DNA from: Mammaliicoccus sp. Dog046 | Lineage (GTDB): Bacteria > Bacillota > Bacilli > Staphylococcales > Staphylococcaceae | DNA length: 64,000 bases | Direction of reading: 5' to 3' | NCBI RefSeq assembly: GCF_034039665.1 | Contig: NZ_CP120131.1 | Coordinates: 1,226,446-1,290,445, forward strand | Shown: one piece after another, positions 1 through 64,000 of the stretch | Position numbering within the stretch: the first letter of the stretch is position 1 | How the letters are laid out: every line of letters starts with the position of its first letter | Notes under the pieces: model-generated | Told to the model about the DNA's origin: nothing | The model's input: only the letters and a program-made list of their open reading frames with translations | Database searches by the model: none | Made by a program: the position numbers and the translations under genes

Positions 1-3
1 ATA

Positions 4-49
4 AAAAAACGTTATTGTTACACATTAAAGTGTAACAATAACGTTTTTT
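4..49. terminator. bidirectional terminator, 20-bp perfect stem
   Basis: Bases 4-23 and 30-49 form a perfect 20-bp inverted repeat around the loop ATTAAA, with A-run and T-run at the two ends. It reads as an intrinsic terminator on both strands. It overlaps the stop codon of the minus-strand nucleotidase and probably also serves a convergent gene outside the left edge. Confidence 0.85.
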
Positions 50-611
50 ATAGTTTAGCTAAAATGTTTGAAACATCATACCAATTATTTATACGATGAA
101 TGCCATCATTTAATGTTTTTTGATTGTAAGGTGTGTCGAATAAAAATACAGGGATATTAAGTTGTTGATTAATATCTTCAGCATTATCTAATTTATCTTC
201 AAAGAATATATCGATATTTTGATGTTTAGTTACTTCTAATTTATCATGACTACCTGTTAAAGTGATTTGATCAAATGGAATATCATGTTTTGAAAACCAT
301 TCTTTAGTAATATCTTCTAAATAGTTGTGTCGCGCACTAATGTAATATAGTTCATAATCTTGTTGCAGTTGATTTAATATTTCTTTAGCACCTTTAGCAA
401 CAGGTGAGTGCTGATAAATGTATGATTCGTTTGTTTTAAACCAATTAAATACATCTTCTTCGTTACAATCTAATACATTTGCTAAATTATACTCAACTAT
501 ATCTTCATATTTTAATTGTTGATTGAAATCTCTTTGTAAATAGGGTACGAATGTTTTTGGACATGTAACTGTTCCATCAATATCTATACCTAGTCTTGGT
601 TTTTGATTCAT
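48..611 (-). CDS. HAD-family 5'(3')-deoxyribonucleotidase-like protein (YqfW type)
   Basis: A 187-residue cytosolic HAD phosphatase. Motif I is DIDGT (D10, D12 near the N-terminus), motif II is the ISA segment near residue 92, and motif III is the acidic FFEDK stretch near residues 136-140. Family members of this size dephosphorylate deoxynucleotides, but the substrate cannot be read from sequence. It lies 15 bases downstream of ispG on the same strand, as yqfW neighbours ispG in the Bacillus block, and ends in the terminator at 4-49. Hydrolase call is firm; nucleotidase specificity is inferred. Confidence 0.75.
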   Translation of the reverse strand: MNQKPRLGIDIDGTVTCPKTFVPYLQRDFNQQLKYEDIVEYNLANVLDCNEEDVFNWFKTNESYIYQHSPVAKGAKEILNQLQQDYELYYISARHNYLEDITKEWFSKHDIPFDQITLTGSHDKLEVTKHQNIDIFFEDKLDNAEDINQQLNIPVFLFDTPYNQKTLNDGIHRINNWYDVSNILAKL

Positions 612-626
612 AATATCACCTTTGCT

Positions 627-1727
627 TTATGCTTGTTGATTTTCTTTATTTTTTTCCATTTCAGATGCAAGCTTATCTATTTCGAGTTTTAATTCATCTA
701 CCATCGTGTCTTCTGGTACTTTTCGTACTGTTTTGCCTTTCATAAATAGCAATCCTTCGCCACGGGCACCAGCAATACCTATATCTGCTTCACGTGCTTC
801 TCCAGGGCCATTTACAGCACAACCTAGTACAGCTACTTTTAATGGAACTTGAAGCTTAGAAATATAGTCCTCAACTTCATTTGCGATAGATATTAAATCA
901 ATTTCTATTCTTCCGCAAGTAGGACATGCAATTAACGTAGCAGCATTACTTGCTAAACCGAATGCTTTCAGCAATGATTTGGCTACTTTAACTTCTTCAA
1001 CAGGATCTGCTGAAAGTGAAATGCGACAAGTATTACCAATACCAAGGCTTAAAATTGCGCCTAAACCTGCTGAGGATTTGACCGTACCATTAAATAATGT
1101 ACCACTTTCAGTAATACCTAAATGTAGTGGGTAATCAAATGCTTGAGCTGCTTTCGTATATGCTTCAATAGCAAGATTGACATCACTTGCTTTCATTGAA
1201 ACGATAATATCATGGAAATCCAAATCTTCTAATATTTTAATGTGATGTAGGGCACTTTCAACCATGCCATCAGCAGTCGGATAACCATATTTTCTAATGA
1301 TATGCTTTTCTAATGAACCAGCATTAACACCTATTCTGATAGGGATACCTTTTTCTTTACATGCATTGACTACTGCTTCTACTTTTTCTCTTCTTCCAAT
1401 ATTTCCAGGATTAATACGAATCTTATCTGCTCCATTTTCAATAGCGATTAATGCTAATTTATAATTGAAATGGATATCAACAACTAAAGGTATATTAATT
1501 TGTTCTTTGATATCTTTAATTGCATAAGCATCTTCTTCGTTTGGACATGCAACACGTACAATTTGGCAACCAGCTTCTTCTAATCTCTTAATTTCTGCTA
1601 CAGTTGCTTCAACATCATAAGTTTTAGTTGTTGTCATACTTTGAATAACGACTTCATCTGAACCGCCAATAGTTAAATCGCCAACTTTAACGGGTCTAGT
1701 ATTAGTACGATGAGTAATTTCTGCCAT
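627..1727 (-). CDS. ispG: 4-hydroxy-3-methylbut-2-en-1-yl diphosphate synthase (flavodoxin), MEP pathway
   Basis: Full-length IspG/GcpE of 366 residues. It converts methylerythritol cyclodiphosphate to HMBPP using a [4Fe-4S] cluster. The cluster ligands are visible: C268 and C271 in ACPTCG and C303 in [10 protein letters not shown], followed by the conserved E310. The N-terminal TIM-barrel signature ([10 protein letters not shown]) is intact. This is the MEP route; S. aureus makes isoprenoids from mevalonate and lacks this gene. It sits between yqfW- and yqgB-type genes, matching the Bacillus position, so it looks inherited vertically. A start ATG with upstream AAGGAG is seen at 1727. Confidence 0.95.
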
Positions 1728-1759
1728 GATAAGACTCCTTTATAAAAAACATTATATAT

Positions 1760-2512
1760 TTAATTGGATTGCTGTTTTCCTTTTGGTAAATAAATAATCA
1801 ATGTAAGTATTGCAATAATAATTATACACCAAGAGAGAATCATTAATAAAGCATTCGACGTAACTATTCCTAACAATAAGACTAAAGTAGGAAGGGTTAT
1901 AACAAAAGTAATCATTTTTAACCAAGTCATGAATCTAGTTTTTCTATTAAAGCATTTGCTAATAATGTGACCGATAAAGGCAAGGATACTGATTTTAAAT
2001 GAAATACTTATAAATTGAATGAATAAAAGGAACAGTATGATAATTGCTAAAAAGAAATATTTTGAAGCATTTATTGTTCCTATAAATGAGATTAAATCTT
2101 GTTTGTTTTGTATTATGGATGAAAGCGAACCATAACTGATGTTTGTATGATTGTTATAATTTGATAATTCTATATGATCAGGTTTGAAAATAACGAGATG
2201 TTTGTCGCTCATTTTGTGTTGATTGGATTGCGTAAATACCATTGATTGAGCGTCATTGAGTTGGATTGTTTTATTATGGGTTAAATCCATCTTGTTATCT
2301 TTTATTTTAAAATCTGGAATTTCATCTACGTGTTCATGAACTAACGTTGATAAATGTTTTGTAACTTGTATGTATTGTATTGAATTTGGTAGGATTAAAA
2401 TGACACTAAGCAACAGCATATGTAGAAAAATATATCTTAATTTCGTAATTCTAAACATTGGATACTTACTTGGATGATTAAATAATCGTTTTAAAGTGTT
2501 TATATACTGCAT
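1760..2512 (-). CDS. DUF1189 family membrane protein (YqgB type)
   Basis: A 250-residue protein with one hydrophobic helix near residues 27-45, an extracytoplasmic domain of about 100 residues, and a C-terminal cluster of three hydrophobic segments (about 150-245). This layout, and its place just upstream of a divergent sodA, fit the DUF1189 family (B. subtilis YqgB). No enzymatic motif is visible and function is unknown. It reads toward ispG on the same strand with a 32-base gap, so the two could be cotranscribed. Confidence 0.65.
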   Translation of the reverse strand: MQYINTLKRLFNHPSKYPMFRITKLRYIFLHMLLLSVILILPNSIQYIQVTKHLSTLVHEHVDEIPDFKIKDNKMDLTHNKTIQLNDAQSMVFTQSNQHKMSDKHLVIFKPDHIELSNYNNHTNISYGSLSSIIQNKQDLISFIGTINASKYFFLAIIILFLLFIQFISISFKISILAFIGHIISKCFNRKTRFMTWLKMITFVITLPTLVLLLGIVTSNALLMILSWCIIIIAILTLIIYLPKGKQQSN

Positions 2513-2602
2513 GATTTCACCTCTTTATGTATTCATAATAAGGATAAATTTGTAGAGTTGCAACATGATATAATGCAAAATAAAATTTTTGAAATACAAA
2601 TT

Positions 2603-2615
2603 AAACAAATTGTTT
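2603..2615. promoter_or_regulatory. 13-base palindrome upstream of sodA
   Basis: AAACAA-A-TTGTTT is a perfect palindrome centred on 2609, about 62 bases before the sodA start, in the 164-base divergent region between the DUF1189 gene and sodA. Its position suits an operator. No regulator can be assigned from the sequence. Confidence 0.35.
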
Positions 2616-2676
2616 GTTATACAACTTTAATCTTGATAAGATAGGTATGTAAAACAAATGAGGAGGATGATTTATT

Positions 2677-3279
2677 ATGGCTTTTGAATTACCAAAATTA
2701 CCATATGCGTATGATGCATTAGAACCACACATCGATAAAGAAACTATGGAGATTCATCATACGAAACACCATAACACTTATGTAACAAAATTAAACGATG
2801 CAGTAAAAGGTACAGATTTAGAAAGTAAATCTATCGAAGAAATCGTTAAGAACTTAAATTCAGTTCCAGATGATATTCGTACTGCAGTGCAAAACAATGG
2901 TGGTGGACATTATAATCACTCATTATTCTGGGAACTATTAACTCCAAACGCTGTTGAACCAGCTGGTGAAGTAGTTGACGCGATTGCTTCAACATTCGGT
3001 TCATTAGATAAATTCAAAGAAGAATTTGCTGCAGCGGCTGCTGGTCGTTTCGGTTCAGGTTGGGCATGGTTAGTTGTTGATAATGGTGAATTAGCTATCG
3101 TTTCAACACCAAACCAAGACAATCCTATTTCTGAAGGTAAATTACCTGTATTAGGATTAGACGTTTGGGAACATGCATACTACTTAAATTACCAAAACAA
3201 ACGTCCAGATTATATCAATGCATTCTGGAATGTTGTAAATTGGGAAAAAGTAAACGAATTATACCAAGCTGCTAAATAA
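2677..3279 (+). CDS. sodA: superoxide dismutase, Mn/Fe type
   Basis: A 200-residue cytosolic superoxide dismutase converting superoxide to oxygen and hydrogen peroxide. Metal ligands are visible: H27, H81 in [11 protein letters not shown], and the D and H of DVWEHAYY (about D162 and H166). The GSGWAWLV segment is typical of the family, and length is normal. The start is preceded by GAGGAGG. Manganese or cambialistic use cannot be decided by eye. It is a single-gene unit with its own terminator, next to pbp3 as in staphylococci and Bacillus. Confidence 0.97.
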
Positions 3280-3297
3280 TTCAAACTTTTTGATATT

Positions 3298-3333
3298 GGA
3301 TGGCTTCTTTAAATAGAAGTCGTCCTTTTTTTA
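3298..3333 (+). terminator. terminator of sodA
   Basis: GGATGGCTTCT pairs with AGAAGTCGTCC (two G-U pairs) around TTAAAT, followed by a run of eight T. Confidence 0.85.
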
Positions 3334-3417
3334 TAAAAAATCACATTATCAATAGCAATGTTTCTTATAATCATATATGATGAAATTATTAGAATAGAGT
3401 TAAAAAGGTAGGTTTAG

Positions 3418-5463
3418 TTGTTGAAACGAGTAAAAAAGAAATCTAAAGAAGAAGCATTTCGCCTTTTAATGAACAAAAGAGTTAGTCTCATATTAGCTGT
3501 TGTAGTGATTTTGTTTTCTGTTCTGATTATGAGGTTAGGCTATTTACAGATTGTTAAAGGCGACGAGTATAAGAGAACGATTGATAGTACTGAATCCATT
3601 ACAGTTAATGAATCTGTGCCAAGAGGTCGTATTTATGATCGCAATGGTAAAGTATTAGTTGATAATGAATCGAAAAAAGCAATTACATATACGAGGGACA
3701 GAAGAACGGGTCAAGATGAGATTTTAGAGATAGCTGAAAAATTATCACACTTGATGAAAATGGATACATCCAAAGTTACAGATCGAGATAAGCAAGATTA
3801 TTGGATCATAAAAAATCCAGACAAAGTTCAAAAATTAATGAAAGATGAGCAAGCACTATTCTCTGACGGAAATATTAGCCAAGATGATTATGATAAATCG
3901 TTGTATAAGAAAGTAACATCTAAATATACAGATAAATTAACTAAAAAAGATATGCAAGTATTGGCTATTTTTAGAGAAATGAATGCCGGTTCACAAATGA
4001 GTCCAGTCGTAATTAAAAATGATGGCGTTAAGAATGATGAATACGCAGCTGTATCTCAACATTTATCAGAATTACCTGGTGTAAATACAACAATGGACTG
4101 GGATAGACGTTATCCATATGGAAACACTTTAAGAACTTTATTTGGAACTGTTTCAAGTAAAGAAGAAGGATTACCTAAAGAGTTAGTCAATGATTACTTA
4201 GCAAAAGGCTACTCTAGAAATGATAGAGTCGGTAAATCATATTTAGAATATCAATATGAAGATATATTACGTGGCTCTAAGAAAAAAATGAAATATGTCA
4301 CAGATAAATCAGGAAAAATCACAAGTTCTGAAGTTGTATCGGAAGGTTCTAGAGGGAACGACTTAGTATTAACAATAGATATTGATTTGCAGAAAAAGGT
4401 CGAAGAATATATAGATAAACATATAGAATCACTTAGAGCTGAAGGTGCAACTGATATGGATAGAGTGATGGTTGTTGTACAAGATCCTCGAAATGGAGAT
4501 ATATTAGCAATGGCCGGACGTGATATCGATAAAGATGGTGACATCACTGATGATCACATTGGAAACTTCACAAGTCAATACACGGTTGGTTCATCTGTTA
4601 AAGGTGCAACATTACTAACAGGCTATCAAAACGGCGTATTAAAAGTTGGCGATACGATGGTCGATGAGCCATTGAAATTTAATGGTGGATTGACTAAACG
4701 ATCTTACTTCAACCAAGATGGTAAGAAAACGATAACAGATGCAGAAGCACTGATGCATTCATCAAACGTATATATGTATAAAACAGCACTCTTATTAGCT
4801 GGAACACCATATAATAGTGGAATGTCATTACCAAGTGATGTTGAGCAAGCAGGTATTAAATTACGTAAAGGCTTAAATCAAGTTGGTCTTGGTGTTAAAA
4901 CAGGTGTTGATTTACCAAACGAATCAGCTGGACAAATTGAAACAATCAAAGATAATCCAGGTAACTATATTGATTTAGCGATAGGTCAGTTTGATACTTA
5001 TACGCCAATACAGCTTTCACAATACGTTGCAACAATCGCTAATGATGGTTATAGATTAAAACCACATTTAGCAAAAGAAATAAGAAATTCAACAAACGAA
5101 GATTCACTTGGACCAATTAAAAAGTCATTCAAAGGTGAAGTCATGAATAAAGTGAATAATAGTGACTCAGAAATTAAAGAAGTACAAAAAGGCTTTGACA
5201 TGGCATTTAATAAACCAGAAGGAACAGGTTATACAAGCTTTAAAGATACAGTTGTAAGATCAGCAGGTAAAACAGGTACAGCCGAAGTATTTAAAGATGG
5301 CAAACCAAAAGTAAATTCAACATACATTGGATATGCACCTGCTAAAAATCCAGAACTATCATTCTCTATTACTTATACTAACCAACCAGTACCAGAACCT
5401 TGGTTACCAGGTGGAGATCTAGGTAGAGATATAATTAACTATTACTTTAAAGATAAAAAGTAA
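3418..5463 (+). CDS. pbp3: class B penicillin-binding protein 3 (transpeptidase)
   Basis: A 681-residue class B PBP that cross-links peptidoglycan at the outer membrane face. One N-terminal membrane anchor lies near residues 20-43, then the dimerisation domain starting at VPRGRIYDRNG, then the transpeptidase domain. All three catalytic motifs are present: S392-S-V-K, S448-S-N and K618-T-G. The sequence closely resembles S. aureus PBP3 from memory. The start is TTG at 3418 (a second TTG follows at 3421) behind AAGGTAGG. Position next to sodA and pst equals that of Bacillus pbpA. It is a monocistronic unit with its own terminator. Confidence 0.95.
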   Translation: MLKRVKKKSKEEAFRLLMNKRVSLILAVVVILFSVLIMRLGYLQIVKGDEYKRTIDSTESITVNESVPRGRIYDRNGKVLVDNESKKAITYTRDRRTGQDEILEIAEKLSHLMKMDTSKVTDRDKQDYWIIKNPDKVQKLMKDEQALFSDGNISQDDYDKSLYKKVTSKYTDKLTKKDMQVLAIFREMNAGSQMSPVVIKNDGVKNDEYAAVSQHLSELPGVNTTMDWDRRYPYGNTLRTLFGTVSSKEEGLPKELVNDYLAKGYSRNDRVGKSYLEYQYEDILRGSKKKMKYVTDKSGKITSSEVVSEGSRGNDLVLTIDIDLQKKVEEYIDKHIESLRAEGATDMDRVMVVVQDPRNGDILAMAGRDIDKDGDITDDHIGNFTSQYTVGSSVKGATLLTGYQNGVLKVGDTMVDEPLKFNGGLTKRSYFNQDGKKTITDAEALMHSSNVYMYKTALLLAGTPYNSGMSLPSDVEQAGIKLRKGLNQVGLGVKTGVDLPNESAGQIETIKDNPGNYIDLAIGQFDTYTPIQLSQYVATIANDGYRLKPHLAKEIRNSTNEDSLGPIKKSFKGEVMNKVNNSDSEIKEVQKGFDMAFNKPEGTGYTSFKDTVVRSAGKTGTAEVFKDGKPKVNSTYIGYAPAKNPELSFSITYTNQPVPEPWLPGGDLGRDIINYYFKDKK

Positions 5464-5473
5464 TTATTGATTC

Positions 5474-5512
5474 AAACACAGCAAATGGTCATACCATTTG
5501 CTGTGTTTTTTT
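5474..5512 (+). terminator. terminator of pbp3
   Basis: A 16-bp perfect stem (AAACACAGCAAATGGT and its complement) with a CAT loop, ending in a long T-run. Confidence 0.9.
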
Positions 5513-5588
5513 ATTATTTACAGAAAAATGATCACAAGCATCCCTATAAAACCGCTAAATTAAACGCTTACATTACATGTTAACGAAA

Positions 5589-5633
5589 ACTTTACAATTG
5601 CTTAATTCGTAATTAATAAAGTAATTGTAAAGT
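5589..5633. promoter_or_regulatory. 11-base inverted repeat upstream of pstS
   Basis: ACTTTACAATT at 5589-5599 is mirrored by AATTGTAAAGT at 5623-5633, with 23 bases between, ending 46 bases before pstS. It could be an operator pair or a leader hairpin. Nearby TTACAT, TTAACG and TTTACA hexamers resemble the loose PhoP direct-repeat pattern, but the match is too weak to call. Confidence 0.4.
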
Positions 5634-5679
5634 TAAGGTGTAATAAAGATTAAGGCGTTATTAATTAGGAGGATTTAAC

Positions 5680-6630
5680 ATGAAAAAATGGCAAATAATC
5701 GGTTCAACGACTGCACTAAGTTCAGTACTATTATTAGGAGCTTGTGGAGGCGCAGCTGAAAAAGCAAATTCAGGGGATACTAAATCTTCAGGAGATAAAT
5801 TAAGCGGTGAAGTTAAAGGTGACGGGTCATCAACAGTAGCACCTGTAATGGAGAAGATTAATGAAGAATTTTCTTCTGAACAACCAGACGTTTCAGTATC
5901 TATCGGGGTATCAGGTACAGGTGGAGGATTTGAAAAATTCATCGCCGGTGAAACAGACTTTGCAAATGCATCAAGAGAAATTAAACCAGAAGAAGAAGAA
6001 AAGTTGAAAAAAGAAAAAATAGACTACACAGCTTTTAAAGTCGCACAAGATGGCTTAACAGTTGCAGTCAATAAAGATAATAAATTTGTTAATGAGTTGA
6101 GCATGGATGAACTTGCTAAAATTTATAGCGGTAAAGCGAAAACTTGGAAAGATGTAAATCCAAAATTCCCAGCTAAAAAAATCAAAGCATTTTCACCAGA
6201 CCAATCTCACGGAACTTATGATTTCTTCAGTGAAGAAGTAATGGACAAGAAAGATCTTCAATCTGAGAAAAACGCTGACACAAATGTCATTGTTAAATCT
6301 GTACAAGATAACAAAGATTCAGTAGGATTCTTTGGTTATAACTTCTACCAAGAAAATAAAGATTCACTAAAAGCAGTGAAAATTAAAGGTGAAGACGGTA
6401 AAGCTGTTAAACCAAGTGAAAAATCAGTTAAAGATGGCTCTTATGCTTTAAGTAGACCATTGTTCGTATACGCTAAAAACAAATCTTTAGAGGATAACAA
6501 AGCCTTCCACGGTTTCATGGAATTTGTGGTAGACAAAGCGCCTAAAGCTTCTAAAGACGCTGGCTATGTACCATTAAATGATAGTGAATACAAAAAAGAT
6601 AAAGAAGAATTAAAGAAACTTAAAAAATAA
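5680..6630 (+). CDS. pstS: phosphate ABC transporter substrate-binding lipoprotein
   Basis: A 316-residue PstS. The signal peptide ends in the lipobox LLGAC, with C22 as the lipidated cysteine. The mature part holds phosphate-binding loops of the family: GSSTVAP near residue 48 and SGTGGGFEKF near residue 75. It captures phosphate outside the membrane and hands it to PstC-PstA. It is the first gene of pstSCAB-phoU, and a hairpin after it (6649-6675) probably lowers transcription into pstC so that PstS is made in excess. Induction by phosphate starvation is expected but phoPR is not in the window. Confidence 0.95.
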   Translation: MKKWQIIGSTTALSSVLLLGACGGAAEKANSGDTKSSGDKLSGEVKGDGSSTVAPVMEKINEEFSSEQPDVSVSIGVSGTGGGFEKFIAGETDFANASREIKPEEEEKLKKEKIDYTAFKVAQDGLTVAVNKDNKFVNELSMDELAKIYSGKAKTWKDVNPKFPAKKIKAFSPDQSHGTYDFFSEEVMDKKDLQSEKNADTNVIVKSVQDNKDSVGFFGYNFYQENKDSLKAVKIKGEDGKAVKPSEKSVKDGSYALSRPLFVYAKNKSLEDNKAFHGFMEFVVDKAPKASKDAGYVPLNDSEYKKDKEELKKLKK

Positions 6631-6648
6631 TCATCAATCTAACAATGC

Positions 6649-6675
6649 AAAGGGCGCACACATGTCGCCCTTTTT
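6649..6675 (+). terminator. attenuator hairpin between pstS and pstC
   Basis: AAAGGGCG pairs with CGCCCTTT around a 9-base loop, followed by T residues. It sits in the 66-base gap inside the operon, so it is likely a partial terminator or 3' stabiliser of pstS mRNA rather than an operon end. Confidence 0.7.
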
Positions 6676-6696
6676 CAAAATGAAGGAGTTATTTGT

Positions 6697-7626
6697 ATGA
6701 AAGAACAATCTTCAGTACAGGAACTTATAAAACGGAATAATAAGAATAAAGGAAAAGTACTCGCTGACAAGGCAGTACCAATTATATTACTCATTATTGC
6801 ATCTGTTTCTGTACTTACTACTATCGGGATTTTATTTACTTTAATTACAGAAACAGCAACATTTTTCACAAGAGTTAATCCATTAGAATTTTTATTTACA
6901 AAAGATTGGGCACCATTCTCATCTGATCCTAAGTACGGTATATTCGCTTTAGTTTTAGGTACTTTAAAAGTAACTGCCGTTGCTACAATATTTGCAGTTC
7001 CAGTTGGATTAGGTGCGGCATTATATTTGAGCGAATACGCTTCAGATAGATCTAGAAGAATCATCAAACCAATATTAGAGATATTGGCGGGTATTCCAAC
7101 GATTGTATATGGTTTCTTTGCTTTAACTTTCGTTACACCAATTTTAAGAGGTATATTCCCTGACTTAGGTAGTTTTAACTCAATTAGTCCTGGATTAGTC
7201 GTGGGGGTCATGATTATTCCAATGATTACAAGTATGAGTGAAGATGCTATGAGTTCAGTACCTGAATCAATTAAAGAAGGTGCACTTGGATTAGGTGCAA
7301 CTAAATTTGAATTAGCTACAAAAATCGTATTCCCAGCAGCATTATCTGGAATTATAGCTTCCGTTGTTCTTGCAATTTCAAGAGCAATTGGAGAAACGAT
7401 GATTGTTTCATTAGCTGCAGGTAGTACGCCAGATTCAAGCTTTAGTTTGATAGGATCTATACAAACGATGACCGGATTTATCGTTCAAGTTGCAACAGGT
7501 GATGCAACATATGGATCTGATATTTATTACAGTATATATGCGGTTGGATTCACATTGTTCATATTCACATTCATTATGAATATTATCTCTCAATGGGTTA
7601 CTAAACGCTTTAGAGAGGAGTATTAA
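6697..7626 (+). CDS. pstC: phosphate ABC transporter permease PstC
   Basis: A 309-residue integral membrane protein with about six hydrophobic segments. The cytoplasmic EAA loop (EGALGLGATKFELATKIVFP, near 190-210) is the contact site for the ATPase PstB. A strong AAGGAG precedes the start. pstA follows after one base, so translation is probably coupled. Confidence 0.94.
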   Translation: MKEQSSVQELIKRNNKNKGKVLADKAVPIILLIIASVSVLTTIGILFTLITETATFFTRVNPLEFLFTKDWAPFSSDPKYGIFALVLGTLKVTAVATIFAVPVGLGAALYLSEYASDRSRRIIKPILEILAGIPTIVYGFFALTFVTPILRGIFPDLGSFNSISPGLVVGVMIIPMITSMSEDAMSSVPESIKEGALGLGATKFELATKIVFPAALSGIIASVVLAISRAIGETMIVSLAAGSTPDSSFSLIGSIQTMTGFIVQVATGDATYGSDIYYSIYAVGFTLFIFTFIMNIISQWVTKRFREEY

Positions 7627-7627
7627 T

Positions 7628-8530
7628 ATGTCAGAAACAAATTTAATTAATCAAAAAGTAGTCCAAAAGAAATTACCAAAAAGACTGACGAAGAATAAAG
7701 TCATTAAATCAATATTTTTTGCGTGTACATTAATAGGTTTAGTTGTACTTGCTATTTTACTCTTTGACATATTTAGTAAAGGTATACCATATTTAAACCT
7801 TGAATTCTTCACGAATTTTTCATCAACAACACCAAGTAGTGCAGGTATTAAAGGTGCACTAATAGGAACATTATGGCTGATGATGACGATTGCGCCTATA
7901 TCCATTATTTTAGGTGTTGGTACAGCAATCTATATGGTTGAATATGCTAAAGAAAATTGGCTCACAAAATTTATTAGAGTTAATATTTCTAACTTAGCCG
8001 GCGTACCTTCAGTTGTGTTTGGTTTACTCGGATTAACGATATTTGTTCGTGGTGCTGGATTTGAAAATTTATCATTAGGTAAGACAGTAATAGCAGCGGC
8101 ATTAACGATGTCACTTATGATTCTACCAATTATTATCGTTGCGAGTCAGGAAGCGATTAAGGCTGTTCCTTCATCAATTAGAGAAGCATCATTAGGATTA
8201 GGTGGAACGAAATGGCAAACAATTAAAAATATTGTTTTACCAGCTTCGATACCAGGTATTTTAACGGGTACTATATTGGCATTATCTAGAGCACTTGGTG
8301 AAACAGCACCATTAGTAGTAATAGGTATTCCAGCAATTTTAATGAAAACACCAAACAGTATATTTGAATCATTCCAAGCCTTACCAATGCAAATATACAA
8401 TTGGGCTAAATTACCGCAAGCAGATTTCCAAAATGTTTCATCTGCTGCAATCATCGTGTTGCTTATTATCTTAATATTAATGAACTCAATTGCGATATAC
8501 ATTAGAAATAAATATCAAAGAAAATTATAA
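7628..8530 (+). CDS. pstA: phosphate ABC transporter permease PstA
   Basis: A 300-residue second permease subunit with six predicted membrane segments. Its EAA loop (REASLGLGGTKWQTIKNIVLP type) lies near residues 187-207. It begins one base after the pstC stop, preceded by GAGGAG inside the pstC end. It forms the channel with PstC in the plasma membrane. Confidence 0.94.
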   Translation: MSETNLINQKVVQKKLPKRLTKNKVIKSIFFACTLIGLVVLAILLFDIFSKGIPYLNLEFFTNFSSTTPSSAGIKGALIGTLWLMMTIAPISIILGVGTAIYMVEYAKENWLTKFIRVNISNLAGVPSVVFGLLGLTIFVRGAGFENLSLGKTVIAAALTMSLMILPIIIVASQEAIKAVPSSIREASLGLGGTKWQTIKNIVLPASIPGILTGTILALSRALGETAPLVVIGIPAILMKTPNSIFESFQALPMQIYNWAKLPQADFQNVSSAAIIVLLIILILMNSIAIYIRNKYQRKL

Positions 8531-8558
8531 AAAATCAAAATGAAGAGGGGTCATCATT

Positions 8559-9398
8559 ATGACAGAATTAAAAATGAGAGATTTATCTCAAAATATTTCT
8601 TCAAACGAAACTGAATCAACAAATAAAATTATAACTGAAGATAAAAATATTGTTTATAAAACGAATAACTTAGATTTATGGTATGGAGATTTCCATGCTT
8701 TGAAAAATATCAATTTAGATATTGCAGAAAATGAAGTGACAGCTATTATTGGTCCTTCAGGTTGTGGTAAATCCACATACATTAAAACACTAAATAGAAT
8801 GATCGAATTAATTCCAAGTGTTAAAACTTCTGGTGAAATCTTATATAGAGATAAAAATATTTTTGACAAGAAGTATAGCGTTGAAGAATTACGTACAAAT
8901 GTTGGAATGGTATTCCAAAAGCCAAATCCATTTCCAAAATCAATTTATGATAATATAACGTACGGTCCGAGAATTCATGGTATAACTGATAAAAAAGTTT
9001 TAGATGAAATTGTTGAACGTTCATTAAAAGGTGCAGCAATTTGGGATGAATGTAAAGATCGTCTTGATAAGAATGCATATGGTTTATCTGGTGGACAACA
9101 ACAAAGAATATGTATCGCACGTTGTTTAGCAATTGAACCAGATGTTATATTAATGGATGAGCCTACTTCTGCATTAGATCCTATTTCAACTTTAAAAGTT
9201 GAAGAACTTGTTCAAGAACTAAAAACAAAATACTCAATCATTATTGTGACGCATAACATGCAACAAGCGGCAAGAATTTCTGATAAAACAGCATTCTTCT
9301 TAAATGGTTATGTAAATGAATATGATAATACAGATAAAATCTTCTCTAACCCAGCTGATAAGAAAACAGAAGACTATATTTCAGGGAGATTCGGATAA
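8559..9398 (+). CDS. pstB: phosphate ABC transporter ATP-binding protein
   Basis: A 279-residue ABC ATPase. Walker A is GPSGCGKST at residues 65-73, the signature is LSGGQQQR (near 174), and Walker B is VILMDEP followed by TSALDP. The N-terminal extension of about 30 residues before the ABC core is slightly long for the family. It powers phosphate import through PstCA. A single pstB is present, whereas B. subtilis has two. Confidence 0.95.
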
Positions 9399-9399
9399 T

Positions 9400-10047
9400 A
9401 TGGTTATAAGAGAGAAATATGAAGGTGAATTAAAATCACTTATTGATGACTTGTTTAAACTGGGTAAAGAAGTCTATCATATGATTGAACAATCCGTAAC
9501 GGTATTAAGTGATGAAGATAAAGATAATGCTAGATCACTCATTGCTTATGATAAAAAAATTAATCAAATGGAAGTTGATATTAATGAAAAGGTAGTAATG
9601 CTCATTACTAAACAACAACCTATGGCTACAGATTTACGCGTGATGATTTCTGCATTGAAAATTGCATCCGAATTAGAACGTATGGCTGATAACGCTACTA
9701 ACATTGCTCAAATTCGTAAAAGAACTAAAGTAACAGATTACTTTATTACGATGCGTTTGAAAACGATGGGTAAACTAGCCATGTTAATGTTAAGAGACCT
9801 AGAAACAGCGGTTAATAAAAAAGATATTTTGTTGATAAAAGAAATCATTGAAAGAGATGATGATATTGATGATCTATACAGAGAAATCAGTAATTCATCG
9901 TATTTAATTGATAATGATCCGTTTATTTCTACACAAGCACAATTAGCTGCACGTTATTTAGAAAGAATAGGCGATCATATTACAAATGTCAGTGAAAGCT
10001 GTTATTATTATATTACGGGCGAACACTATGAACCTATTGAAAAATAG
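9400..10047 (+). CDS. phoU: phosphate transport system regulator PhoU
   Basis: A 215-residue all-helical PhoU with the usual two three-helix repeats. Each contains the metal-binding acidic pattern (ELERMADNATNIA near residue 86, YLERIGDHITNVSE near residue 185). The ATG at 9400 is preferred: it starts one base after pstB and gives the normal family length, while an upstream in-frame start would overlap pstB by about 80 bases. PhoU links Pst transporter state to phosphate signalling and persistence in other bacteria. Confidence 0.93.
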   Translation: MVIREKYEGELKSLIDDLFKLGKEVYHMIEQSVTVLSDEDKDNARSLIAYDKKINQMEVDINEKVVMLITKQQPMATDLRVMISALKIASELERMADNATNIAQIRKRTKVTDYFITMRLKTMGKLAMLMLRDLETAVNKKDILLIKEIIERDDDIDDLYREISNSSYLIDNDPFISTQAQLAARYLERIGDHITNVSESCYYYITGEHYEPIEK

Positions 10048-10123
10048 TACTGGAATTATACAGTCATAGATGGTATTATAATAAGGTCGTATATTAATTG
10101 AAATAAGAATAGGAGGGTTCATC

Positions 10124-10273
10124 ATGCGCGTAAATGTAACTTTAGCATGTACTGATTGTGGTGAAAGAAACTACATCTCTAAAAAGAATAAACGTAATAA
10201 CCCAGAGCGAATTGAAATGAAAAAATATTGTGCTCGTGACGGTAAACACACTCTTCATAGAGAAACAAAATAA
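10124..10273 (+). CDS. rpmG: 50S ribosomal protein L33
   Basis: A 49-codon gene starting with ATG at 10124 behind a strong AGGAGGG. The product begins [17 protein letters not shown] and ends LHRETK, matching L33. A CxxC pair at C9 and C12 plus a later lone cysteine suggest partial zinc-ribbon character. It sits between phoU and fthC as rpmGA does in B. subtilis, with its own terminator. Confidence 0.93.
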
Positions 10274-10284
10274 TACAACGAACG

Positions 10285-10320
10285 AAAGCATATTACCAAT
10301 GTTGGTAATATGCTTTTTAT
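10285..10320 (+). terminator. terminator of rpmG
   Basis: A 15-bp stem (AAAGCATATTACCAA and its complement) with a two-base minimal loop, followed by T-rich sequence. Confidence 0.88.
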
Positions 10321-10422
10321 TTACAATTTGAGGTGCTTCAACTACCTATGACCGTATTCCATATGTTATTATTAATATATAATTTGTATTTAATGAAATC
10401 ACTTTTGGGATGTGTTGAAGTC

Positions 10423-10977
10423 ATGAATGAAAAGAAAACTTTGAGGAACAACATACTAACAAAGATGAAAGAACTAAACTTAAATAGTAAACACAAATAT
10501 GATTTGAATTTACGACAACAGTTATTCAATCATAATAAATATAAGCAAGCTAATCGTGTAGCAATTGTGATGAGCATGGATCATGAAGTAGATACATTAC
10601 CAATAATTAAACAAATGTTGAAAGAAAATAAAAAAGTATACGTACCACAAACAGATTATGAAAAGAAGAATATGGTTTTTCAACGATTAATTAATTTAGA
10701 TACTATTTCAAAAGATGAAAAAGGTATAAAATATATAAATGATAAGACAGAAGTCTGCGATGATTTAGATTTAATAATCGTGCCTGGTGTCATTTATAGA
10801 AAAGATGGTTATCGTATAGGTTATGGTGGCGGCTACTATGATAAATATTTGTCACAGTATGAAGGAGACACATTAAGTTTAGCTTATAAATTTCAAGTTC
10901 AACACTTTGAAATTGAGGAACACGATGTACCAGTAGATGAAATACTAATAGCAAAAGAAATTGATGGAGAATTGTAA
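10423..10977 (+). CDS. 5-formyltetrahydrofolate cyclo-ligase
   Basis: A 184-residue enzyme that recycles 5-formyl-THF to 5,10-methenyl-THF with ATP. The family signature is clear in the C-terminal half: VPGVIYRKDGYRIGYGGGYYD. The ATG at 10423 gives the normal length; an upstream in-frame start at 10333 would add 30 hydrophobic residues not seen in the family and run into the rpmG terminator region. Its TAA shares one base with the ATG of the rhomboid gene. Equivalent of B. subtilis yqgN. Confidence 0.88.
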   Translation: MNEKKTLRNNILTKMKELNLNSKHKYDLNLRQQLFNHNKYKQANRVAIVMSMDHEVDTLPIIKQMLKENKKVYVPQTDYEKKNMVFQRLINLDTISKDEKGIKYINDKTEVCDDLDLIIVPGVIYRKDGYRIGYGGGYYDKYLSQYEGDTLSLAYKFQVQHFEIEEHDVPVDEILIAKEIDGEL

Positions 10978-12425
10978 TGGATAAAATTAAACAAATGTGG
11001 AAGTCCATATATTATTTAGTATATACAGAAGGTTATGAAATATTATCTATTGATGATAATGAAAAAGAAATTTGGCTAACGCACGAATCTAAAAAGAGAG
11101 TTAAAAGATTCATCAATAAAACACCTACACATCAAGAAGTAGAATTTGATTTGGAAAAATTAACTGACCACTTAGACATACATATAGAAAATACAGGATT
11201 TAGTTTTGAATATTTAGATGTTTATTATATTACAGATAAAGAAATTGACTTCACAGAATTCAACCACTTTAAACGACCAAGAATTAAATATTACGCTTTA
11301 AGTGAAGTAAGTGATTTTCAAAATACAACAGAACATATTGTTGCAAAGCAGCAAATAAAGCGAGCAAACACATCACCTGTAGCAACATATAAGAACAAAC
11401 TATTTAACGCGAGTTTTATAGACCGTTTTATGTTGAAATTTTCACCAGTAACTTATTCACTTGTTGCATTGAATGTTATTATATGGTTATCTTTAGTACT
11501 TGTATTCAACCACATTGCACAAATTGATCTGGTTGATTTTGGTGGATTAGTGCATTTTAATGTTGTTCATGGAGAATGGTATAGATTATTAACATCTATG
11601 TTCTTACATGCAGACTTTACGCACTTAATGATGAATATGTTCTCTCTGATTATATTTGGTAAATTAATTGAAGGCGCACTCGGCTCAATTAAGATGTTTA
11701 GTATTTATATGATATCTGGTTTATTTGCTGGGTTACTCTCATTAAGTATAGATACCGTTTCAATCTCAATTGGTGCAAGTGGTGCAATCTTTGGATTAAT
11801 TGGCGCATTTATCGTATTCTTATTTACGAGAAAACATACAAATAAGCAATTTGTATTGCAAACATTTATCGGTATATTAATCATTTCATTGTTAGCTTTA
11901 TTTATGAATAATGTGAATCACTTTGCACATTTAGGCGGTTTTATTAGTGGTGCATTTATTATGTATATTATCCATTTATGGATGAATCAAAAACAAGCAA
12001 AATGGTATTATGTAGCTGGTTTTATTGCTTTGACGCTATTGCTCATCATCATCATTTTTAGTAGGCAACAACATTACATTTATGATGAATTAACTGAAAG
12101 TGCAATGGATAAGGGTGATTTTGGAAAAGCAGAACAAATGATTACTCAAATCAAAGATAAGCACTTTGAATCAGATAAGACATATATTCATAGTGGTTTA
12201 ATTGTTGCGAGTAACAAGTCATTAGATGAAGCCATATTAGAATGGGAAAAAGGGCTCAAAGTATTTCCGGATTCAGCTAAATTAAACTATCAAGTAGCTT
12301 TAGGTTACAGAGCAAAAAACGACTATGACAAAGCTAAGAAGTTTATAGACAAGGCAATTAAAATTGATAAAAATAATAAACATTATAAAGCATTAGAAAA
12401 AGAAATAACTGCATTTAGGAGTTAA
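10977..12425 (+). CDS. gluP: rhomboid-family intramembrane serine protease with TPR tail
   Basis: A 482-residue protein with three parts. An N-terminal cytosolic domain of about 150 residues comes first, then a rhomboid core of about seven membrane helices, then a C-terminal tetratricopeptide region (about 385-480). The catalytic dyad is visible: S268 in GASG and H318 in AHLGG. This architecture matches B. subtilis GluP (YqgP), and so does the position between yqgN and yqgQ. It overlaps the preceding stop by one base. Substrates are not evident from sequence. Confidence 0.9.
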   Translation: MDKIKQMWKSIYYLVYTEGYEILSIDDNEKEIWLTHESKKRVKRFINKTPTHQEVEFDLEKLTDHLDIHIENTGFSFEYLDVYYITDKEIDFTEFNHFKRPRIKYYALSEVSDFQNTTEHIVAKQQIKRANTSPVATYKNKLFNASFIDRFMLKFSPVTYSLVALNVIIWLSLVLVFNHIAQIDLVDFGGLVHFNVVHGEWYRLLTSMFLHADFTHLMMNMFSLIIFGKLIEGALGSIKMFSIYMISGLFAGLLSLSIDTVSISIGASGAIFGLIGAFIVFLFTRKHTNKQFVLQTFIGILIISLLALFMNNVNHFAHLGGFISGAFIMYIIHLWMNQKQAKWYYVAGFIALTLLLIIIIFSRQQHYIYDELTESAMDKGDFGKAEQMITQIKDKHFESDKTYIHSGLIVASNKSLDEAILEWEKGLKVFPDSAKLNYQVALGYRAKNDYDKAKKFIDKAIKIDKNNKHYKALEKEITAFRS

Positions 12426-12428
12426 TCT

Positions 12429-12620
12429 ATGAAAAACTTATACGATGTACAACAATTATTAAAAAAATTTGGATATATTATATACTTTAAAAATGAAGAT
12501 GATCAATTAGAGATGATGGAGCAAGAAATTACTTCTATGTATAAAGCAATGCTTATTGATCGTGACACATTTTTACAAGCAAGACTAATCATTAATCAAA
12601 GAAGGGTTGAAAATAAATGA
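12429..12620 (+). CDS. DUF910 small protein (YqgQ type)
   Basis: A 63-residue soluble, charged helical protein located between the rhomboid gene and glucokinase. That is the exact place of B. subtilis yqgQ, and its [11 protein letters not shown] opening fits the family. It ends in ATGA overlap with glcK. Function is unknown; a nucleic-acid role has been suggested for the family, but nothing here tests that. Confidence 0.75.
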
Positions 12621-13588
12621 CACATATTTTATCAGCTGATATCGGCGGAACAACATGCAAATTAGGTATATTTGACAAATCTTTAAATATAGAAGAAAAA
12701 TGGGAAATTTCTACTAATAAAACAGGCGAAGGTATATTAGAAAATATATATGATTCGTTTATTGTACATTTAAATCGTAAAAATATAGATATTAAAAACA
12801 TTATCGGTATGGGTATTGGCGTCCCAGGACCAATTGATTTTGAAAATGGTGTTGTACATGGTGCAGTTAACTTAAATTGGACTGGTAATATCGAAGTAAG
12901 TAAACATATGAAACAGTATTTTGATGGACCAATTTTCGTGGATAATGATGCCAACGTTGCAACATTGGGAGAAAAGTACAAAGGTGCTGGACAAAATGAA
13001 AGTGACGTCGTATGTATAACACTTGGTACAGGTGTTGGTGGTGGTATCGTATCTAATAGTGAATTGATCCACGGACACAATGGTTCAGGCGCAGAGATTG
13101 GTCACTTTTTAGTTGATCAAAAGAAAAGATTTCAATGTAATTGTGGCATGAAAGGTTGTTTAGAAACTGTAGCTTCAGCTACTGGTGTAATCAATCTAGT
13201 ACATCATTACTATACAAATATGAATTTAAAATCAAGTTTACATGATTTAATTTCAAGTAAAAATGTTACTGCAAAAGATGTTTTTGATGCAGCTAAAGCA
13301 GGCGATGCATTTAGTTTGTTCATTATAGATAAAGTTGCAGGATACATAGCATATGCGGCAAGTGTTATTAGTGTTATGACAAATCCGAAATATATCATTA
13401 TCGGTGGTGGCGTAAGTAAAGCAGGCGATATATTGTTGACATATATTAAAAAGCACTACGAAAAAATGACATTTAGACCAGCACAAGATGATACACATAT
13501 TAAAGTTGCCGAATTAGGTAATGATGCAGGTATTATCGGTGCAGCAGGCTTAATTAAAACATATGTATTAGATAAGGGGAATAACTAA
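12617..13588 (+). CDS. glcK: glucokinase, ROK family
   Basis: A 323-residue ROK kinase phosphorylating glucose with ATP. The N-terminal phosphate loop is [11 protein letters not shown]. The ROK signature with zinc ligands ([10 protein letters not shown]) lies near residues 175-185, and ENGxxxGAVNLNW and DNDANV are also present. It overlaps yqgQ by four bases and yqgV by one, indicating a tight operon. A role in handling sugars not brought in by the PTS is inferred. Confidence 0.92.
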
Positions 13589-13902
13589 TGGCTATCGTTG
13601 ATGTTGTCGTTATACCAGTTGGAACAAATGGACCAAGTGTAAGTGAATATATTGCTGAAATACAAGTTATTTTAGAGAAACATAAAGAAACAGGTAAAAT
13701 TGACTATCAATTAACACCAATGAATACATTGATAGAAGGCGACTTAAAAGATTTACTTAATATCATTCAAGAAATTCATGAAAGTCCATTTAATAAAGGA
13801 TTAGATCGTGTATGTACAAATATTAGAATAGATGATAGACGTGATAAATCAAGAAAGATGAATGATAAATTAGATGCTGTTAATAAGCATTTAAAAAAAT
13901 AA
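13588..13902 (+). CDS. MTH1187 family thiamine-binding-type protein (YqgV)
   Basis: A 104-residue member of the MTH1187/DUF77 ferredoxin-like fold family. It opens with VDVVVIPVGTNGPSVSEYIAEI and carries the SPFNKGLDRVCTNIRIDDRRD segment. Relatives bind thiamine or hydroxymethylpyrimidine, but ligand binding here is inferred only from family. It is the last gene of the glcK run and shares one base with glcK. Confidence 0.8.
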   Translation: MAIVDVVVIPVGTNGPSVSEYIAEIQVILEKHKETGKIDYQLTPMNTLIEGDLKDLLNIIQEIHESPFNKGLDRVCTNIRIDDRRDKSRKMNDKLDAVNKHLKK

Positions 13903-13904
13903 AA

Positions 13905-13942
13905 GAACGAGGCTGAGACACTTATATGTCTCAGCCTCGTTC
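13905..13942. repeat. stem-loop repeat with GAGGCTGAGACA, acting as terminator
   Basis: A 16-bp perfect stem (GAACGAGGCTGAGACA and its complement) around CTTATA between convergent yqgV and yqgW. A related element with GAGGCTGTGACAT lies at 54227-54267, so this is a dispersed intergenic repeat. The T-tail is weak. Confidence 0.75.
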
Positions 13943-13961
13943 CAATTGTGATTTGATTTCA

Positions 13962-14201
13962 TTAATGATGTAAAATTGGATAACCATAAGTAAAAATGGT
14001 AGCTAATGAGAAAAAGCCAAAAGATACCACAGTTATAGCACCAAAGAGGATGCCTAAAATGTTTTTGTTTTTAAATGCTGAAATCAAACCGAAAATAGCA
14101 AGTATAAATACAGCAAGCATTAATAATGAAAAGATATTAACACCAATATGTATTTTTACTCCAAACAAATCAAATAATTCCCCTGTGTCGATAAATGGCA
14201 T
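13962..14201 (-). CDS. DUF2759 family small membrane protein (YqgW type)
   Basis: A 79-residue protein with two or three hydrophobic helices, ending in the TIFTYGYPILHH stretch typical of DUF2759. The ATG at 14201 is favoured because GGGGGT lies eight bases before it; an in-frame ATG at 14237 would add 12 residues. It is antisense to its neighbours and sits just upstream of yqgX, as in B. subtilis. Function unknown. Confidence 0.65.
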   Translation of the reverse strand: MPFIDTGELFDLFGVKIHIGVNIFSLLMLAVFILAIFGLISAFKNKNILGILFGAITVVSFGFFSLATIFTYGYPILHH

Positions 14202-14297
14202 TCCAATACCCCCAATACATATTTCTTTTATTATCATATTAATTGTATAATTAATATGTAGTTTTGTCGAGATACTTTTTAAAAGAGGAGCGTTAAA

Positions 14298-14930
14298 ATG
14301 AAGGTATATAGTTATTCACTAGGATTAGTAGAAACAAATTGTTATATCATTGAAGGTGACAATGAATTACTCGTGATAGATCCATCTGATAATGGACAAT
14401 TTATTAATAAGAAAATCGAAAAATTTAATAAAAAGGTAGTAGGTATTTTGTTAACACATGCACATTTTGATCATATTGGTGCAGTTGATGAAGTAGTTAA
14501 GAAACATGATGTAAAAGTTTATGTACACAAAGAAGAAAAATCATGGCTAACAGATACAGTTAAAAATGGATCGAAGAAATTCGAAATGTATCAAATGCCT
14601 CCAGTTGTTCAAAAAACTGTACCAGAAGTAATCGAAGAAGGTACACATCAGATTGGAGAATTTGAATTCGAAGCATTGCATACTCCTGGACATTCGCCAG
14701 GTAGTTTAAGTTATGTTTTCGGTGATTTTGCAATTGTAGGAGATACATTATTCAAAGGTGGAATAGGTCGTACTGATTTATATAGAGGCGATACAGACAC
14801 ACTCATGAACGCCATTGAAGAAAAATTATTAAATTTAGATCCATATACAACAATTTTTCCTGGGCATGGACCAGAATCTACAATCCAAGAAGAGGAAATG
14901 ACGAATCCATATCTAAATGGTTTTAAATGA
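14298..14930 (+). CDS. metallo-beta-lactamase fold hydrolase, glyoxalase II-like (YqgX)
   Basis: A 210-residue MBL-fold enzyme. The metal-binding motif THAHFDHIGA lies near residues 53-62, with later ligands in HTPGHSPGS and the FPGHGPES end. These match hydroxyacylglutathione hydrolase-like proteins. Since Staphylococcaceae use bacillithiol, the natural substrate may be a bacillithiol thioester, which is inference. GAGGAG precedes the ATG, and it forms a single-gene unit with its own terminator. Confidence 0.85.
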   Translation: MKVYSYSLGLVETNCYIIEGDNELLVIDPSDNGQFINKKIEKFNKKVVGILLTHAHFDHIGAVDEVVKKHDVKVYVHKEEKSWLTDTVKNGSKKFEMYQMPPVVQKTVPEVIEEGTHQIGEFEFEALHTPGHSPGSLSYVFGDFAIVGDTLFKGGIGRTDLYRGDTDTLMNAIEEKLLNLDPYTTIFPGHGPESTIQEEEMTNPYLNGFK

Positions 14931-14940
14931 AAATAAAAAT

Positions 14941-14977
14941 AAAAAAGACACTACATAAAATGTAGTGTCTTTTTTTT
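14941..14977. terminator. terminator between yqgX and yqgY
   Basis: AAAAAAGACACTACA and its complement form a 15-bp stem around TAAAA, flanked by A-run and T-run. It can serve yqgX and, on the other strand, yqgY. Confidence 0.9.
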
Positions 14978-15011
14978 AGAGAATGGCCATTTAACTCCAT
15001 ATCTCTATTTA

Positions 15012-15257
15012 TTAATGATGACCGAAGCTAGGCTCTAACAAGAATGTTGAATAATATGTAAATCCTACAAAGCACAATACTAAATATAAAGCGAATATAT
15101 ACATATACATTCTTTCAGTTAATTTTAAGTATCCCAACAATACAAAAAATCCTGTTTGAGCTACAAAGAAATATGCCATCATGTCCATACCGCCTACATA
15201 AAACATTGTAGCAAATATAGCAGTCCAGAAGCCTAGAGTTTTGTAAACTTTATCCAT
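15012..15257 (-). CDS. DUF2626 family membrane protein (YqgY type)
   Basis: An 81-residue protein with three hydrophobic segments, beginning MDKVYKTLGFWTAIFATMFY and containing GYLKLTERMYMYIFALYL. I recognise this as the DUF2626 pattern. It is antisense, between yqgX and comGA, where B. subtilis has yqgY. Function unknown. Confidence 0.75.
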   Translation of the reverse strand: MDKVYKTLGFWTAIFATMFYVGGMDMMAYFFVAQTGFFVLLGYLKLTERMYMYIFALYLVLCFVGFTYYSTFLLEPSFGHH

Positions 15258-15411
15258 CTTCTAATGAACCCCCTCTTTGTTTACTTTCTTATTCACATAT
15301 AATTATAAAGTTACTATGTAGAAAAGTAAATAGCCAGATACAGTAAAAATCTTTTCTTACAAATGAGTAATTATCAATATTGAAAGCGTTTATATAAAGT
15401 AGGAGGAGATT

Positions 15412-16305
15412 ATGGAAAAGTTATTTAAAACACTTATTGATGATGCAATTAAATTATGCGCAACAGACATTCATTTTGTTCCCGTTCAAAATAACAAAAC
15501 ACTAATTCAAATGAGAATGAATGGTATTAATAGTTATTATGAAACGAAATTGGATAACGCTTTATACGGAAAACTACTCATTTATATGAAATTTATATCT
15601 CACTTAGATGTGAGTGAACGAAATAAAGCTCAAAGTGGTCAATTGATTTATAGTAATGATTCGAAATTTTATTTAAGGATATCTACACTTCCTATTAGTT
15701 TAGGCTTAGAATCATGTGCTATTAGACTAACACCTAAAGATTTTACGAGAGAACAAATAAATGATAATGATAGGGACTTTCAGAACATACGTAATAGAAT
15801 GTTTGAATCGGAAGGGTTATTTTTATTTACAGGTCCAACTGGTTCCGGAAAATCGACACTAATGTATGAATTATTATTTACATTGAAGAAAGAACAGAAC
15901 AAACATATCATTACAATCGAGGATCCTGTTGAACAACATTTACACGGTATTGTGCAAGTTTCAGTAAACGAAAAAGCGAATATTACTTACCAACATGCTT
16001 TTAAAGCGATTTTAAGATGTGATCCTGATGTGATTATGATAGGTGAAATACGCGATGAAATTACAGCTAATCATGTGATTCAAGCAAGTTTGAGTGGCCA
16101 TCTTGTACTTTCAACGATGCATGCTAGAAATAATATAGGTGCAATTTATCGATTGCTGGAGTTAGGGATAACTCGGGAACAAATTAGGCAAGGTGTATCT
16201 TGTATCGCGAATCAAAGGTTAATTACATCAAAAATAGGTGACCGTATGCGTGAGATGTCGTACATCTTTACTGAAGAAATCAATCAGATAGAAATGAGTG
16301 AATAA
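15412..16305 (+). CDS. comGA: competence pseudopilus assembly ATPase ComGA
   Basis: A 297-residue secretion ATPase of the PilB/GspE family. Walker A is GPTGSGKST at residues 141-149. An Asp box (ITIEDPVEQ), Walker B (VIMIGEIRD) and a His box region (ASLSGHLVLSTMHARN) follow. Compared with B. subtilis ComGA of about 356 residues it is shorter, as in staphylococci. It powers assembly of the DNA-uptake pseudopilus. First gene of comGA-GG, behind a strong GGAGGAG; a ComK or SigH promoter was not convincingly found in the 154-base upstream region. Confidence 0.95.
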   Translation: MEKLFKTLIDDAIKLCATDIHFVPVQNNKTLIQMRMNGINSYYETKLDNALYGKLLIYMKFISHLDVSERNKAQSGQLIYSNDSKFYLRISTLPISLGLESCAIRLTPKDFTREQINDNDRDFQNIRNRMFESEGLFLFTGPTGSGKSTLMYELLFTLKKEQNKHIITIEDPVEQHLHGIVQVSVNEKANITYQHAFKAILRCDPDVIMIGEIRDEITANHVIQASLSGHLVLSTMHARNNIGAIYRLLELGITREQIRQGVSCIANQRLITSKIGDRMREMSYIFTEEINQIEMSE

Positions 16306-17344
16306 AATGCGTAAAGCGTGCATTTTAAAGAAAGATAATGTGCTATTTTTAATGCGATTATCTGACATGATGAAACAAGGTTTTACTCTACTTGAATCTA
16401 TTCAATTATTGTCCGATCAATTTCAACAATTATCTCATTCAAAGGTTAAATCAACATTAATAGAAATCATTGTATCAACGGGGCAATTACATGAAATTTT
16501 ATCATTTTTAAAGTACCCTCAAGTCATTGTTACGCAAATATATTTTGGTGAGCAATACGGTAATTTAATTGAGTCATTAGATCATTCGATAATGTATTTA
16601 AAAAAGATTGAACAAGTAAAAGCTAAGTTTATAAAAACAATTCAATACCCAGCAGTACTATTCTTTGTATTTTTTATGCTTCTCACGGCAGTTAATCAGA
16701 CAATCATTCCTCAATTTCGTGAAATTTATGAATCTATGAACGTAGAAATATCTTCCTCGTTAAAATTAATAACGACTATTTTTTCTTATCTGCCAATTTC
16801 AATCATTACAGGCGCCTTAATTTGTATACTTCTATCTTTACTTATTTATTTTAAATATCTTGGCGCGGATATATCTAAAAAAATTACTTATTTCAAGCGT
16901 ACGCCAATAATAAATAGTTATATCACGATGTATAACTCGTATAGAATTTCTAGAGATTTTTCGTTTTTTATTCAGAATGGTATTACTCTAAATAAAATTA
17001 TCGAAATATATATGATGCAAACAAAAGATGACTTATTAAGGTTTATAGGTTTATCGATTAATCAGTCAATCGAAGCAGGTCATTCATTTCCGGAATCAAT
17101 TAAATCAATCAATTGTTTAGATGATAATTTGATCCATTATATTCAGCACGGCGAAAATAAATCTAAGTTAGATTTGGAACTCTATTACTTTAGTATTTAT
17201 ATGTTAGATAAATTAGAACAAACATTTATTAAGCAGATGAAATGGATTCAACCAATCGTATTTGGTGTATTGGCGTTATTAATCGTTACTTTATATTTAA
17301 TAATTATTTTGCCAATGCTACAGATGGTTGAAGGCATAAAATGA
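16298..17344 (+). CDS. comGB: competence pseudopilus membrane platform protein ComGB
   Basis: A 348-residue GspF/PilC-type inner membrane platform protein with hydrophobic stretches near residues 110-135, 165-190 and 320-345. It starts with GTG at 16298, overlapping comGA by eight bases. An ATG at 16307 is an alternative that would remove three residues. It anchors ComGA to the pseudopilus base. Confidence 0.92.
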   Translation: MNKMRKACILKKDNVLFLMRLSDMMKQGFTLLESIQLLSDQFQQLSHSKVKSTLIEIIVSTGQLHEILSFLKYPQVIVTQIYFGEQYGNLIESLDHSIMYLKKIEQVKAKFIKTIQYPAVLFFVFFMLLTAVNQTIIPQFREIYESMNVEISSSLKLITTIFSYLPISIITGALICILLSLLIYFKYLGADISKKITYFKRTPIINSYITMYNSYRISRDFSFFIQNGITLNKIIEIYMMQTKDDLLRFIGLSINQSIEAGHSFPESIKSINCLDDNLIHYIQHGENKSKLDLELYYFSIYMLDKLEQTFIKQMKWIQPIVFGVLALLIVTLYLIIILPMLQMVEGIK

Positions 17345-17358
17345 AAGGGGTGTTTTAA

Positions 17359-17676
17359 TTGAAAAAACTATTGTTCATAAGTAAAAAGGAAGGTTTCACT
17401 TTAATCGAAATGTTAATTGTACTTTTGATAATCAGTATTTTGTTAATCATTATTATTCCTAACATTTCAAAGCAATCTGAGACTGTTAAATCTACTGGAT
17501 GCCAAGCTCAAGTTAAAATGGTGGCAGGTCAAGTAGAAGCTTATACACTTAAACACGAATCAAAGCCAAACTCAGTTAATGATTTGGTAAGTGATGGATA
17601 TATCAATGATAAACAACTTACTTGTAAATCCGGCGAAAGAATAACGATTCAAAATGGCGAAGTAGTTGCAAATTAA
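17359..17676 (+). CDS. comGC: major pseudopilin ComGC
   Basis: A 105-residue prepilin with a class III signal: EGFTLIEMLIVLLIIS, cleaved after G12 by prepilin peptidase ComC (not in the window) and N-methylated at F13. It starts with TTG behind AAAGGGG. Cysteines in the mature part (TGCQAQ and LTCKSG) could form an intramolecular disulfide. Confidence 0.95.
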   Translation: MKKLLFISKKEGFTLIEMLIVLLIISILLIIIIPNISKQSETVKSTGCQAQVKMVAGQVEAYTLKHESKPNSVNDLVSDGYINDKQLTCKSGERITIQNGEVVAN

Positions 17677-18101
17677 TGAAAGTACATGGATTTACTTTGA
17701 TAGAGATGATTTTCGTCATGTCTATCGTTAGCCTAATTATGTTGATTTCCATGATACTATCAAAGAATACGATTGAAAATGTAAATCTAAACAAAGGATT
17801 ACAAGATTTCGAAGTGAAGTTAGAATATTTAGAAACGAAGTCTATTGCAAGCAAACGACCGATACTCGTGTGGTTCAAACCCAATTCGAGTCAAATTGAA
17901 TATCAGATTAAACGAAATGATATCCAAACACTTAGTTTATATAAAGGACACGTTTCAAACGACAATCAATTTACAACTTTGGTATTTGATGGAGAAGGGA
18001 ATATCAATCAATTCGGCACATTGAAAATGGTATTTAATAAGAAGAAATATAATATTGTATTCCGTATTGAGAAAGGAAGGTATAGAGTCGTTGAAGAATA
18101 A
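17676..18101 (+). CDS. comGD: minor pseudopilin ComGD
   Basis: A 141-residue prepilin-like protein with a very short leader and cleavage site HGFTLIEMIF (G5/F6). Its ATG shares one base with the comGC stop codon, showing translational coupling. Minor pseudopilins prime assembly in this system. Confidence 0.92.
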   Translation: MKVHGFTLIEMIFVMSIVSLIMLISMILSKNTIENVNLNKGLQDFEVKLEYLETKSIASKRPILVWFKPNSSQIEYQIKRNDIQTLSLYKGHVSNDNQFTTLVFDGEGNINQFGTLKMVFNKKKYNIVFRIEKGRYRVVEE

Positions 18102-18369
18102 CAACGGGTATGTATTTATTGATTTTATACTATCCATTTTCATATTAGTTATGTTAAGTGGGACTTTAATGCCACTGGTACATACATTGAATAAAACAAT
18201 TGAAAAAGAACATTACAAAATCAAACTTTATCAAATGGTGTATCAAACCTTACAAAGTAAGGATAATGAATTGAAGTTTAATACTGATAAATTTAAATTG
18301 AACAGAAAAAATAATCAAATATGTTTGGAAGATGTTATAAGAAATGAAAAAGTGTGTGTTAAAAAATAA
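18091..18369 (+). CDS. comGE: minor pseudopilin ComGE
   Basis: A 92-residue minor pseudopilin with hydrophobic N-terminus after NNNGYVFIDF (G6). I place the start at TTG 18091, ten bases after GGAAGG, which gives a short basic leader. An in-frame TTG at 18055 would add 12 residues inside comGD without a good ribosome site. It overlaps comGD by 11 bases and comGF by 26. Confidence 0.82.
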   Translation: MKNNNGYVFIDFILSIFILVMLSGTLMPLVHTLNKTIEKEHYKIKLYQMVYQTLQSKDNELKFNTDKFKLNRKNNQICLEDVIRNEKVCVKK

Positions 18370-18778
18370 TGAAGGGTTTACGATGATAGAAATGCTATTA
18401 TCGATACTGTTTTTGCTGATTATAGTATCAATCATTCCATTTTTGTTTAAAAGTATATATACGTTCAAAGAATATGCGTTAAATCATTCTGATTATGAAC
18501 TTCTCATGTTCAGAAAAGATTTGTCTAGCGAAGTTAAGGATGCAAAAGTCGAAATTAAAGCATTTAATCAAGTAATAAAATTTGATCATAACAGTAATAC
18601 TACTGAATATACGTTGTTAAATTCTAAGATATTTAAAAGTATCAATGGGAAAGGACATATTACTTTATTAAATAATGTAGAAGACATTACAGTACAAAAA
18701 ATTTCAAATAAGACATATAAAATGTTGATTTCAATTAGAAAGGCGGATAAAGTCATTCGTGAAGAAATTTATTTTTAA
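18344..18778 (+). CDS. comGF: minor pseudopilin ComGF
   Basis: A 144-residue prepilin with cleavage site NEGFTMIEMLLS (G11/F12) followed by one hydrophobic helix. The globular part is rich in charged residues, as in ComGF. The ATG lies inside the end of comGE in another frame. Confidence 0.9.
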   Translation: MKKCVLKNNEGFTMIEMLLSILFLLIIVSIIPFLFKSIYTFKEYALNHSDYELLMFRKDLSSEVKDAKVEIKAFNQVIKFDHNSNTTEYTLLNSKIFKSINGKGHITLLNNVEDITVQKISNKTYKMLISIRKADKVIREEIYF

Positions 18779-18935
18779 TCAAGATGGATTCATATTACCG
18801 TTTTTACTTTGTGTACTATTTATATATTCTGCCTTTATTTCTTACTATCTCGTTCAATACCATTACAAGTTAATGACCTATCGTAATTTAGAAGATTACT
18901 ATCAAAGTGAAATAAAATTGCTTATGGATAAATAA
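18759..18935 (+). CDS. comGG: minor pseudopilin ComGG, short form
   Basis: A 58-residue product starting with GTG at 18759 inside the end of comGF and stopping at TAA 18933-18935. It begins MKKFIFNQDGFILPFLL, a prepilin-like basic leader with G10/F11 before a hydrophobic helix, and ends KLLMDK. It is about half the length of B. subtilis ComGG. Position as last gene of the operon and the prepilin-like N-terminus support the call; sequence similarity in the tail cannot be judged by eye. Confidence 0.75.
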   Translation: MKKFIFNQDGFILPFLLCVLFIYSAFISYYLVQYHYKLMTYRNLEDYYQSEIKLLMDK

Positions 18936-19011
18936 ATTTTTCTTTTTATTTTCTGAATAATGAGATAGAATAAGGGATAAGTTGAATAGAAGTAGTTAAG
19001 GAGAAGATAGC

Positions 19012-19500
19012 ATGTCGATTGTGTTAGTTGGTTTTATGGGTGTTGGAAAGACAACAATTGGACGCTTATTAAGCGATCATTATGACATCCCATTGATAGA
19101 TATAGATACTTATATAGTTGAATCAACACAATTGTCGATTCCTCAAATATTTAATGATTACGGTGAATCTCATTTTAGAAATTTAGAAACAGAATCATTA
19201 AAAAAATGGATTGATCAAGATGTTATCATCTCAACGGGTGGCGGTATCATTGAATCTGAATATTCCAGAGAGATACTAAAGGAAAATAATCATACATTTT
19301 GGTTATATTGTGATCTTGAAGTCTTATTTAATAGGATAAATCATGATAGTAATAGACCAAATGCTAACGGTAGAACATTTAATGAATTAAAAGCCTTGTA
19401 TTTAAATCGAGAATTAAGTTATAATGAAATCGCATTCAAGAAAATTGATGCAAACAAGTCAATTGAAACTGTTAAACAAGAGATTATTGAATCACTATAA
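19012..19500 (+). CDS. aroK: shikimate kinase
   Basis: A 162-residue P-loop kinase phosphorylating shikimate in the chorismate pathway. Walker A is GFMGVGKTT (residues 7-15). The shikimate-binding residues D31-x-D33 (DIDTYI), R57 in HFRNLET, and the GGG of STGGGI near residue 79 are present. The lid has DSNRPNANGRTF. A single gene after comG, preceded by AAGGAG. Confidence 0.93.
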   Translation: MSIVLVGFMGVGKTTIGRLLSDHYDIPLIDIDTYIVESTQLSIPQIFNDYGESHFRNLETESLKKWIDQDVIISTGGGIIESEYSREILKENNHTFWLYCDLEVLFNRINHDSNRPNANGRTFNELKALYLNRELSYNEIAFKKIDANKSIETVKQEIIESL

Positions 19501-19519
19501 TTCTATAAATTTGCGAATG

Positions 19520-19609
19520 ATCAAAGTTAGAGAGAATGAAATTATCTTCATCGCCGAAGGAGCAAGCCATATTTGAGTGAATCTCTCAGGCAAAAGGATA
19601 ACTTTGTGA
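19520..19609 (+). promoter_or_regulatory. glycine riboswitch aptamer upstream of gcvT
   Basis: Conserved aptamer blocks are present in order: AGAGAGAAT, the CGCCGAAGGAGCAAGC core, and AATCTCTCAGGCAAAAGGATAAC. GAGAGA pairs with TCTCTC to form P1-like closure. Only one complete aptamer is visible; the following GACGCATTCCTGAAGAGCAC looks like the short ghost partner found in singlet glycine riboswitches. It precedes a terminator and the glycine cleavage operon. Confidence 0.9.
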
Positions 19610-19630
19610 CGCATTCCTGAAGAGCACTTC

Positions 19631-19662
19631 AACAGGGTAGCATAAGCTACCCTGTTTTTTTA
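19631..19662 (+). terminator. riboswitch-controlled terminator before gcvT
   Basis: AACAGGGTAGC pairs with GCTACCCTGTT around ATAA, then a T-run. It lies 22 bases after the aptamer and 30 bases before gcvT, so it is the likely expression platform. By analogy with Bacillus, glycine would favour readthrough. Confidence 0.88.
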
Positions 19663-19691
19663 TTATACATATTTAGAAGGGGAGAATATCG

Positions 19692-20780
19692 ATGACGACT
19701 GAATTAAAGAAAACGCCATTGTATCAAACATATCTAGATCAAGAGGCAAAGGTAATTGACTTTTCTGGTTGGGCATTGCCAGTTCAATTTTCAAGTATTA
19801 AAGAAGAACATAATGCTGTAAGAGAAAATGTAGGATTATTTGATGTTAGTCATATGGGAGAGATTATCATTTCCGGGGAAGATGCTGATGAATTCGTTCA
19901 GTATATTTTAACAAATGATTCCTCAAATTTAACTGAAACAAAAGCGCAATATACAGCACTATGTAATGAACAGGGTGGTGTCATTGACGATCTTGTTATT
20001 TATAAGTTACAAGACAAAGTTTACTTTTTAGTTGTTAATGCTGGAAATACAGATATTGATTTTGAATGGATACAAAGTATTAAAGGTTTTAATGTAACTG
20101 TTGAAAATAAATCAACTGAATATGGTCAATTAGCTATACAAGGACCTAATGCAAGAAAACTATTACAAGAAGTTTTAGAAATTGATATTAGTGAAATGAA
20201 AATGTTTGAATTCATACAAAATGTAACACTGTTTGGTAAAGAAATTATTCTATCTCAATCAGGTTATACAGGTGAAGATGGATTTGAAATTTACTGTGAT
20301 GCAAAAGATGCTAAAGAGATTTGGGATCAATTGATAGAGCAAGGTGCAATACCTTGTGGTTTAGGAGCACGTGATACATTAAGACTTGAAGCGGCACTGC
20401 CACTACATGGTCAAGATTTATCAGAATCAATTACGCCTTATGAAGCAGGAATTGGCTTTGCAGTTAAACCACTTATTGAAGATGATTTCATTGGTAAATC
20501 CGTATTAAAAGAACAAAAGACAAATGGTGCACCTCGTAAATCAATTGGTATTGAAATGATAGATAAAGGTATACCAAGAACAGACTATGACATTTTAGAT
20601 CTTGATGGAAACAAAATAGGCTATGTTACTTCGGGAACACAATCACCTTCAACTGGTAAATCGTTTGCAATGGGATTAATAGATAAAGACGCATTTGAAT
20701 TAGAGAAAGAAGTACTTATTCAAGTTAGAAAGAGACAAGTAAAAGCAAAAATAGTTAAAAAATCATCTTTTAAATCATAG
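19692..20780 (+). CDS. gcvT: glycine cleavage system T protein (aminomethyltransferase)
   Basis: A 362-residue folate-dependent aminomethyltransferase. It releases ammonia from the H-protein-bound intermediate and transfers the methylene group to THF. Family landmarks include FDVSHMGEI near residue 50, [12 protein letters not shown] near residue 195 and the [12 protein letters not shown] segment near residue 228. First gene of gcvT-gcvPA-gcvPB under the glycine riboswitch. Confidence 0.96.
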
Positions 20781-20791
20781 GAGTGAATCGA

Positions 20792-22135
20792 ATGGGACAT
20801 CGTTATATACCTTTAACTGAAAAAGACAAATCAGAAATGCTAAACGTAATAGGCATCGAATCTGTAGACGAATTATTTAAAGATATACCAGAGAGCGTTA
20901 GATTTGATCAAGCATTGAATATTAAAGAGAAAAAATCAGAAACCACTTTATTAAGAGAACTATCTCAGATTTCAAATAAAAATATTACAAGTGAAACACA
21001 TGCATCATTCTTAGGTGCTGGTGTATATGATCATTATATTCCTACTGTTGTTGATCATGTGATTTCTAGATCAGAATTTTACACAGCTTACACACCTTAC
21101 CAACCTGAGATATCACAAGGGGAATTACAAGCGATTTTTGAGTTTCAAACTTTAATTTGTGAATTAACGGGAATGGATGTAGCTAACTCTTCAATGTATG
21201 ATGGAGGAACTGCTTTTGCAGAAGCGGCTGTTTTAGCTGCAGGGCATACGAAGAAGAACAAAATTATCGTATCAAAATCAGTGCATTATCAATCTATAGA
21301 AGTTCTTAAGACATATACGAAAGCCCAAGATATAGAAGTCGTAGAAGTTGATTTAGATGGAACAGTTACTGATTTAGAAAAATTAGAGTCAGTCATCGAT
21401 GATGAAACAGCAGCAGTTTGTGTACAATATCCTAATTTCTTTGGATCATTAGAAGATTTAGAAGCTATACAACAATTAATCGAAGATAAAAAAGCTTTAT
21501 TCATTGTTTCAAGTAATCCTTTAGCATTAGGCTTAATTACGCCTCCAGGTGAATTTGGAGCAGATATCGTAGTTGGTGACGCACAAGTATTTGGTATTCC
21601 GGCACAATATGGAGGACCACACTGTGGTTACTTTGCTTCTACTAAGAAATTGATGAGAAAATTACCAGGTAGACTAGTAGGTCAAACACAAGATGATGAA
21701 GGAAATAGAGGTTTTGTATTGACGCTACAAGCAAGAGAACAGCATATTAGAAGAGATAAAGCTACTTCAAATATTTGTTCTAACCAAGCACTTAATGCAT
21801 TAGCTGCATCAGTATGTATGAGTGCATTAGGTAAAAATGGTGTTTATGAAATGGCAGAATTAAATATGGAAAATACAACTTACATGAAGAATCAATTTAA
21901 AGAGCATGGTTTCAATGTTCTTGATGGTATTTCATTCAATGAATTTGTAGTTGAATTTGAACACCCAATTAAAGACATTAATGCACGTTTGTTAGAAGAT
22001 GGCATTATTGGTGGCTTTGACTTAGGATTTGTAGATAAACAGTTTGAGAATCATATGTTGATTGCGGTTACTGAATTAAGAACTAAAGAAGAAATGGATA
22101 CATTTATACAAAAAGTAGGTGAATATTATGCGTAA
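20792..22135 (+). CDS. gcvPA: glycine dehydrogenase (decarboxylating) subunit 1
   Basis: A 447-residue N-terminal half of the split P-protein, which decarboxylates glycine with PLP. It contains [23 protein letters not shown] and [11 protein letters not shown]. The start at ATG 20792 is preferred since GGAG lies eight bases before it and the product then begins [13 protein letters not shown] as in staphylococcal GcvPA. It overlaps gcvPB by eight bases. Confidence 0.96.
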
Positions 22136-23603
22136 GCCATCAAGTGAATTAATATTTGAAAGATCAAGAGAAGACCGATTTGCATACTCATTACCAGAAA
22201 AAGAAGTAGAAAATCAAAATGTAAAATCATTACTTGGCGATAAATTTACTAGAAAACAAAAAGCAGAATTACCTGAAGTAAGTGAACTTGACTTAATGAG
22301 ACACTATACGGAACTTTCTAATAAAAACCATGGTGTCGATACAGGTTTTTATCCTTTAGGCTCATGTACTATGAAATATAATCCAAAAATAAATGAAAAA
22401 GTAGCGAGAATGTCAGGATTTGCTAATGCTCATCCATTACAAAGCGAAGAAACTGTGCAAGGTTCTCTAGAAATTGTGTACGATTTACAAGAACATTTAA
22501 AAGAAATCACAGGAATGGATGAAGTAACATTACAACCTGCAGCAGGAGCGCATGGTGAGTGGACAGCACTTCTAATGATCAAAGCATTCCACGAAGCGAA
22601 TGGTGATTTTAATAGAACTAAAGTTATTGTTCCTGATTCTGCACATGGTACAAATCCTGCATCTGCTAAAGTAGCAGGATTCGATACAGTTACTGTAAAA
22701 TCTAATGAAAAAGGTTTAGTCGATATTGACGATTTAAAACGTGTAGTTGGAGAAGATACGGCAGCAATAATGTTAACAAATCCTAATACATTAGGTTTAT
22801 TTGAAGAAGATATATTAGAAATACGTGAGATTGTCCATCAAGCTGGTGGTAAATTGTATTATGATGGTGCCAATTTAAATGCAATTATGAGCAAAGTTAG
22901 ACCTGGTGATATGGGCTTCGATGCTGTACATTTGAATTTGCATAAGACATTCACAGGTCCACATGGTGGTGGAGGTCCTGGTTCAGGTCCAGTTGGTGTC
23001 AAAGCTGACTTAGTACCTTATTTACCAAAACCAACAGTTATCAAAGAAAATGATACATTTAAATTTGATCATGATATGCCAAAATCAATCGGAAGAGTAA
23101 AACCATTCTTCGGAAACTTTGGTATCTATTTAAGAGCATACACTTATATCAGAACTATGGGGCCGGACGGTTTGAAAGCAGTATCAGAAACGGCTGTATT
23201 AAACGCTAATTATATGTTGAGAAGATTGCAAGATCATTTTGAAACACCATATAAACAACATTGTAAACATGAGTTTGTAATTAGTGGATCTAGACAGAAG
23301 AAATTAGGAGTAAGAACGTTAGATATTGCGAAACGACTCTTAGACTTTAATTTCCATCCACCTACAATTTACTTCCCAATTAATGTTGAAGAATGTATGA
23401 TGATTGAACCAACTGAAACAGAGTCTAAAGAAACTTTAGATGCATTCTGTGATACATTGATTCAAATTGCAAAAGAAGCAGAAGAGAATCCAGAAATGGT
23501 ATTAGATGCACCACATACAACTGTAATTGGAAGATTAGACGAAACACAAGCAGCTAGAAAACCAGTATTAAAATTTGAATTGCTTAAAGAAGAAAAGAAT
23601 TAA
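22128..23603 (+). CDS. gcvPB: glycine dehydrogenase (decarboxylating) subunit 2
   Basis: A 491-residue C-terminal half of the P-protein, carrying the PLP-binding lysine K273 in [16 protein letters not shown]. The ATG at 22128 lies inside the end of gcvPA; three extra residues would come from an earlier in-frame start. The last gene of the riboswitch operon, closed by a 21-bp terminator. The H protein (gcvH) is not in the window. Confidence 0.96.
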
Positions 23604-23620
23604 AATGAATTAAAATGAAA

Positions 23621-23666
23621 TATAAAGAAAAGCAGGAAATCATTTGATTTCCTGCTTTTCTTTATA
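23621..23666. terminator. bidirectional terminator between gcvPB and the rhodanese gene
   Basis: A 21-bp perfect stem at 23621-23641 and 23646-23666 around ATTT, with T-rich ends on both strands. It separates convergent gcvPB and the rhodanese gene. Confidence 0.9.
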
Positions 23667-23669
23667 AAA

Positions 23670-24050
23670 TTATTTAGATTTTACTTTGCCAGTCCATTTT
23701 TTATATCCGCCTTTAAGCATATATAAATCTTTGTAGCCTTTTTTCTTCATAATTCGTGCAGCTCTTGAACTTGCTACACCATTGGCATCGCAAAAGTATA
23801 TTGGCTGATCTTTACGCAATCCTTGGTATCTCGTACGAAAGACGCTCATAGGAATATTTCTTGCTCCTATAATATGACCGTAATCATAATCAGCTTTCTC
23901 CCGTAAATCAATGACTTGAGCTTTTCTTAATCCCTTGTGAAACTCGTTTTGTTCTAATTCTGTTACTGCGCGCTTATTAATTAAATAGTTAATTGCCATA
24001 TAAATGATAATCAAGACTAGGATTATGAGCGCGATATACCAAAAATTCAT
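23670..24050 (-). CDS. membrane-anchored rhodanese-like protein (YqhL type)
   Basis: A 126-residue protein with one N-terminal membrane helix (residues 3-23), then a rhodanese domain with VIDLREKADYDYGHIIGARNIP and the putative active-site cysteine in YFCDANGVASSRAA. The loop after the cysteine is longer than the classical six residues, so sulfur-transfer activity is uncertain. Divergent from lipM, in the yqhL position of Bacillus. Confidence 0.8.
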   Translation of the reverse strand: MNFWYIALIILVLIIIYMAINYLINKRAVTELEQNEFHKGLRKAQVIDLREKADYDYGHIIGARNIPMSVFRTRYQGLRKDQPIYFCDANGVASSRAARIMKKKGYKDLYMLKGGYKKWTGKVKSK

Positions 24051-24169
24051 GGTCTAATTCCTCCCAATTCAACTCTATATTACTATTATAAGATTTCTTG
24101 TGAGATTTATCAAAATTTTTTTGCTAAAATGGTAAAGTATACATAATGAATTGAATAGGAGTTTTTGTT

Positions 24170-25000
24170 GTGAATGAAACTTGGTACTTTATTAATACAA
24201 AATCTAATGATCCATACTATAATATGGCAGTCGACGAAGCACTAATGAATTTTGTGAGCAGAGGGGAAATAGATCCAGTTATTCGCTTTTACACATGGAA
24301 TCCTGCAACGCTTTCTATAGGATATTTTCAAAAGTTAATAAAAGAAATAGATATAGAAAAAGTGAAAGAAAAAGGATATGGACTTGTTAGGAGAGCTACA
24401 GGTGGTAGAGGCGTGCTACACGACAAAGAATTAACATATAGCGTTATCGTACCTGAATCACATCCAAATATGCCTAAAACGGTAACTGAGGCATATAGAG
24501 TGATTTCTGAAGGGCTATTGGAGGGCTTTAAATCATTAGGTTTTGATGCATACTTTGCAATTCCGAAAACGAAAGAAGAACGTGATAAATTGAAGACGCC
24601 TAGAAGTTCTGTTTGTTTTGATGCACCTAGTTGGTATGAACTCGTTGTAGAAGGAAGAAAAATTGCGGGGAGTGCACAAACAAGACAAAAAGGCGTTATC
24701 TTACAACATGGCTCAATATTACAAGATATTGATGTAGATGAATTGTTTGATATGTTCATTTATAAAAATGATAGACTAAAAGATAAAATGAAAGCAGCCT
24801 TTGTAGACAAAGCAGTTGCAATTAATGATTTAACTGATCGAAAAATTACTATTCCTGAAATGGAAGAAGCTTTTTACGAGGGATTCAAAAAAGGTCTAGA
24901 TATTGATTTTAAACCTTTAACTTTTAATGAAGCACAGCTAGCTGAAATAAAAGAAATTGAAGATAAATATAAATCTGATGAGTGGACTTATAGAAAATAA
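24170..25000 (+). CDS. lipM: octanoyl-[GcvH]:protein N-octanoyltransferase
   Basis: A 276-residue biotin/lipoate protein ligase-fold enzyme starting with GTG. It contains [12 protein letters not shown] near residue 77 and the catalytic cysteine C149 in [13 protein letters not shown]. The cysteine distinguishes LipM octanoyltransferase from ATP-using LplA ligases. It moves octanoate from ACP to GcvH in lipoate synthesis. Its place near gcv and lipoate-dependent bkd genes fits. GAATAGGAG precedes the start. Confidence 0.88.
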
Positions 25001-25032
25001 AAAAACTAAGCCAAGTAAATGGCTTAGTTTTT
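25001..25032. terminator. terminator between lipM and a convergent small gene
   Basis: AAAAACTAAGCCA pairs with TGGCTTAGTTTTT around AGTAAA. It is symmetric and overlaps the end of the minus-strand gene. Confidence 0.88.
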
Positions 25033-25241
25033 TATTTTCTGCGTTTCTGTTTACGCATTGCTTTTTTATATTTTCTTTGATCCGGTGTTAAAAAGAAGAA
25101 ATAGTAAATCAAATAAATGATTAACCCAAATATGATTAATGAAACAATCATTCTAATAAATCCCATAATGAAGAAATCAAAATTCATAATTAACCCGAAT
25201 AGTGCAACAGCAATAATTAAATAAAATAAAACATTTTTCAT
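25032..25241 (-). CDS. small basic membrane protein, function unknown
   Basis: A 69-residue protein with two hydrophobic segments (about 4-20 and 27-52) and a strongly basic C-terminus (KKAMRKQKRRK). GGTGAG precedes the ATG. I do not recognise a characterised family. Its codon use and placement between lipM and a lipoprotein gene look like ordinary core genome. Confidence 0.65.
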   Translation of the reverse strand: MKNVLFYLIIAVALFGLIMNFDFFIMGFIRMIVSLIIFGLIIYLIYYFFFLTPDQRKYKKAMRKQKRRK

Positions 25242-25296
25242 TGTATCTCACCTTAAGTTAGTAGTTCTTTTAATATAGCATATTTCAGGCATTTAC

Positions 25297-25887
25297 TCAC
25301 ATAATTTGACTGATTTCGGTATTTAGTCCTTTAAGTTTATCCATTGCTTTTTTAACAGCAGTTTTATCTTTTTTGTCATATGATTGCTGTAATTCTTTAA
25401 ATACACTTTCAAAATCATCCGTGAGTTTTAACATGTTTTTATGTAAGTCTTTGTATTTTTTAGGTATTGTTTTATCTTTCAATGAATCTTTATATTGTTG
25501 AGTTGCATCTTTTTGGCTATTAACGATATTTTCAAGTTCAGATTTAGTATGCGTATCATCAAATTTTGTTTGAAGTTGATGATGAATTTTATTATATGAA
25601 GCAATATTAGTTTTTGTATCATTTACAAATTGTGTTGAGGATTTTAAGTATTCAGTAGCGAATTGCGCTTTAGATTCATCTTTTAAATGATCAATTGAGC
25701 TTTGAGTGCTTGTTTCTTTTTGTTTATATGTTTTGTTTTTATCTTCTAGGTCTAATACTTCTTTTTTGACTTTACTATTTTCACTTTTTAATGATGATTT
25801 TTTCTGTTCAAGTTGTTGTACTTTGTCATTGCCACAAGCTGACAAAATGACCGTACCTGTTAAAATTGTAAAAAAGATTTTTTTCAT
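25297..25887 (-). CDS. putative lipoprotein with coiled coil
   Basis: A 196-residue exported lipoprotein: the signal peptide ends in ILSACG, with C18 as the lipidated residue. The mature part is highly charged and heptad-like from about residue 25 to 75 and again toward the C-terminus, so coiled coils are likely. It may belong to the YkyA-like cell-wall lipoproteins, which I cannot confirm. Divergent from the M24 peptidase gene. Confidence 0.75.
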   Translation of the reverse strand: MKKIFFTILTGTVILSACGNDKVQQLEQKKSSLKSENSKVKKEVLDLEDKNKTYKQKETSTQSSIDHLKDESKAQFATEYLKSSTQFVNDTKTNIASYNKIHHQLQTKFDDTHTKSELENIVNSQKDATQQYKDSLKDKTIPKKYKDLHKNMLKLTDDFESVFKELQQSYDKKDKTAVKKAMDKLKGLNTEISQIM

Positions 25888-25987
25888 GATTTTGAACTCC
25901 TAATGTTTTACTATGAAAAATTTTTAATATGTATGCTATTATTTTAATGTATAAAGATTTATTGCACAAACAGAAAGGGGAAAAAAC

Positions 25988-27043
25988 ATGAAAATAAATA
26001 AATTAAGATCAGTCATGCAAGAAAAGAACTTAGAAGCAGTAGTTGTACTTTCTCCATATAATAGAAGATACTTATCTGGATTCACGGGATCAAGTGGGTG
26101 TTTATATATTACACAAACTTCTGCAAAGTTAATTACAGATTTCAGATATATTCAACAAGCTACAACACAATCAGAAGCGTTTGAAATTGTAAATCAAGGT
26201 GGCCCTATGTTAAGTAAAGTCAATGAACTGGCTGAAGCAGATGAAATCAAATCTATGGGTGTCGAAACGAATTTAATTACATACAATGATTATCAAGCGT
26301 TAAATAGTGGTAAAGTTACACTATCGACAATTGAAGGTGAAATTGAAAAAATCCGTATGGTTAAAGATGAATTTGAAATTGAAAAAATTCAAAAAGCTGC
26401 TGACATTGTTGATGAGACATACGAGCATATCTTAAATTGGGTAAAACCGGGTATGACAGAAAATGAAGTTAACAATGAAATGGAAATGTTTATGAGAAGC
26501 AAGGGTGCTACATGTTCTTCCTTTGATACTATTGTCGCTTCTGGTCATCGTGGTGCGTTACCACATGGTGTGGCAAGTGATAAAGTGATTGAAAAAGGTG
26601 ATATGATCACATTAGATTATGGTGCACTATATGATGGTTATGTAAGTGATGTAACACGTACATTTGCAATTGGTGAACCTGCAGAAGAAATGAAAAAAAT
26701 ATATAACATTGTTTTAGAAGCACAACTTGCCGCTCTAAACCAAATTAAACCTGGGATGACAGGTAAAGAAGCAGATACGATTGCACGTGATATTATTAAA
26801 GGTTATGGCTACGGGGATGCATTTGGTCATTCTTTAGGTCATGGTATTGGATTAGAAGTACATGAAGGTCCTGGGCTATCTCAGAAATCAGATATTGTAC
26901 TTGAAGAAAATATGTGCGTCACACTTGAACCTGGTATTTATGTAGAAGGACTAGGTGGCGTCAGAATAGAAGATGATGTATTAGTTACGAAAAATGGCTT
27001 ACAGCGCTTTACTAAATCTTCAAAAGACCTTATTATTTTATAA
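25988..27043 (+). CDS. M24 family Xaa-Pro peptidase
   Basis: A 351-residue aminopeptidase P-type enzyme. The two-metal centre is visible: TLDYGALYDGYVSDVTRTF (two aspartates), GHSLGHGIGLEVHE (histidine), LEPGIYVEGLGGVRIEDD (two glutamates). The N-terminal creatinase-like domain is complete. It directly precedes efp by 25 bases, as yqhT does in B. subtilis, so the two are likely cotranscribed. GAAAGGGG precedes the start. Confidence 0.92.
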   Translation: MKINKLRSVMQEKNLEAVVVLSPYNRRYLSGFTGSSGCLYITQTSAKLITDFRYIQQATTQSEAFEIVNQGGPMLSKVNELAEADEIKSMGVETNLITYNDYQALNSGKVTLSTIEGEIEKIRMVKDEFEIEKIQKAADIVDETYEHILNWVKPGMTENEVNNEMEMFMRSKGATCSSFDTIVASGHRGALPHGVASDKVIEKGDMITLDYGALYDGYVSDVTRTFAIGEPAEEMKKIYNIVLEAQLAALNQIKPGMTGKEADTIARDIIKGYGYGDAFGHSLGHGIGLEVHEGPGLSQKSDIVLEENMCVTLEPGIYVEGLGGVRIEDDVLVTKNGLQRFTKSSKDLIIL

Positions 27044-27068
27044 GAAGGTATATTTAGGAGGAAAATGA

Positions 27069-27626
27069 ATGATTTCAGTTAATGATTTTAAAACAGGTTT
27101 AACAGTAAAAGTAGATAACGGCATTTGGAAAGTATTAGATTTCCAACATGTAAAACCAGGTAAAGGTGCCGCATTTGTACGTTCTAAATTAAGAAATTTA
27201 AGAACTGGTGCAATTCAAGAAAAAACATTCAGAGCTGGTGAAAAAGTAGAAAAAGCTCAAATTAACAATAGCCGTATGCAATACTTATATGCAAACGGAG
27301 ATAGCCATGTATTCATGGATAATGAAACATATGATCAATTAGAATTACCAGAAGAAGCTTTAGAATATGAACTTAAATTTATAAAAGAAAATATGGAAGT
27401 TCATATTCAATCATATGAAGGTGAAACACTTGGTGTTGAATTACCAAATACAGTAACACTTCAAGTTACTGAAACTGAACCTGGTATTAAAGGTGATACA
27501 GCAACAGGTGCTACAAAACAAGCAACAGTAGAAACTGGCTATAGCTTAAATGTTCCTTTATTTGTAAATGAAGGAGATTTACTTGTTATCAATACTACTG
27601 ATGGTAGTTACGTTTCAAGAGGTTAA
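27069..27626 (+). CDS. efp: elongation factor P
   Basis: A 185-residue EF-P with three beta-barrel domains. The modified tip residue is K32 in [12 protein letters not shown], as in B. subtilis, where this lysine carries 5-aminopentanol. It relieves ribosome stalling at polyproline. TAGGAGG precedes the ATG. Confidence 0.96.
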
Positions 27627-27649
27627 TCAAATTTAATATTTGATGTTAT

Positions 27650-27685
27650 GAGTCTGGACATTAACTTGCCAGACTCTCCTTTTTT
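27650..27685 (+). terminator. terminator of efp
   Basis: GAGTCTGG pairs with CCAGACTC around an 11-base loop, followed by a T-rich tail. Confidence 0.8.
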
Positions 27686-27750
27686 GTGTAATAAAAACAA
27701 TTTTTAAATCAAGAGATTATTTTCCTTTTCAAATAAAATATTAAAATCGC

Positions 27751-27779
27751 TTGAATTGGTATGACCACTAAAGTAAAAT
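27751..27779 (+). promoter_or_regulatory. SigA-type promoter of accBC
   Basis: TTGAAT at 27751-27756 and TAAAAT at 27774-27779 are separated by exactly 17 bases. They lie 43 bases before the accB start. The spacer holds the small palindrome TGGTATGACCA, which could bind a regulator. Confidence 0.55.
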
Positions 27780-27821
27780 GTATGAAGTGTAACGAATTTG
27801 AATTTAAAAGGAGTTTTTCAA

Positions 27822-28277
27822 ATGAATTTGAAACAAATAAAAGAACTTGTTGAAGTATTAGACAATTCTTCTTTAACTGAAATCGATATTAATGATAAAG
27901 AATTTAAATTAACTTTAAAAAAAGATATTAAACAAGAAATTGTATATGCACAAGGTGCAAATAATGTAGTCGCAGAAACGCAACAAACACAAGCACAACC
28001 AGTGCAATCTGTTCAACAAACTACTGAAACAGAAAAAATAGAAGGTTTAACAATAAATGCACCAATGGTTGGTACTTTTTATAAATCACCATCACCTGAT
28101 GAAGGTCCTTATGTACAAGTAGGATCACATGTAGATGCTGATTCAACAGTATGTATTTTAGAAGCAATGAAATTATTTAATGAAATTCAAGCTGAAGTAT
28201 CTGGTGAAATCACTGAAATTCTAGTTGAAGACGGACAAATGGTAGAGTATGGCCAACCGTTATTCAAGGTGAAGTAA
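27822..28277 (+). CDS. accB: biotin carboxyl carrier protein of acetyl-CoA carboxylase
   Basis: A 151-residue BCCP. The biotinylated lysine is K117 in EAMKLFNEI. An N-terminal helix region and a Q/T-rich linker (residues 45-75) precede the biotinyl domain. The start at ATG 27822 is chosen since AAAGGAG lies just upstream; an in-frame start 24 bases earlier would pass through that ribosome site. accC begins one base after the stop. It feeds malonyl-CoA to fatty acid synthesis. Confidence 0.95.
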   Translation: MNLKQIKELVEVLDNSSLTEIDINDKEFKLTLKKDIKQEIVYAQGANNVVAETQQTQAQPVQSVQQTTETEKIEGLTINAPMVGTFYKSPSPDEGPYVQVGSHVDADSTVCILEAMKLFNEIQAEVSGEITEILVEDGQMVEYGQPLFKVK

Positions 28278-28278
28278 T

Positions 28279-29637
28279 ATGAAAAAAGTATTAATCGCTA
28301 ATAGAGGAGAAATTGCAGTAAGAATTATTAGAGCTTGTAGAGAGTTGGATATTCAAACAGTCGCAATTTATTCAGAAGCTGATAAAGATGCATTACATAC
28401 TCAAATTGCTGATGAAGCATATTGTGTTGGACCAACGCAATCTAAAGATTCATACTTACATGTTCCAAATATAATTTCTATCGCAAAATCAACAGGTTGT
28501 GACGGCATACATCCAGGATACGGATTTTTGGCTGAGAACAGTGACTTTGCAGAAATGTGTGATGCTTGTCAAATTAAATTTATTGGACCTAGTTATCAAT
28601 CCATTCAAAAAATGGGTATCAAAGATGTGGCCAAGGATGAGATGATTAAAGCGAACGTACCTGTTGTTCCTGGTAGTGAAGGATTAGTAGATACTGTTAA
28701 AGTAGCAAAAAAATGTGCCAAACAAATTGGTTATCCTGTAATTATTAAAGCAACTGCAGGCGGTGGCGGTAAAGGTATCCGTATTGCACGTAACGAAGAA
28801 GAATTGGTTACTGGATTTAGAATGACACAACAAGAAGCAGAAACAGCATTTGGTAACAAAGGGCTTTATTTAGAAAAATTCATTGAAAACTTTAGACATA
28901 TTGAAATACAAGTTATGGGCGATGCTTTTGGAAATGTCATTCATTTAGGTGAACGTGACTGTACAATCCAACGACGTATGCAAAAATTAGTCGAAGAATC
29001 ACCATCTCCAGTATTATCAGAACAAATGCGTAAAGATATGGGTGAAGCTGCAATAAGAGCCGCAAAAGCTGTGCAATATGAAAATGCAGGTACAATAGAA
29101 TTTATTTATGATTTAGATGCAGATGCTTTCTACTTTATGGAAATGAACACGCGTATTCAAGTTGAGCATCCTGTAACTGAGATGGTTACAAATATGGATT
29201 TAGTAAAACTTCAATTACAAGTAGCAAGCGGCGAAGCATTGCCAGTAACTCAAGATCAAGTAAAATTATCTGGACATGCAATTGAATTCAGAATAAACGC
29301 TGAGAACCCAATGAAAAACTTTATGCCTTCACCAGGTAAAATCAACCAATATTTAACACCGGGTGGATTTGGTGTTCGTATCGATTCTGCTTGTTATACA
29401 GGTTATACGATTCCACCTTACTATGATTCAATGGTTGCTAAACTTATTGTTTATGGTAAAGATCGTACAGATGCCATTCAAATTGGTAAACGTGCGTTGG
29501 CAGAATTCCTAGTAACTGGCATAGATACAACTATCCCATTCCATTTAAGATTATTAGACAATCAAGTGTTTAAGTTAGGTGATTTTAATACCAATTTCCT
29601 AGAGATTCATGATATTATGAATAGTGAAGATGAATAG
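28279..29637 (+). CDS. accC: biotin carboxylase subunit of acetyl-CoA carboxylase
   Basis: A 452-residue ATP-grasp enzyme carboxylating biotin on BCCP. Visible are the N-terminal LIANRGEIAVRIIRACRE, the glycine-rich ATP lid KATAGGGGKGIRIAR, ERDCTIQRRMQKLVEESPSP, and FMEMNTRIQVEHPVTE. Full length. Cotranscribed with accB and probably yqhY. Confidence 0.97.
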   Translation: MKKVLIANRGEIAVRIIRACRELDIQTVAIYSEADKDALHTQIADEAYCVGPTQSKDSYLHVPNIISIAKSTGCDGIHPGYGFLAENSDFAEMCDACQIKFIGPSYQSIQKMGIKDVAKDEMIKANVPVVPGSEGLVDTVKVAKKCAKQIGYPVIIKATAGGGGKGIRIARNEEELVTGFRMTQQEAETAFGNKGLYLEKFIENFRHIEIQVMGDAFGNVIHLGERDCTIQRRMQKLVEESPSPVLSEQMRKDMGEAAIRAAKAVQYENAGTIEFIYDLDADAFYFMEMNTRIQVEHPVTEMVTNMDLVKLQLQVASGEALPVTQDQVKLSGHAIEFRINAENPMKNFMPSPGKINQYLTPGGFGVRIDSACYTGYTIPPYYDSMVAKLIVYGKDRTDAIQIGKRALAEFLVTGIDTTIPFHLRLLDNQVFKLGDFNTNFLEIHDIMNSEDE

Positions 29638-29649
29638 GGAGGGATTCGA

Positions 29650-30009
29650 ATGGCTAAAACAATTGAAAATGAAAAGCCTTCTTTAGGTAAGATTGAAATC
29701 GCACCAGAAGTAATTGAAGTTATAGCTAGTATTGCTACAACAGATATTAAAGGTGTATCTCATATGCAATCCGTTTTTAATAAGAATTCCATAGAAAAAT
29801 TCGGGAAAAAGAATTTTGGTAAAGGTATTAAAGTCGATATTAAAGAAGACGGCATATATATTAATGTTTATTGTTCATTTGACTATGGTACAAAAATTTC
29901 AGAAACAGCTAGAAAAGTTCAATCTGAAATTAAACAAGCATTAAATACTATGACAGCATTAACACCGAAAGAAGTTAATGTTCATATCGTCAATATACAA
30001 TTCCAATAA
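29650..30009 (+). CDS. Asp23/Gls24 family protein (YqhY type)
   Basis: A 119-residue Asp23/Gls24 domain protein with GKIEIAPEVIEVIASIATTDIKGV and EVNVHIVNIQF. It follows accC by 12 bases. In B. subtilis YqhY is encoded with accBC and its loss disturbs fatty acid synthesis; the same context here suggests the same link. GGGAGGG precedes the start. Confidence 0.88.
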   Translation: MAKTIENEKPSLGKIEIAPEVIEVIASIATTDIKGVSHMQSVFNKNSIEKFGKKNFGKGIKVDIKEDGIYINVYCSFDYGTKISETARKVQSEIKQALNTMTALTPKEVNVHIVNIQFQ

Positions 30010-30022
30010 AAAATGATTAATT

Positions 30023-30044
30023 AAGAGGATGCATGCATCCTCTT
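30023..30044. terminator. perfect palindrome between yqhY and nusB
   Basis: A 22-base perfect palindrome (AAGAGGATGCA and complement) with no unpaired loop, followed by TATTCTTT. It may be a weak terminator or processing hairpin separating acc genes from nusB. Confidence 0.55.
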
Positions 30045-30064
30045 ATTCTTTGAAGGAGAAGAAT

Positions 30065-30454
30065 ATGAATAGAACAGAATTAAGAGAACTCGTTTTTAAG
30101 ACTTTATATCAATTAGAAAATAATAAAACTGAATTAACAATTGAAGAAGCAATTAATTATTTGGTTGAAGATTTTAAAGGTGAACAATTTTTATATGTGA
30201 AAAACTTTGTTAAATCAGTAATTGAAAACAAAGATGAGTTAGACGAAGCATATAAACCACATTTGAAAAACTGGACTTTAGAGAGATTGTTAAAAACTGA
30301 TCGTATCATTTTAAGAATGGCAACATACGAATTAAAATATACAGATACACCTGATAAAGTAATTTTCAACGAAGCGGTTGAAATTGCAAAAATTTATAGT
30401 GATGATGAACATTATAAATTTATTAATGGTGTTTTAAGTAGCCTATCAAAATAA
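30065..30454 (+). CDS. nusB: transcription antitermination factor NusB
   Basis: A 129-residue all-helical NusB, binding boxA RNA with NusE for rRNA antitermination. It starts [18 protein letters not shown] and ends with FINGVLSSL. The ATG at 30065 follows GAAGGAG; an in-frame start at 30029 would lie in the upstream palindrome. folD, which separates nusB and xseA in B. subtilis, is absent here. Confidence 0.93.
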
Positions 30455-30468
30455 TAAAGAGTGATATC

Positions 30469-31794
30469 ATGGATAAATATTTATCAGTTACAGCTATAAC
30501 TAAATATATTAAATACAAATTTGATCAAGACCCACATCTGCAAAATGTGTTCATAAAAGGTGAAATTTCAAATTTTAAACGTCATTCAAGTGGACACCTT
30601 TATTTCGCGCTAAAAGATAATAAAGGTGTCTTAAGTGCGATGATGTTTAAGTCTAATGCGAGCCAACTATCATTTAATCCAAAAGAAGGCGACCAAGTCT
30701 TAATCGAAGGTAGAATAGGTTTGTATGAAACGAGAGGCGCCTATCAAATTTATGTTCAATCAATGCAATTAGATGGTGTTGGTTTATTATATGAAAAATT
30801 TGAAGCATTAAAAAAAGAATTAGCTGAAAAAGGATATTTTAAAGAAGAACATAAATTAAGTATTCCAAAATACCCACAAAAAATAGCAGTATTAACTGCT
30901 TCAACTGGAGCTGCAATAAGAGATATATGTTCTACCTTAGATAAACGTTATCCACTTGCAGAACAAGTATTAATAAGTACACTAGTACAAGGTAAAGAAG
31001 CTAAGGATAATATCATTAACAATATTGAAAAAGCAGACGCTATGGGTGTTGATGTTATTATCGTTGGTCGTGGTGGTGGATCAATTGAAGACCTTTGGAG
31101 TTTCAATGAAAGAGAAGTCGTTGAAGCTATCTACAATTGTTCTACTCCAGTTATTTCAGCAGTTGGTCACGAAACAGATACAACGCTCAGTGACTTTGTG
31201 AGTGATGTAAGAGCTGCAACGCCAACACAAGCTGCTGTTATTGCAACTCCAGATATTCAGGCGCTATATCAATTGATAAATAATGGTCGCCAATATATTA
31301 CGAAGCATATCGCACAGAAGATTCAACGTGATAAACAACAGTTAAAGCAATTATCTTCATATTACAAGTTGAAAACGCCAACTTTATTATATGATCAAGA
31401 AACACAAAAATTAGATGACTATCAAAAACAATTAAATCGATCAATGGAACAATTATTCTTAAGTGAAAAACATCGCTTAAATATATTGCACAACAAACTT
31501 TCAATTGGTCCGATTATTAATAAAAAAAATCAATTCAGACAAGATTTTAATAGACTGAACATAATGCAAACACAATTAATGAATCGTATACTAACTCAAA
31601 AGCAACAACTACTTAAAGGACAAGTTGTACAATTAGATACATTAAGTCCTACGCAAACCATGCTAAGAGGTTATTCAATTATAGAAAAAAATGATAAAAT
31701 AATAACAAGTAAAAATGATTTGCAAGTTGATGATGAAATTACGATTAATTTAAAAGATGGTAAAATAAATGCTAATGTTAAAGAAATTAGGTGA
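30469..31794 (+). CDS. xseA: exodeoxyribonuclease VII large subunit
   Basis: A 441-residue protein with an N-terminal OB fold ([19 protein letters not shown]) and a catalytic domain with [21 protein letters not shown] and [13 protein letters not shown]. The C-terminal part is a long coiled coil. It degrades single-stranded DNA with XseB. The start codon of xseB lies just after its end. Confidence 0.95.
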
Positions 31795-31799
31795 CAATA

Positions 31800-32018
31800 A
31801 TGGCTAAAGAACAAAGTTTTGAAGAAATGATGGTTGAATTAGAAAAAGTAGTCGGTAAATTAGACGAAGAAAATATATCATTAGAAGAGTCTATTGAACT
31901 TTATCAACGAGGTATTGAATTAAGTAGTAAATGTGAACTTAAGCTTAAAGAAGCCGAAGATAAAGTAAACAAACTTGTTCAAAAAGAGGGTGCATCAGAT
32001 GAGTCAAATCATGAATAA
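31800..32018 (+). CDS. xseB: exodeoxyribonuclease VII small subunit
   Basis: A 72-residue helical hairpin protein with [33 protein letters not shown], the XseB pattern (shown only in part by its conserved spacing). The ATG at 31800 is used; it follows the xseA stop by five bases with AGGTGA upstream. It overlaps the ispA start by 20 bases. Confidence 0.92.
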
Positions 32019-32877
32019 ATACGTTGATATCTTTAATGATTCATTAGATCGTACATTTTTTGATCAAGTAGTGAATACTAAACTTGAAGAAAGTATGAAG
32101 TATTCACTTTCTGCTGGTGGTAAACGTATTCGTCCGGTTTTATTACTGATGACATTATCAATGTTACATACAGACCTAAAAAAAGGAATCGAAACGGCTA
32201 AAGCGCTTGAAATGATTCATACATATTCACTTATACATGATGATTTACCAGCGATGGACAATGATGATTATAGACGTGGTTTACAAACAAACCATAAAGT
32301 TTATGGAGAAGCGATTGCGATTTTAGCAGGTGATGCATTATTAACAAAAGCATTCGAATTAATTACAAAAGATGCAAATATAGAAGCTGAAGACAAAATT
32401 AAACTTATCAGATTACTGTCAGAATCATCTGGACATCAAGGCATGGTAGGTGGCCAAGTATTAGATATGGACAGTGAAGATAAAGAAATCACTTTAGATA
32501 CATTGAGAAAAATTCATAGATATAAAACTGGCGCTTTGATTCGTTTTTCAGTAGTTGCTGCATGTACGATTGCTAAAGCAAATAGTAAAACATTTTTATT
32601 ATTAGATGCATTTAGTCAAGAGTTAGGAATGATTTTCCAAATTAAAGACGATTTGCTAGATATCGAAGGTGATTTCGATAAAATTGGTAAAGCTGTCGGT
32701 AGTGATGAAATCAACAATAAAAGCACTTATATTTCGATACTTGGTAAAGTAAATACAAAAATTGCACTTGAACAACATGTTAATCAAGCACTTTACTTAC
32801 TTGATCAATTAGATGAAAAGTATCAAACAGAAGAACTCAAATCACTTACAAAATTATTTGCAAGTAGAGATAAATAA
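31999..32877 (+). CDS. ispA: geranyl/farnesyl diphosphate synthase
   Basis: A 292-residue trans-prenyl diphosphate synthase. The first aspartate-rich motif is [10 protein letters not shown], the second is [11 protein letters not shown], and GGKRIRP binds the diphosphate. It condenses IPP and DMAPP to farnesyl diphosphate. It starts with ATG 31999 inside xseB after AGAGGGTG. It directly precedes dxs, so IPP supply and chain elongation are encoded together. Confidence 0.94.
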
Positions 32878-32903
32878 ATTATTAAACTAATGCTAATGAG
32901 AAC

Positions 32904-32914
32904 TTCGTCGAAAA
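32904..32914 (+). promoter_or_regulatory. 0A-box-like sequence before dxs
   Basis: TTCGTCGAAAA differs at one base from the core Spo0A-binding site of Bacillus (TTTGTCGAAAA). It lies 22 bases before the dxs start. A single one-mismatch site can occur by chance, but the same window encodes a Spo0A homologue. Confidence 0.25.
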
Positions 32915-32935
32915 TGGGCTTAAGGTGGTTAGAAT

Positions 32936-34801
32936 ATGGAAATTTCAAAAATTAAAAACCCTTCCTTTATTAAAGACTTATCTCATTCCGAACTTGAACA
33001 ATTAAGTACTGATATCAGAAAGTTTTTAATTGAAACTTGTTCGATCACGGGCGGGCATATTGGTGCAAATTTAGGTGTAGTTGAACTAACAATTAGTTTG
33101 CATAAACATTTTAATAGTCCGACTGATAAAATAATATGGGATGTAGGTCACCAAGCTTATATACATAAAATTTTAACAGGTCGTGTACATGAATTTGATA
33201 CTTTAAGACAATATAAAGGATTATGTGGTTTTCCTAAAATGAAAGAGTCTGAACACGACGTGTGGGAAGCAGGACACAGTTCTACTTCTCTATCTGCAGC
33301 TATGGGGATGGCTAAAGCACGTGATATTCAAGGTGGTAATCATCATGTTGTACCAGTTATTGGTGATGGTGCATTAACTGGTGGTATGGCACTGGAAGCG
33401 TTAAATCATATTGGTCATGATAAGACCAATTTAACAATCATATTAAACGATAATGAAATGAGTATTGCTCCAAATGTAGGTGCGATGCATAATATGTTTG
33501 GTCGCATCAGAATGAATCACAATTACAATAGATTTAAATTTGATGCGCAAAGTTTTATTAATAGGTTACCGGGTGGTCCGTTATTAAGAGATTCAGCCGA
33601 TAAAATCAAAGACAGTTTAAAATATTTAGTTGTTGATGGTATATTTTTTGAAGAATTAGGTATTAAATACATCGGTCCCGTTGATGGACATAATTTCAAA
33701 GAATTAGATGAAGCAATCTCTACTTCAAAGCAAATAAACAAGCCAGTTATTATTCATGTTGTTACTAAAAAAGGTAAAGGCTATAAACCAGCTGAAATTG
33801 ATACGATTGGGACATGGCATGGTCTTGGACCGTATAAATTAGAAACTGGTGAAGTCATTAATGACCATTCAAAAGGACCAGCATGGAGTGCTTTAATGAG
33901 TGATCAAGTATTATCATATGCTAAAACGGATAAAAGAGTTGTAGCAATAACACCGGCTATGCCTGTTGGTTCAAAACTCACAAAATTTCAACAAGCGTTA
34001 CCTGAGCAATTCTTCGATGTTGGTATCGCTGAACAACATGCAGTAACGATGGCAGCAGGATTAGCAACTCAAGGAATGAAACCTTACGTAGCTATATATT
34101 CTACATTTATGCAAAGAGCCTATGATCAATTGTTACACGATGTAGATAGACAAAATTTAAATGTATTATTTGGTGTTGACCGTGCTGGATTAGTTGGCGC
34201 GGATGGTGAAACTCATCAAGGTGTATTTGATATAGGGTTTTTATGCCAATTTCCAAACTTTATTGTCATGATGCCTAAAGATGGGAACGAAGCGCTAGAT
34301 ATGGTCAAAACAGCATTTGAAACTGAACATGGACCAATGGCTATCAGATATCCAAGAGGAAATGCACCAGCACTTGATGAAAGTGCACAACAAAATATTT
34401 TAGAAATTGGAACGTGGACATACGAACGACAAGGACATGATGTTGTATTAATCAGTTATGGTCCGACTGTCGAACTTATTACGGATATTGCAGATGAATT
34501 ATTAAAAGAAGATATTCATGTAAAAGTTGTAAATGCGCGTTTTATAAAACCAATGGATACAAAGATGCTTCATGAGCTTGGAACATCAAACATTCCAATT
34601 ATAACTGTTGAAGAATCTATGTTAACTTCTAGTTTAGGCAGTCAAATAGCTACATTTTTAAAAGACCATGATTATACAAATATGTTAAGAAGATTAGGTA
34701 TTAACAATGAATATATAGAACATGGTGATGTAGATCTATTATTAGAAGACATAGGTATTTCCAAAGCAAATATTATTTCATTAATAAAATCAATCAAATA
34801 A
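32936..34801 (+). CDS. dxs: 1-deoxy-D-xylulose-5-phosphate synthase, first MEP enzyme
   Basis: A full-length 621-residue transketolase-like enzyme that condenses pyruvate and glyceraldehyde 3-phosphate using thiamine diphosphate. Visible are the substrate-binding [14 protein letters not shown], the TPP/metal motif [15 protein letters not shown], the catalytic [12 protein letters not shown] in the pyrimidine domain, and YPRGNAPAL. It sits between ispA and argR as in B. subtilis, with only tlyA missing. S. aureus lacks dxs. With ispG it shows the MEP route. AAGGTGG precedes the ATG. Confidence 0.97.
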
Positions 34802-34815
34802 ATTAAAGTAACATT

Positions 34816-34850
34816 AAAAAGCCAAATTGAATTTGTAATTTGGCTTTTTT
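34816..34850 (+). terminator. terminator of the nusB-dxs run
   Basis: AAAAAGCCAAATT pairs with AATTTGGCTTTTT around an eight-base loop, with T-tail. Confidence 0.88.
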
Positions 34851-34872
34851 AACGGTTTTAAACATAAAATGT

Positions 34873-34914
34873 ATAAATAATAAATGAGCGTATAAAAATG
34901 TATTTATTATTTAT
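34873..34914. promoter_or_regulatory. 13-base inverted repeat upstream of argR
   Basis: ATAAATAATAAAT is mirrored by ATTTATTATTTAT with 16 bases between. Both halves are preceded by TGTA and resemble degenerate ARG boxes. Placed 105-146 bases before argR, it may be an ArgR site or simply AT-rich symmetry. Confidence 0.35.
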
Positions 34915-34986
34915 ATTATCCAATTACGGTAAATGAGCATATTAATGGTTAAATTATTATTTTGAAACATTATATGCTATTATTAT

Positions 34987-35000
34987 TGTATAAATATTCA
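34987..35000 (+). promoter_or_regulatory. ARG-box-like operator before argR
   Basis: TGTATAAATATTCA fits the ARG box pattern (TGAATAAATATTCA-like half-sites) bound by ArgR/AhrC. It lies 19 bases before the argR start, consistent with autoregulation. Confidence 0.5.
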
Positions 35001-35018
35001 GTGATAGAGGTGTTAAAT

Positions 35019-35471
35019 ATGGCAAATAAAACAATGCGTCAAATTAAGATTAGAGAAATCATTTCAAATGAACAAATAGAGACTCAAGAAGAACTTGTTC
35101 GAAGGTTAAATGAATATGATTTGAATATTACCCAAGCGACGATTTCGCGAGATATTAAAGAGTTACAACTTATAAAAGTACCAGCGCCATCAGGGCAATA
35201 TATTTATAGTTTGCCAAGAGATCGTAAGTACCATCCTATAGATAAATTGGGAAGATATCTTATGGATTCATTCGTTAAAATTGATGGAGCAGGTAATTTA
35301 TTAGTATTGAAAACACTTCCGGGTAATGCACAATCCATTGGTGCAATTATTGATCAGATTGATTGGAAAGAAGTAATTGGCACTATTTGTGGTGACGATA
35401 CATGTTTGATTATTTGTAAAGATGTTGAGTCTGCTGAGATTATTACTGACAGAATTTTCAATATGCTTTAA
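35019..35471 (+). CDS. argR: arginine repressor
   Basis: A 150-residue ArgR/AhrC. The N-terminal winged helix contains [16 protein letters not shown], and the C-terminal hexamerisation and arginine-binding domain contains [13 protein letters not shown]. The ATG at 35019 follows AGAGGTG; an upstream in-frame TTG would add 19 hydrophobic residues unlike the family. It lies between dxs and recN, as in Bacillus. Confidence 0.94.
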
Positions 35472-35488
35472 AGGAGATTTAATATACA

Positions 35489-37159
35489 ATGTTACAAGCA
35501 CTTACAATAAAACAATTCGCTATAATTGAATCATTAGAAATCAACTTTGCAGATGGTCTCACTGTATTAAGTGGTGAAACAGGAGCAGGGAAATCTATCA
35601 TCATTGATGCAATCGGGCAATTAGTTGGCGCAAGAGCATCTCAAAGTTTTGTTCGACATGGGGAACAAAAAGCGATTATCGAAGGTGTATTTGATATTGA
35701 TGATGTACCTAACGTTAACAAAATTTTAAAAGAATTGGATATTGAATTTGACGAAGATTTCCTTTTTGTTAAAAGAGAAATATTTGCTTCTGGGAAAAGT
35801 ATTTGTAAATTAAATAATCAAAACGTAACATTAACGGATTTGAAACTCGTTATGCAGGAATTGTTAGATATTCATGGACAACATGAAACGCAAGTATTGT
35901 TAAAACCTAAGTATCATTTATCACTTTTAGATGATTTTGCAGATGGTTTATATGATAAAGAAATTGAGCAATATACTTCTAACTTCAAATCCTACCAATT
36001 AAAAAAACAAGAACTTGATAAGTTAGAGTCACAAGATCAAGCTCTATTACAACGATTAGATTTGATTAAATTTCAAAGAGACGAATTGCAAGATGCAAAT
36101 CTTAAAGAAGATGAGCTTGAATTCTTAAATCAAGAAATTAAGAAGTTACAAAATCATGAAAAGATTAACGAAAGCTTAAATAAAGCACATTTATTATTAA
36201 GTAGTGAAGAAAACATTACTGACAAAATATATGAACTTAATCAAGAGATTCAACACATCAATGATATTATTCCTGATAAATATACTTCTTTTAGTGAAGA
36301 GTTAGATCAAATGTATTACACATTAGAAGATTATAAACATGAACTATATAATGAATTAACATCTAATGATTTCGATGAATCTCTGTTAAATGAATATGAA
36401 TCAAGATTGAATGTACTTTCAGATTTGAATAGAAAGTATGGTAAGAGTATTCCTGAATTAATTAAATATAGAGATAAAATTGAAGATGAAATTTTTAAAA
36501 TTGAAAATTACGAACAAAGCACTTCACAGCTAAGAGAGGAAATTAATGAATTAAATGAATCTGTCTTGAAGAGTGGCCAAGCACTTTCTAAACAAAGACG
36601 TAAAGTTGCTTTACAACTAAGAGACCGTCTTGTAGATGAAGTACAAAACTTACATATGCAAGATGCCAATATTGAAATTACATTTACTAAAACAGCGCCG
36701 AATAAAAATGGTTTAGAAGAAGTTGAGTTTTTAATAAGCCCAAATAAAGGTGAACCACTTAAAAGTTTAAATAAAATTGCATCTGGTGGTGAACTTTCCA
36801 GAATTATGCTCGCATTAAAAAGCATTTTTGTATCTTCTAAAGGACAAACTGCAATTCTATTTGATGAAGTGGATACAGGTGTATCGGGTAGAGTAGCTCA
36901 AAAAATGGCAGAAAAAATGTATCAAATATCTCAATCATTACAAGTGATTTGTATATCTCATTTACCTCAAGTAGCAGCGATTTGTGACAATCATTTATAT
37001 ATCACTAAAGAAACAATAAATGATCGTACCACTACTTCAATTAAGCAACTAGATGGAGAAGAAAAAATCGATGAAATCGCACGAATGATTTCTGGTGTTG
37101 AAGTGACAGAATTAACAAGACAACATGCAAAAGAAATGATATTACAAAATAAGAATTAA
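35489..37159 (+). CDS. recN: DNA repair protein RecN
   Basis: A 556-residue SMC-like ATPase acting at double-strand breaks. Walker A is GETGAGKS near residue 31. The central region is a long charged coiled coil. The C-terminal signature ASGGELSRIMLALK and Walker B with FDEVDTGVSG are intact. AAAGGAG precedes the ATG. spo0A-like gene follows after 28 bases. Confidence 0.95.
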   Translation: MLQALTIKQFAIIESLEINFADGLTVLSGETGAGKSIIIDAIGQLVGARASQSFVRHGEQKAIIEGVFDIDDVPNVNKILKELDIEFDEDFLFVKREIFASGKSICKLNNQNVTLTDLKLVMQELLDIHGQHETQVLLKPKYHLSLLDDFADGLYDKEIEQYTSNFKSYQLKKQELDKLESQDQALLQRLDLIKFQRDELQDANLKEDELEFLNQEIKKLQNHEKINESLNKAHLLLSSEENITDKIYELNQEIQHINDIIPDKYTSFSEELDQMYYTLEDYKHELYNELTSNDFDESLLNEYESRLNVLSDLNRKYGKSIPELIKYRDKIEDEIFKIENYEQSTSQLREEINELNESVLKSGQALSKQRRKVALQLRDRLVDEVQNLHMQDANIEITFTKTAPNKNGLEEVEFLISPNKGEPLKSLNKIASGGELSRIMLALKSIFVSSKGQTAILFDEVDTGVSGRVAQKMAEKMYQISQSLQVICISHLPQVAAICDNHLYITKETINDRTTTSIKQLDGEEKIDEIARMISGVEVTELTRQHAKEMILQNKN

Positions 37160-37187
37160 AATAGAAAGATTCGGTAGGGTGTTCAAT

Positions 37188-37901
37188 ATGGTAATTAAGT
37201 TAGCAATAATAGAAGACTCAAAAGCATATGTGAGTGAAGTTACACAATTCTTAAAGAAACAAAATATTGAAATTGTTAATATTGGCTATAATGGGAAAGA
37301 AGCGCTCGATTTCCTTAATGAAAAGAATTTTGATGTACTTTTATTAGATTTAATATTGCCTCATATAGATGGGTTAACATTGTTAAAAAATTATATTAAG
37401 CCTGATAAAGAATATAAAGTCATTTGTATGAGCGCATTTGTCAGTGATGATATTTTAAAAGAATCTGTATCTCTAGGTGTTGATTACTTCTTAATTAAAC
37501 CTGTGGAGTTTGATGTATTACTGAATACTATCCATCGTGTTCTTGAGACAAGTGAAGTGAGTCCCGAAGAAGCAGATGCAGTTGATTCATTACTAGAAAA
37601 TATAGGTATATCAAATAACTTGAATGGTTATCACTATATTAAATATGGTATACATTTAATGCTAAATCATTCACATAAAATGCAATTAACTAAAGAACTT
37701 TATCCACTTATATCTGAACACTATGGTGTTCAAGCGAATAGTGTAGAAAGATCAATTAGACACGCCATCAAATTGGCGTGGGATAAAGAATTGAAATTGT
37801 ACTGGTACAATACTGAGAAATCATATATGAAGCCTACAAATGGTGAATTAATGGGTCACTTATTTAAAATTTATAATGAATCTCAAAATAAAAACAACTG
37901 A
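37188..37901 (+). CDS. spo0A: Spo0A-type response regulator
   Basis: A 237-residue protein with an N-terminal receiver domain and a C-terminal Spo0A DNA-binding domain. The phosphorylation pocket is intact: E9, D10, D54 in LLLDLILPH, S82 and K104. The C-terminal half keeps the Spo0A hallmarks VERSIRHAIKLAW (186-198) and KPTNGE (215-220), as well as GYHYIKYGI and KELYPLI. The interdomain linker is short, explaining why it is about 30 residues shorter than B. subtilis Spo0A. It follows recN as in Bacillus, with spoIVB missing between them. The ATG at 37188 is used; a GTG at 37179 is possible. Its role in a non-sporulating coccus is unknown. Confidence 0.88.
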   Translation: MVIKLAIIEDSKAYVSEVTQFLKKQNIEIVNIGYNGKEALDFLNEKNFDVLLLDLILPHIDGLTLLKNYIKPDKEYKVICMSAFVSDDILKESVSLGVDYFLIKPVEFDVLLNTIHRVLETSEVSPEEADAVDSLLENIGISNNLNGYHYIKYGIHLMLNHSHKMQLTKELYPLISEHYGVQANSVERSIRHAIKLAWDKELKLYWYNTEKSYMKPTNGELMGHLFKIYNESQNKNN

Positions 37902-37937
37902 CTAAGTGAATAAATTTGTCAGTTGTTTTTATTTTTT
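37887..37937. terminator. bidirectional terminator overlapping the spo0A stop codon
   Basis: A 16-bp stem (37887-37902 with 37918-37933) flanked by A- and T-runs. It includes the last four codons and the TGA of the spo0A-like gene and the end of the convergent DUF2627 gene. Confidence 0.85.
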
Positions 37938-38176
37938 GAATTTTTCTTTAAAAATTGTTCCTGTGCGCGTTTGTTTTTCTTCTCTCGATGCAATATGTAG
38001 CCACCAATAAATACAATACCAAATACAAAAAATATGAATCCTAATAAGAATTGAACCCAAATAAAATGTAATTGTGGTACGAGTACACCAAAGACAGCAT
38101 CTCTCATCCACTTAATACCTAGTCCAGCAAGTATGCCAGGAATAATTAATATAAGTAACGCAACGTACTTTTGCAT
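37919..38176 (-). CDS. DUF2627 family membrane protein (YqzF type)
   Basis: An 85-residue protein with two membrane helices (about 5-22 and 40-63) and a basic tail. LIIPGILAGLGIKWMRD and GGYILHREKK match the DUF2627 pattern I remember. In B. subtilis yqzF also lies between spo0A and the bkd cluster. Function unknown. Confidence 0.7.
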   Translation of the reverse strand: MQKYVALLILIIPGILAGLGIKWMRDAVFGVLVPQLHFIWVQFLLGFIFFVFGIVFIGGYILHREKKNKRAQEQFLKKNSKNKNN

Positions 38177-38296
38177 AAGAATAAACCCCTATAATTGAAT
38201 TACTTATATTATATATGAGTTATTGTTTAAAAGTAAACATTCAAAAAATGGAATAATATTATAAATTTGATTATGATAGTAAATGGAGGGGATGAC

Positions 38297-39187
38297 ATGC
38301 AATTTAACGAAATCATTGAAAAAGGCAAACAAGTTAAAGCAACGATCGCAGTTTGTAAATCTAATGACGAAAGTGTTATTAAATCAGTGGTTAAGGCAAT
38401 TAAAGAAACGAATGTGAACTTTATTTTATTTGATGAAGAGCCACAAGATGAATTAATTCGTTCTTTTAATTTAAGCGCAACAGAATTCAAGAGAATTCAT
38501 ATTGTACAAACTAGAGATGAACAACATACCGTTTCAGAATGTGTAAATTCAGTAACAACAGGAGAAGCAGATTTAATTATGAAAGGTATCATTTCAACTT
38601 CAACCTTATTAAAAGAAATATTAAATGATAAATATCAATTAAAAACATCAAACAGAATGAGTCACGTTGCATTATTTAATGTACCTGAATATCATAAGAT
38701 GCTAGCTATCTCAGATGTAGCAATGAATATTGCACCGAATACAGAAGAGAAAATTGAAATCACTTCAAATTTAATTGATACTTTACACATACTCGGAATA
38801 GAAAAACCAAATATTGCAGTATTATCCGCAATTGAAAATGTTAATCCTAAAATGCAATCTTCTGTAGATGCGCATGCTGTTGTATCTCATTTCAAAAATA
38901 TGAGTACTGATGTAATGATTGAAGGACCAATTGCTTTTGATGCAGCAATTAATAAACAAGCATCAATCATTAAAAATATTGACTCAAATATTTCAGGTAA
39001 TGTAGATGGATTAATCGTGCCACAAATAGAAAGTGGTAATATATTATACAAATCACTGGTTTATTTATCACATGCAGATGTTGCATCTATAATAATAGGT
39101 GCAAAAATACCAATAATTTTAACATCACGTTCAGATAACTCACGTGACAAATTTCATTCCATTTGTAGTGCTTTAATGCTCATTTAG
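38297..39187 (+). CDS. ptb: phosphate butyryltransferase (branched-chain acyl)
   Basis: A 296-residue phosphotransacylase of the Pta/Ptb fold, exchanging the CoA of isobutyryl-, isovaleryl- or methylbutyryl-CoA for phosphate. It contains KGIISTSTLLKEILN near residue 97 and VLSAIENVNPKMQSSVDA near residue 178. The ATG at 38297 follows GGAGGGG. It heads the branched-chain catabolic cluster, but a 210-base gap with regulatory-looking sites separates it from bcd. Confidence 0.9.
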   Translation: MQFNEIIEKGKQVKATIAVCKSNDESVIKSVVKAIKETNVNFILFDEEPQDELIRSFNLSATEFKRIHIVQTRDEQHTVSECVNSVTTGEADLIMKGIISTSTLLKEILNDKYQLKTSNRMSHVALFNVPEYHKMLAISDVAMNIAPNTEEKIEITSNLIDTLHILGIEKPNIAVLSAIENVNPKMQSSVDAHAVVSHFKNMSTDVMIEGPIAFDAAINKQASIIKNIDSNISGNVDGLIVPQIESGNILYKSLVYLSHADVASIIIGAKIPIILTSRSDNSRDKFHSICSALMLI

Positions 39188-39234
39188 TATATTATAATAA
39201 TAAATCAATAACTATACTCTTTAAAGCGATAAAA

Positions 39235-39248
39235 TGAAAGTGGTTTCA
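39235..39248 (+). promoter_or_regulatory. cre-like site upstream of bcd
   Basis: TGAAAGTGGTTTCA matches the CcpA consensus TGNAARCGNWWWCA except at the central C. Its arms TGAAA and TTTCA are perfectly symmetric. Confidence 0.4.
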
Positions 39249-39272
39249 AGGCTTATAAATCAATTTATTTTG

Positions 39273-39287
39273 AATTTTCTAAAAAGT
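39273..39287 (+). promoter_or_regulatory. CodY-box-like site upstream of bcd
   Basis: AATTTTCTAAAAAGT matches the CodY consensus AATTTTCWGAAAATT at 13 of 15 positions. CodY senses branched-chain amino acids, the substrates of the downstream genes. Confidence 0.45.
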
Positions 39288-39296
39288 TTTACTTTT

Positions 39297-39310
39297 TGAA
39301 AGCGCTGTCA
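39297..39310 (+). promoter_or_regulatory. cre-like site upstream of bcd
   Basis: TGAAAGCGCTGTCA matches TGNAARCGNWWWCA with one mismatch (G for W). It lies 88 bases before bcd and 10 bases after the CodY-like box. Confidence 0.5.
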
Positions 39311-39397
39311 TTTATCGTCAATTTATTTGATAAATAAAACTTTTGATGTAAAATTAGAAATGAAGTTAATTAATTTATGGATGAAAAGGGGATTTAT

Positions 39398-40498
39398 ATG
39401 TTATTCGAAACTATAGAGAAATATGACTATGAACAAATTGTATTCTGCCATGATAAGAGCTCTGGATTAAAAGCAATTATTGCAATCCACGATACAACTT
39501 TAGGGCCTGCATTAGGTGGATGTAGAATGTGGCCATACGAAAATGAAGAAGAAGCAATTAATGATGCATTACGCCTTTCAAGAGGTATGACATATAAAAA
39601 CGCTGCAGCTGGATTAAATCTAGGTGGCGGAAAAACTGTAATTATCGGTGATCCAAAAAAAGATAAATCAGAAGCTTTATTTAGAGCTTTAGGTAGATAT
39701 GTTGAAAGTTTAAATGGTAGATATATTACTGCTGAAGATGTTGGTACTACAGAAGCTGATATGGATTTAATTTTTGAAGAAACTGATTATGTTGTTGGAC
39801 TTTCTGAAAGTCACCAATCAAGTGGTAATCCAAGTCCTAAAACATCTTTAGGTGTATACGTTTCAATGAAGAGAGCAGCTAAAGAAGCTTTTGGAACAGA
39901 TGATTTATCTGGTAAAACTGTAGCTGTACAAGGTGTTGGTCACGTCGCTTATGACTTATGTCGTTATTTACATGAAGCTGGAGCAAAATTAATCGTTACA
40001 GATATTAACCAAGAAGCAGTCGATAGAGTTGTTAATGACTTTAATGCAACAGCTGTCGGTATTAATGATATTTATGATGTTGAAGCAGATATATTTGCGC
40101 CATGTGCATTAGGTGGCGTATTAAACGACGATACAATCGAAAGATTAAAAGTAAAAGTTGTTTGCGGAAGTGCAAATAACCAATTAGAAGATATAGATAA
40201 TCACGGTAGCCAATTAGAAGACAAAGGCATTGTGTATGCACCTGACTTTGTAGCTAATTCAGGTGGTGTAATTAACGTAGCAGATGAATTAGATGGTTAT
40301 AACGAAGTAAGAGCCGTTTCTAATATCGAAAAAATTTACGATCAAATGGATAAAGTTTTTGAAATCAGTAAACGCGATCACATTACAACTGCACGTGCTG
40401 CTGAAATATTAGCAGAAGAACGTATTGAACAATTGAAGAATGTTAGAAGTAATTTCTTAAAAACTGAAAGATCAATCATATCTAGAGGTAAAAAGTAA
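39398..40498 (+). CDS. bcd: leucine (branched-chain amino acid) dehydrogenase
   Basis: A 366-residue Glu/Leu/Phe/Val dehydrogenase. It deaminates leucine, valine and isoleucine to the 2-keto acids used by the downstream complex. The catalytic lysine region is [11 protein letters not shown] near residue 76, and the NAD-binding loop is [12 protein letters not shown] near 177. The ATG at 39398 follows AAAGGGG; an in-frame start 21 bases upstream contains that ribosome site. Its stop shares a base with the buk start. Confidence 0.94.
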
Positions 40499-41559
40499 TG
40501 AAAAAAATTCTTGTACTTAATTTAGGGAGCACGTCATCCAAAATCGCAGTTTTTACTGAATATGATATGAAATTTGAAGATGTTATTAGACACGACATTG
40601 AACAAACGAATCTTCCATTAAATGATCAAGTTGATTTTAGACTTGAAAGTATCAAGAATGCATTAAACCTTCACCATATTTCTCTACACGCAATAGATGC
40701 TATTGCGTGTAGAGGTGGTGTTTTAAAGCCGATTGAAGGCGGCACATACATAATAAATAAGAAAATGTACAATGATTTAAAGACGTTTAAATATGGGTTT
40801 CATGCATCTAACTTAAGCGGTGTGATTGGTTATGAAATTGCAAAAGAATTAAATATCGAATCTTACATTGTAGATCCAGTAGTTGTAGATGAACTTATGC
40901 CAGAAGCACGTTTAACTGGTATTAAAGGATTGGAAAGAAGAAGTATTTTCCACGCTTTAAATCAGAAATCAGTAGCTAAAGAATTTGCTAAATCGGTCAA
41001 TCGTAAGTATGAAGATATTAATGTTATCGTTGCGCATTTAGGTGGCGGTATTACTGTTGGTGCACATCGAAAAGGTCGTGTCATTGAAGTTAATGATGGA
41101 TTATTAGGCGAAGGACCATTAAGTCCTGAAAGAGCAGGATCTATACCAAACGATGTATTGATAACATGGCTTATAGAAAATGAATTTACCGTACATGAAG
41201 CAATGAATGAATTATCTAAACACGCTGGATTAATGTCATATTTCGGAACAAATAATTGTTTAGAAATTGAAAAGTTAATGGAAAATGGTGATCAAAAAGC
41301 GCAACTTGTATTAGATACAATGTGTTATCAAGTGGCAAAATATATTGGTGCTTGTGCTGCTTCTTTAGAAGGAGATGTTGATCAAATCATTTTAACTGGT
41401 GGCCTTAGTTATTCAAAATATTTAATAAATAAAGTAAAACAATATGTATCTTGGATACAAAATGTTACTATATATGCAGGAGAAAAAGAAATGCACGCCT
41501 TAAATACTGGCGTTATGGACCTCTTATACGGTAAAATTAGTACCAAGTCATATGAATAA
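40498..41559 (+). CDS. buk: butyrate kinase (branched-chain fatty acid kinase)
   Basis: A 353-residue ASKHA-fold kinase. It makes ATP from branched-chain acyl phosphate, completing energy-yielding breakdown with Ptb. LNLGSTSSKIAVF is the N-terminal phosphate loop, AHLGGGITVGAH is near residue 180, and ILTGGLSYS is near residue 300. It overlaps bcd by one base. Confidence 0.93.
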   Translation: MKKILVLNLGSTSSKIAVFTEYDMKFEDVIRHDIEQTNLPLNDQVDFRLESIKNALNLHHISLHAIDAIACRGGVLKPIEGGTYIINKKMYNDLKTFKYGFHASNLSGVIGYEIAKELNIESYIVDPVVVDELMPEARLTGIKGLERRSIFHALNQKSVAKEFAKSVNRKYEDINVIVAHLGGGITVGAHRKGRVIEVNDGLLGEGPLSPERAGSIPNDVLITWLIENEFTVHEAMNELSKHAGLMSYFGTNNCLEIEKLMENGDQKAQLVLDTMCYQVAKYIGACAASLEGDVDQIILTGGLSYSKYLINKVKQYVSWIQNVTIYAGEKEMHALNTGVMDLLYGKISTKSYE

Positions 41560-41570
41560 GGAGTAATACT

Positions 41571-42983
41571 ATGTCTAAAGACTATGATTTAGTTATTCTT
41601 GGTGGTGGAACTGCAGGTTATGTATCTGCAATTAGAGCGTCACAACTTGGAAAAAGTGTAGCATTAGTAGAGAAATCTAAGGTTGGTGGAACGTGCTTAC
41701 ATAAAGGATGTATTCCAACCAAATCATATTTAAAAACCGCTGAAATTTTAAGATACATTAATCATGCAAATGATTATGGTATTAAGACCGCTTCAGCAGA
41801 TTTTGATATGAAAGATATTGTAAGTAAAAAAGATGAAACAGTAAATACGATGTATCAAGGTGTACAATCCTTGATGAAAAAATATAAAATTGATGTTTAT
41901 GAAGGTAATGGCAGAATATTAGGGCCATCATTATTTTCACCACAAGCTGGGACTGTTTCAGTAGAGTTTGAAAATGGTGAATCAGAATTACTTGTGAACC
42001 AAAACGTATTAATAGCGACTGGATCACGACCTGTTGAATTGCCATTTCTGAAATTTAATCATCAAACGATCATTTCTAGTGATGATATGATGCAATTAGA
42101 ACAATTGCCGAAAAACATTTTAATTGTTGGTGGCGGTGTTATTGGCTTAGAATTTGCCTCATTACTTAATGATTTATCAGTAGACGTTACTGTGGTAGAA
42201 GCTGGACCTTCAATCATTCCAAATGAGCAACAAGAAATAAGTAAAACATTGAAGAAACAATTTGAGCAATCAGGAATTAAAATCATAGAAGGATTACCTT
42301 TATCTGAATCAGATATTCAAATCGATGATGAATGTGTCGATGTACAGATTCAAGGTGAACAACAACGATTTGATAAAGTATTAGTAGCTGTCGGCAGAAA
42401 ACCAAATACCGATGATTTAGGCTTGAATAATACAAAGATTAAAACAGATGATAAAGGATACATCATCACTAATGATGTTTACCAAACTGATGATAAACAT
42501 ATTTATGCAGTTGGTGATGTAATCGGAAATTATCAATTAGCACATGTATCAACGAAGGAAGGTACAATTGCTGTTGAGCATATGTTTGATTTAAATCCGA
42601 TTTTACTGGATTACTTAACAGTTCCAAGATGTATCTATACAAATCCGGAAGTGGCATCCATTGGTATGACCGAACAAGATGCAAAAAATACTGGAATTTC
42701 ATATAAGAAGTTTAAAGTACCATTTAAAGCGATTGGTAAATCTGTAATCGAAAATAATGGTTTAGGTGAATGTATATTAATTAAAGATGTTGAAAATGAT
42801 AAAGTATTAGGTATTCATATGATTGGTGCTAAAGTAACTGAACTAATTAATGAAGCCGCGTTATTTACATTTATGAATGGTTCTACTGAAGAATTAGCTA
42901 CTACTGTACATGCGCACCCTTCAATTGGGGAAGTGCTTATGGAATTAGGATTGAAATCTGAGAATCGTGCTATTCACGTCTAA
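41571..42983 (+). CDS. lpdV: dihydrolipoyl dehydrogenase E3 of the branched-chain keto acid complex
   Basis: A 470-residue flavoenzyme. The FAD loop is GGGTAGY (11-17), the redox-active pair is C42 and C47 in GGTCLHKGC, the NAD loop is GGGVIGLEFASLL, and the C-terminal catalytic histidine is in HAHPSIGE. It reoxidises dihydrolipoamide of BkdB. Tightly spaced between buk and bkdAA, behind AGGAG. Confidence 0.95.
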   Translation: MSKDYDLVILGGGTAGYVSAIRASQLGKSVALVEKSKVGGTCLHKGCIPTKSYLKTAEILRYINHANDYGIKTASADFDMKDIVSKKDETVNTMYQGVQSLMKKYKIDVYEGNGRILGPSLFSPQAGTVSVEFENGESELLVNQNVLIATGSRPVELPFLKFNHQTIISSDDMMQLEQLPKNILIVGGGVIGLEFASLLNDLSVDVTVVEAGPSIIPNEQQEISKTLKKQFEQSGIKIIEGLPLSESDIQIDDECVDVQIQGEQQRFDKVLVAVGRKPNTDDLGLNNTKIKTDDKGYIITNDVYQTDDKHIYAVGDVIGNYQLAHVSTKEGTIAVEHMFDLNPILLDYLTVPRCIYTNPEVASIGMTEQDAKNTGISYKKFKVPFKAIGKSVIENNGLGECILIKDVENDKVLGIHMIGAKVTELINEAALFTFMNGSTEELATTVHAHPSIGEVLMELGLKSENRAIHV

Positions 42984-42997
42984 AGAGGAGAGATTAG

Positions 42998-43996
42998 ATG
43001 TTAGATTATAAGACTGTCGGATTAACGCATGAAGACTTAAAACAAATGTATAAATGGATGTTGTTAGGACGTAAGATTGACGAACGAATGTGGCTTTTAA
43101 ATAGAGCTGGGAAATTGCCTTTTGTTATTAGCTGCCAAGGTCAAGAAGCTACACAAATAGGTACATATTTCGCACTTAAAGATGAAGATATTTTAGCACC
43201 ATACTATAGAGATTTAGCGTTAGTAACAGCTAGAGGTATTACAGCTGAGGAATCAATGTTAGCTGCATTTGCTAAACAAGGTGATACGTCAAGTGGTGGT
43301 AAACAAATGCCTTCTCATTTTAGTAAAAAAGATTTGGGTATCTTAACACAGGGTTCTTGTGTAACGACACAAGTATTACATGCAGTTGGTGCAAGTTTAT
43401 CTATAAAAATGGATGGAAAGAAAAGTGTTGCACTTGCAACTTTAGGTGAGGGAAGTACGAGCCAAGGTGATTTTCATGAAGCGATGAACTTTGCCGGCGT
43501 TCACAAACTGCCTTACATCTGTATCATTGAAAACAATAAATATGCGATATCTGTACCGAGCCATCTACAATTTGCTACTGATGATCTATCTTCAAGAGCA
43601 GCTGGATATGGCGCTTTTGGTGAGCAAGTAGATGGTAATGACCCAATTGCAGTTTATGAAGCAGTGAAACGTGCAAGAGAACGTGCAATCAATGGGGAAG
43701 GTCCAACATTGATTGAAGCTTTATGTAGTCGGTTAACACCTCATTCATCTGATGATGACGATAACTATCGTCCGGCAGAAGAAATGAAAGAAGAAAAAGA
43801 AAATGACTGTATTATTAAATTTAAATCATATTTAGTTGATAATGAAATTGGTGACGAAGCTTGGTTCAAACAATTAGATGATGAAATTAAACAAGAAATC
43901 AATACAGCTACAAAGAATGCTGAAAAGGCACCTTATCCATTGCCTGAAGAAGCTTTAACACATGTATATGATCAAGGAGGCGAACAAAATGCCTAA
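42998..43996 (+). CDS. bkdAA: branched-chain 2-oxo acid dehydrogenase E1 alpha
   Basis: A 332-residue thiamine diphosphate-dependent E1 alpha. The TPP motif starts at GEGSTSQGDFHEAMNFA and ends at ENNKYAIS; QMPSHF lies upstream. It decarboxylates branched-chain keto acids with BkdAB. AGAGGAGAG precedes the ATG, and the last eight bases overlap bkdAB. Confidence 0.95.
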   Translation: MLDYKTVGLTHEDLKQMYKWMLLGRKIDERMWLLNRAGKLPFVISCQGQEATQIGTYFALKDEDILAPYYRDLALVTARGITAEESMLAAFAKQGDTSSGGKQMPSHFSKKDLGILTQGSCVTTQVLHAVGASLSIKMDGKKSVALATLGEGSTSQGDFHEAMNFAGVHKLPYICIIENNKYAISVPSHLQFATDDLSSRAAGYGAFGEQVDGNDPIAVYEAVKRARERAINGEGPTLIEALCSRLTPHSSDDDDNYRPAEEMKEEKENDCIIKFKSYLVDNEIGDEAWFKQLDDEIKQEINTATKNAEKAPYPLPEEALTHVYDQGGEQNA

Positions 43997-44972
43997 ATTA
44001 TCTTATCTAGACGCAATTAATCAAGCGATGGATCAAGCGATGGAAAAAGATAAAAATGTATTTGTCATTGGTGAAGACGTTGGGTTAAAAGGCGGCGTAT
44101 TTGGCGCTACTAAAAATTTATATGACAAATATGGTGCTGGAAGAGTTATGGACTCACCATTAGCGGAATCCAATATCGTTGGTGCATCTATTGGTGCAGC
44201 TATGATGGGGAAACGCCCAGTTGCTGAAATACAATTTGCAGAGTATATTGTTCCAGCGACAAATCAAATTATCAATGAAGCAGCAAAAATTAGATACCGT
44301 TCTAATAATGACTGGGATTGTCCAATGACTATCCGTAGTCCATTTGGAGGCGGGATTCATGGTGCACTTTACCATTCACAAAGTATTGAAACGATATTCT
44401 GTTCGACACCTGGATTAAGAGTCGTTATCCCATCAACACCATATGATGCAAAAGGTCTTTTATTAGCGTCAATTGAAGATAATGACCCAGTGTTGTACTT
44501 TGAACATAAGAAAGCATATCGATTATTAAAAGAAGAAGTGCCTGAAGAATATTATACAGTGCCATTAGACAAAGCAGATGTAAAACGTGAAGGTACAGAC
44601 ATTACAGTATTCACATACGGTTTATGTGTTAATTATGCTTTGCAAGCAGCTGAAATATTATCAACGGAAGGTATCAATGCTGAAATTGTTGATTTACGTA
44701 CTTTATATCCATTAGATAAAGAAACAATTATCAATTGTGCTAAAAAGACTGGTAAAGTATTGTTAATCACTGAAGATAATTTAGAAGGTAGTGTTATAAG
44801 TGAAGTGTCTGCAATCATTGCAGAAAACTGTTTATTTGACCTAGATGCTCCAATAGCAAGATTGGCTGGACCTGATGTACCGGCAATGCCATTCTCACCA
44901 CCTATGGAAGATTTCTTTATGATGAATCCAGAAAAAATCGAACAAAAAATGAGAACATTAGCTGAATTTTAG
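43989..44972 (+). CDS. bkdAB: branched-chain 2-oxo acid dehydrogenase E1 beta
   Basis: A 327-residue E1 beta. It contains VIGEDVGLKGGVFGATKNL near residue 25 and MTIRSPFGGGIHGALYHSQS near residue 115. The start is ATG 43989 after AAGGAGG inside bkdAA; an upstream in-frame start would add nine residues. It forms the alpha2beta2 E1 with BkdAA. Confidence 0.95.
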   Translation: MPKLSYLDAINQAMDQAMEKDKNVFVIGEDVGLKGGVFGATKNLYDKYGAGRVMDSPLAESNIVGASIGAAMMGKRPVAEIQFAEYIVPATNQIINEAAKIRYRSNNDWDCPMTIRSPFGGGIHGALYHSQSIETIFCSTPGLRVVIPSTPYDAKGLLLASIEDNDPVLYFEHKKAYRLLKEEVPEEYYTVPLDKADVKREGTDITVFTYGLCVNYALQAAEILSTEGINAEIVDLRTLYPLDKETIINCAKKTGKVLLITEDNLEGSVISEVSAIIAENCLFDLDAPIARLAGPDVPAMPFSPPMEDFFMMNPEKIEQKMRTLAEF

Positions 44973-44983
44973 GAGGTATAATG

Positions 44984-46270
44984 ATGGACGTTAAAATGCC
45001 AAAGCTTGGAGAAAGTGTGCATGAAGGAACGATTGAACAATGGCTTGTTAAACCAGGTGACACAATCGAAGAATATGATGCATTATGTGAAGTAATTACA
45101 GATAAGGTAACAGCGGAAGTACCATCTACATTCAGCGGCGTCATCAAAGAACTTGTTGTAGAAGCTGGGGAAACAGTAGACGTTGGTACAATTATTTGTC
45201 GTATGGATGTAGAAGGCGATTCAGGAGATGTAGCAACGACTTCATCAGAAGAGCCTGAAGAAAATACGGCTGAAGAACCTACGCAAGCAAAAGAATCAAA
45301 TAAAACTGCAGAGTCAAACGATAAAACAGAAAAACAAAATAATGGTCAATTCTCACCAGTTGTATTTAAATTAGCGAGTGAAAATGGCATTAATTTAGAT
45401 GGTGTTAAAGGTACAGGCCATTTAGGACGTGTCACTAAGAAAGATATTTTAAATGCGATAGAACAAGATGAAAATGTAGAACAAACGCAATCACAACCTA
45501 AAGAAAGTGTTGTAAAAGAGGCGCCTGTTGAACAAAGCAATCAAATTGAAGCAGATACATCTACTGAACATATTGGTGAATCTATACCTGTTAATGGTGT
45601 GAGAAGAGCAATCGCAAATAAAATGGTACAAAGTGTGAATGAAATCCCTCATGCATGGATGATGGTTGAAGTAGATGCTACTGATCTTGTTAAAACAAGA
45701 CAACATCACAAATCATCATTTAAACAAAATGAAGGATTTAATTTAACATTCTTTGCATTCTTTGTTAAAGCAGTTGCAGAAGGCTTGAAAAAATATCCAA
45801 TGCTTAATAGCACTTGGTCAAACGATGAAATTAAAATTCATAAAGATATAAATGTTTCTATTGCAGTTGCTAGTGAAGATAAATTGTATGTACCAGTAAT
45901 CAAAAATGCAGACGATAAATCTATTAAAGGTATTGCAAAAGAAATTAATGATCTAGCTACAAGAGGTAGAAAACATAAATTAACTTCACAAGATATGCAA
46001 GGTGGAACATTTACAGTTAATAATACTGGTTCATTCGGTTCTGTATCATCAATGGGAATTATTAATCACCCACAAGCAGCTATACTACAAGTTGAATCAA
46101 TTGTTAAAAGGCCAGTCGTTGTAAATGACATGATCGGCATTCGAGATATGGTTAATTTATCACTGTCTATTGACCACAGAATTTTAGATGGCTTAATGGC
46201 TGGTGAATTTCTGAAATATGTGAAAGAAAGATTACAAAGTATGACAATTGAGAATACATCAATCTATTAA
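44984..46270 (+). CDS. bkdB: lipoamide acyltransferase E2 of the branched-chain keto acid complex
   Basis: A 428-residue E2. An N-terminal lipoyl domain (lysine in ITDKVTAEVP, near residue 43) is followed by an acidic linker, a small E1/E3-binding domain (SPVVFKLASENGINL, GTGHLGRVTKKDI) and a catalytic core ending in the DHRILDG active site. Two ATG codons are adjacent at 44981 and 44984; the second has better spacing from AGGAGGT. It makes branched acyl-CoA, also the primer for branched-chain fatty acids. Lipoylation depends on LipM-type enzymes. Confidence 0.95.
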   Translation: MDVKMPKLGESVHEGTIEQWLVKPGDTIEEYDALCEVITDKVTAEVPSTFSGVIKELVVEAGETVDVGTIICRMDVEGDSGDVATTSSEEPEENTAEEPTQAKESNKTAESNDKTEKQNNGQFSPVVFKLASENGINLDGVKGTGHLGRVTKKDILNAIEQDENVEQTQSQPKESVVKEAPVEQSNQIEADTSTEHIGESIPVNGVRRAIANKMVQSVNEIPHAWMMVEVDATDLVKTRQHHKSSFKQNEGFNLTFFAFFVKAVAEGLKKYPMLNSTWSNDEIKIHKDINVSIAVASEDKLYVPVIKNADDKSIKGIAKEINDLATRGRKHKLTSQDMQGGTFTVNNTGSFGSVSSMGIINHPQAAILQVESIVKRPVVVNDMIGIRDMVNLSLSIDHRILDGLMAGEFLKYVKERLQSMTIENTSIY

Positions 46271-46301
46271 CAAAACCTTCTCATTGTTTTACAATACATT
46301 C

Positions 46302-46344
46302 TCCTGTAAAATAGACTTATCTATTATTACAGGAGGCTTTTTTT
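46302..46344 (+). promoter_or_regulatory. hairpin covering the brxB ribosome-binding site
   Basis: TCCTGTAA (302-309 of this kilobase) pairs with TTACAGGA, extended by AATAGA with TCTATT around a four-base loop; only A46326 is unpaired. The 3' arm contains part of the AGGAGG before brxB, and GGC plus seven T follow. It can read both as the bkdB terminator and as a Shine-Dalgarno-blocking structure. Confidence 0.65.
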
Positions 46345-46782
46345 ATGGAAATGGATTTTAATTTATATATGAATGATGTTGTCAATTCAGCAAGAAACGA
46401 GATAGAAGCGGCAGGATATAAGCAATTAACAACTAAAGAAGATGTTGAGTCTACTTTTAATAAACCTGGTACAACATTTGTTATGGTTAATTCAGTATGT
46501 GGTTGTGCAGGTGGCATCGCAAGACCTGCAGCACAACATGCATTACACTATGATAAATTACCAGACCAACTCGTAACTGTATTTGCAGGACAAGATAAAG
46601 AAGCTACAGCAACAGCAAGAGATTACTTCGAAGGATATCCGCCTTCAAGTCCATCATTTGCTTTTCTTAAAGATGGTAAAATTGTAAAAATGATAGAAAG
46701 ACACGAAATAGAAGGACATGATCCAATGAGTGTCATCACAAATATTCAAGCGTTATTTGAAGAGCATTGTAAAGAAATATAA
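46345..46782 (+). CDS. brxB: bacilliredoxin, BrxA/BrxB family (YqiW type)
   Basis: A 145-residue thioredoxin-fold protein with the C52-G-C54 active site in [15 protein letters not shown]. Family members remove bacillithiol from oxidised proteins. It follows bkdB, the yqiW position of B. subtilis, which favours the BrxB assignment over the paralogue BrxA (YphP). Confidence 0.9.
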
Positions 46783-46800
46783 AGGATTGATTAGATTCTT

Positions 46801-47766
46801 ATGCAAATAAAACCGTATAGAATAGGTTATAGAACATTAAAGACTGCTTTAGGGATGACATTAGCTGTCATCCTTTCTCAGTTAATAGGTTTAGAAAATT
46901 ATGCGTCAAGTGCTATTTTAGTCGTCCTTTGTATTAAAGATACGAGAGTGAAATCATTTGAAGCGGCAATTTATCGTTTTATCGCATGTTTTATTGCGAT
47001 TATGTGTGCATCGTTATTCTTTACTTACTTAGGCAGCACACCGCTTGTATTAGGGTTAATGGTGCTCTTATTCATACCAATTACGGTAATGATTGGTGTA
47101 CAAGAAGGTATCGTAACAAGTTGTGTAATCATTTTGCATTTATTCTTAGCAGAATCTATTGATTTACATTTAATAATCAACGAAATATTACTACTTATAA
47201 TTGGTATTGGTATCGCGTTAATTATGAACATGTTTATGCCAAGTTTAGATCATAAACTCAACCAATATAAACGAAAAATTGAAGATGATTTTATTTTGAT
47301 TACGTATGTATTTAGTAAAGGGTTAATGGACCCGAATAAACAATTAAACATTCCTTCATTTGAGAAAGTATCCCAAAATATTAAACAAGCTAAATCTTTA
47401 GCGTTTAGGGAAGTAAAAAATCATTTTGTAAGAAATGAAAATTCGTACTATCATTATTTTGATATGAGAGAAGAACAACTCACATTATTAAAACGAATGA
47501 AGAAATTAATTGAATCTATGCAACATAGTCAACACGCACATTTTTTATGTAGTCAATTGCTGTTTGACGTTTCACAAAATGTACAAAGTAAAGATTATAC
47601 ACTTATGAGATTGCATAGTTTATATGAAATAAAAATCAAACTACAGTCTATTGAATTACCAAAAACACAAGAAGAACTCGAAAGTATTGCAGCTTTATTC
47701 CAATTACTTAATGAAGTTGAAGAGTATTTACGTATTAAATCTCAATTTGGTAGTTTAAAAAAATAA
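46801..47766 (+). CDS. aromatic acid exporter family membrane protein (YqjA type)
   Basis: A 321-residue protein with about five N-terminal membrane helices (residues 12-150) and a soluble helical C-terminal half. This fits the ArAE/FUSC family (B. subtilis YqjA). The opening YRIGYRTLKTALGM is typical. Substrate unknown. It lies 18 bases after brxB and may be cotranscribed. Confidence 0.75.
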   Translation: MQIKPYRIGYRTLKTALGMTLAVILSQLIGLENYASSAILVVLCIKDTRVKSFEAAIYRFIACFIAIMCASLFFTYLGSTPLVLGLMVLLFIPITVMIGVQEGIVTSCVIILHLFLAESIDLHLIINEILLLIIGIGIALIMNMFMPSLDHKLNQYKRKIEDDFILITYVFSKGLMDPNKQLNIPSFEKVSQNIKQAKSLAFREVKNHFVRNENSYYHYFDMREEQLTLLKRMKKLIESMQHSQHAHFLCSQLLFDVSQNVQSKDYTLMRLHSLYEIKIKLQSIELPKTQEELESIAALFQLLNEVEEYLRIKSQFGSLKK

Positions 47767-47808
47767 CAAAAAGCCATCTGTGGACTTCACAGATGGTTTT
47801 TGTGTTAT
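47765..47808. terminator. bidirectional terminator after yqjA
   Basis: CCATCTGTG pairs with CACAGATGG around GACTT, extended by AACAAAAA and TTTTTGTGTT on the flanks with one bulged base. It separates yqjA from the convergent micropeptide gene. Confidence 0.85.
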
Positions 47809-47829
47809 TCAAACATATTCAGTTTTAAC

Positions 47830-47934
47830 TTAATTTGTTAATAAAAATGGTAGTACACCTGATAGAATAAGTGACGCAACAATTGCTACAAGCATCACTA
47901 TGATTACTATTTTGCGGAGTTTCTTATTACCCAT
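47830..47934 (-). CDS. Prli42-like stressosome-associated membrane micropeptide
   Basis: A 34-residue peptide beginning MGNKKLRKIVIIVMLV and ending FLLTN: a basic N-terminus then one membrane helix. This matches the Prli42 pattern (N-K-K-L-R-K-I, ML, S-x-x-L-S-G). GTGAGGT lies five bases before the ATG. Prli42 in Listeria sits beside a PepT-like peptidase gene, and the same neighbour (48030-49145) is found here, divergently. In Listeria it anchors the stressosome to the membrane. Confidence 0.72.
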   Translation of the reverse strand: MGNKKLRKIVIIVMLVAIVASLILSGVLPFLLTN

Positions 47935-48029
47935 AATAAACCTCACTTTGAACAATAATTTTGTATATATTTATTAACTATTATACACTAGATAGTGAGA
48001 TATTTAAATAATTGAAATGAGGGAATAGC

Positions 48030-49145
48030 ATGATAAACAAGCAAAGATTGTTAGATACTTTTATAGAATTAGTTAAGGTCGATTCTGAATCTAAAAACGA
48101 AAGACAAATCGCTGACTTATTAATTCAAAAGTTCAGAGATCTAGGTTTAGAAGTTAAAGAGGATGATTCACAAAAAGATACAGGATATGGTGCAGGGAAC
48201 CTCATTTGTAAACTGAATGCTAAAGATAATCAAAAAACAGCAATCTATTTTACGAGCCATATGGATACAGTCAATCCAGGTAACGGTATTGAACCTGAGC
48301 TACGTGAAGATGGTTATATTTATTCTAAAGGAGAAACAATATTAGGTTCTGATGATAAAGCTGGATTAGCAGCTATATTAGAAGCAATCGAAGTGATGAA
48401 AGAACAAGATGTTCAACATGGGGATATTGAATTTGTAATTACTGTCGGCGAAGAAATGGGATTAGTAGGTGCTAAAGCATTAAATCCTGAAGACATTACT
48501 GCTAAATTTGGTTATGCGATTGATGCACCTGGTAAAGTAGGTACAACTGTTATTGGTGCGCCAACACAAGCGAAAATAGAAACAATTATCACTGGTAAAA
48601 CAGCTCATGCTGGATTAGAACCTGAGAAAGGTGTTTCTGCAATTAATATAGCTGCTAAAGCAATTAGTCATATGAATTTAGGCAGAATAGATGAAGAAAC
48701 TACCGCAAATATTGGGCGATTTGAAGGTGGAACTGCAACGAATATTGTAAGTGATCATGTTTATATTTTAAGTGAGGCAAGATCAATTGATGAAGAAAAA
48801 ATGCAACAACAAGTAGCACATATGAAAGAAGCATTTGAAAAAACAGCTGAAGAGTTTGGTTGTACAGCTGATGTTAATGTGAAAATTATGTATCCAAATA
48901 TCAATTTAACTGAACAAGATGAAGTTGTACAACTAGCAGTTAATGCAACGAAGAAGATTGGTCGTCAATCTGAATTAGTTGTAACAGGTGGAGGATCAGA
49001 CGGCAACGTCATTAATGGTTTCGGTATTCCGACTGTTATTTTAGGCGTAGGATATGAGTTTATTCATACCAAAAATGAACGTATGCCTGTTGAAGAATTG
49101 CAAAAAATCACAGAACAAATCGTCGCTATTTCAGAACTTGCGTAA
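48030..49145 (+). CDS. M20 family tripeptidase-like metallopeptidase (YqjE type)
   Basis: A 371-residue dizinc peptidase. Metal-site motifs are TSHMDTVNPG near residue 77, GSDDKAGLAA near 110 and GEEMGLVGA near 143. A dimerisation domain with GKTAHAGLEPEKG is inserted. It resembles peptidase T; whether it acts on tripeptides is not shown by sequence. GAGGGAA precedes the ATG. Confidence 0.88.
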   Translation: MINKQRLLDTFIELVKVDSESKNERQIADLLIQKFRDLGLEVKEDDSQKDTGYGAGNLICKLNAKDNQKTAIYFTSHMDTVNPGNGIEPELREDGYIYSKGETILGSDDKAGLAAILEAIEVMKEQDVQHGDIEFVITVGEEMGLVGAKALNPEDITAKFGYAIDAPGKVGTTVIGAPTQAKIETIITGKTAHAGLEPEKGVSAINIAAKAISHMNLGRIDEETTANIGRFEGGTATNIVSDHVYILSEARSIDEEKMQQQVAHMKEAFEKTAEEFGCTADVNVKIMYPNINLTEQDEVVQLAVNATKKIGRQSELVVTGGGSDGNVINGFGIPTVILGVGYEFIHTKNERMPVEELQKITEQIVAISELA

Positions 49146-49155
49146 ATTTTGCAAA

Positions 49156-49169
49156 TGTAAACGTATTCA
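49156..49169 (+). promoter_or_regulatory. cre site upstream of gndA
   Basis: TGTAAACGTATTCA is a perfect match to TGNAARCGNWWWCA. It lies 87 bases before the gndA start in a 110-base intergenic region, so CcpA control of 6-phosphogluconate dehydrogenase is likely. Confidence 0.65.
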
Positions 49170-49255
49170 TTTGAAATTAAAATGTTATTAGAAGATGATT
49201 AATAATAAACTGTGTTAAAATGTAATAGAAAATGATAAAAAGTGAGGTTAATTTC

Positions 49256-50659
49256 ATGACACAAGAAATAGGCGTAGTTGGTTTAGCTGTAATGGGTAAA
49301 AACTTAGCTTGGAATATTGAATCACGTGGTTACTCAGTATCAGTATATAACCGTTCAAAAGAGAAAGTCGATCAAATGGTCGAAGAATCAAAAGGTAAAA
49401 ATATACATCCAAACTATTCAATTGAAGAATTTGTAGATTCATTAGAAAAACCTAGAAAAATTTTATTAATGGTTAAAGCTGGAGAAGCAACTGATAAAAC
49501 AATCGACAGTTTATTACCATTATTAGATAAAGGCGACATCTTAATCGATGGCGGAAATACAAATTATTTAGATACAATACGTAGAAATCAATACTTAGAT
49601 GAAAGTGGTATTAACTTTATTGGTACTGGTGTTTCTGGCGGTGAAGAAGGTGCATTAACTGGACCATCAATTATGCCAGGTGGACAACAAGAAGCTTATG
49701 AATTAGTAGCACCAATTCTTGAAAGTATTTCTGCTAAAGCGAGCGATGGATCACCATGTGTAACTTATGTCGGTCCAGATGGCGCAGGACATTACGTTAA
49801 AATGGTACATAATGGTATCGAATATGCAGATATGCAATTAATTGCTGAAAGTTATGACTTAATGAAACGTGTACTTCACATGGATCATAAAGAAATAGCA
49901 GATACATTTAAATCATGGAATACAGGTGAGCTTGAAAGTTACCTTATTGAAATTACAGGTGAAATTTTCAATAAATTAGACGAAGATGGCGAACCATTAG
50001 TAGAAAAAATCATGGACAAAGCTGGACAAAAAGGTACTGGTAAATGGACATCAATTAATGCTTTAGAATTAGGTGTACCATTAACAATTATTACTGAGTC
50101 AGTATTTGCTAGATTTATTTCATCATTTAAAGATGAAAGAGTTAAAGCAAGTCAATCATTCAATCCTGAAGTAACTGAATTTACTGGCGATAAAGAAGCA
50201 TTCTTAGAACAAATTAGACAAGCATTATACATGAGTAAGATTTGTAGTTATGCTCAAGGATTTGCTCAAATGAAAACTGCTAGTGAAACAAATGGTTGGG
50301 ACTTGAAATTAGGCGAATTAGCAATGATTTGGAGAGAAGGTTGTATCATTCGTGCACAATTCTTACAAAAAATCAAAGAAGCTTATGATAACGACAAAGC
50401 GTTAACGAACTTATTATTAGACCCATACTTTAATGATATCGTTGCTAAATATCAAGGTTCATTAAGAGAAGTATCTGCAACGGCAATTAAAGCAGGTATT
50501 GCAACTCCAGGTTTCTCTTCTGCTATTAACTATTTCGATAGCTACCGTTCAGAAGATTTACCAGCAAACTTAATTCAAGCACAACGTGATTATTTCGGAG
50601 CTCATACTTATGAACGTAAAGATACAGATGGCGTTTATCACACAGAGTGGACAAAATAA
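49256..50659 (+). CDS. gndA: 6-phosphogluconate dehydrogenase (NADP-dependent, decarboxylating)
   Basis: A 467-residue pentose-phosphate enzyme making ribulose 5-phosphate. The NADP loop is [14 protein letters not shown] with NRS after it, the catalytic segment is [19 protein letters not shown], the lysine lies in [12 protein letters not shown], and DEKGTGKW-like KGTGKW is near 260. The start ATG 49256 follows GTGAGG; an in-frame ATG 24 bases upstream includes that site. zwf lies nearby in convergent orientation. Confidence 0.96.
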
Positions 50660-50686
50660 TTTAATTTAATAAATGATAGAATAACA

Positions 50687-50731
50687 AAATCCCTGTAAAG
50701 CAGTTTACTAAGCGCTTTACAGGGGTTTTTA
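50687..50731. terminator. terminator between gndA and the AraC-type gene
   Basis: CCCTGTAAAGC pairs with GCTTTACAGGG around a 12-base loop, flanked by AAAAT and TTTTTATT; usable on both strands. Confidence 0.85.
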
Positions 50732-50732
50732 T

Positions 50733-51596
50733 TTAAGTATTTAATGATCTATGATCGACAGGTACCCATAATTGAACTTTAGAAATTTCTTGATTAAAGT
50801 TAACATCCAAGGGATAAACTTCTACATAGAAATCATCATGAATAAAAGGCATTTTTAATTGCCATTGATTTTCTATATGATGCCAAGCTTCGCTTACAAC
50901 AAAATCAAGTTCACCTTGTAGATTGAAAGTTGCGCAATGATGACCGGGCAAATTGTAATTATCTAAGTGACCAGGATAACGATTGCTAGGTACCCCTACA
51001 AATACTTCTAATCCATCAACAAGGGGTTTGCGTATGACAAATAATTGATTTGGTTTTGTGTCGTTATATCTAACAAAGTCTTCAATATATTTGTTATCAA
51101 TTAACATTTCTAATAAATCAGGAACTAAAAAATGATTCGCTAATTCATTAGAATGATAATGATGATTTTTTCCTACTAAATTAATTTCATCTTTATATTG
51201 TAATGAATAATTTAGAGGTTCAGTTTCTGTAGCGGTTAATTTGATTGAAACACGCTTTTTAATTTTCAACAATGATTGGTGTGTCTTCGTTTGAAGAGGG
51301 CTTATACCATGATATGTATTATAACTATGCGCAAATGCATGTGCATCTGAATAACCATATTTAAGTGCAATATCTAATATTCTACTATGTCCACTTAATA
51401 TGTCATATGCAGCTTCTGTCATTTTTCGAGCGAGTTGATACTCTTCAGGTGTCATGCCAATAACCATTGTGAAAGTTTGATTTAAATGATATGGCGATTG
51501 TCCCACATGTTCACTTAATGTTTGTAAATCAATATCTGTTAACAAGTGGTCTTCGATATAGACAATCGCTCTTTGTAAAACTTTAATTGCTTCCAA
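50733..51596 (-). CDS. AraC-family regulator with GyrI-like effector domain
   Basis: A 287-residue regulator. The N-terminal part holds two helix-turn-helix units (LQTLSEHVGQSPYHLNQTF and ILDIALKYGYSDAHAFAHSY). The C-terminal part ends in EVYPLDVN and VQLWVPV, typical of GyrI-like ligand-binding domains. I place the start at TTG 51596, eight bases after AGGAGTG; longer in-frame extensions would overlap zwf without a ribosome site. It lies just downstream of zwf on the same strand. Target and ligand unknown; multidrug- or sugar-responsive relatives exist. Confidence 0.85.
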   Translation of the reverse strand: MEAIKVLQRAIVYIEDHLLTDIDLQTLSEHVGQSPYHLNQTFTMVIGMTPEEYQLARKMTEAAYDILSGHSRILDIALKYGYSDAHAFAHSYNTYHGISPLQTKTHQSLLKIKKRVSIKLTATETEPLNYSLQYKDEINLVGKNHHYHSNELANHFLVPDLLEMLIDNKYIEDFVRYNDTKPNQLFVIRKPLVDGLEVFVGVPSNRYPGHLDNYNLPGHHCATFNLQGELDFVVSEAWHHIENQWQLKMPFIHDDFYVEVYPLDVNFNQEISKVQLWVPVDHRSLNT

Positions 51597-51624
51597 TGTT
51601 CTGTCACTCCTGTGGGTAGAAAGA

Positions 51625-53109
51625 TTAATTAATATCGTCCCACCATTTGAATCCATCAACTGACAATAATAGTTGACTCTTAATAGGTCCATTCGTACCA
51701 GATCTATAATTCGGGAATGGTGCTTTATCATTGTCCCATACATTTTGAATTACATCCACATATTTCCATGTAGCTTTTAATTCTTCCCAATGCGTAAAGT
51801 TAGTTGAATCGCCTTTTAGACAATCAAATATTAAGTTCTCGTACGCATCAACTGTATTCATCTTATCTTGCGCACTCATAGCGTATGATAATTGTACAGG
51901 TTCAGTTTCAATACCTTGTACTTGTTTTTTAGCGTTTAAATGCAATGAGATACCTTCATTAGGTTGAATATTAATGACTAATAAATTGGAATCTAATTGT
52001 GAATCACGTTGATAATATAAATTCATAGGTACTTCTTTAAATTCAACGATAACTTGTATTCCTTTTTTCTTCATACGTTTTCCTGTACGAATAAAGAAAG
52101 GTACGCCAGCCCATCTGAAATTGTCGATCAGTAATTTGCCGGCAACAAAAGTAGGGGTGTTTGAATCATCAGCGACTTTATCTTCTTCGCGATAACTCTT
52201 AACGTGTTCACCATCAATTTGTCCTTTGTCATATTGTCCGCGTACAAAGTTTTGTTTTACTTCTGATTCATCTAAAGGACGAATTGAACGTAAAACTTTA
52301 ACTTTTTCATTACGTACATCTTCACTGTTCAGACTAATTGGTGGTTCCATTGCTAATAAAGCAACCATTTGTAACATATGGTTTTGGAACATGTCTTTAA
52401 GGGCACCACTATTTTCATAATAGCCGCCACGATCTTCTACACCTAAAATTTCTGATGATGTGACTTGTATATTAGAAATATATTTATTATTCCATAATGG
52501 TTCAAACATAGCGTTTGCGAATCTTAAAACTTCGATATTTTGAACCATATCTTTACCTAAATAATGGTCTATTCTATATATTTCTTCTTCTTTAAATGAT
52601 CTTCTGATTTGTTCGTTTAATTCTTCAGCAGAAGATAAATTATTCCCAAAAGGTTTCTCAATGATTAGTCTCTTAAATCCAGATGTCTTAGTTAATCCAG
52701 AAGATTTAAGGAAATCTGTGACTGTACCAAAGAATTGAGGCGCCATTGCTAAATAGAATAATCTATTGCCTTCTAATTGATATTGTGAATCTAAGTCATT
52801 TGCAAATTCTAATAACTCTTGGTAACTAGAAGCATCGCTAACATCATGAGATTGATAAAAGACATGTTCCATAAATGCATCTAATTTTTCTGTATTTTGA
52901 ACGTGTTTTTTAATAGATGATTTTATTTCAGTTCGAAACTTATCAGTTGTCCAATCTCTACGACCTACACCAATTATAGCAATGTGTTCGTCTAGTTGAT
53001 TTTGTTGGTATAAATGAAAAATAGATGGGAACAGTTTACGATGACTTAAATCACCTGTAGCCCCAAATATTGTAATTAAACATGGGATATTTTTTGTTTC
53101 GCTTGTCAA
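51625..53109 (-). CDS. zwf: glucose-6-phosphate 1-dehydrogenase
   Basis: A 494-residue enzyme of the oxidative pentose phosphate pathway. The NADP loop is IFGATGDLSHRKLFP, the catalytic segment is RIDHYLGKDMVQN, and IEKPFGNNL is also present. It starts with TTG at 53109 after GAGGTAA. The divergent rnz gene is 196 bases away. An AraC-type gene follows 28 bases downstream, which may form an operon. Confidence 0.96.
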   Translation of the reverse strand: MTSETKNIPCLITIFGATGDLSHRKLFPSIFHLYQQNQLDEHIAIIGVGRRDWTTDKFRTEIKSSIKKHVQNTEKLDAFMEHVFYQSHDVSDASSYQELLEFANDLDSQYQLEGNRLFYLAMAPQFFGTVTDFLKSSGLTKTSGFKRLIIEKPFGNNLSSAEELNEQIRRSFKEEEIYRIDHYLGKDMVQNIEVLRFANAMFEPLWNNKYISNIQVTSSEILGVEDRGGYYENSGALKDMFQNHMLQMVALLAMEPPISLNSEDVRNEKVKVLRSIRPLDESEVKQNFVRGQYDKGQIDGEHVKSYREEDKVADDSNTPTFVAGKLLIDNFRWAGVPFFIRTGKRMKKKGIQVIVEFKEVPMNLYYQRDSQLDSNLLVINIQPNEGISLHLNAKKQVQGIETEPVQLSYAMSAQDKMNTVDAYENLIFDCLKGDSTNFTHWEELKATWKYVDVIQNVWDNDKAPFPNYRSGTNGPIKSQLLLSVDGFKWWDDIN

Positions 53110-53305
53110 TATAATTACCTCGATTCTATAACTTTTTCACAATTTACAATATCATTCATTATAACATGATAATCTTTGATATTCTTCAATTTGACTTGTT
53201 AAATTTTCAATTAATTCTGTAATTTGATTCAAACATGCTAAATTTTTGATTTTTTTAATTTTAATTTAGCGAACGTGTTATAATTATTGCGTAAGGAGGA
53301 AGACG

Positions 53306-54223
53306 ATGGAACTCACATTTTTAGGCACAAGTGCCGGGCTACCAACTAAAGAAAGAAATACGCAAGCGATTGCCTTTAATTGTTTACCATATGAAAATCA
53401 AATTTGGCTATTTGATGTGGGTGAGGCGACGCAACATAGAATTTTACATACAGGTGTTAAATTAGGTAAAGTGAGCCATATATTTATCACGCATTTACAT
53501 GGTGATCATATATTTGGATTACCTGGTTTGTTAACAAGTCGTTCCTTCCAAGGTGGTAAAGATAAGCCACTTACGATAATAGGTCCTAAAGGGATTGCTA
53601 AATTTATACAAACTGCTCTAGATATTTCTCAATCAAATCTTAATTATCCAATTACAGTTAATGAGTTTAATACGGAAACGGAATTAAACATTGATGGTTT
53701 TCACGTTCAAGCGCTCCCTTTAAAACATGGGATATTATCTGTCGGTTATAGAATAACTGCTCCAGATATCGAAGGGAAGTTAGAGGTAGATAAATTAAAA
53801 AGATTAGGAATGGAACCTGGACCAAAATATCAGGAAGTTAAAGCAAATGAAACTTTTGAATATAATAACCAAACTTATCAGTCGAAAGACTTTAAAGGCG
53901 AAAAGAAAAAAGGGAAAGTCATCACTATATTTGGTGATACAATGCCTTGCCAAAATGAACGCATCTTAGCTGATCAAGCCGATGTCATTGTCCATGAAAC
54001 AACTTATATTGAAGGTGAAAAACATTTAGCAAATGATTATTATCATAGTCATATTGAAGATGTACTCAATTTAATGGATGAAATGAATGTTAAGAGAGGG
54101 CTATTTACACATTTATCTAATAGATATGAACTAGAAGACGTTCAGATGATAGAGGAAGAATTGAAATCTAAATATAAAAACGACTTTTACTTTGTAAAAG
54201 ATTTTGATGCGTTTCAAATATAA
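53306..54223 (+). CDS. rnz: ribonuclease Z
   Basis: A 305-residue MBL-fold tRNA 3' endonuclease. The zinc motif is [13 protein letters not shown] near residue 64, and FGDT, HETTY and the final FTHLSNRY ligands are present. It opens [19 protein letters not shown]. It matures tRNA 3' ends. GGAGGAAG precedes the ATG. Confidence 0.95.
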
Positions 54224-54226
54224 AAA

Positions 54227-54276
54227 AGCAGAGGCTGTGACATTATTTTATGTCCCAGCCTCATGCTTTATTTTTA
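54227..54276. repeat. GAGGCTG-GACAT stem-loop repeat, terminator of rnz and proC
   Basis: AGCA-GAGGCTG-T-GACAT pairs with ATGTC-C-CAGCCTC-A-TGCT around TATTTT, with one internal mismatch and one bulge, followed by TTTATTTTTATT. It is related to the element at 13905-13942. It lies between convergent rnz and proC. Confidence 0.78.
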
Positions 54277-55092
54277 TTAATCATCTTCGTTTTCAGCTAA
54301 TTCAACACTTCGGTTTACTGCAGCATTTAAACAATCTAAGAAAATAGCTTCTATATCATGATTGCTTAATGCATTTAATCCTGCTTGTGTTGTACCACCT
54401 TTAGAAGTAATGTTCTTTCTAAGTTGGTCCATTTTCAAATCAGATCGTTCAATCATTTTACCAGTACCAATAATTAATTCTTTAATTGATTCTTCAACTT
54501 GAGATTGTTCAATACCAAGCTTTGTACCGGCATTAACATATTGTTCGAATACGTGATATAAGAAAGCAGGACCGCTTCCTGTTATTGCTGTCACTTGATG
54601 TAAATGATCTTCTTTAACTTCTAATGCGGTACCAAATGCTTCAATTAAAGTAATGACATCTTGTTTTGAAGTTGCACCGAAATTAGTAGAAAAGCTAATT
54701 CCTGTCACAGAGTGCCCAACGTGTGCATTAGTGTTCGGCATAATTCTTGCGATTGGATTTTCTACTTGTAAATGTTCTCTAATATAACTGATAGGTAAAC
54801 CAGCCATAATTGAAATAAATTTGTTTTCTTTTGTAATATAAGGTTTAATACGATCTGCTAGTTTCAAGAAATCATAAGGTTTAGTGCTTAAAAAGACATA
54901 ATCTGCATCTTTAAGTAATGCTTCATCATCATAACTATAATTAACACCTAATGTATCATGATAACCTTGTAATAAATCTCGATTTGATTTGTTTGTTAAA
55001 TAAATATTTTCAGGCTCGACTGATTTACTGTTAACGATACCTGTGAATATTGCATTTGCCATATTTCCAGAACCATAAAACACGATTTTCAT
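54277..55092 (-). CDS. proC: pyrroline-5-carboxylate reductase
   Basis: A 271-residue enzyme making proline from pyrroline-5-carboxylate. The N-terminal NAD(P) loop is FYGSGNMANAIFTG, and the C-terminal signature is TSKGGTTQAGLNAL with GSGPAF in the middle. ATG 55092 is chosen; an in-frame start 15 bases upstream would add MSGII before the beta strand that begins the fold. Confidence 0.93.
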   Translation of the reverse strand: MKIVFYGSGNMANAIFTGIVNSKSVEPENIYLTNKSNRDLLQGYHDTLGVNYSYDDEALLKDADYVFLSTKPYDFLKLADRIKPYITKENKFISIMAGLPISYIREHLQVENPIARIMPNTNAHVGHSVTGISFSTNFGATSKQDVITLIEAFGTALEVKEDHLHQVTAITGSGPAFLYHVFEQYVNAGTKLGIEQSQVEESIKELIIGTGKMIERSDLKMDQLRKNITSKGGTTQAGLNALSNHDIEAIFLDCLNAAVNRSVELAENEDD

Positions 55093-55228
55093 AATAATAC
55101 CACTCACTTCCGTATGAATTCATTTTAATTATAAAGTAATTAAATCTTATGTCAAAAATGCTTAACAAATGATTATTATTCAAAATTTAATATATAATAT
55201 AAATAATTATCTGGAAAGGGGCATAAAT

Positions 55229-55984
55229 ATGCTAGGGAAACATTACATTTTAACCGGCGCTACAGGAAGTCTAGGTGAATCTTTAATTCGTTCATTAGAT
55301 AAACGTGGTGCTAAGGTGACAGTGATTATTCGCAATAATGAAAAAGCAAAAAAATTAAAACAAAAATATAAAAATATTGTTGATACACATATTTTGGACA
55401 TGAATGAAACTAAACAATTAGAAACGTTTGAATTAAATAACGACATTAAATATGACGGCATCATTAACAATGCAGGATTAGGTTATTTTAAATCAAATGA
55501 TCATCATACACAGCAAGATATCGAAGAGGTATACCGCATAAATCTTGTGAATTTAATTTTGCTACTTAATAAAATGATGCCTCATTTAAGAAGAGGTGCT
55601 TCAATTGTAAACATTTCATCAATATCTAGTATAGTTACGACACCATATAGCAGTCATTATGCAGCTTCGAAGGCAGCGCTCAGTCATTTTACAAATTCGT
55701 TAAGAATGGAAAGAGAAGATTTACATATATTACTTGTTAATCCTGGACCTTTTAAATCTGATTTTCACATTAAAGCAGATCCAACTGGACATTTCCAAAA
55801 TCTAACGGGTGATATTCAGTTAGATACTGATGATTTAAGTGAACAAATTATTAGTGGTATGATCCATAAAAAAATAGAAATTAATGCACCAAAATGGATG
55901 TTTGCAGGGCTTAAATTTTATCAACTAGCACCTAGAACGTTCGAAAAATTATTCAAAAAATATTTTCTTAGCAAGAAATTATAA
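55229..55984 (+). CDS. short-chain dehydrogenase/reductase
   Basis: A 251-residue SDR. The cofactor loop is TGATGSLGESL, NNAG is near residue 81, and the catalytic Ser, Tyr and Lys appear in ISSIS and YAASKAAL. The ATG at 55229 follows GGAAAGGGG; an upstream in-frame start would add 20 residues without a ribosome site. The C-terminal basic tail (KKYFLSKKL) might contact the membrane. Substrate unknown. Confidence 0.85.
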   Translation: MLGKHYILTGATGSLGESLIRSLDKRGAKVTVIIRNNEKAKKLKQKYKNIVDTHILDMNETKQLETFELNNDIKYDGIINNAGLGYFKSNDHHTQQDIEEVYRINLVNLILLLNKMMPHLRRGASIVNISSISSIVTTPYSSHYAASKAALSHFTNSLRMEREDLHILLVNPGPFKSDFHIKADPTGHFQNLTGDIQLDTDDLSEQIISGMIHKKIEINAPKWMFAGLKFYQLAPRTFEKLFKKYFLSKKL

Positions 55985-55998
55985 ATAAACAAAGAGAG

Positions 55999-56040
55999 CG
56001 GGACAGAAATCTAATTTAGATTAAAAAGATTTCTGTCCCG
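55999..56040. repeat. GGGACAGAAATC stem-loop repeat, terminator
   Basis: CGGGACAGAAATCT is perfectly mirrored by AGATTTCTGTCCCG with a 14-base loop. It lies between the convergent SDR and aldo/keto reductase genes. Similar GGGACAGAAATC stem-loops are common between staphylococcal genes, from general knowledge. Confidence 0.75.
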
Positions 56041-56052
56041 TTTCTGTTATTT

Positions 56053-56958
56053 TTATGACGTGTGATTTTGATATTGAATATCTTTAACAATGGCACGCGC
56101 GTGTTTAATTTGTTCTTCTGTCATTGTTGTGTTGTAATGTTGAATGCTGTCTTTGAGTTGTTCACGTGAACTTGCACCTGTAATAATCGAACCAAGTGCG
56201 TCGAATGATTTTAAATAATTTAAAGTCACTGCAGATAGTTGGTCAAATTCAGTGTTTAACTTTTCAATTGTACTTGATAAATCATTATAATTATAATCAA
56301 GTAATCCATCATTAAATTTATTTTGAAGAACTTTAGTTGATTTATCAGTTAATAAACCTTTCGATAATGGGCCACGCGCTAAAATTTTAACGCCATGTTC
56401 ATCAATTTCTTCAATTAAATCTTCAGGTCGGTTATCAATTAAACTAAATTGCATCATAATTGTTTCAATATTACTATTCTCTAAATAATAGCGAATCACA
56501 TTAGGTCGTATTGAAGATATTCCGTAAGCACGAATGAGTCCTTCTTCTTTTAATCTTTCAAAAGCTTCAATCGATTCATCTTTATCATCTTCAATCGTTC
56601 CGCCGTGTAACATGTATAAATCCAGTTGGTCTAAATTCAAACGATGTAGAGAATCTTTAATACTATTCATAATATGTTCTTTAGAAGGATCCCAAAAATG
56701 TGTTTGCTTTTCTTTGTTAAAATGATTACCAACTTTTGAACCAATAACGATGTCATTTTGATATTTTTTAAGTAATTTACCTAGAATTTCTTCATTATGA
56801 CCATAGTCATATAAATCAGCTGTATCAAAATACGTGATACCTTGTTGGATTGCTTCATCAACAATTGTTTCTGCATGTTCTAAATCTGTGCCAAGGCTCA
56901 TACAACCTAAACCGACTTCGGAAATCTCGATACCACTTTTTAATTTGTTTTTTTGCAT
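56053..56958 (-). CDS. aldo/keto reductase
   Basis: A 301-residue NADPH-dependent TIM-barrel oxidoreductase. The catalytic tetrad is visible: D and Y in FDTADLYDYG, K in IGSKVGN, and H in LYMLHGG. The C-terminal cofactor segment is SIITGASSREQL. The physiological substrate cannot be inferred. It begins MQKNKLKSG behind AAAGGAG and is divergent from the Nudix gene. Confidence 0.88.
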   Translation of the reverse strand: MQKNKLKSGIEISEVGLGCMSLGTDLEHAETIVDEAIQQGITYFDTADLYDYGHNEEILGKLLKKYQNDIVIGSKVGNHFNKEKQTHFWDPSKEHIMNSIKDSLHRLNLDQLDLYMLHGGTIEDDKDESIEAFERLKEEGLIRAYGISSIRPNVIRYYLENSNIETIMMQFSLIDNRPEDLIEEIDEHGVKILARGPLSKGLLTDKSTKVLQNKFNDGLLDYNYNDLSSTIEKLNTEFDQLSAVTLNYLKSFDALGSIITGASSREQLKDSIQHYNTTMTEEQIKHARAIVKDIQYQNHTS

Positions 56959-57034
56959 ATTAAAGCTCCTTTCGCTACACTTTACATATTAAGTTTATCA
57001 GATTCACAAATTAAATGAAAAGAGGCACACTCAA

Positions 57035-57577
57035 TTGAAATTAACAGAAGAAACGATTTCTAAAGAAGTTATATACAAAGGACGTATTTTTGATTTAGAA
57101 AAACATCAAGTATCACTACCAAATGGAGAAACAAGTGAAAGAGAAATCATATTACATAATGGTGCCGTATCTGTATTAGCAGTTACACCTGAAGAAGAGA
57201 TACTCGTTGTGGAACAATTTAGAAAAGCAATGGAGAAAACATTAATTGAAATTCCTGCTGGTAAACTAGAAATTGGCGAGGATAGAGAAGAAGCAGCGAT
57301 TAGAGAATTAGAAGAAGAAACGGGTTATATTGCTGATCAATTAGAATTAATTGGTGAAGTATATGGTTGTCCAGGTTTCTGTAATGAAAAAGTAAGCATA
57401 TACATAGCAAAAGATTTAAAAGTCGGGAAAATTAATTTAGATGAAGATGAATTTTTAAATGTCACTAAAATTCCAGTGAGTGAAATTCAAAGTTTATTAT
57501 CATCTGGTAAGATAGAAGACGCTAAAACTTTAATTGCATTTCAACATTTTGCTTTAAATTATAATAATTCTAAATAA
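57035..57577 (+). CDS. nudF: Nudix hydrolase, ADP-ribose pyrophosphatase type
   Basis: A 180-residue Nudix enzyme with an intact box spanning G(IGEDREEAAIRELEEETGY) near residues 82-103. The upstream EQFRKAMEKTLIEIPAGKLE matches ADP-ribose pyrophosphatases. It begins with TTG after AAGAGG. It cleaves ADP-ribose to AMP and ribose 5-phosphate by family inference. Confidence 0.85.
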   Translation: MKLTEETISKEVIYKGRIFDLEKHQVSLPNGETSEREIILHNGAVSVLAVTPEEEILVVEQFRKAMEKTLIEIPAGKLEIGEDREEAAIRELEEETGYIADQLELIGEVYGCPGFCNEKVSIYIAKDLKVGKINLDEDEFLNVTKIPVSEIQSLLSSGKIEDAKTLIAFQHFALNYNNSK

Positions 57578-57631
57578 CAATGCATTTTCACTTGCTTTTT
57601 ACAGGGAATATTGGTATTTTAATATACGAAT

Positions 57632-57654
57632 ATGATTCTAATTGATAATGATTT
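57632..57654. promoter_or_regulatory. Fur-box-like sequence upstream of fur
   Basis: On the minus strand AATCATTATCAATTAGAATCA matches a Fur/7-1-7 box pattern in its left half (ATCATTATCA). It ends 20 bases before the fur start, suggesting autoregulation or control by a related PerR-type protein. Confidence 0.45.
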
Positions 57655-57674
57655 TATTTAAGAAAGTAGGTGTC

Positions 57675-58118
57675 ATGTTGGAAGAACGTATACAACGTGT
57701 GAAAGAGCAATTGCACAAAGCTTCTTATAAGTTAACACCTCAAAGGGAAGCGACTGTTAGAGTATTACTTGAGAATGAATCTGACCACTTAAGTGCAGAA
57801 GATGTATACTTAAAAGTAAAAGATAAGGCACCAGAGATCGGTTTAGCAACGGTATACCGAACATTAGAACTTTTAGCTGAGTTAAAAGTAGTCGACAAAA
57901 TCAATTTCGGTGATGGTGTCGCTCGATTTGATCTGAGAAAAGAAGGGGCAAAACATTTTCATCATCATATGGTTTGTATGGAATGTGGTGCAGTTGATGA
58001 AATTGAAGAAGATTTATTGGATGATGTGGAAAGACGCGTAGAGAAAGATTTTGCATTTAAAATTTTAGATCATCGCCTAACATTTCATGGCGTGTGTCAT
58101 AGATGTCAAAAAGATTAA
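57675..58118 (+). CDS. fur: ferric uptake regulator Fur
   Basis: A 147-residue Fur. The winged helix contains YKLTPQREATVRVLLENE and GLATVYRTLELLAEL. Metal ligands lie in HFHHHMVC, and two CxxC pairs (CMEC and CHRC) form the structural zinc site. The ATG at 57675 is chosen; upstream in-frame starts overlap the Fur-like box. The DNA-binding and HHxHH regions match Fur rather than Zur or PerR, from memory of B. subtilis. It precedes xerD as in Bacillus. Confidence 0.9.
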   Translation: MLEERIQRVKEQLHKASYKLTPQREATVRVLLENESDHLSAEDVYLKVKDKAPEIGLATVYRTLELLAELKVVDKINFGDGVARFDLRKEGAKHFHHHMVCMECGAVDEIEEDLLDDVERRVEKDFAFKILDHRLTFHGVCHRCQKD

Positions 58119-58130
58119 TTCAATTTAAAG

Positions 58131-58178
58131 AGACGTTACTAAATGAAGGTTAAACTCAATTTAGTAACGTCTTTTTTT
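58131..58178 (+). terminator. terminator of fur
   Basis: A 14-bp stem (AGACGTTACTAAAT and complement) around a 14-base loop, followed by seven T. Confidence 0.88.
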
Positions 58179-58211
58179 ATGGTAAAATACATTTAAGAAC
58201 GAGGTGAGTAT

Positions 58212-59108
58212 ATGGAGCAAATTATCAATGAATTTATAGATTTTATAAGACTTGAAAAAGGATTGAGTCAAAACACCATCCAATCTTATAAAAGAGATTT
58301 AACACAATATCATGACTATTTAAGTGAACAAAAATTAAAGCATATCGATAACGTAGATAGAATGGTTATTCAAAAGTACTTTGCTACATTAAAAGATGAA
58401 GGTAAATCTTCTAAAACAATTGCAAGACTTGCTGCAACGATTAGAAGTTTTCATCAATTTGCGATTAGAGAAAAGTATGCAGTCAAAGATCCAACAATAT
58501 TAATAGAAACACCAAAATATGAACAAAAATTACCTGACGTACTTAGTGAACAAGAAGTTAATCAGTTGTTAACCTTTACGCACATTACAAATGCGAGAGA
58601 TGAGCGAGACCGCGCAATGTTAGAATTATTGTATGGAACTGGTGTCAGGGTTTCTGAACTGATCCAACTTAAAGTAGAAGATGTTAACTTAACGATGGGG
58701 TTCGTAAGAGTATTTGGTAAAGGGAATAAAGAACGTATCGTACCGCTAGGCGATCAATTAATGAATATATTGAAGTACTACATACAAGAAGTTCGTCCAA
58801 ATTTATTAAAAAAACAAATTACGGATGTACTATTTTTAAACGCAAGAGGTGGCGCTTTGACGCGACAAGGATTTTGGAAAATATTAAAGAAAATTGGATT
58901 AGAAAAAGGGATAACGAAGACGTTGACACCACATACGCTAAGACATTCATTTGCAACGCATTTATTGGAAAATGGCGCGGATTTGAGAGCGGTACAAGAA
59001 ATGTTAGGACATTCAGACATTTCAACGACACAACTCTATACACATATATCGAAAAAACAAATACGTGATATGTACTTAACGTATCATCCAAGAGCAAAGA
59101 AGGAGTAA
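58212..59108 (+). CDS. xerD: site-specific tyrosine recombinase XerD
   Basis: A 298-residue recombinase resolving chromosome dimers at dif with XerC. The N-terminal SAM-like domain begins FIDFIRLEKGLSQNTIQSYKR. Catalytic residues are visible: R in GTGVRVSEL, K in GKGNKER, H and R in HTLRHSFATH, H in LGHSD and Y in TQLYTHI. Full length. Position after fur matches B. subtilis ripX. Confidence 0.95.
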   Translation: MEQIINEFIDFIRLEKGLSQNTIQSYKRDLTQYHDYLSEQKLKHIDNVDRMVIQKYFATLKDEGKSSKTIARLAATIRSFHQFAIREKYAVKDPTILIETPKYEQKLPDVLSEQEVNQLLTFTHITNARDERDRAMLELLYGTGVRVSELIQLKVEDVNLTMGFVRVFGKGNKERIVPLGDQLMNILKYYIQEVRPNLLKKQITDVLFLNARGGALTRQGFWKILKKIGLEKGITKTLTPHTLRHSFATHLLENGADLRAVQEMLGHSDISTTQLYTHISKKQIRDMYLTYHPRAKKE

Positions 59109-59112
59109 GAAA

Positions 59113-59220
59113 ATGAGTAACAAAAATCAATATAACGAAAAGAACAAGTATAAAACATTATTCTTGTTAAGTGCTTTTGTTGTTATTTGGGGACTTGTAT
59201 ACTGGTTATTTATCGTTTAG
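59113..59220 (+). CDS. 35-residue single-pass membrane peptide
   Basis: A short reading frame starting with ATG four bases after the xerD stop and preceded by AAGGAG. The product has a polar N-terminus (MSNKNQYNEKNKYK) then one membrane helix rich in V, L, W and Y. B. subtilis has a small membrane gene (yqzK) between fur and ripX, so this could be a relocated analogue, which is unproven. Its last 11 bases overlap the convergent DUF309 gene. Confidence 0.6.
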   Translation: MSNKNQYNEKNKYKTLFLLSAFVVIWGLVYWLFIV

Positions 59221-59713
59221 AACGACGATTGAGGTAAGCAGCATTACGCTGTTCAATCACTTCCGTTCTATCTCTTAATAAGTGATGATGTTTAATATAG
59301 TCTGAAACATCTGGTAGCGTGTTGTATTCAAAATCAGTAAATGTTTGATTTAAGGCATATAAACATTCATCTGTTAGTGGTAGTTGAATACTTTTATATT
59401 TTTTATTTTGGTTTATTTTTAATATTTGAGATTGAATCACAGAAATATAAGCTTCTCTCTCAACACCTAGATATTCAAATGAAGGATTAAGGATGGCGAT
59501 TTGTAAGGATTTATTAAAGGTTTTAAGTGCACCTTTGATGTTCTCTCGTCTGTAATGATAGCAAGCTGTTGAAAATAATATTAAACTTACTACTGCATCA
59601 TTTTTGCTGAAATGCGGTTGTGCTTTCCAATATTCCTCTAATATGTCATGACATTCAAAGTAATGTCTATGGACATGGAAGTTGTAATGAAAGTTTATCA
59701 CGTCTATTTCCAT
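59210..59713 (-). CDS. DUF309 family protein (YpuF type)
   Basis: A 167-residue soluble helical protein with FHVHRHYFECHDILEEYW near residue 11, the DUF309 hallmark with histidines and an acidic cluster that could bind metal. It is divergent from scpA, in the place of B. subtilis ypuF. Function unknown. Confidence 0.8.
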   Translation of the reverse strand: MEIDVINFHYNFHVHRHYFECHDILEEYWKAQPHFSKNDAVVSLILFSTACYHYRRENIKGALKTFNKSLQIAILNPSFEYLGVEREAYISVIQSQILKINQNKKYKSIQLPLTDECLYALNQTFTDFEYNTLPDVSDYIKHHHLLRDRTEVIEQRNAAYLNRRSKR

Positions 59714-59810
59714 TTTAAATCCCTCACATCATAGTATCTTTATACCTAAACATGGTATAATAATTTTTAGGTTTATGCACGCAAAAGGAATAGAAATGAG
59801 GAAGTTTTAA

Positions 59811-60542
59811 ATGTATGAAGTAAAACTTGACGCCTTTGAAGGACCATTGGATTTATTACTTCATTTGATACAAAAATACGAAATAGATATCTATGATATT
59901 CCAATGAAGGAACTGACTGAACAATATTTAAGCTATATACATCAAATGAAAATTTTAGAAATAAATGTTGCAAGTGAATATTTGGTTATGGCATCAGAAC
60001 TTTTAATGATAAAAAGTAAATTATTATTGCCGACACAACCTTCTGATTTAGATGAATATGAAGATGATCCAAGAGACGATTTGGTTAAACAATTAATAGA
60101 ATATCAAAACTATAAAGCTTATGCAGAATTATTAAATGACATGAAAAGTGATCGCGAACAAATTTTCATTAAAAAACCTGCAGATTTATCAAATTTTGAA
60201 GCTATGTATGATAAACGTGCACCATTAGATTTGAATATGACAGATTTAATTGTTGCATATCAGCGTACTAAAAAGAGACAACGATTTAATCAGCCACAAC
60301 AAGTAACTGTTAGTGAGGATAGTTACACAATAGAAATGGCAACTGCAAGTATTGAATCACAACTTTCAAAAAAGAAAAGTTATAATTTTTTTGAAAGTCT
60401 ACCACCAGACTTAACGGTCAATGTGTTAGTTACAATGTTTTTAGCAATATTAGAAATGATGAAATTAAGACAAATAGATGTGTTTCAACAACAACAATTT
60501 GGAGAAATTACTATAAATCGAGGCGTGAATTATGGAAGTTAG
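59811..60542 (+). CDS. scpA: segregation and condensation protein A
   Basis: A 243-residue kleisin bridging SMC heads. The N-terminal FEGPLDLLLHLIQKYEIDIYDIP and the C-terminal winged helix FLAILEMMKLRQIDVFQQQQFGEI are clear. GAGGAAG precedes the ATG. It overlaps scpB by 11 bases. Confidence 0.94.
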   Translation: MYEVKLDAFEGPLDLLLHLIQKYEIDIYDIPMKELTEQYLSYIHQMKILEINVASEYLVMASELLMIKSKLLLPTQPSDLDEYEDDPRDDLVKQLIEYQNYKAYAELLNDMKSDREQIFIKKPADLSNFEAMYDKRAPLDLNMTDLIVAYQRTKKRQRFNQPQQVTVSEDSYTIEMATASIESQLSKKKSYNFFESLPPDLTVNVLVTMFLAILEMMKLRQIDVFQQQQFGEITINRGVNYGS

Positions 60543-61089
60543 TAAATTAGGTTTATTAGAAGGATTATTATATTCATTAGGTGATGAAGGTATTGATACT
60601 AATCAATTGTGTGAAATTTTAGAGTTAACACCTGTACAATTGAAAGAATTAGCAGAAACATATGAAAGAGAAACATTACAAATCACATTTTACGGAAGTA
60701 AATGTATTTTAACTGCTAAACCTATCATGCATCCTTATCTTGAACAGTTAATGATAGATAATATGAATACAAAGTTATCTCAAGCAGCACTAGAAACATT
60801 GTCCATCATTGCATATAATCAACCAGTAACACGTAGTGATATTGAAATGATCAGAGGTGTTAATTCTGATGCTTCAGTTAAGACGTTAATCGCTAAAGGT
60901 GTTATAGAATCGAAACATAATGAACAGTCACGAAGTCAATTATTATTTACAACTGATTATTTCTTAAATGTTTTTGGATTAACATCATTAGATGAATTAC
61001 CTAAATCTACAAATGAAGAAAATGAACAAGAAGAAATGGATTTATTTTTTAGTAGCATGAACGATCAAACCAATAATGAGGAGCAATAA
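60532..61089 (+). CDS. scpB: segregation and condensation protein B
   Basis: A 185-residue protein of two winged helices. It contains LLEGLLYSLGDEGID and the conserved LSQAALETLSIIAYNQPVTRSDIEMIRGVN. It dimerises and binds ScpA in the condensin complex. rluB follows three bases after the stop. The C-terminus is acidic and Asn/Gln-rich. Confidence 0.94.
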   Translation: MEVSKLGLLEGLLYSLGDEGIDTNQLCEILELTPVQLKELAETYERETLQITFYGSKCILTAKPIMHPYLEQLMIDNMNTKLSQAALETLSIIAYNQPVTRSDIEMIRGVNSDASVKTLIAKGVIESKHNEQSRSQLLFTTDYFLNVFGLTSLDELPKSTNEENEQEEMDLFFSSMNDQTNNEEQ

Positions 61090-61092
61090 TAT

Positions 61093-61830
61093 ATGAGTGA
61101 AGAATTAGAAAGATTACAGAAAGTCATTGCTAAAAGCGGTTATACTTCAAGAAGAAAAGCAGAAAAGTTAATTGAAGAAGGACTTGTATACGTTAATCAT
61201 AAACAAGTAAAAGAATTAGGTACGAAAGTGAAAGACTCTGATTATATTGAAGTTGAAGGAATTCCATTAGAAATGCCTGATAAACTTTATATCTTATTCC
61301 ATAAGCCAACTAAAGTAATCACAAGTGTTTCTGATGATAAAGGTAGAGCGGTTGTAACGGATTTCTTTAAAGACATTAAAGCTAGAATTTTCCCTGTTGG
61401 GCGATTAGACTACGATACTTCTGGATTACTTATTTTAACGAATGATGGGGAATTCACTAATTTAATGACACATCCACGTTATAAAATTCAAAAAAAATAT
61501 GTCGCTAAATTAAAAGGTTACCTGTTAAGAGAAGAAGTTAAACAACTTGAAAAAGGTATTCAATTAGAAGATGGAATGACTCAACCTGCTATTGTTAAAG
61601 TGAAAAGTCAAGATAGAGATAGAAATGTCACACATGTTGAAATCACAATTACAGAAGGTAGAAACAGACAAGTTCGTCGTATGTTTAGTCATTTCGGACA
61701 TGAAGTTGTTAAATTATCAAGAGTTGAGTATGGACCTTTAAATTTAAAAGGTCTAAACGCTGGTCAAGGCAGAACTTTATCACCACATGAAATCAAAACA
61801 TTAAGAGTTTTAGCTCAAGATGGAAAGTAA
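61093..61830 (+). CDS. rluB: 23S rRNA pseudouridine synthase (RluB type)
   Basis: A 245-residue pseudouridine synthase. An N-terminal S4 RNA-binding domain begins LQKVIAKSGYTSRRKAEKLIEEG. The catalytic aspartate is D106 in GRLDYDTSG, and EGRNRQVRRM is present near 195. It follows scpB directly, as in Bacillus. Confidence 0.92.
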   Translation: MSEELERLQKVIAKSGYTSRRKAEKLIEEGLVYVNHKQVKELGTKVKDSDYIEVEGIPLEMPDKLYILFHKPTKVITSVSDDKGRAVVTDFFKDIKARIFPVGRLDYDTSGLLILTNDGEFTNLMTHPRYKIQKKYVAKLKGYLLREEVKQLEKGIQLEDGMTQPAIVKVKSQDRDRNVTHVEITITEGRNRQVRRMFSHFGHEVVKLSRVEYGPLNLKGLNAGQGRTLSPHEIKTLRVLAQDGK

Positions 61831-61832
61831 GC

Positions 61833-61846
61833 TGTAAACGTTCACA
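61833..61846 (+). promoter_or_regulatory. cre-like site upstream of resA
   Basis: TGTAAACGTTCACA matches TGNAARCGNWWWCA with one mismatch. It lies just after rluB and about 100 bases before resA. The B. subtilis res operon is known to be under CcpA control. Confidence 0.45.
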
Positions 61847-61892
61847 ATAATGCCACTAAACAGCTTTTTAGTCATGATATACTTAACAAAAC

Positions 61893-61922
61893 ACCATAAC
61901 ATTGTAAATGTATGGTTTTTTT
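61893..61922 (+). terminator. hairpin before resA
   Basis: ACCATA-A-CATT pairs with AATG-TATGGT (one bulged A) around a three-base loop, followed by an eight-T run. It probably ends the scpA-rluB transcript, leaving resA with readthrough or a promoter in the next 20 bases. Confidence 0.7.
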
Positions 61923-61944
61923 ATTGTGTTAGGGAGGATATTAA

Positions 61945-62481
61945 ATGAAGAAGAAACAAAAGACGATAATTCAAATTATTATCACGGTCGTAATTCTTCT
62001 CGCAATTGTATTCACAGTCTGGTCTAGTCTTACAAAAGATAACGATAAGATTGCAAAAGTAGGAGACGAAGCACCGTTATTTGAATTAGAAACAGTAGAT
62101 GGTAAAACTGTAAACTTGAAAGATTTGCGTGGTAAAGGTGTATTAATTAACTTCTGGGGAACTTGGTGTGAACCTTGTAAACGAGAAATGCCAGAATTAG
62201 AAAGACAATACCAAGAATATAAAGATCAAGGTATAGAAGTCGTTGCCATTCATGTTAGAAAAAATCCACAACAAATTAAGCAATACTTAAGTTCGTTAAA
62301 AGAAACACCAACTTTTAAAGTTGTAATGGATAACGATAATTTAGTAACTGACGCTTATGGTGTTAATCCTTTACCAACAACGATAACTGTAGATAAAAAT
62401 GGAAAAATAGTAACGAAACATACAGGGGAATTATCTAAAAAGCAAATCATCGAAGAAATGGAAAAGGTTAAAAGTAAATAA
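61945..62481 (+). CDS. resA: thiol-disulfide oxidoreductase ResA (cytochrome c maturation)
   Basis: A 178-residue membrane-anchored thioredoxin-like protein. One N-terminal membrane helix (8-28) is followed by an extracytoplasmic domain with the C75-E-P-C78 active site in WGTWCEPC. It reduces the haem-binding cysteines of apocytochrome c. AGGGAGG precedes the ATG. resB follows 12 bases later. Confidence 0.92.
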   Translation: MKKKQKTIIQIIITVVILLAIVFTVWSSLTKDNDKIAKVGDEAPLFELETVDGKTVNLKDLRGKGVLINFWGTWCEPCKREMPELERQYQEYKDQGIEVVAIHVRKNPQQIKQYLSSLKETPTFKVVMDNDNLVTDAYGVNPLPTTITVDKNGKIVTKHTGELSKKQIIEEMEKVKSK

Positions 62482-62493
62482 GGGGGGATTTAA

Positions 62494-64000
62494 GTGGACG
62501 ACAACAAAATTGTTTGTAAATGTGGCTATGAGAATCCAGAGGGGACACAACTTTGTTTGAACTGTGGACGCTTAATTAATGATACTTATGATAAGAAAAA
62601 GACCACAGATGTCATGCGTTATGATGGACAAGCGATACGTTCCAAGACGAAAAACAAGACGATTCTCGACCGTATTTGGAACTTCTTTGCATCTGTTAAA
62701 ACCGGAGTAACACTATTGGTCATTACAGTAATTGCTGCATCAATTGGGACGATCTTCCCACAGCAATACTTTATACCAATGAATGTTAATCCTGAACAAT
62801 ATTATTATGAACATTACGGATCGTTAGGTTTACTTTATTATAAATTAGGCTTACACAATCTATATAGCTCATGGTGGTTCTTAATACTACTTGGACTTGT
62901 AGCTTTCTCAATTATTACATCAAGTATTGATAGAGGTATTCCATTACATAAATCTTTGAAAAATCAAAGAACGAAAAAACATGAATCATTCTATAAGCGA
63001 CAAAGATTACATTCAACAACAGATGAAGATGTAGATTTATCTGAACTAAGTGCTTCATTTAAAAAGAAGCGGTATAAAGCTAAACAAGATGGCAATCATA
63101 TATTGCTTGAAAAAGGGCGACTATCTAGATACGGTCCTTATATCAATCATACTGGCTTAATCATTTTATTATTTGGTGCAATGCTTAGATTTATACCTGG
63201 TTTTTATTTGGATGAAACGCTCTATGTTAAAGAGGGCGACACTAAACCTGTTCCAGGTACAGACAGTGAATATTATATTAAAAATAATGATTTTATTTAT
63301 GAAGAATATAATCAAAAATCACAATCAAATAGCAATGCCGAATCTATTGATCCAAGTCTAAATAAAATTGCTAAAAATTATGAAACAAAAGCAACACTAT
63401 ATAAAAATAGTAAGAAAGATGTAATTGGAACAGGTACGAATCTTGAAGAAGTTACTTCAGATTCTATAAAAGTGAATCAACCATTAAAATATGACCACTT
63501 ACGATTTTACCAAAGTAGTTTTGATAACTCAGTGTTAAAAGATATGACATTTAATTTGAAGACTAAAGATGGCAAAGCATTAGGTAAACCATTCACAGTC
63601 AATCTAGAAAATCCAAAAAAAGAATTTAAAATCAGTGATGATTTAACTGTGAAACTAAGAAGTTATGCACCAGATTATGAAAAAATTGAAAATGGTGTAC
63701 TCGCTACTAAATCACCAGATCCAAATAATCCAGCATTTGTTTTCGAAGTGAAAAAATCTGGAGAAAAACCAGAATTCAGTTTCTTGAGAATCAAAGAATC
63801 TCAAGAAATTTCGAAAAACAATCAATATGAAGTTAAATTTTCTAATGCAACGAATCAATGGGCAACTGTGTTAGCCGTTAAAAAAGATTTAACATTACCT
63901 ATATTATTTACAGGGTTTGTTATTTTCTTAATTGGTTTAACTGTTGGTTCATATATTAACCATAGACGAATTTGGATCTCTAAAGAAAATGGTAAGTTTA
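62494..64000 (+). CDS. resB: cytochrome c biogenesis protein ResB (5' part, cut by window end)
   Basis: The reading frame starts with GTG at 62494 after GGGGGG and stays open to the window edge (about 502 codons seen). An N-terminal zinc-ribbon-like segment has C8 and C10 (CKCG) and a later CLNCG. Membrane helices follow near residues 70-90, 127-147 and 220-240, with a large extracytoplasmic domain and another helix near 470. SWWFLILLGL and HRRIWIS match ResB. It handles haem delivery with ResC, expected downstream. Confidence 0.9.
   Translation, partial: MDDNKIVCKCGYENPEGTQLCLNCGRLINDTYDKKKTTDVMRYDGQAIRSKTKNKTILDRIWNFFASVKTGVTLLVITVIAASIGTIFPQQYFIPMNVNPEQYYYEHYGSLGLLYYKLGLHNLYSSWWFLILLGLVAFSIITSSIDRGIPLHKSLKNQRTKKHESFYKRQRLHSTTDEDVDLSELSASFKKKRYKAKQDGNHILLEKGRLSRYGPYINHTGLIILLFGAMLRFIPGFYLDETLYVKEGDTKPVPGTDSEYYIKNNDFIYEEYNQKSQSNSNAESIDPSLNKIAKNYETKATLYKNSKKDVIGTGTNLEEVTSDSIKVNQPLKYDHLRFYQSSFDNSVLKDMTFNLKTKDGKALGKPFTVNLENPKKEFKISDDLTVKLRSYAPDYEKIENGVLATKSPDPNNPAFVFEVKKSGEKPEFSFLRIKESQEISKNNQYEVKFSNATNQWATVLAVKKDLTLPILFTGFVIFLIGLTVGSYINHRRIWISKENGKF

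Follow-up and report, generated by a model that had tools for sequence, protein, structure and literature searches.

Research on Spo0A has dealt almost entirely with its action as a sporulation switch, from which any further roles are difficult to disentangle. The locus described here raises the question of what the protein does in a coccus that appears to have lost sporulation. The window, a stretch of 64,000 nucleotides from Mammaliicoccus sp. Dog046 analysed as a whole, carries at positions 37188–37901 (plus strand) an ORF with an ATG start encoding a response regulator of 237 aa, which the Pfam, NCBIfam and residue-alignment analyses confirmed as an intact, complete Spo0A. The two parts of the family signature are joined in one protein: a receiver domain (residues 6–115, 37203–37532, plus strand; Pfam Response_reg, 75 bits, cut-off 30.2), with the solved Spo0A receivers 1dz3 and 9phz as its closest PDB matches, and a DNA-binding domain (residues 133–223, 37584–37856, plus strand; Pfam Spo0A_C, 79.1 bits, cut-off 25), matching only the Spo0A structures 1fc3 and 1lq1 in the PDB. 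The preliminary description had read a full receiver (E9, D10, D54, S82 and K104) and a Spo0A DNA-binding domain with the string KPTNGE from the letters alone, and both readings hold. All five receiver residues are present, so that a phosphorylatable aspartate (Asp54, codon 37347–37349, plus strand) is accompanied by its catalytic residues; among 23 full-length Staphylococcaceae Spo0A sequences, D10, D54, S82 and K104 are invariant and E9 is conserved in at least 90%. In the alignment with 1lq1, KPTNGE corresponds to KPTNSE of B. subtilis Spo0A, and the recognition helix VERSIRHAIKLAW (37743–37781, plus strand) to VERAIRHAIEVAW; E, R, I and R of this helix (the ERxIR core) are invariant in the same 23 relatives and H is conserved in at least 90%. 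The NCBIfam sporulation-Spo0A equivalog TIGR02875 was not reached (159.6 versus 200 bits, residues 3–222). The window protein, with a score 40 bits below this threshold, is therefore a divergent Spo0A that is not filed as the sporulation equivalog.

The gene upstream, recN (35489–37159, plus strand), identified from its translation and the intervening sequence, ends at 37159 and spo0A begins 28 bp further on. Since only these 28 bp separate the two genes, spoIVB is absent, in agreement with the earlier proposal that spo0A has stayed in its ancestral site after recN while spoIVB has gone. The next gene upstream of recN (34962–35471, plus strand) we take to be argR, from its translation and our knowledge of the family.

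A profile survey of 108 Staphylococcaceae genomes from five genera (g1 to g5, with the source genome in g1, Mammaliicoccus) detected Spo0A_C in 8/8 g1, 9/9 g2, 6/6 g3 and 1/1 g4 genomes and in none of the 84 genomes of g5. The gene is thus fixed in four genera and is no oddity of a single strain. Judging from the numbers, g5 would be Staphylococcus, and the same numbers, together with the published Spo0A of Macrococcus caseolyticus, suggest that g2–g4 include the macrococci. No frameshift was found in spo0A of the 23 full-length relatives, and dN/dS was 0.025 to 0.09 for the pairs in which it could be computed, dS being saturated for distant pairs; the values for recN (partial genes) were 0.02 to 0.05. 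These rates indicate purifying selection on spo0A and bear out the view that both domains, each with a strong Pfam match, have been kept by selection. SpoIVA, the product of a spore-coat gene, was not detected by profile search in any of the 108 genomes, with the B. subtilis positive control matched. According to the text of Galperin (2012; PMC3533761), M. caseolyticus is asporogenous, Macrococcus lacks sigE, sigF, sigG, sigK, spoIIE and many other genes, and only Spo0M, SpoVB, SpoVG and Jag are named as other sporulation proteins of M. caseolyticus. The absence of SpoIVA and the purifying selection on spo0A support the earlier suggestion that this Spo0A probably controls functions other than sporulation.

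The preliminary description had also placed the kinase of Spo0A outside the window, and a genome-wide search recovered a candidate kinase, a Spo0F and a Spo0B elsewhere. The source genome, a single contig of 2.57 Mb, encodes 17 receivers and 20 HATPase proteins. By position, 15 of the 17 receivers have a kinase neighbour, the exceptions being Spo0A and one lone receiver; among the true histidine kinases, a single one stands apart from any receiver. This orphan kinase (494 aa, genome positions 1861194–1862675) has the domain layout of KinD, including a double-CACHE sensor. It matched the NCBIfam KinD equivalog NF053867 over nearly the full model (219.8 bits) without meeting the cut-off of 775, and is therefore named KinD-like rather than KinD. 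The AlphaFold model of its sensor (pLDDT 82) had the KinD sensor 4jgp/4jgo as its top fold matches among the Foldseek candidates (Z 16.8, 188 residues, 2.8–2.9 Å; next fold Z 13.9), so that, on the predicted structure, the double-CACHE fold is closest to that of KinD; the structure 4jgp was solved with pyruvate. The lone receiver (117 aa, genome positions 685289–685639) lies between pyrG and fbaA in the order pyrG, a small gene on the opposite (minus) strand, spo0F, fbaA and murA (locus L059). It is thus a stand-alone receiver directly upstream of fbaA and near the CTP synthase gene, which is the genome context of Spo0F, and its top PDB match is the Spo0F of 1f51. Full-length relatives of the kinase (at least 216 bits) and relatives of the lone receiver (at least 89 bits) occur in exactly the 24 Spo0A-positive genomes of the 108; the 84 g5 genomes yielded merely kinase-domain or other-receiver matches, with neither a full-length kinase nor Spo0F. 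In the draft assembly of M. stepanovicii, spo0F (L103:1477-1850) has a one-base shift in an A-run near its start, owing either to an assembly error or to genuine loss in this one species.

A gene between rpmA and obg (genome positions 1130496–1131026 in the source genome) encodes a Spo0B phosphotransferase. It carries the RHDxxNQxQL phospho-histidine motif in all 19 Spo0A-positive genomes examined at this interval (of 24), with H12 invariant, and nothing comparable was found between rpmA and obg in three g5 genomes. Pfam SPOB_a matched all 19 proteins (48 bits for that of the source genome, cut-off 28.1), so that context, domain and phospho-histidine agree. The only significant PDB matches of a profile of these proteins were Spo0B chains (E about 2e-9), and the closest folds to the AlphaFold model (pLDDT 85), again among Foldseek candidates, were the Spo0B structures 1ixm and 1f51 (Z 15.3 versus 10.7 for the next). 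The model for the C-terminal Spo0B domain, SPOB_ab (PF14682), matched in none of the 108 genomes, and the gene was located through its genome context; PMC6136694 describes this model as too specific to identify Spo0B. Conservation is poor in the C-terminal half, which in genus g3 is also short; in the structural model this half still matches the 1f51/1ixm fold. Of the four relay genes, all with dN/dS below 1, spo0B evolves fastest (up to 0.52, in one close pair). The same paper takes genome context as the criterion for Spo0F and Spo0B, and the presence of both as strong evidence of a phosphorelay.

We placed the specificity positions of Davidson et al. (PMC6136694) by matching the B. subtilis strings. 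The kinase reads T[SAT]GF[ED][LI], with TSGFEL in 17 of 24 sequences (TxGFQL/I in B. subtilis), and Spo0F reads ENILEI followed by a variable last residue (QGILEVD). Spo0B reads Q[LM]xYxL (QLGNSL) and Spo0A S[AED].... (NELLEYD). Judged by these residues, the kinase–Spo0F interface is well kept and the Spo0B–Spo0A interface has moved together; since the interface residues on the Spo0A side have diverged, the Spo0B–Spo0A step must have co-evolved.

The C-terminal domain of AbrB (AbrB_C, PF18277) was found, like the kinase and Spo0F, in each of the 24 Spo0A-positive genomes, and in only 1 of the 84 g5 genomes. The AbrB of the source genome has both the N-terminal and the C-terminal domain (PF18277, 63.6 bits; PDB matches 1z0r, E 4.6e-25, and 2mjg), and its gene lies between metS and rsmI. 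Bacillus abrB likewise stands in the order metS-abrB-rsmI. The g5 copy (L292, in genome G066) is divergent and has other gene neighbours, and an exact 0A box was not found there. In B. subtilis, abrB is repressed by Spo0A~P bound directly after the transcription start (PMC9160880), and TGTCGAA is the core 0A box (PMC3485338). All 23 readable abrB promoters of the Spo0A-positive genomes contain two exact TGTCGAA boxes in tandem, just downstream of the abrB start (genome positions 2448350–2448367 in the source genome). Each consists of a TTGAC(A/T) -35 element, a 17-bp spacer, a -10 element and, exactly 14 nt after the -10, the first TGTCGAA; the second follows 11 bp further in Mammaliicoccus and 20–22 bp further in the other genera. 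The fully invariant columns of the promoter alignment are mainly promoter elements and boxes, the spacers having diverged, and two such boxes per promoter would arise by chance with a probability of about 4e-4 (first-order Markov null). The boxes are thus predicted Spo0A sites that match the arrangement in B. subtilis.

The abrB promoter holds the sole exact TGTCGAA–TGTCGAA pair with a spacing of 2–30 bp in the source genome. No other tandem pair was recognised as a conserved exact pair, several of those examined being within ORFs or short repeats; the segments G004:C20:7437-7587 and G006:C8:18690-18749, for instance, consist of short tandem repeats of 24–26 bp, each with a TGTCGAA. The search for Spo0A sites had a divided outcome: canonical boxes were present at abrB, whereas the consensus proposed earlier, tested as TTTGTCGAA, was not enriched in four Mammaliicoccus genomes (24, 35, 29 and 32 matches, versus 36, 50, 35 and 53 for the reversed pattern), and only 11 of the 120 matches were outside ORFs. 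With no excess over the reversed control, this pattern was dropped as a genome-wide regulon finder, and the informative signal is therefore the tandem pair at abrB. Only one intergenic match was conserved; it precedes a TerC-like gene and was not accepted as a Spo0A site, since it is part of a yybP-ykoY manganese riboswitch (RF00080, E 4.6e-8; the 37.8 bits fall short of the Rfam gathering score). This conserved riboswitch mimics a conserved 0A box at the prfC–TerC-like gene loci L187, L209, L226 and L257. No exact box was found upstream of spo0A and the kinase gene, over 300 bp, or upstream of spo0B, and spo0F had one, at -250, in a single genome; autoregulation of the Bacillus type thus does not appear in the exact-box search.

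We consider it very probable that the window Spo0A is a working, vertically inherited protein, that it forms the last member of a full phosphorelay of the Bacillus type which has persisted beyond sporulation, and that it represses abrB as a transition-state switch. All parts except the kinase have kept their Bacillus gene places (recN-spo0A, pyrG-X-fbaA, rpmA-X-obg and metS-abrB-rsmI). In this circuit, the membrane kinase would autophosphorylate, presumably upon a signal perceived by its KinD-type double-CACHE sensor, and the phosphoryl group would pass to Spo0F, then to Spo0B and then to Asp54 of Spo0A. Spo0A~P would bind the two tandem boxes and repress abrB, and AbrB repression of transition-state genes would be relieved. 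The relay and abrB would then have been lost as a unit in g5, presumably Staphylococcus. The co-occurrence of the parts may stem from a single loss event, and it therefore counts as one or few independent data points. Further points against this reading are the diverged interface residues of Spo0A, the one-base shift in spo0F of M. stepanovicii, the fast evolution of Spo0B and the failure to find autoregulation of the Bacillus type.

Direct phosphorylation of Spo0A by the orphan kinase, with Spo0F and Spo0B as remnants or in another role, has a precedent in Clostridia (PMC6136694) and would fit the poorly conserved, in g3 short, C-terminal half of Spo0B and the shifted spo0F of one draft genome. 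We regard it as improbable, given that the kinase residues are of the relay type, unlike NVSAQV in a direct-type example, and that Spo0F and Spo0B track Spo0A over four genera with invariant catalytic residues. It is more improbable still that the gene is a decaying, functionless relic; the missed equivalog cut-off and the spo0F shift in one species point that way, against which stand the intact ORFs, dN/dS ratios that stay under 1 in all cases and by a wide margin for spo0A, and boxes that stay invariant amid divergent spacers in 23 promoters. Least credible of all is cryptic spore formation, in which Spo0A, with its relay intact, would still serve sporulation: spoIVB and SpoIVA are missing, and so are the sigma factors, spoIIE and other genes in the Macrococcus list cited above.

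The relay itself is compatible with different target ranges. Spo0A may have shrunk to a near-dedicated repressor of abrB, a one-kinase relay acting on essentially one conserved high-affinity target, a reading that we hold only tentatively. We give no more and no less credence to a broad regulon in which most of the action of Spo0A falls on other targets (biofilm, metabolism or the bkd operon) and abrB is just one among many, and this could hold alongside the relay and abrB circuit favoured here. B. subtilis Spo0A has many targets, with many boxes off consensus, and our search covered exact tandem pairs and TTTGTCGAA, with single or degenerate boxes covered less than exhaustively. The lack of enrichment of TTTGTCGAA, its scarcity outside ORFs, the riboswitch identity of its single conserved intergenic match and the failure to recognise another conserved exact pair argue in the other direction.

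The circuit resembles the B. subtilis KinA–E/Spo0F/Spo0B/Spo0A relay, in which abrB is a low-threshold target, in its four protein types and their catalytic residues, in the genome places of spo0A, spo0F, spo0B and abrB, in the KinD sensor fold, and in 0A boxes that closely follow the abrB start. Unlike B. subtilis, with five kinases, the cocci have one relay-type kinase that we could find; SpoIVA and spoIVB are absent, the Spo0A linker is short, the Spo0B–Spo0A contact residues have diverged, spo0A has no exact boxes, and the abrB boxes are spaced differently (11 bp, or 20–22 bp outside Mammaliicoccus). An orphan kinase feeding Spo0A recalls the direct pathways of Clostridium, from which the cocci differ by Spo0F, Spo0B and relay-type kinase residues. 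M. caseolyticus is likewise an asporogenous member of the Staphylococcaceae with a typical Spo0A (PMC3533761), and the text of that paper mentions neither relay proteins nor AbrB wiring for this species. The 2018 relay survey (PMC6136694) reports 15 Spo0A-positive non-spore-formers with a possible alternate role, and its main text names neither Macrococcus nor Staphylococcus. In our search of open-licence papers, supplements aside, no description of Staphylococcaceae with Spo0F, Spo0B, a Spo0 kinase or the AbrB wiring came up; on this literature search we therefore rate the relay and abrB circuit as a new form of a familiar kind of system, the Spo0A gene itself being known in kind from asporogenous Macrococcus (Galperin 2012).

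A spore switch thus appears to have been kept as a general regulator of the passage from growth to stationary phase. The group next to Staphylococcus appears to have kept the relay and abrB with sporulation gone, and this minimal one-kinase system would allow a non-sporulation role of Spo0A to be tested cleanly; removal of spo0A is predicted to de-repress abrB. Staphylococcus is also set apart from its sister genera by a clear-cut difference in regulation. Were Spo0A indeed a near-dedicated abrB repressor, growth-phase control through AbrB could be what selection preserves of the Spo0A circuit once sporulation is gone, and Staphylococcus would then have lost the whole module.

Downstream of spo0A in the window lies a convergent DUF2627 gene (37919–38176, minus strand; Pfam PF11118, 99 bits), followed by the complete branched-chain keto-acid operon ptb-bcd-buk-lpd-bkdAA-bkdAB-bkdB (38267–46270, plus strand), its first gene matched by Pfam PTA_PTB and the rest named from their translations. 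This is the ancestral downstream neighbourhood of spo0A, and a bkdR gene was not seen between spo0A and ptb. The window also contains a glycine riboswitch at 19517–19611 (plus strand; RF00504, 73.3 bits).

Follow-up and report, generated by a model that had tools for sequence, protein, structure and literature searches.

Prli42 is kept in Bacilli families with and without a stressosome and appears to share a family with DUF4044

The membrane microprotein Prli42 is kept both in families of Bacilli that have a stressosome and in many that do not. Judged by profile similarity, distribution and gene neighbourhood, Prli42 and DUF4044 (PF13253) appear to belong to a single family whose gene changed its place step by step. 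We put the probability at about three in four that the two constitute a single Bacilli-specific family, single-copy, mostly separately transcribed and oriented with the N terminus inside, whose ancestral function would lie apart from the stressosome and SigB. Taken by itself, the prli42 gene described here adds one more ordinary member to a family already known; what is new is the broad decoupling of Prli42 from the stressosome and the link to DUF4044.

RESULTS

The prli42 gene of Mammaliicoccus sp. Dog046 is under purifying selection

The window is the whole 64,000-nucleotide stretch of the Mammaliicoccus sp. Dog046 genome that we analysed. A preliminary description of it had proposed a 34-codon gene with a ribosome site at 47830 to 47934, beside a PepT-like gene, encoding a basic N terminus and one membrane helix matching Prli42. 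We confirmed the gene, its ribosome site and its neighbour. The features of the region are as follows.

44981 to 46270, plus strand: bkdB-like 2-oxoacid dehydrogenase E2, closing the bkd operon (Pfam)
46345 to 46782, plus strand: BrxA/BrxB-type bacilliredoxin, Disulph_isomer family (Pfam PF06491)
46801 to 47766, plus strand: exporter-like membrane protein of the ArAE_1/FUSC type, convergent with prli42 (Pfam ArAE_1, ArAE_1_C)
47769 to 47801, both strands: strong intrinsic terminator-like hairpin in the interval between prli42 and the exporter gene (terminator scan)
47830 to 47934, minus strand: prli42, MGNKKLRKIVIIVMLVAIVASLILSGVLPFLLTN, 34 aa plus stop
47940 to 47946, minus strand: Shine-Dalgarno sequence GTGAGGT of prli42, 5 nt ahead of the ATG (sequence)
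47980 to 48008, minus strand: promoter-like TTTAAA-17-TATAAT of prli42, housekeeping type (consensus scan)
48030 to 49145, plus strand: M20-family PepT-like peptidase, adjoining prli42 and divergent from it (Pfam M20, M20_dimer)
49256 to 50659, plus strand: gnd, 6-phosphogluconate dehydrogenase, a conserved part of the prli42 neighbourhood (Pfam 6PGD)

The frame opens at the ATG at 47934 and closes with the stop at 47832 to 47830. Missing conservation in relatives had been named beforehand as grounds for giving up the gene. We found the frame in all 8 Mammaliicoccus genomes, including the window's own, and pooled pairwise counts in the genus gave pN 0.10 and pS 0.67, a ratio of 0.15. The GAGG of the ribosome site is kept in the 8 genomes of the genus, as is the promoter-like site, with an invariant TATAAT and a nearly invariant -35 region; the count of sites of this type in the window scan was not above that in shuffles. 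The terminator scan found 2 sites, versus 0.1 expected. We concluded that the window gene is an orthologue of prli42 and that purifying selection acts on it. Rfam gave no match near threshold in the region, and we therefore rejected an RNA or antisense element at this place. Our literature search found no proteomic or ribosome-profiling evidence of staphylococcal Prli42; one paper (PMC8195425) only cites the founding Prli42 study.

The window peptide matched NF033880, the NCBIfam equivalog model of Prli42, over 31 of 31 positions, scoring 47.4 bits where 27.5 are required (E = 1.2e-12). It has a basic N-terminal tail (K4, K5, R7 and K8), one predicted transmembrane helix and a C terminus without charged residues. 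Because of this charge distribution, the positive-inside rule suggests that the N terminus lies inside. The maximum 19-residue Kyte-Doolittle value was 3.07, and AlphaFold predicted a single helix over residues 4 to 33 (mean pLDDT, 89). In a chance control, prli42 was the only one of 166 ATG-started ORF tails of 28 to 40 aa in the window with such a pattern of hydropathy and charge. The alignment that the preliminary description had proposed gave about 60% identity to Listeria-type sequences. The peptide of Listeria monocytogenes is similar in size (31 versus 34 aa) and likewise has one helix preceded by a tail that is basic at K4, K5 and position 8. The RsbR-binding positions of Listeria are thus present as K4 and K5, but arginine 8 is a lysine in Mammaliicoccus.

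The PepT-like gene is a syntenic anchor of prli42 across Bacilli

A PepT-like gene lay within 6 kb of prli42 in 51 of the 59 loci of our class sample, drawn from 24 families, and brxB and bkd lay on the far side of prli42 in many of the 59. The gnd gene was present in loci of the sampled families f1, f2, f54, f47 and f49. When named genomes were located through PepT, we found Prli42 upstream of PepT on the opposite strand in 63 of 80, with no exception among the matches. The PepT-like gene is thus a syntenic anchor of prli42 across Bacilli. The Listeria-type loci have the same neighbourhood, in the order bkdB, prli42, PepT-like and gnd, with bkd on one side, the PepT-like gene and gnd on the other, and both sides on the opposite strand. 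In these loci bkdB itself adjoins prli42, whereas in Mammaliicoccus the bacilliredoxin and exporter genes lie between them.

Both flanking genes were opposite to prli42 in 51 of 65 loci (23 families). Therefore, prli42 would mostly be transcribed on its own, and the genes around it give no pointer to its function. We rejected an operon partner for the same reason: the PepT-like gene is a positional neighbour and not an operonic one.

At the PepT position of the Listeria-type loci (L148 to L151 and L153), the gene had about 30% identity to the window PepT-like gene, versus 50 to 64% elsewhere in Bacilli. The place is retained, and the gene is replaced or strongly diverged.

The host has a SigB pathway without RsbR, RsbS or RsbT

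The preliminary description had stated that SigB control persists in staphylococci generally without the RsbRST core, and it had called for a genome search for the three proteins. The host bears this out. Its SigB locus has the order mazF-like, rsbU, rsbV, rsbW and sigB, and we found no RsbR N-domain, RsbS or RsbT. With B. subtilis RsbT and RsbS sequences as queries, supported by 98% identity matches in the survey below, there was no match in the host genome at an E value of ≤1e-10. The RsbR N-domain (Rsbr_N), to which Prli42 binds in Listeria, was also absent from the host genome, while the B. subtilis control and a Listeria-type genome (G419) were positive. A STAS search of the host genome returned only the RsbV beside sigB over the cut-off (69.5 bits). 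We rejected RsbR among the STAS matches, the other one being a 483-aa SulP-like transporter below the cut-off. A stressosome tether calls for a genome that also encodes RsbR, RsbS and RsbT, and the Mammaliicoccus genome, unlike that of Listeria, offers Prli42 none of them to bind.

In the host RsbU (L274:1194-2198; about 731.2 to 732.2 kb of G000), the RsbU_N domain is still clearly recognisable (72.8 bits), though the genome is without RsbT. RsbU_N is the RsbT-binding domain in B. subtilis.

Most sampled Prli42-positive genomes have neither RsbS nor RsbT

We surveyed an even draw of 299 Bacilli genomes and counted true RsbS and RsbT by bit score, with thresholds set in the present analysis; weak RsbT-like matches exist in some families without true RsbS. 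The taxonomic names attached to the family labels of this sample (f4, f5, f54 and so on) are mostly inferred. Prli42 was found in 142 of the 299 genomes, in 119 of them over the NF033880 cut-off, and there was one copy per genome. Both true RsbS and RsbT were present in 42 of the 142, at least one of them was present in 49, and neither was present in 93. Nineteen of the 29 Prli42-bearing families had no RsbS or RsbT in any genome. Even on the most liberal reading, 66 of the 142 genomes had no RsbT- or RsbS-like match at 1e-10. These include all 26 genomes of a large-genome Paenibacillaceae-like family, 21 Staphylococcaceae and 5 genomes of the Anoxybacillus tepidamans family. Some of the highest NF033880 scores came from stressosome-free families (Anoxybacillaceae and the large-genome Paenibacillaceae-like family). 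The converse, RsbS and RsbT without detectable Prli42, occurred in 10 genomes. As a positive control, RsbT was recovered at 70 to 72% identity in the seven Listeria-type genomes tested. Within the Listeria-type family, a genome of a sister genus (G329) has Prli42 with an RsbT-like match of only 36%, and we did not find Rsbr_N in it.

These counts bear on the partner of the peptide, which the preliminary description had called an open question for staphylococci. The staphylococcal framing was too narrow, since most sampled Prli42-positive genomes are without the core.

In families f5 and f38, which are without RsbS and RsbT, SigB fell under the TIGR02941 cut-off and Prli42 is equally conserved; for the Paenibacillaceae-like family, the missing SigB rests on that one cut-off. 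In a published survey, Listeria and the relatives of B. subtilis had the full rsbRST set, and Geobacillus, Paenibacillus and Staphylococcus did not (PMC9847131). We do not press the absence of SigB in f5 and f38, because the same survey reports sigB orthologues in Paenibacillus and Geobacillus.

RsbR binding alone does not explain the conserved basic tail

Binding of Prli42 to RsbR in Listeria goes through K4, K5 and R8 (PMC6614362). We compared these positions in 65 aligned members, 36 from families without RsbS/RsbT and 29 from families with them. Position 8 was basic in 36/36 members without versus 28/29 with, position 4 in 19/36 versus 19/29, and position 5 in 25/36 versus 22/29. The tail carried on average 3.0 basic residues without RsbS/RsbT and 3.2 with, and acidic residues were essentially absent. 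As the basic residue 8 occurs in both groups, RsbR binding alone cannot explain it, nor does RsbR explain a tail charge that is similar in both. Positive-inside anchoring or another partner explains the charge pattern at least as well.

The strongest constraints in Prli42 are its hydrophobic character and the basic residue 8. Further specific conserved positions are a tyrosine at 12, serine or threonine at 21 and 22, and a glycine at 26. Helical periodicity of conservation was weak (P = 0.035 for Prli42 and 0.61 for DUF4044), and we dropped a conserved helix face as proof of a packing interface because the Prli42 value was not matched in DUF4044.

Prli42 and DUF4044 appear to be one family

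Searched against Pfam, the window peptide had DUF4044 as its best family, just missing the gathering score (20.3 versus 21.8 bits; E = 3.8e-4), and DUF4044 was the only Pfam match of a Listeria-type Prli42 peptide. Conversely, Prli42 was the only NCBIfam match of three DUF4044 proteins, with E values down to 3.6e-5; those tested fell short of the Prli42 cut-off (best, 23.5 versus 27.5 bits). Using hhalign, we aligned the two models over 30 ungapped columns with a probability of 96% and a score of 39.1. After 200 column shuffles within the tail and helix blocks, the maximum was 23.7, and none reached the observed score.

The case for DUF4044 leans on synteny and distribution; profile similarity alone is weak evidence for hydrophobic peptides of 31 residues. 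Among 148 Lactobacillales genomes, Prli42 passed its cut-off only in the Listeria-type family, whereas 98 genomes had DUF4044, 97 from other families and one from the Listeria-type family itself. The match in this last genome was borderline (22.2 bits), and the genome carries Prli42 at another place. Outside the Listeria-type family, 8 of the 8 genomes with weak, sub-cut-off Prli42 matches had the match inside the DUF4044 gene. We found no SigB-type factor over the cut-off in Lactobacillales with DUF4044, only distant sigma matches. In family f47, DUF4044 is flanked by recN and gnd, and two of these loci also have a PepT-like gene; in f49 it adjoins gnd. Elsewhere in Lactobacillales it is beside recN and mraZ, and in streptococcus-like genomes it is beside obg.

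DUF4044 thus resembles Prli42 in its basic N-terminal tail, its single copy, one helix that aligns without gaps over 30 columns and a partly shared recN, gnd and PepT-like neighbourhood. It differs in a longer N-terminal tail with an F-x-K-(I/V)-T motif, in a tryptophan that replaces the tyrosine at the membrane edge, and in its move next to recN/mraZ or obg in most Lactobacillales. A combined Prli42/DUF4044 model (A2) found a member in 164 of the 299 Bacilli. Outside Bacilli, about 170 genomes of the phylum gave a single weak match (21.6 bits), which we treated as chance. Our literature search, in which one paper mentioned DUF4044, found no link drawn between DUF4044 and Prli42.

DISCUSSION

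Work in Listeria supports a stressosome role of Prli42 through pull-down, RsbR mutants and an oxidative-stress phenotype (PMC6614362). A later imaging study found no stress-sensing phenotype of a prli42 deletion and a modest effect on RsbR1 diffusion (PMC9840623), and fractionation showed RsbR1 to be mainly cytosolic (PMC7705745). The stressosome link in Listeria is probably a secondary role of Prli42. This reading fits the two later studies without denying the binding and oxidative-stress effects of the first. Since the host and many other carrier genomes are without the stress complex, the usual job of Prli42 would be other than the stressosome. For the same reason, and because DUF4044 occurs in Lactobacillales without a SigB-type factor, it is probably mistaken to picture Prli42 as seeking a substitute for its stressosome partner. 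We consider it likely that Prli42 and DUF4044 together are a core Bacilli membrane microprotein with an ancestral function yet to be found, and that the stressosome role is a late side activity in Listeria. Such a family would span streptococci, enterococci, lactobacilli, staphylococci, bacilli and Paenibacillus-like bacteria.

Several other explanations have to be weighed against this one. Staphylococcal Prli42 might still serve the SigB pathway by binding elsewhere upstream in it, for instance to the N-terminal domain of RsbU. SigB is present in the host, its RsbU retains RsbU_N (72.8 bits) with RsbT gone, and Listeria Prli42 is a membrane peptide that does bind RsbR (PMC6614362). However, Prli42 is just as conserved in f5 and f38, and its relative DUF4044 occurs where there are only distant sigma matches. 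As neither shows SigB over the cut-off, one explanation for both must be SigB-independent, and we regard the SigB reading as quite unlikely. Convergence of short basic-plus-hydrophobic peptides, with only Prli42 proper a single family, strikes us as equally improbable. Short hydrophobic sequences do align easily, Pfam and NCBIfam keep the two families apart, and the DUF4044 proteins tested stay below the Prli42 cut-off. Against this, no block-preserving shuffle came near the observed score, the cross-matches are reciprocal, the distributions are complementary, and the gnd/pepT/recN neighbourhood is common to both.

An unlikely reading, though one that sits well with hydrophobicity and residue 8 as the main constraints and with the weak periodicity, is that Prli42 has no protein partner and acts on structure or lipid, as a basic-tailed helix altering the membrane or a mild toxin-like peptide. 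The specific residues conserved at 12, 21 to 22 and 26 argue against it, as do one copy per genome and a chromosomal position and orientation that are conserved. Type I toxins, in contrast, usually occur in several copies and are mobile, and no Rfam family came near threshold in the region. That the window ORF is no gene, or a decaying remnant of a lost stressosome, has only its shortness in its favour and is highly improbable. Conservation already contradicts it and rules out a spurious ORF: the frame in every genome of the genus, a pN/pS of 0.15, a conserved promoter and ribosome site, and the NF033880 match.

For the preferred reading, a Prli42/DUF4044 family with its own ancestral function, the anatomy of the peptide allows a tentative mechanism of docking and helix packing, which we hold to be possible but doubtful. 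The conserved juxtamembrane basic residue and the neighbouring lysines would dock, at the inner leaflet, a partner with an acidic surface. The helix, like those of other one-helix accessory subunits, would pack on an integral membrane partner widespread in Bacilli. Listeria would use this basic tail additionally to bind the acidic patch of RsbR and so recruit part of the stressosome to the membrane. One-helix accessory microproteins of membrane complexes, of the AcrZ, KdpF and MgtS type (PMC11539335), resemble Prli42 in size, in its predicted topology and in the proposed binding of a small helix to a large membrane protein.

The NCBI model names the family "stressosome-associated" even in organisms that have no stressosome. 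Provided that the decoupling holds, this name misdirects staphylococcal work, and a side role may lie behind the published Listeria phenotypes, which conflict in part. With Prli42 and DUF4044 merged, one could look for the ancestral partner in easily handled organisms such as laboratory lactococci or Geobacillus. Because these organisms are stressosome-free, a phenotype or a pulled-down partner there must be independent of RsbRST.

Additional observations

Three Staphylococcaceae genomes (G133, G297 and G261, of genera g3 and g4, Macrococcus-like by inference) gave no Prli42 match; the gene is lost or diverged beyond detection. Families f17 (26 genomes) and f23 (25 genomes), Exiguobacterium-like and Brevibacillus-like by inference, are without Prli42, most with SigB, and f23 has RsbT without typical RsbS. 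In one Bacilli genome (G147:C1:407368-407601), a TAG stop breaks RsbS, with RsbT and SigB both intact; this may be a real loss or an assembly error.

In six streptococcus-like loci (L163, L165, L180, L181, L185 and L187), DUF4044 lies directly before obg on the same strand and might there be co-transcribed with a conserved partner.
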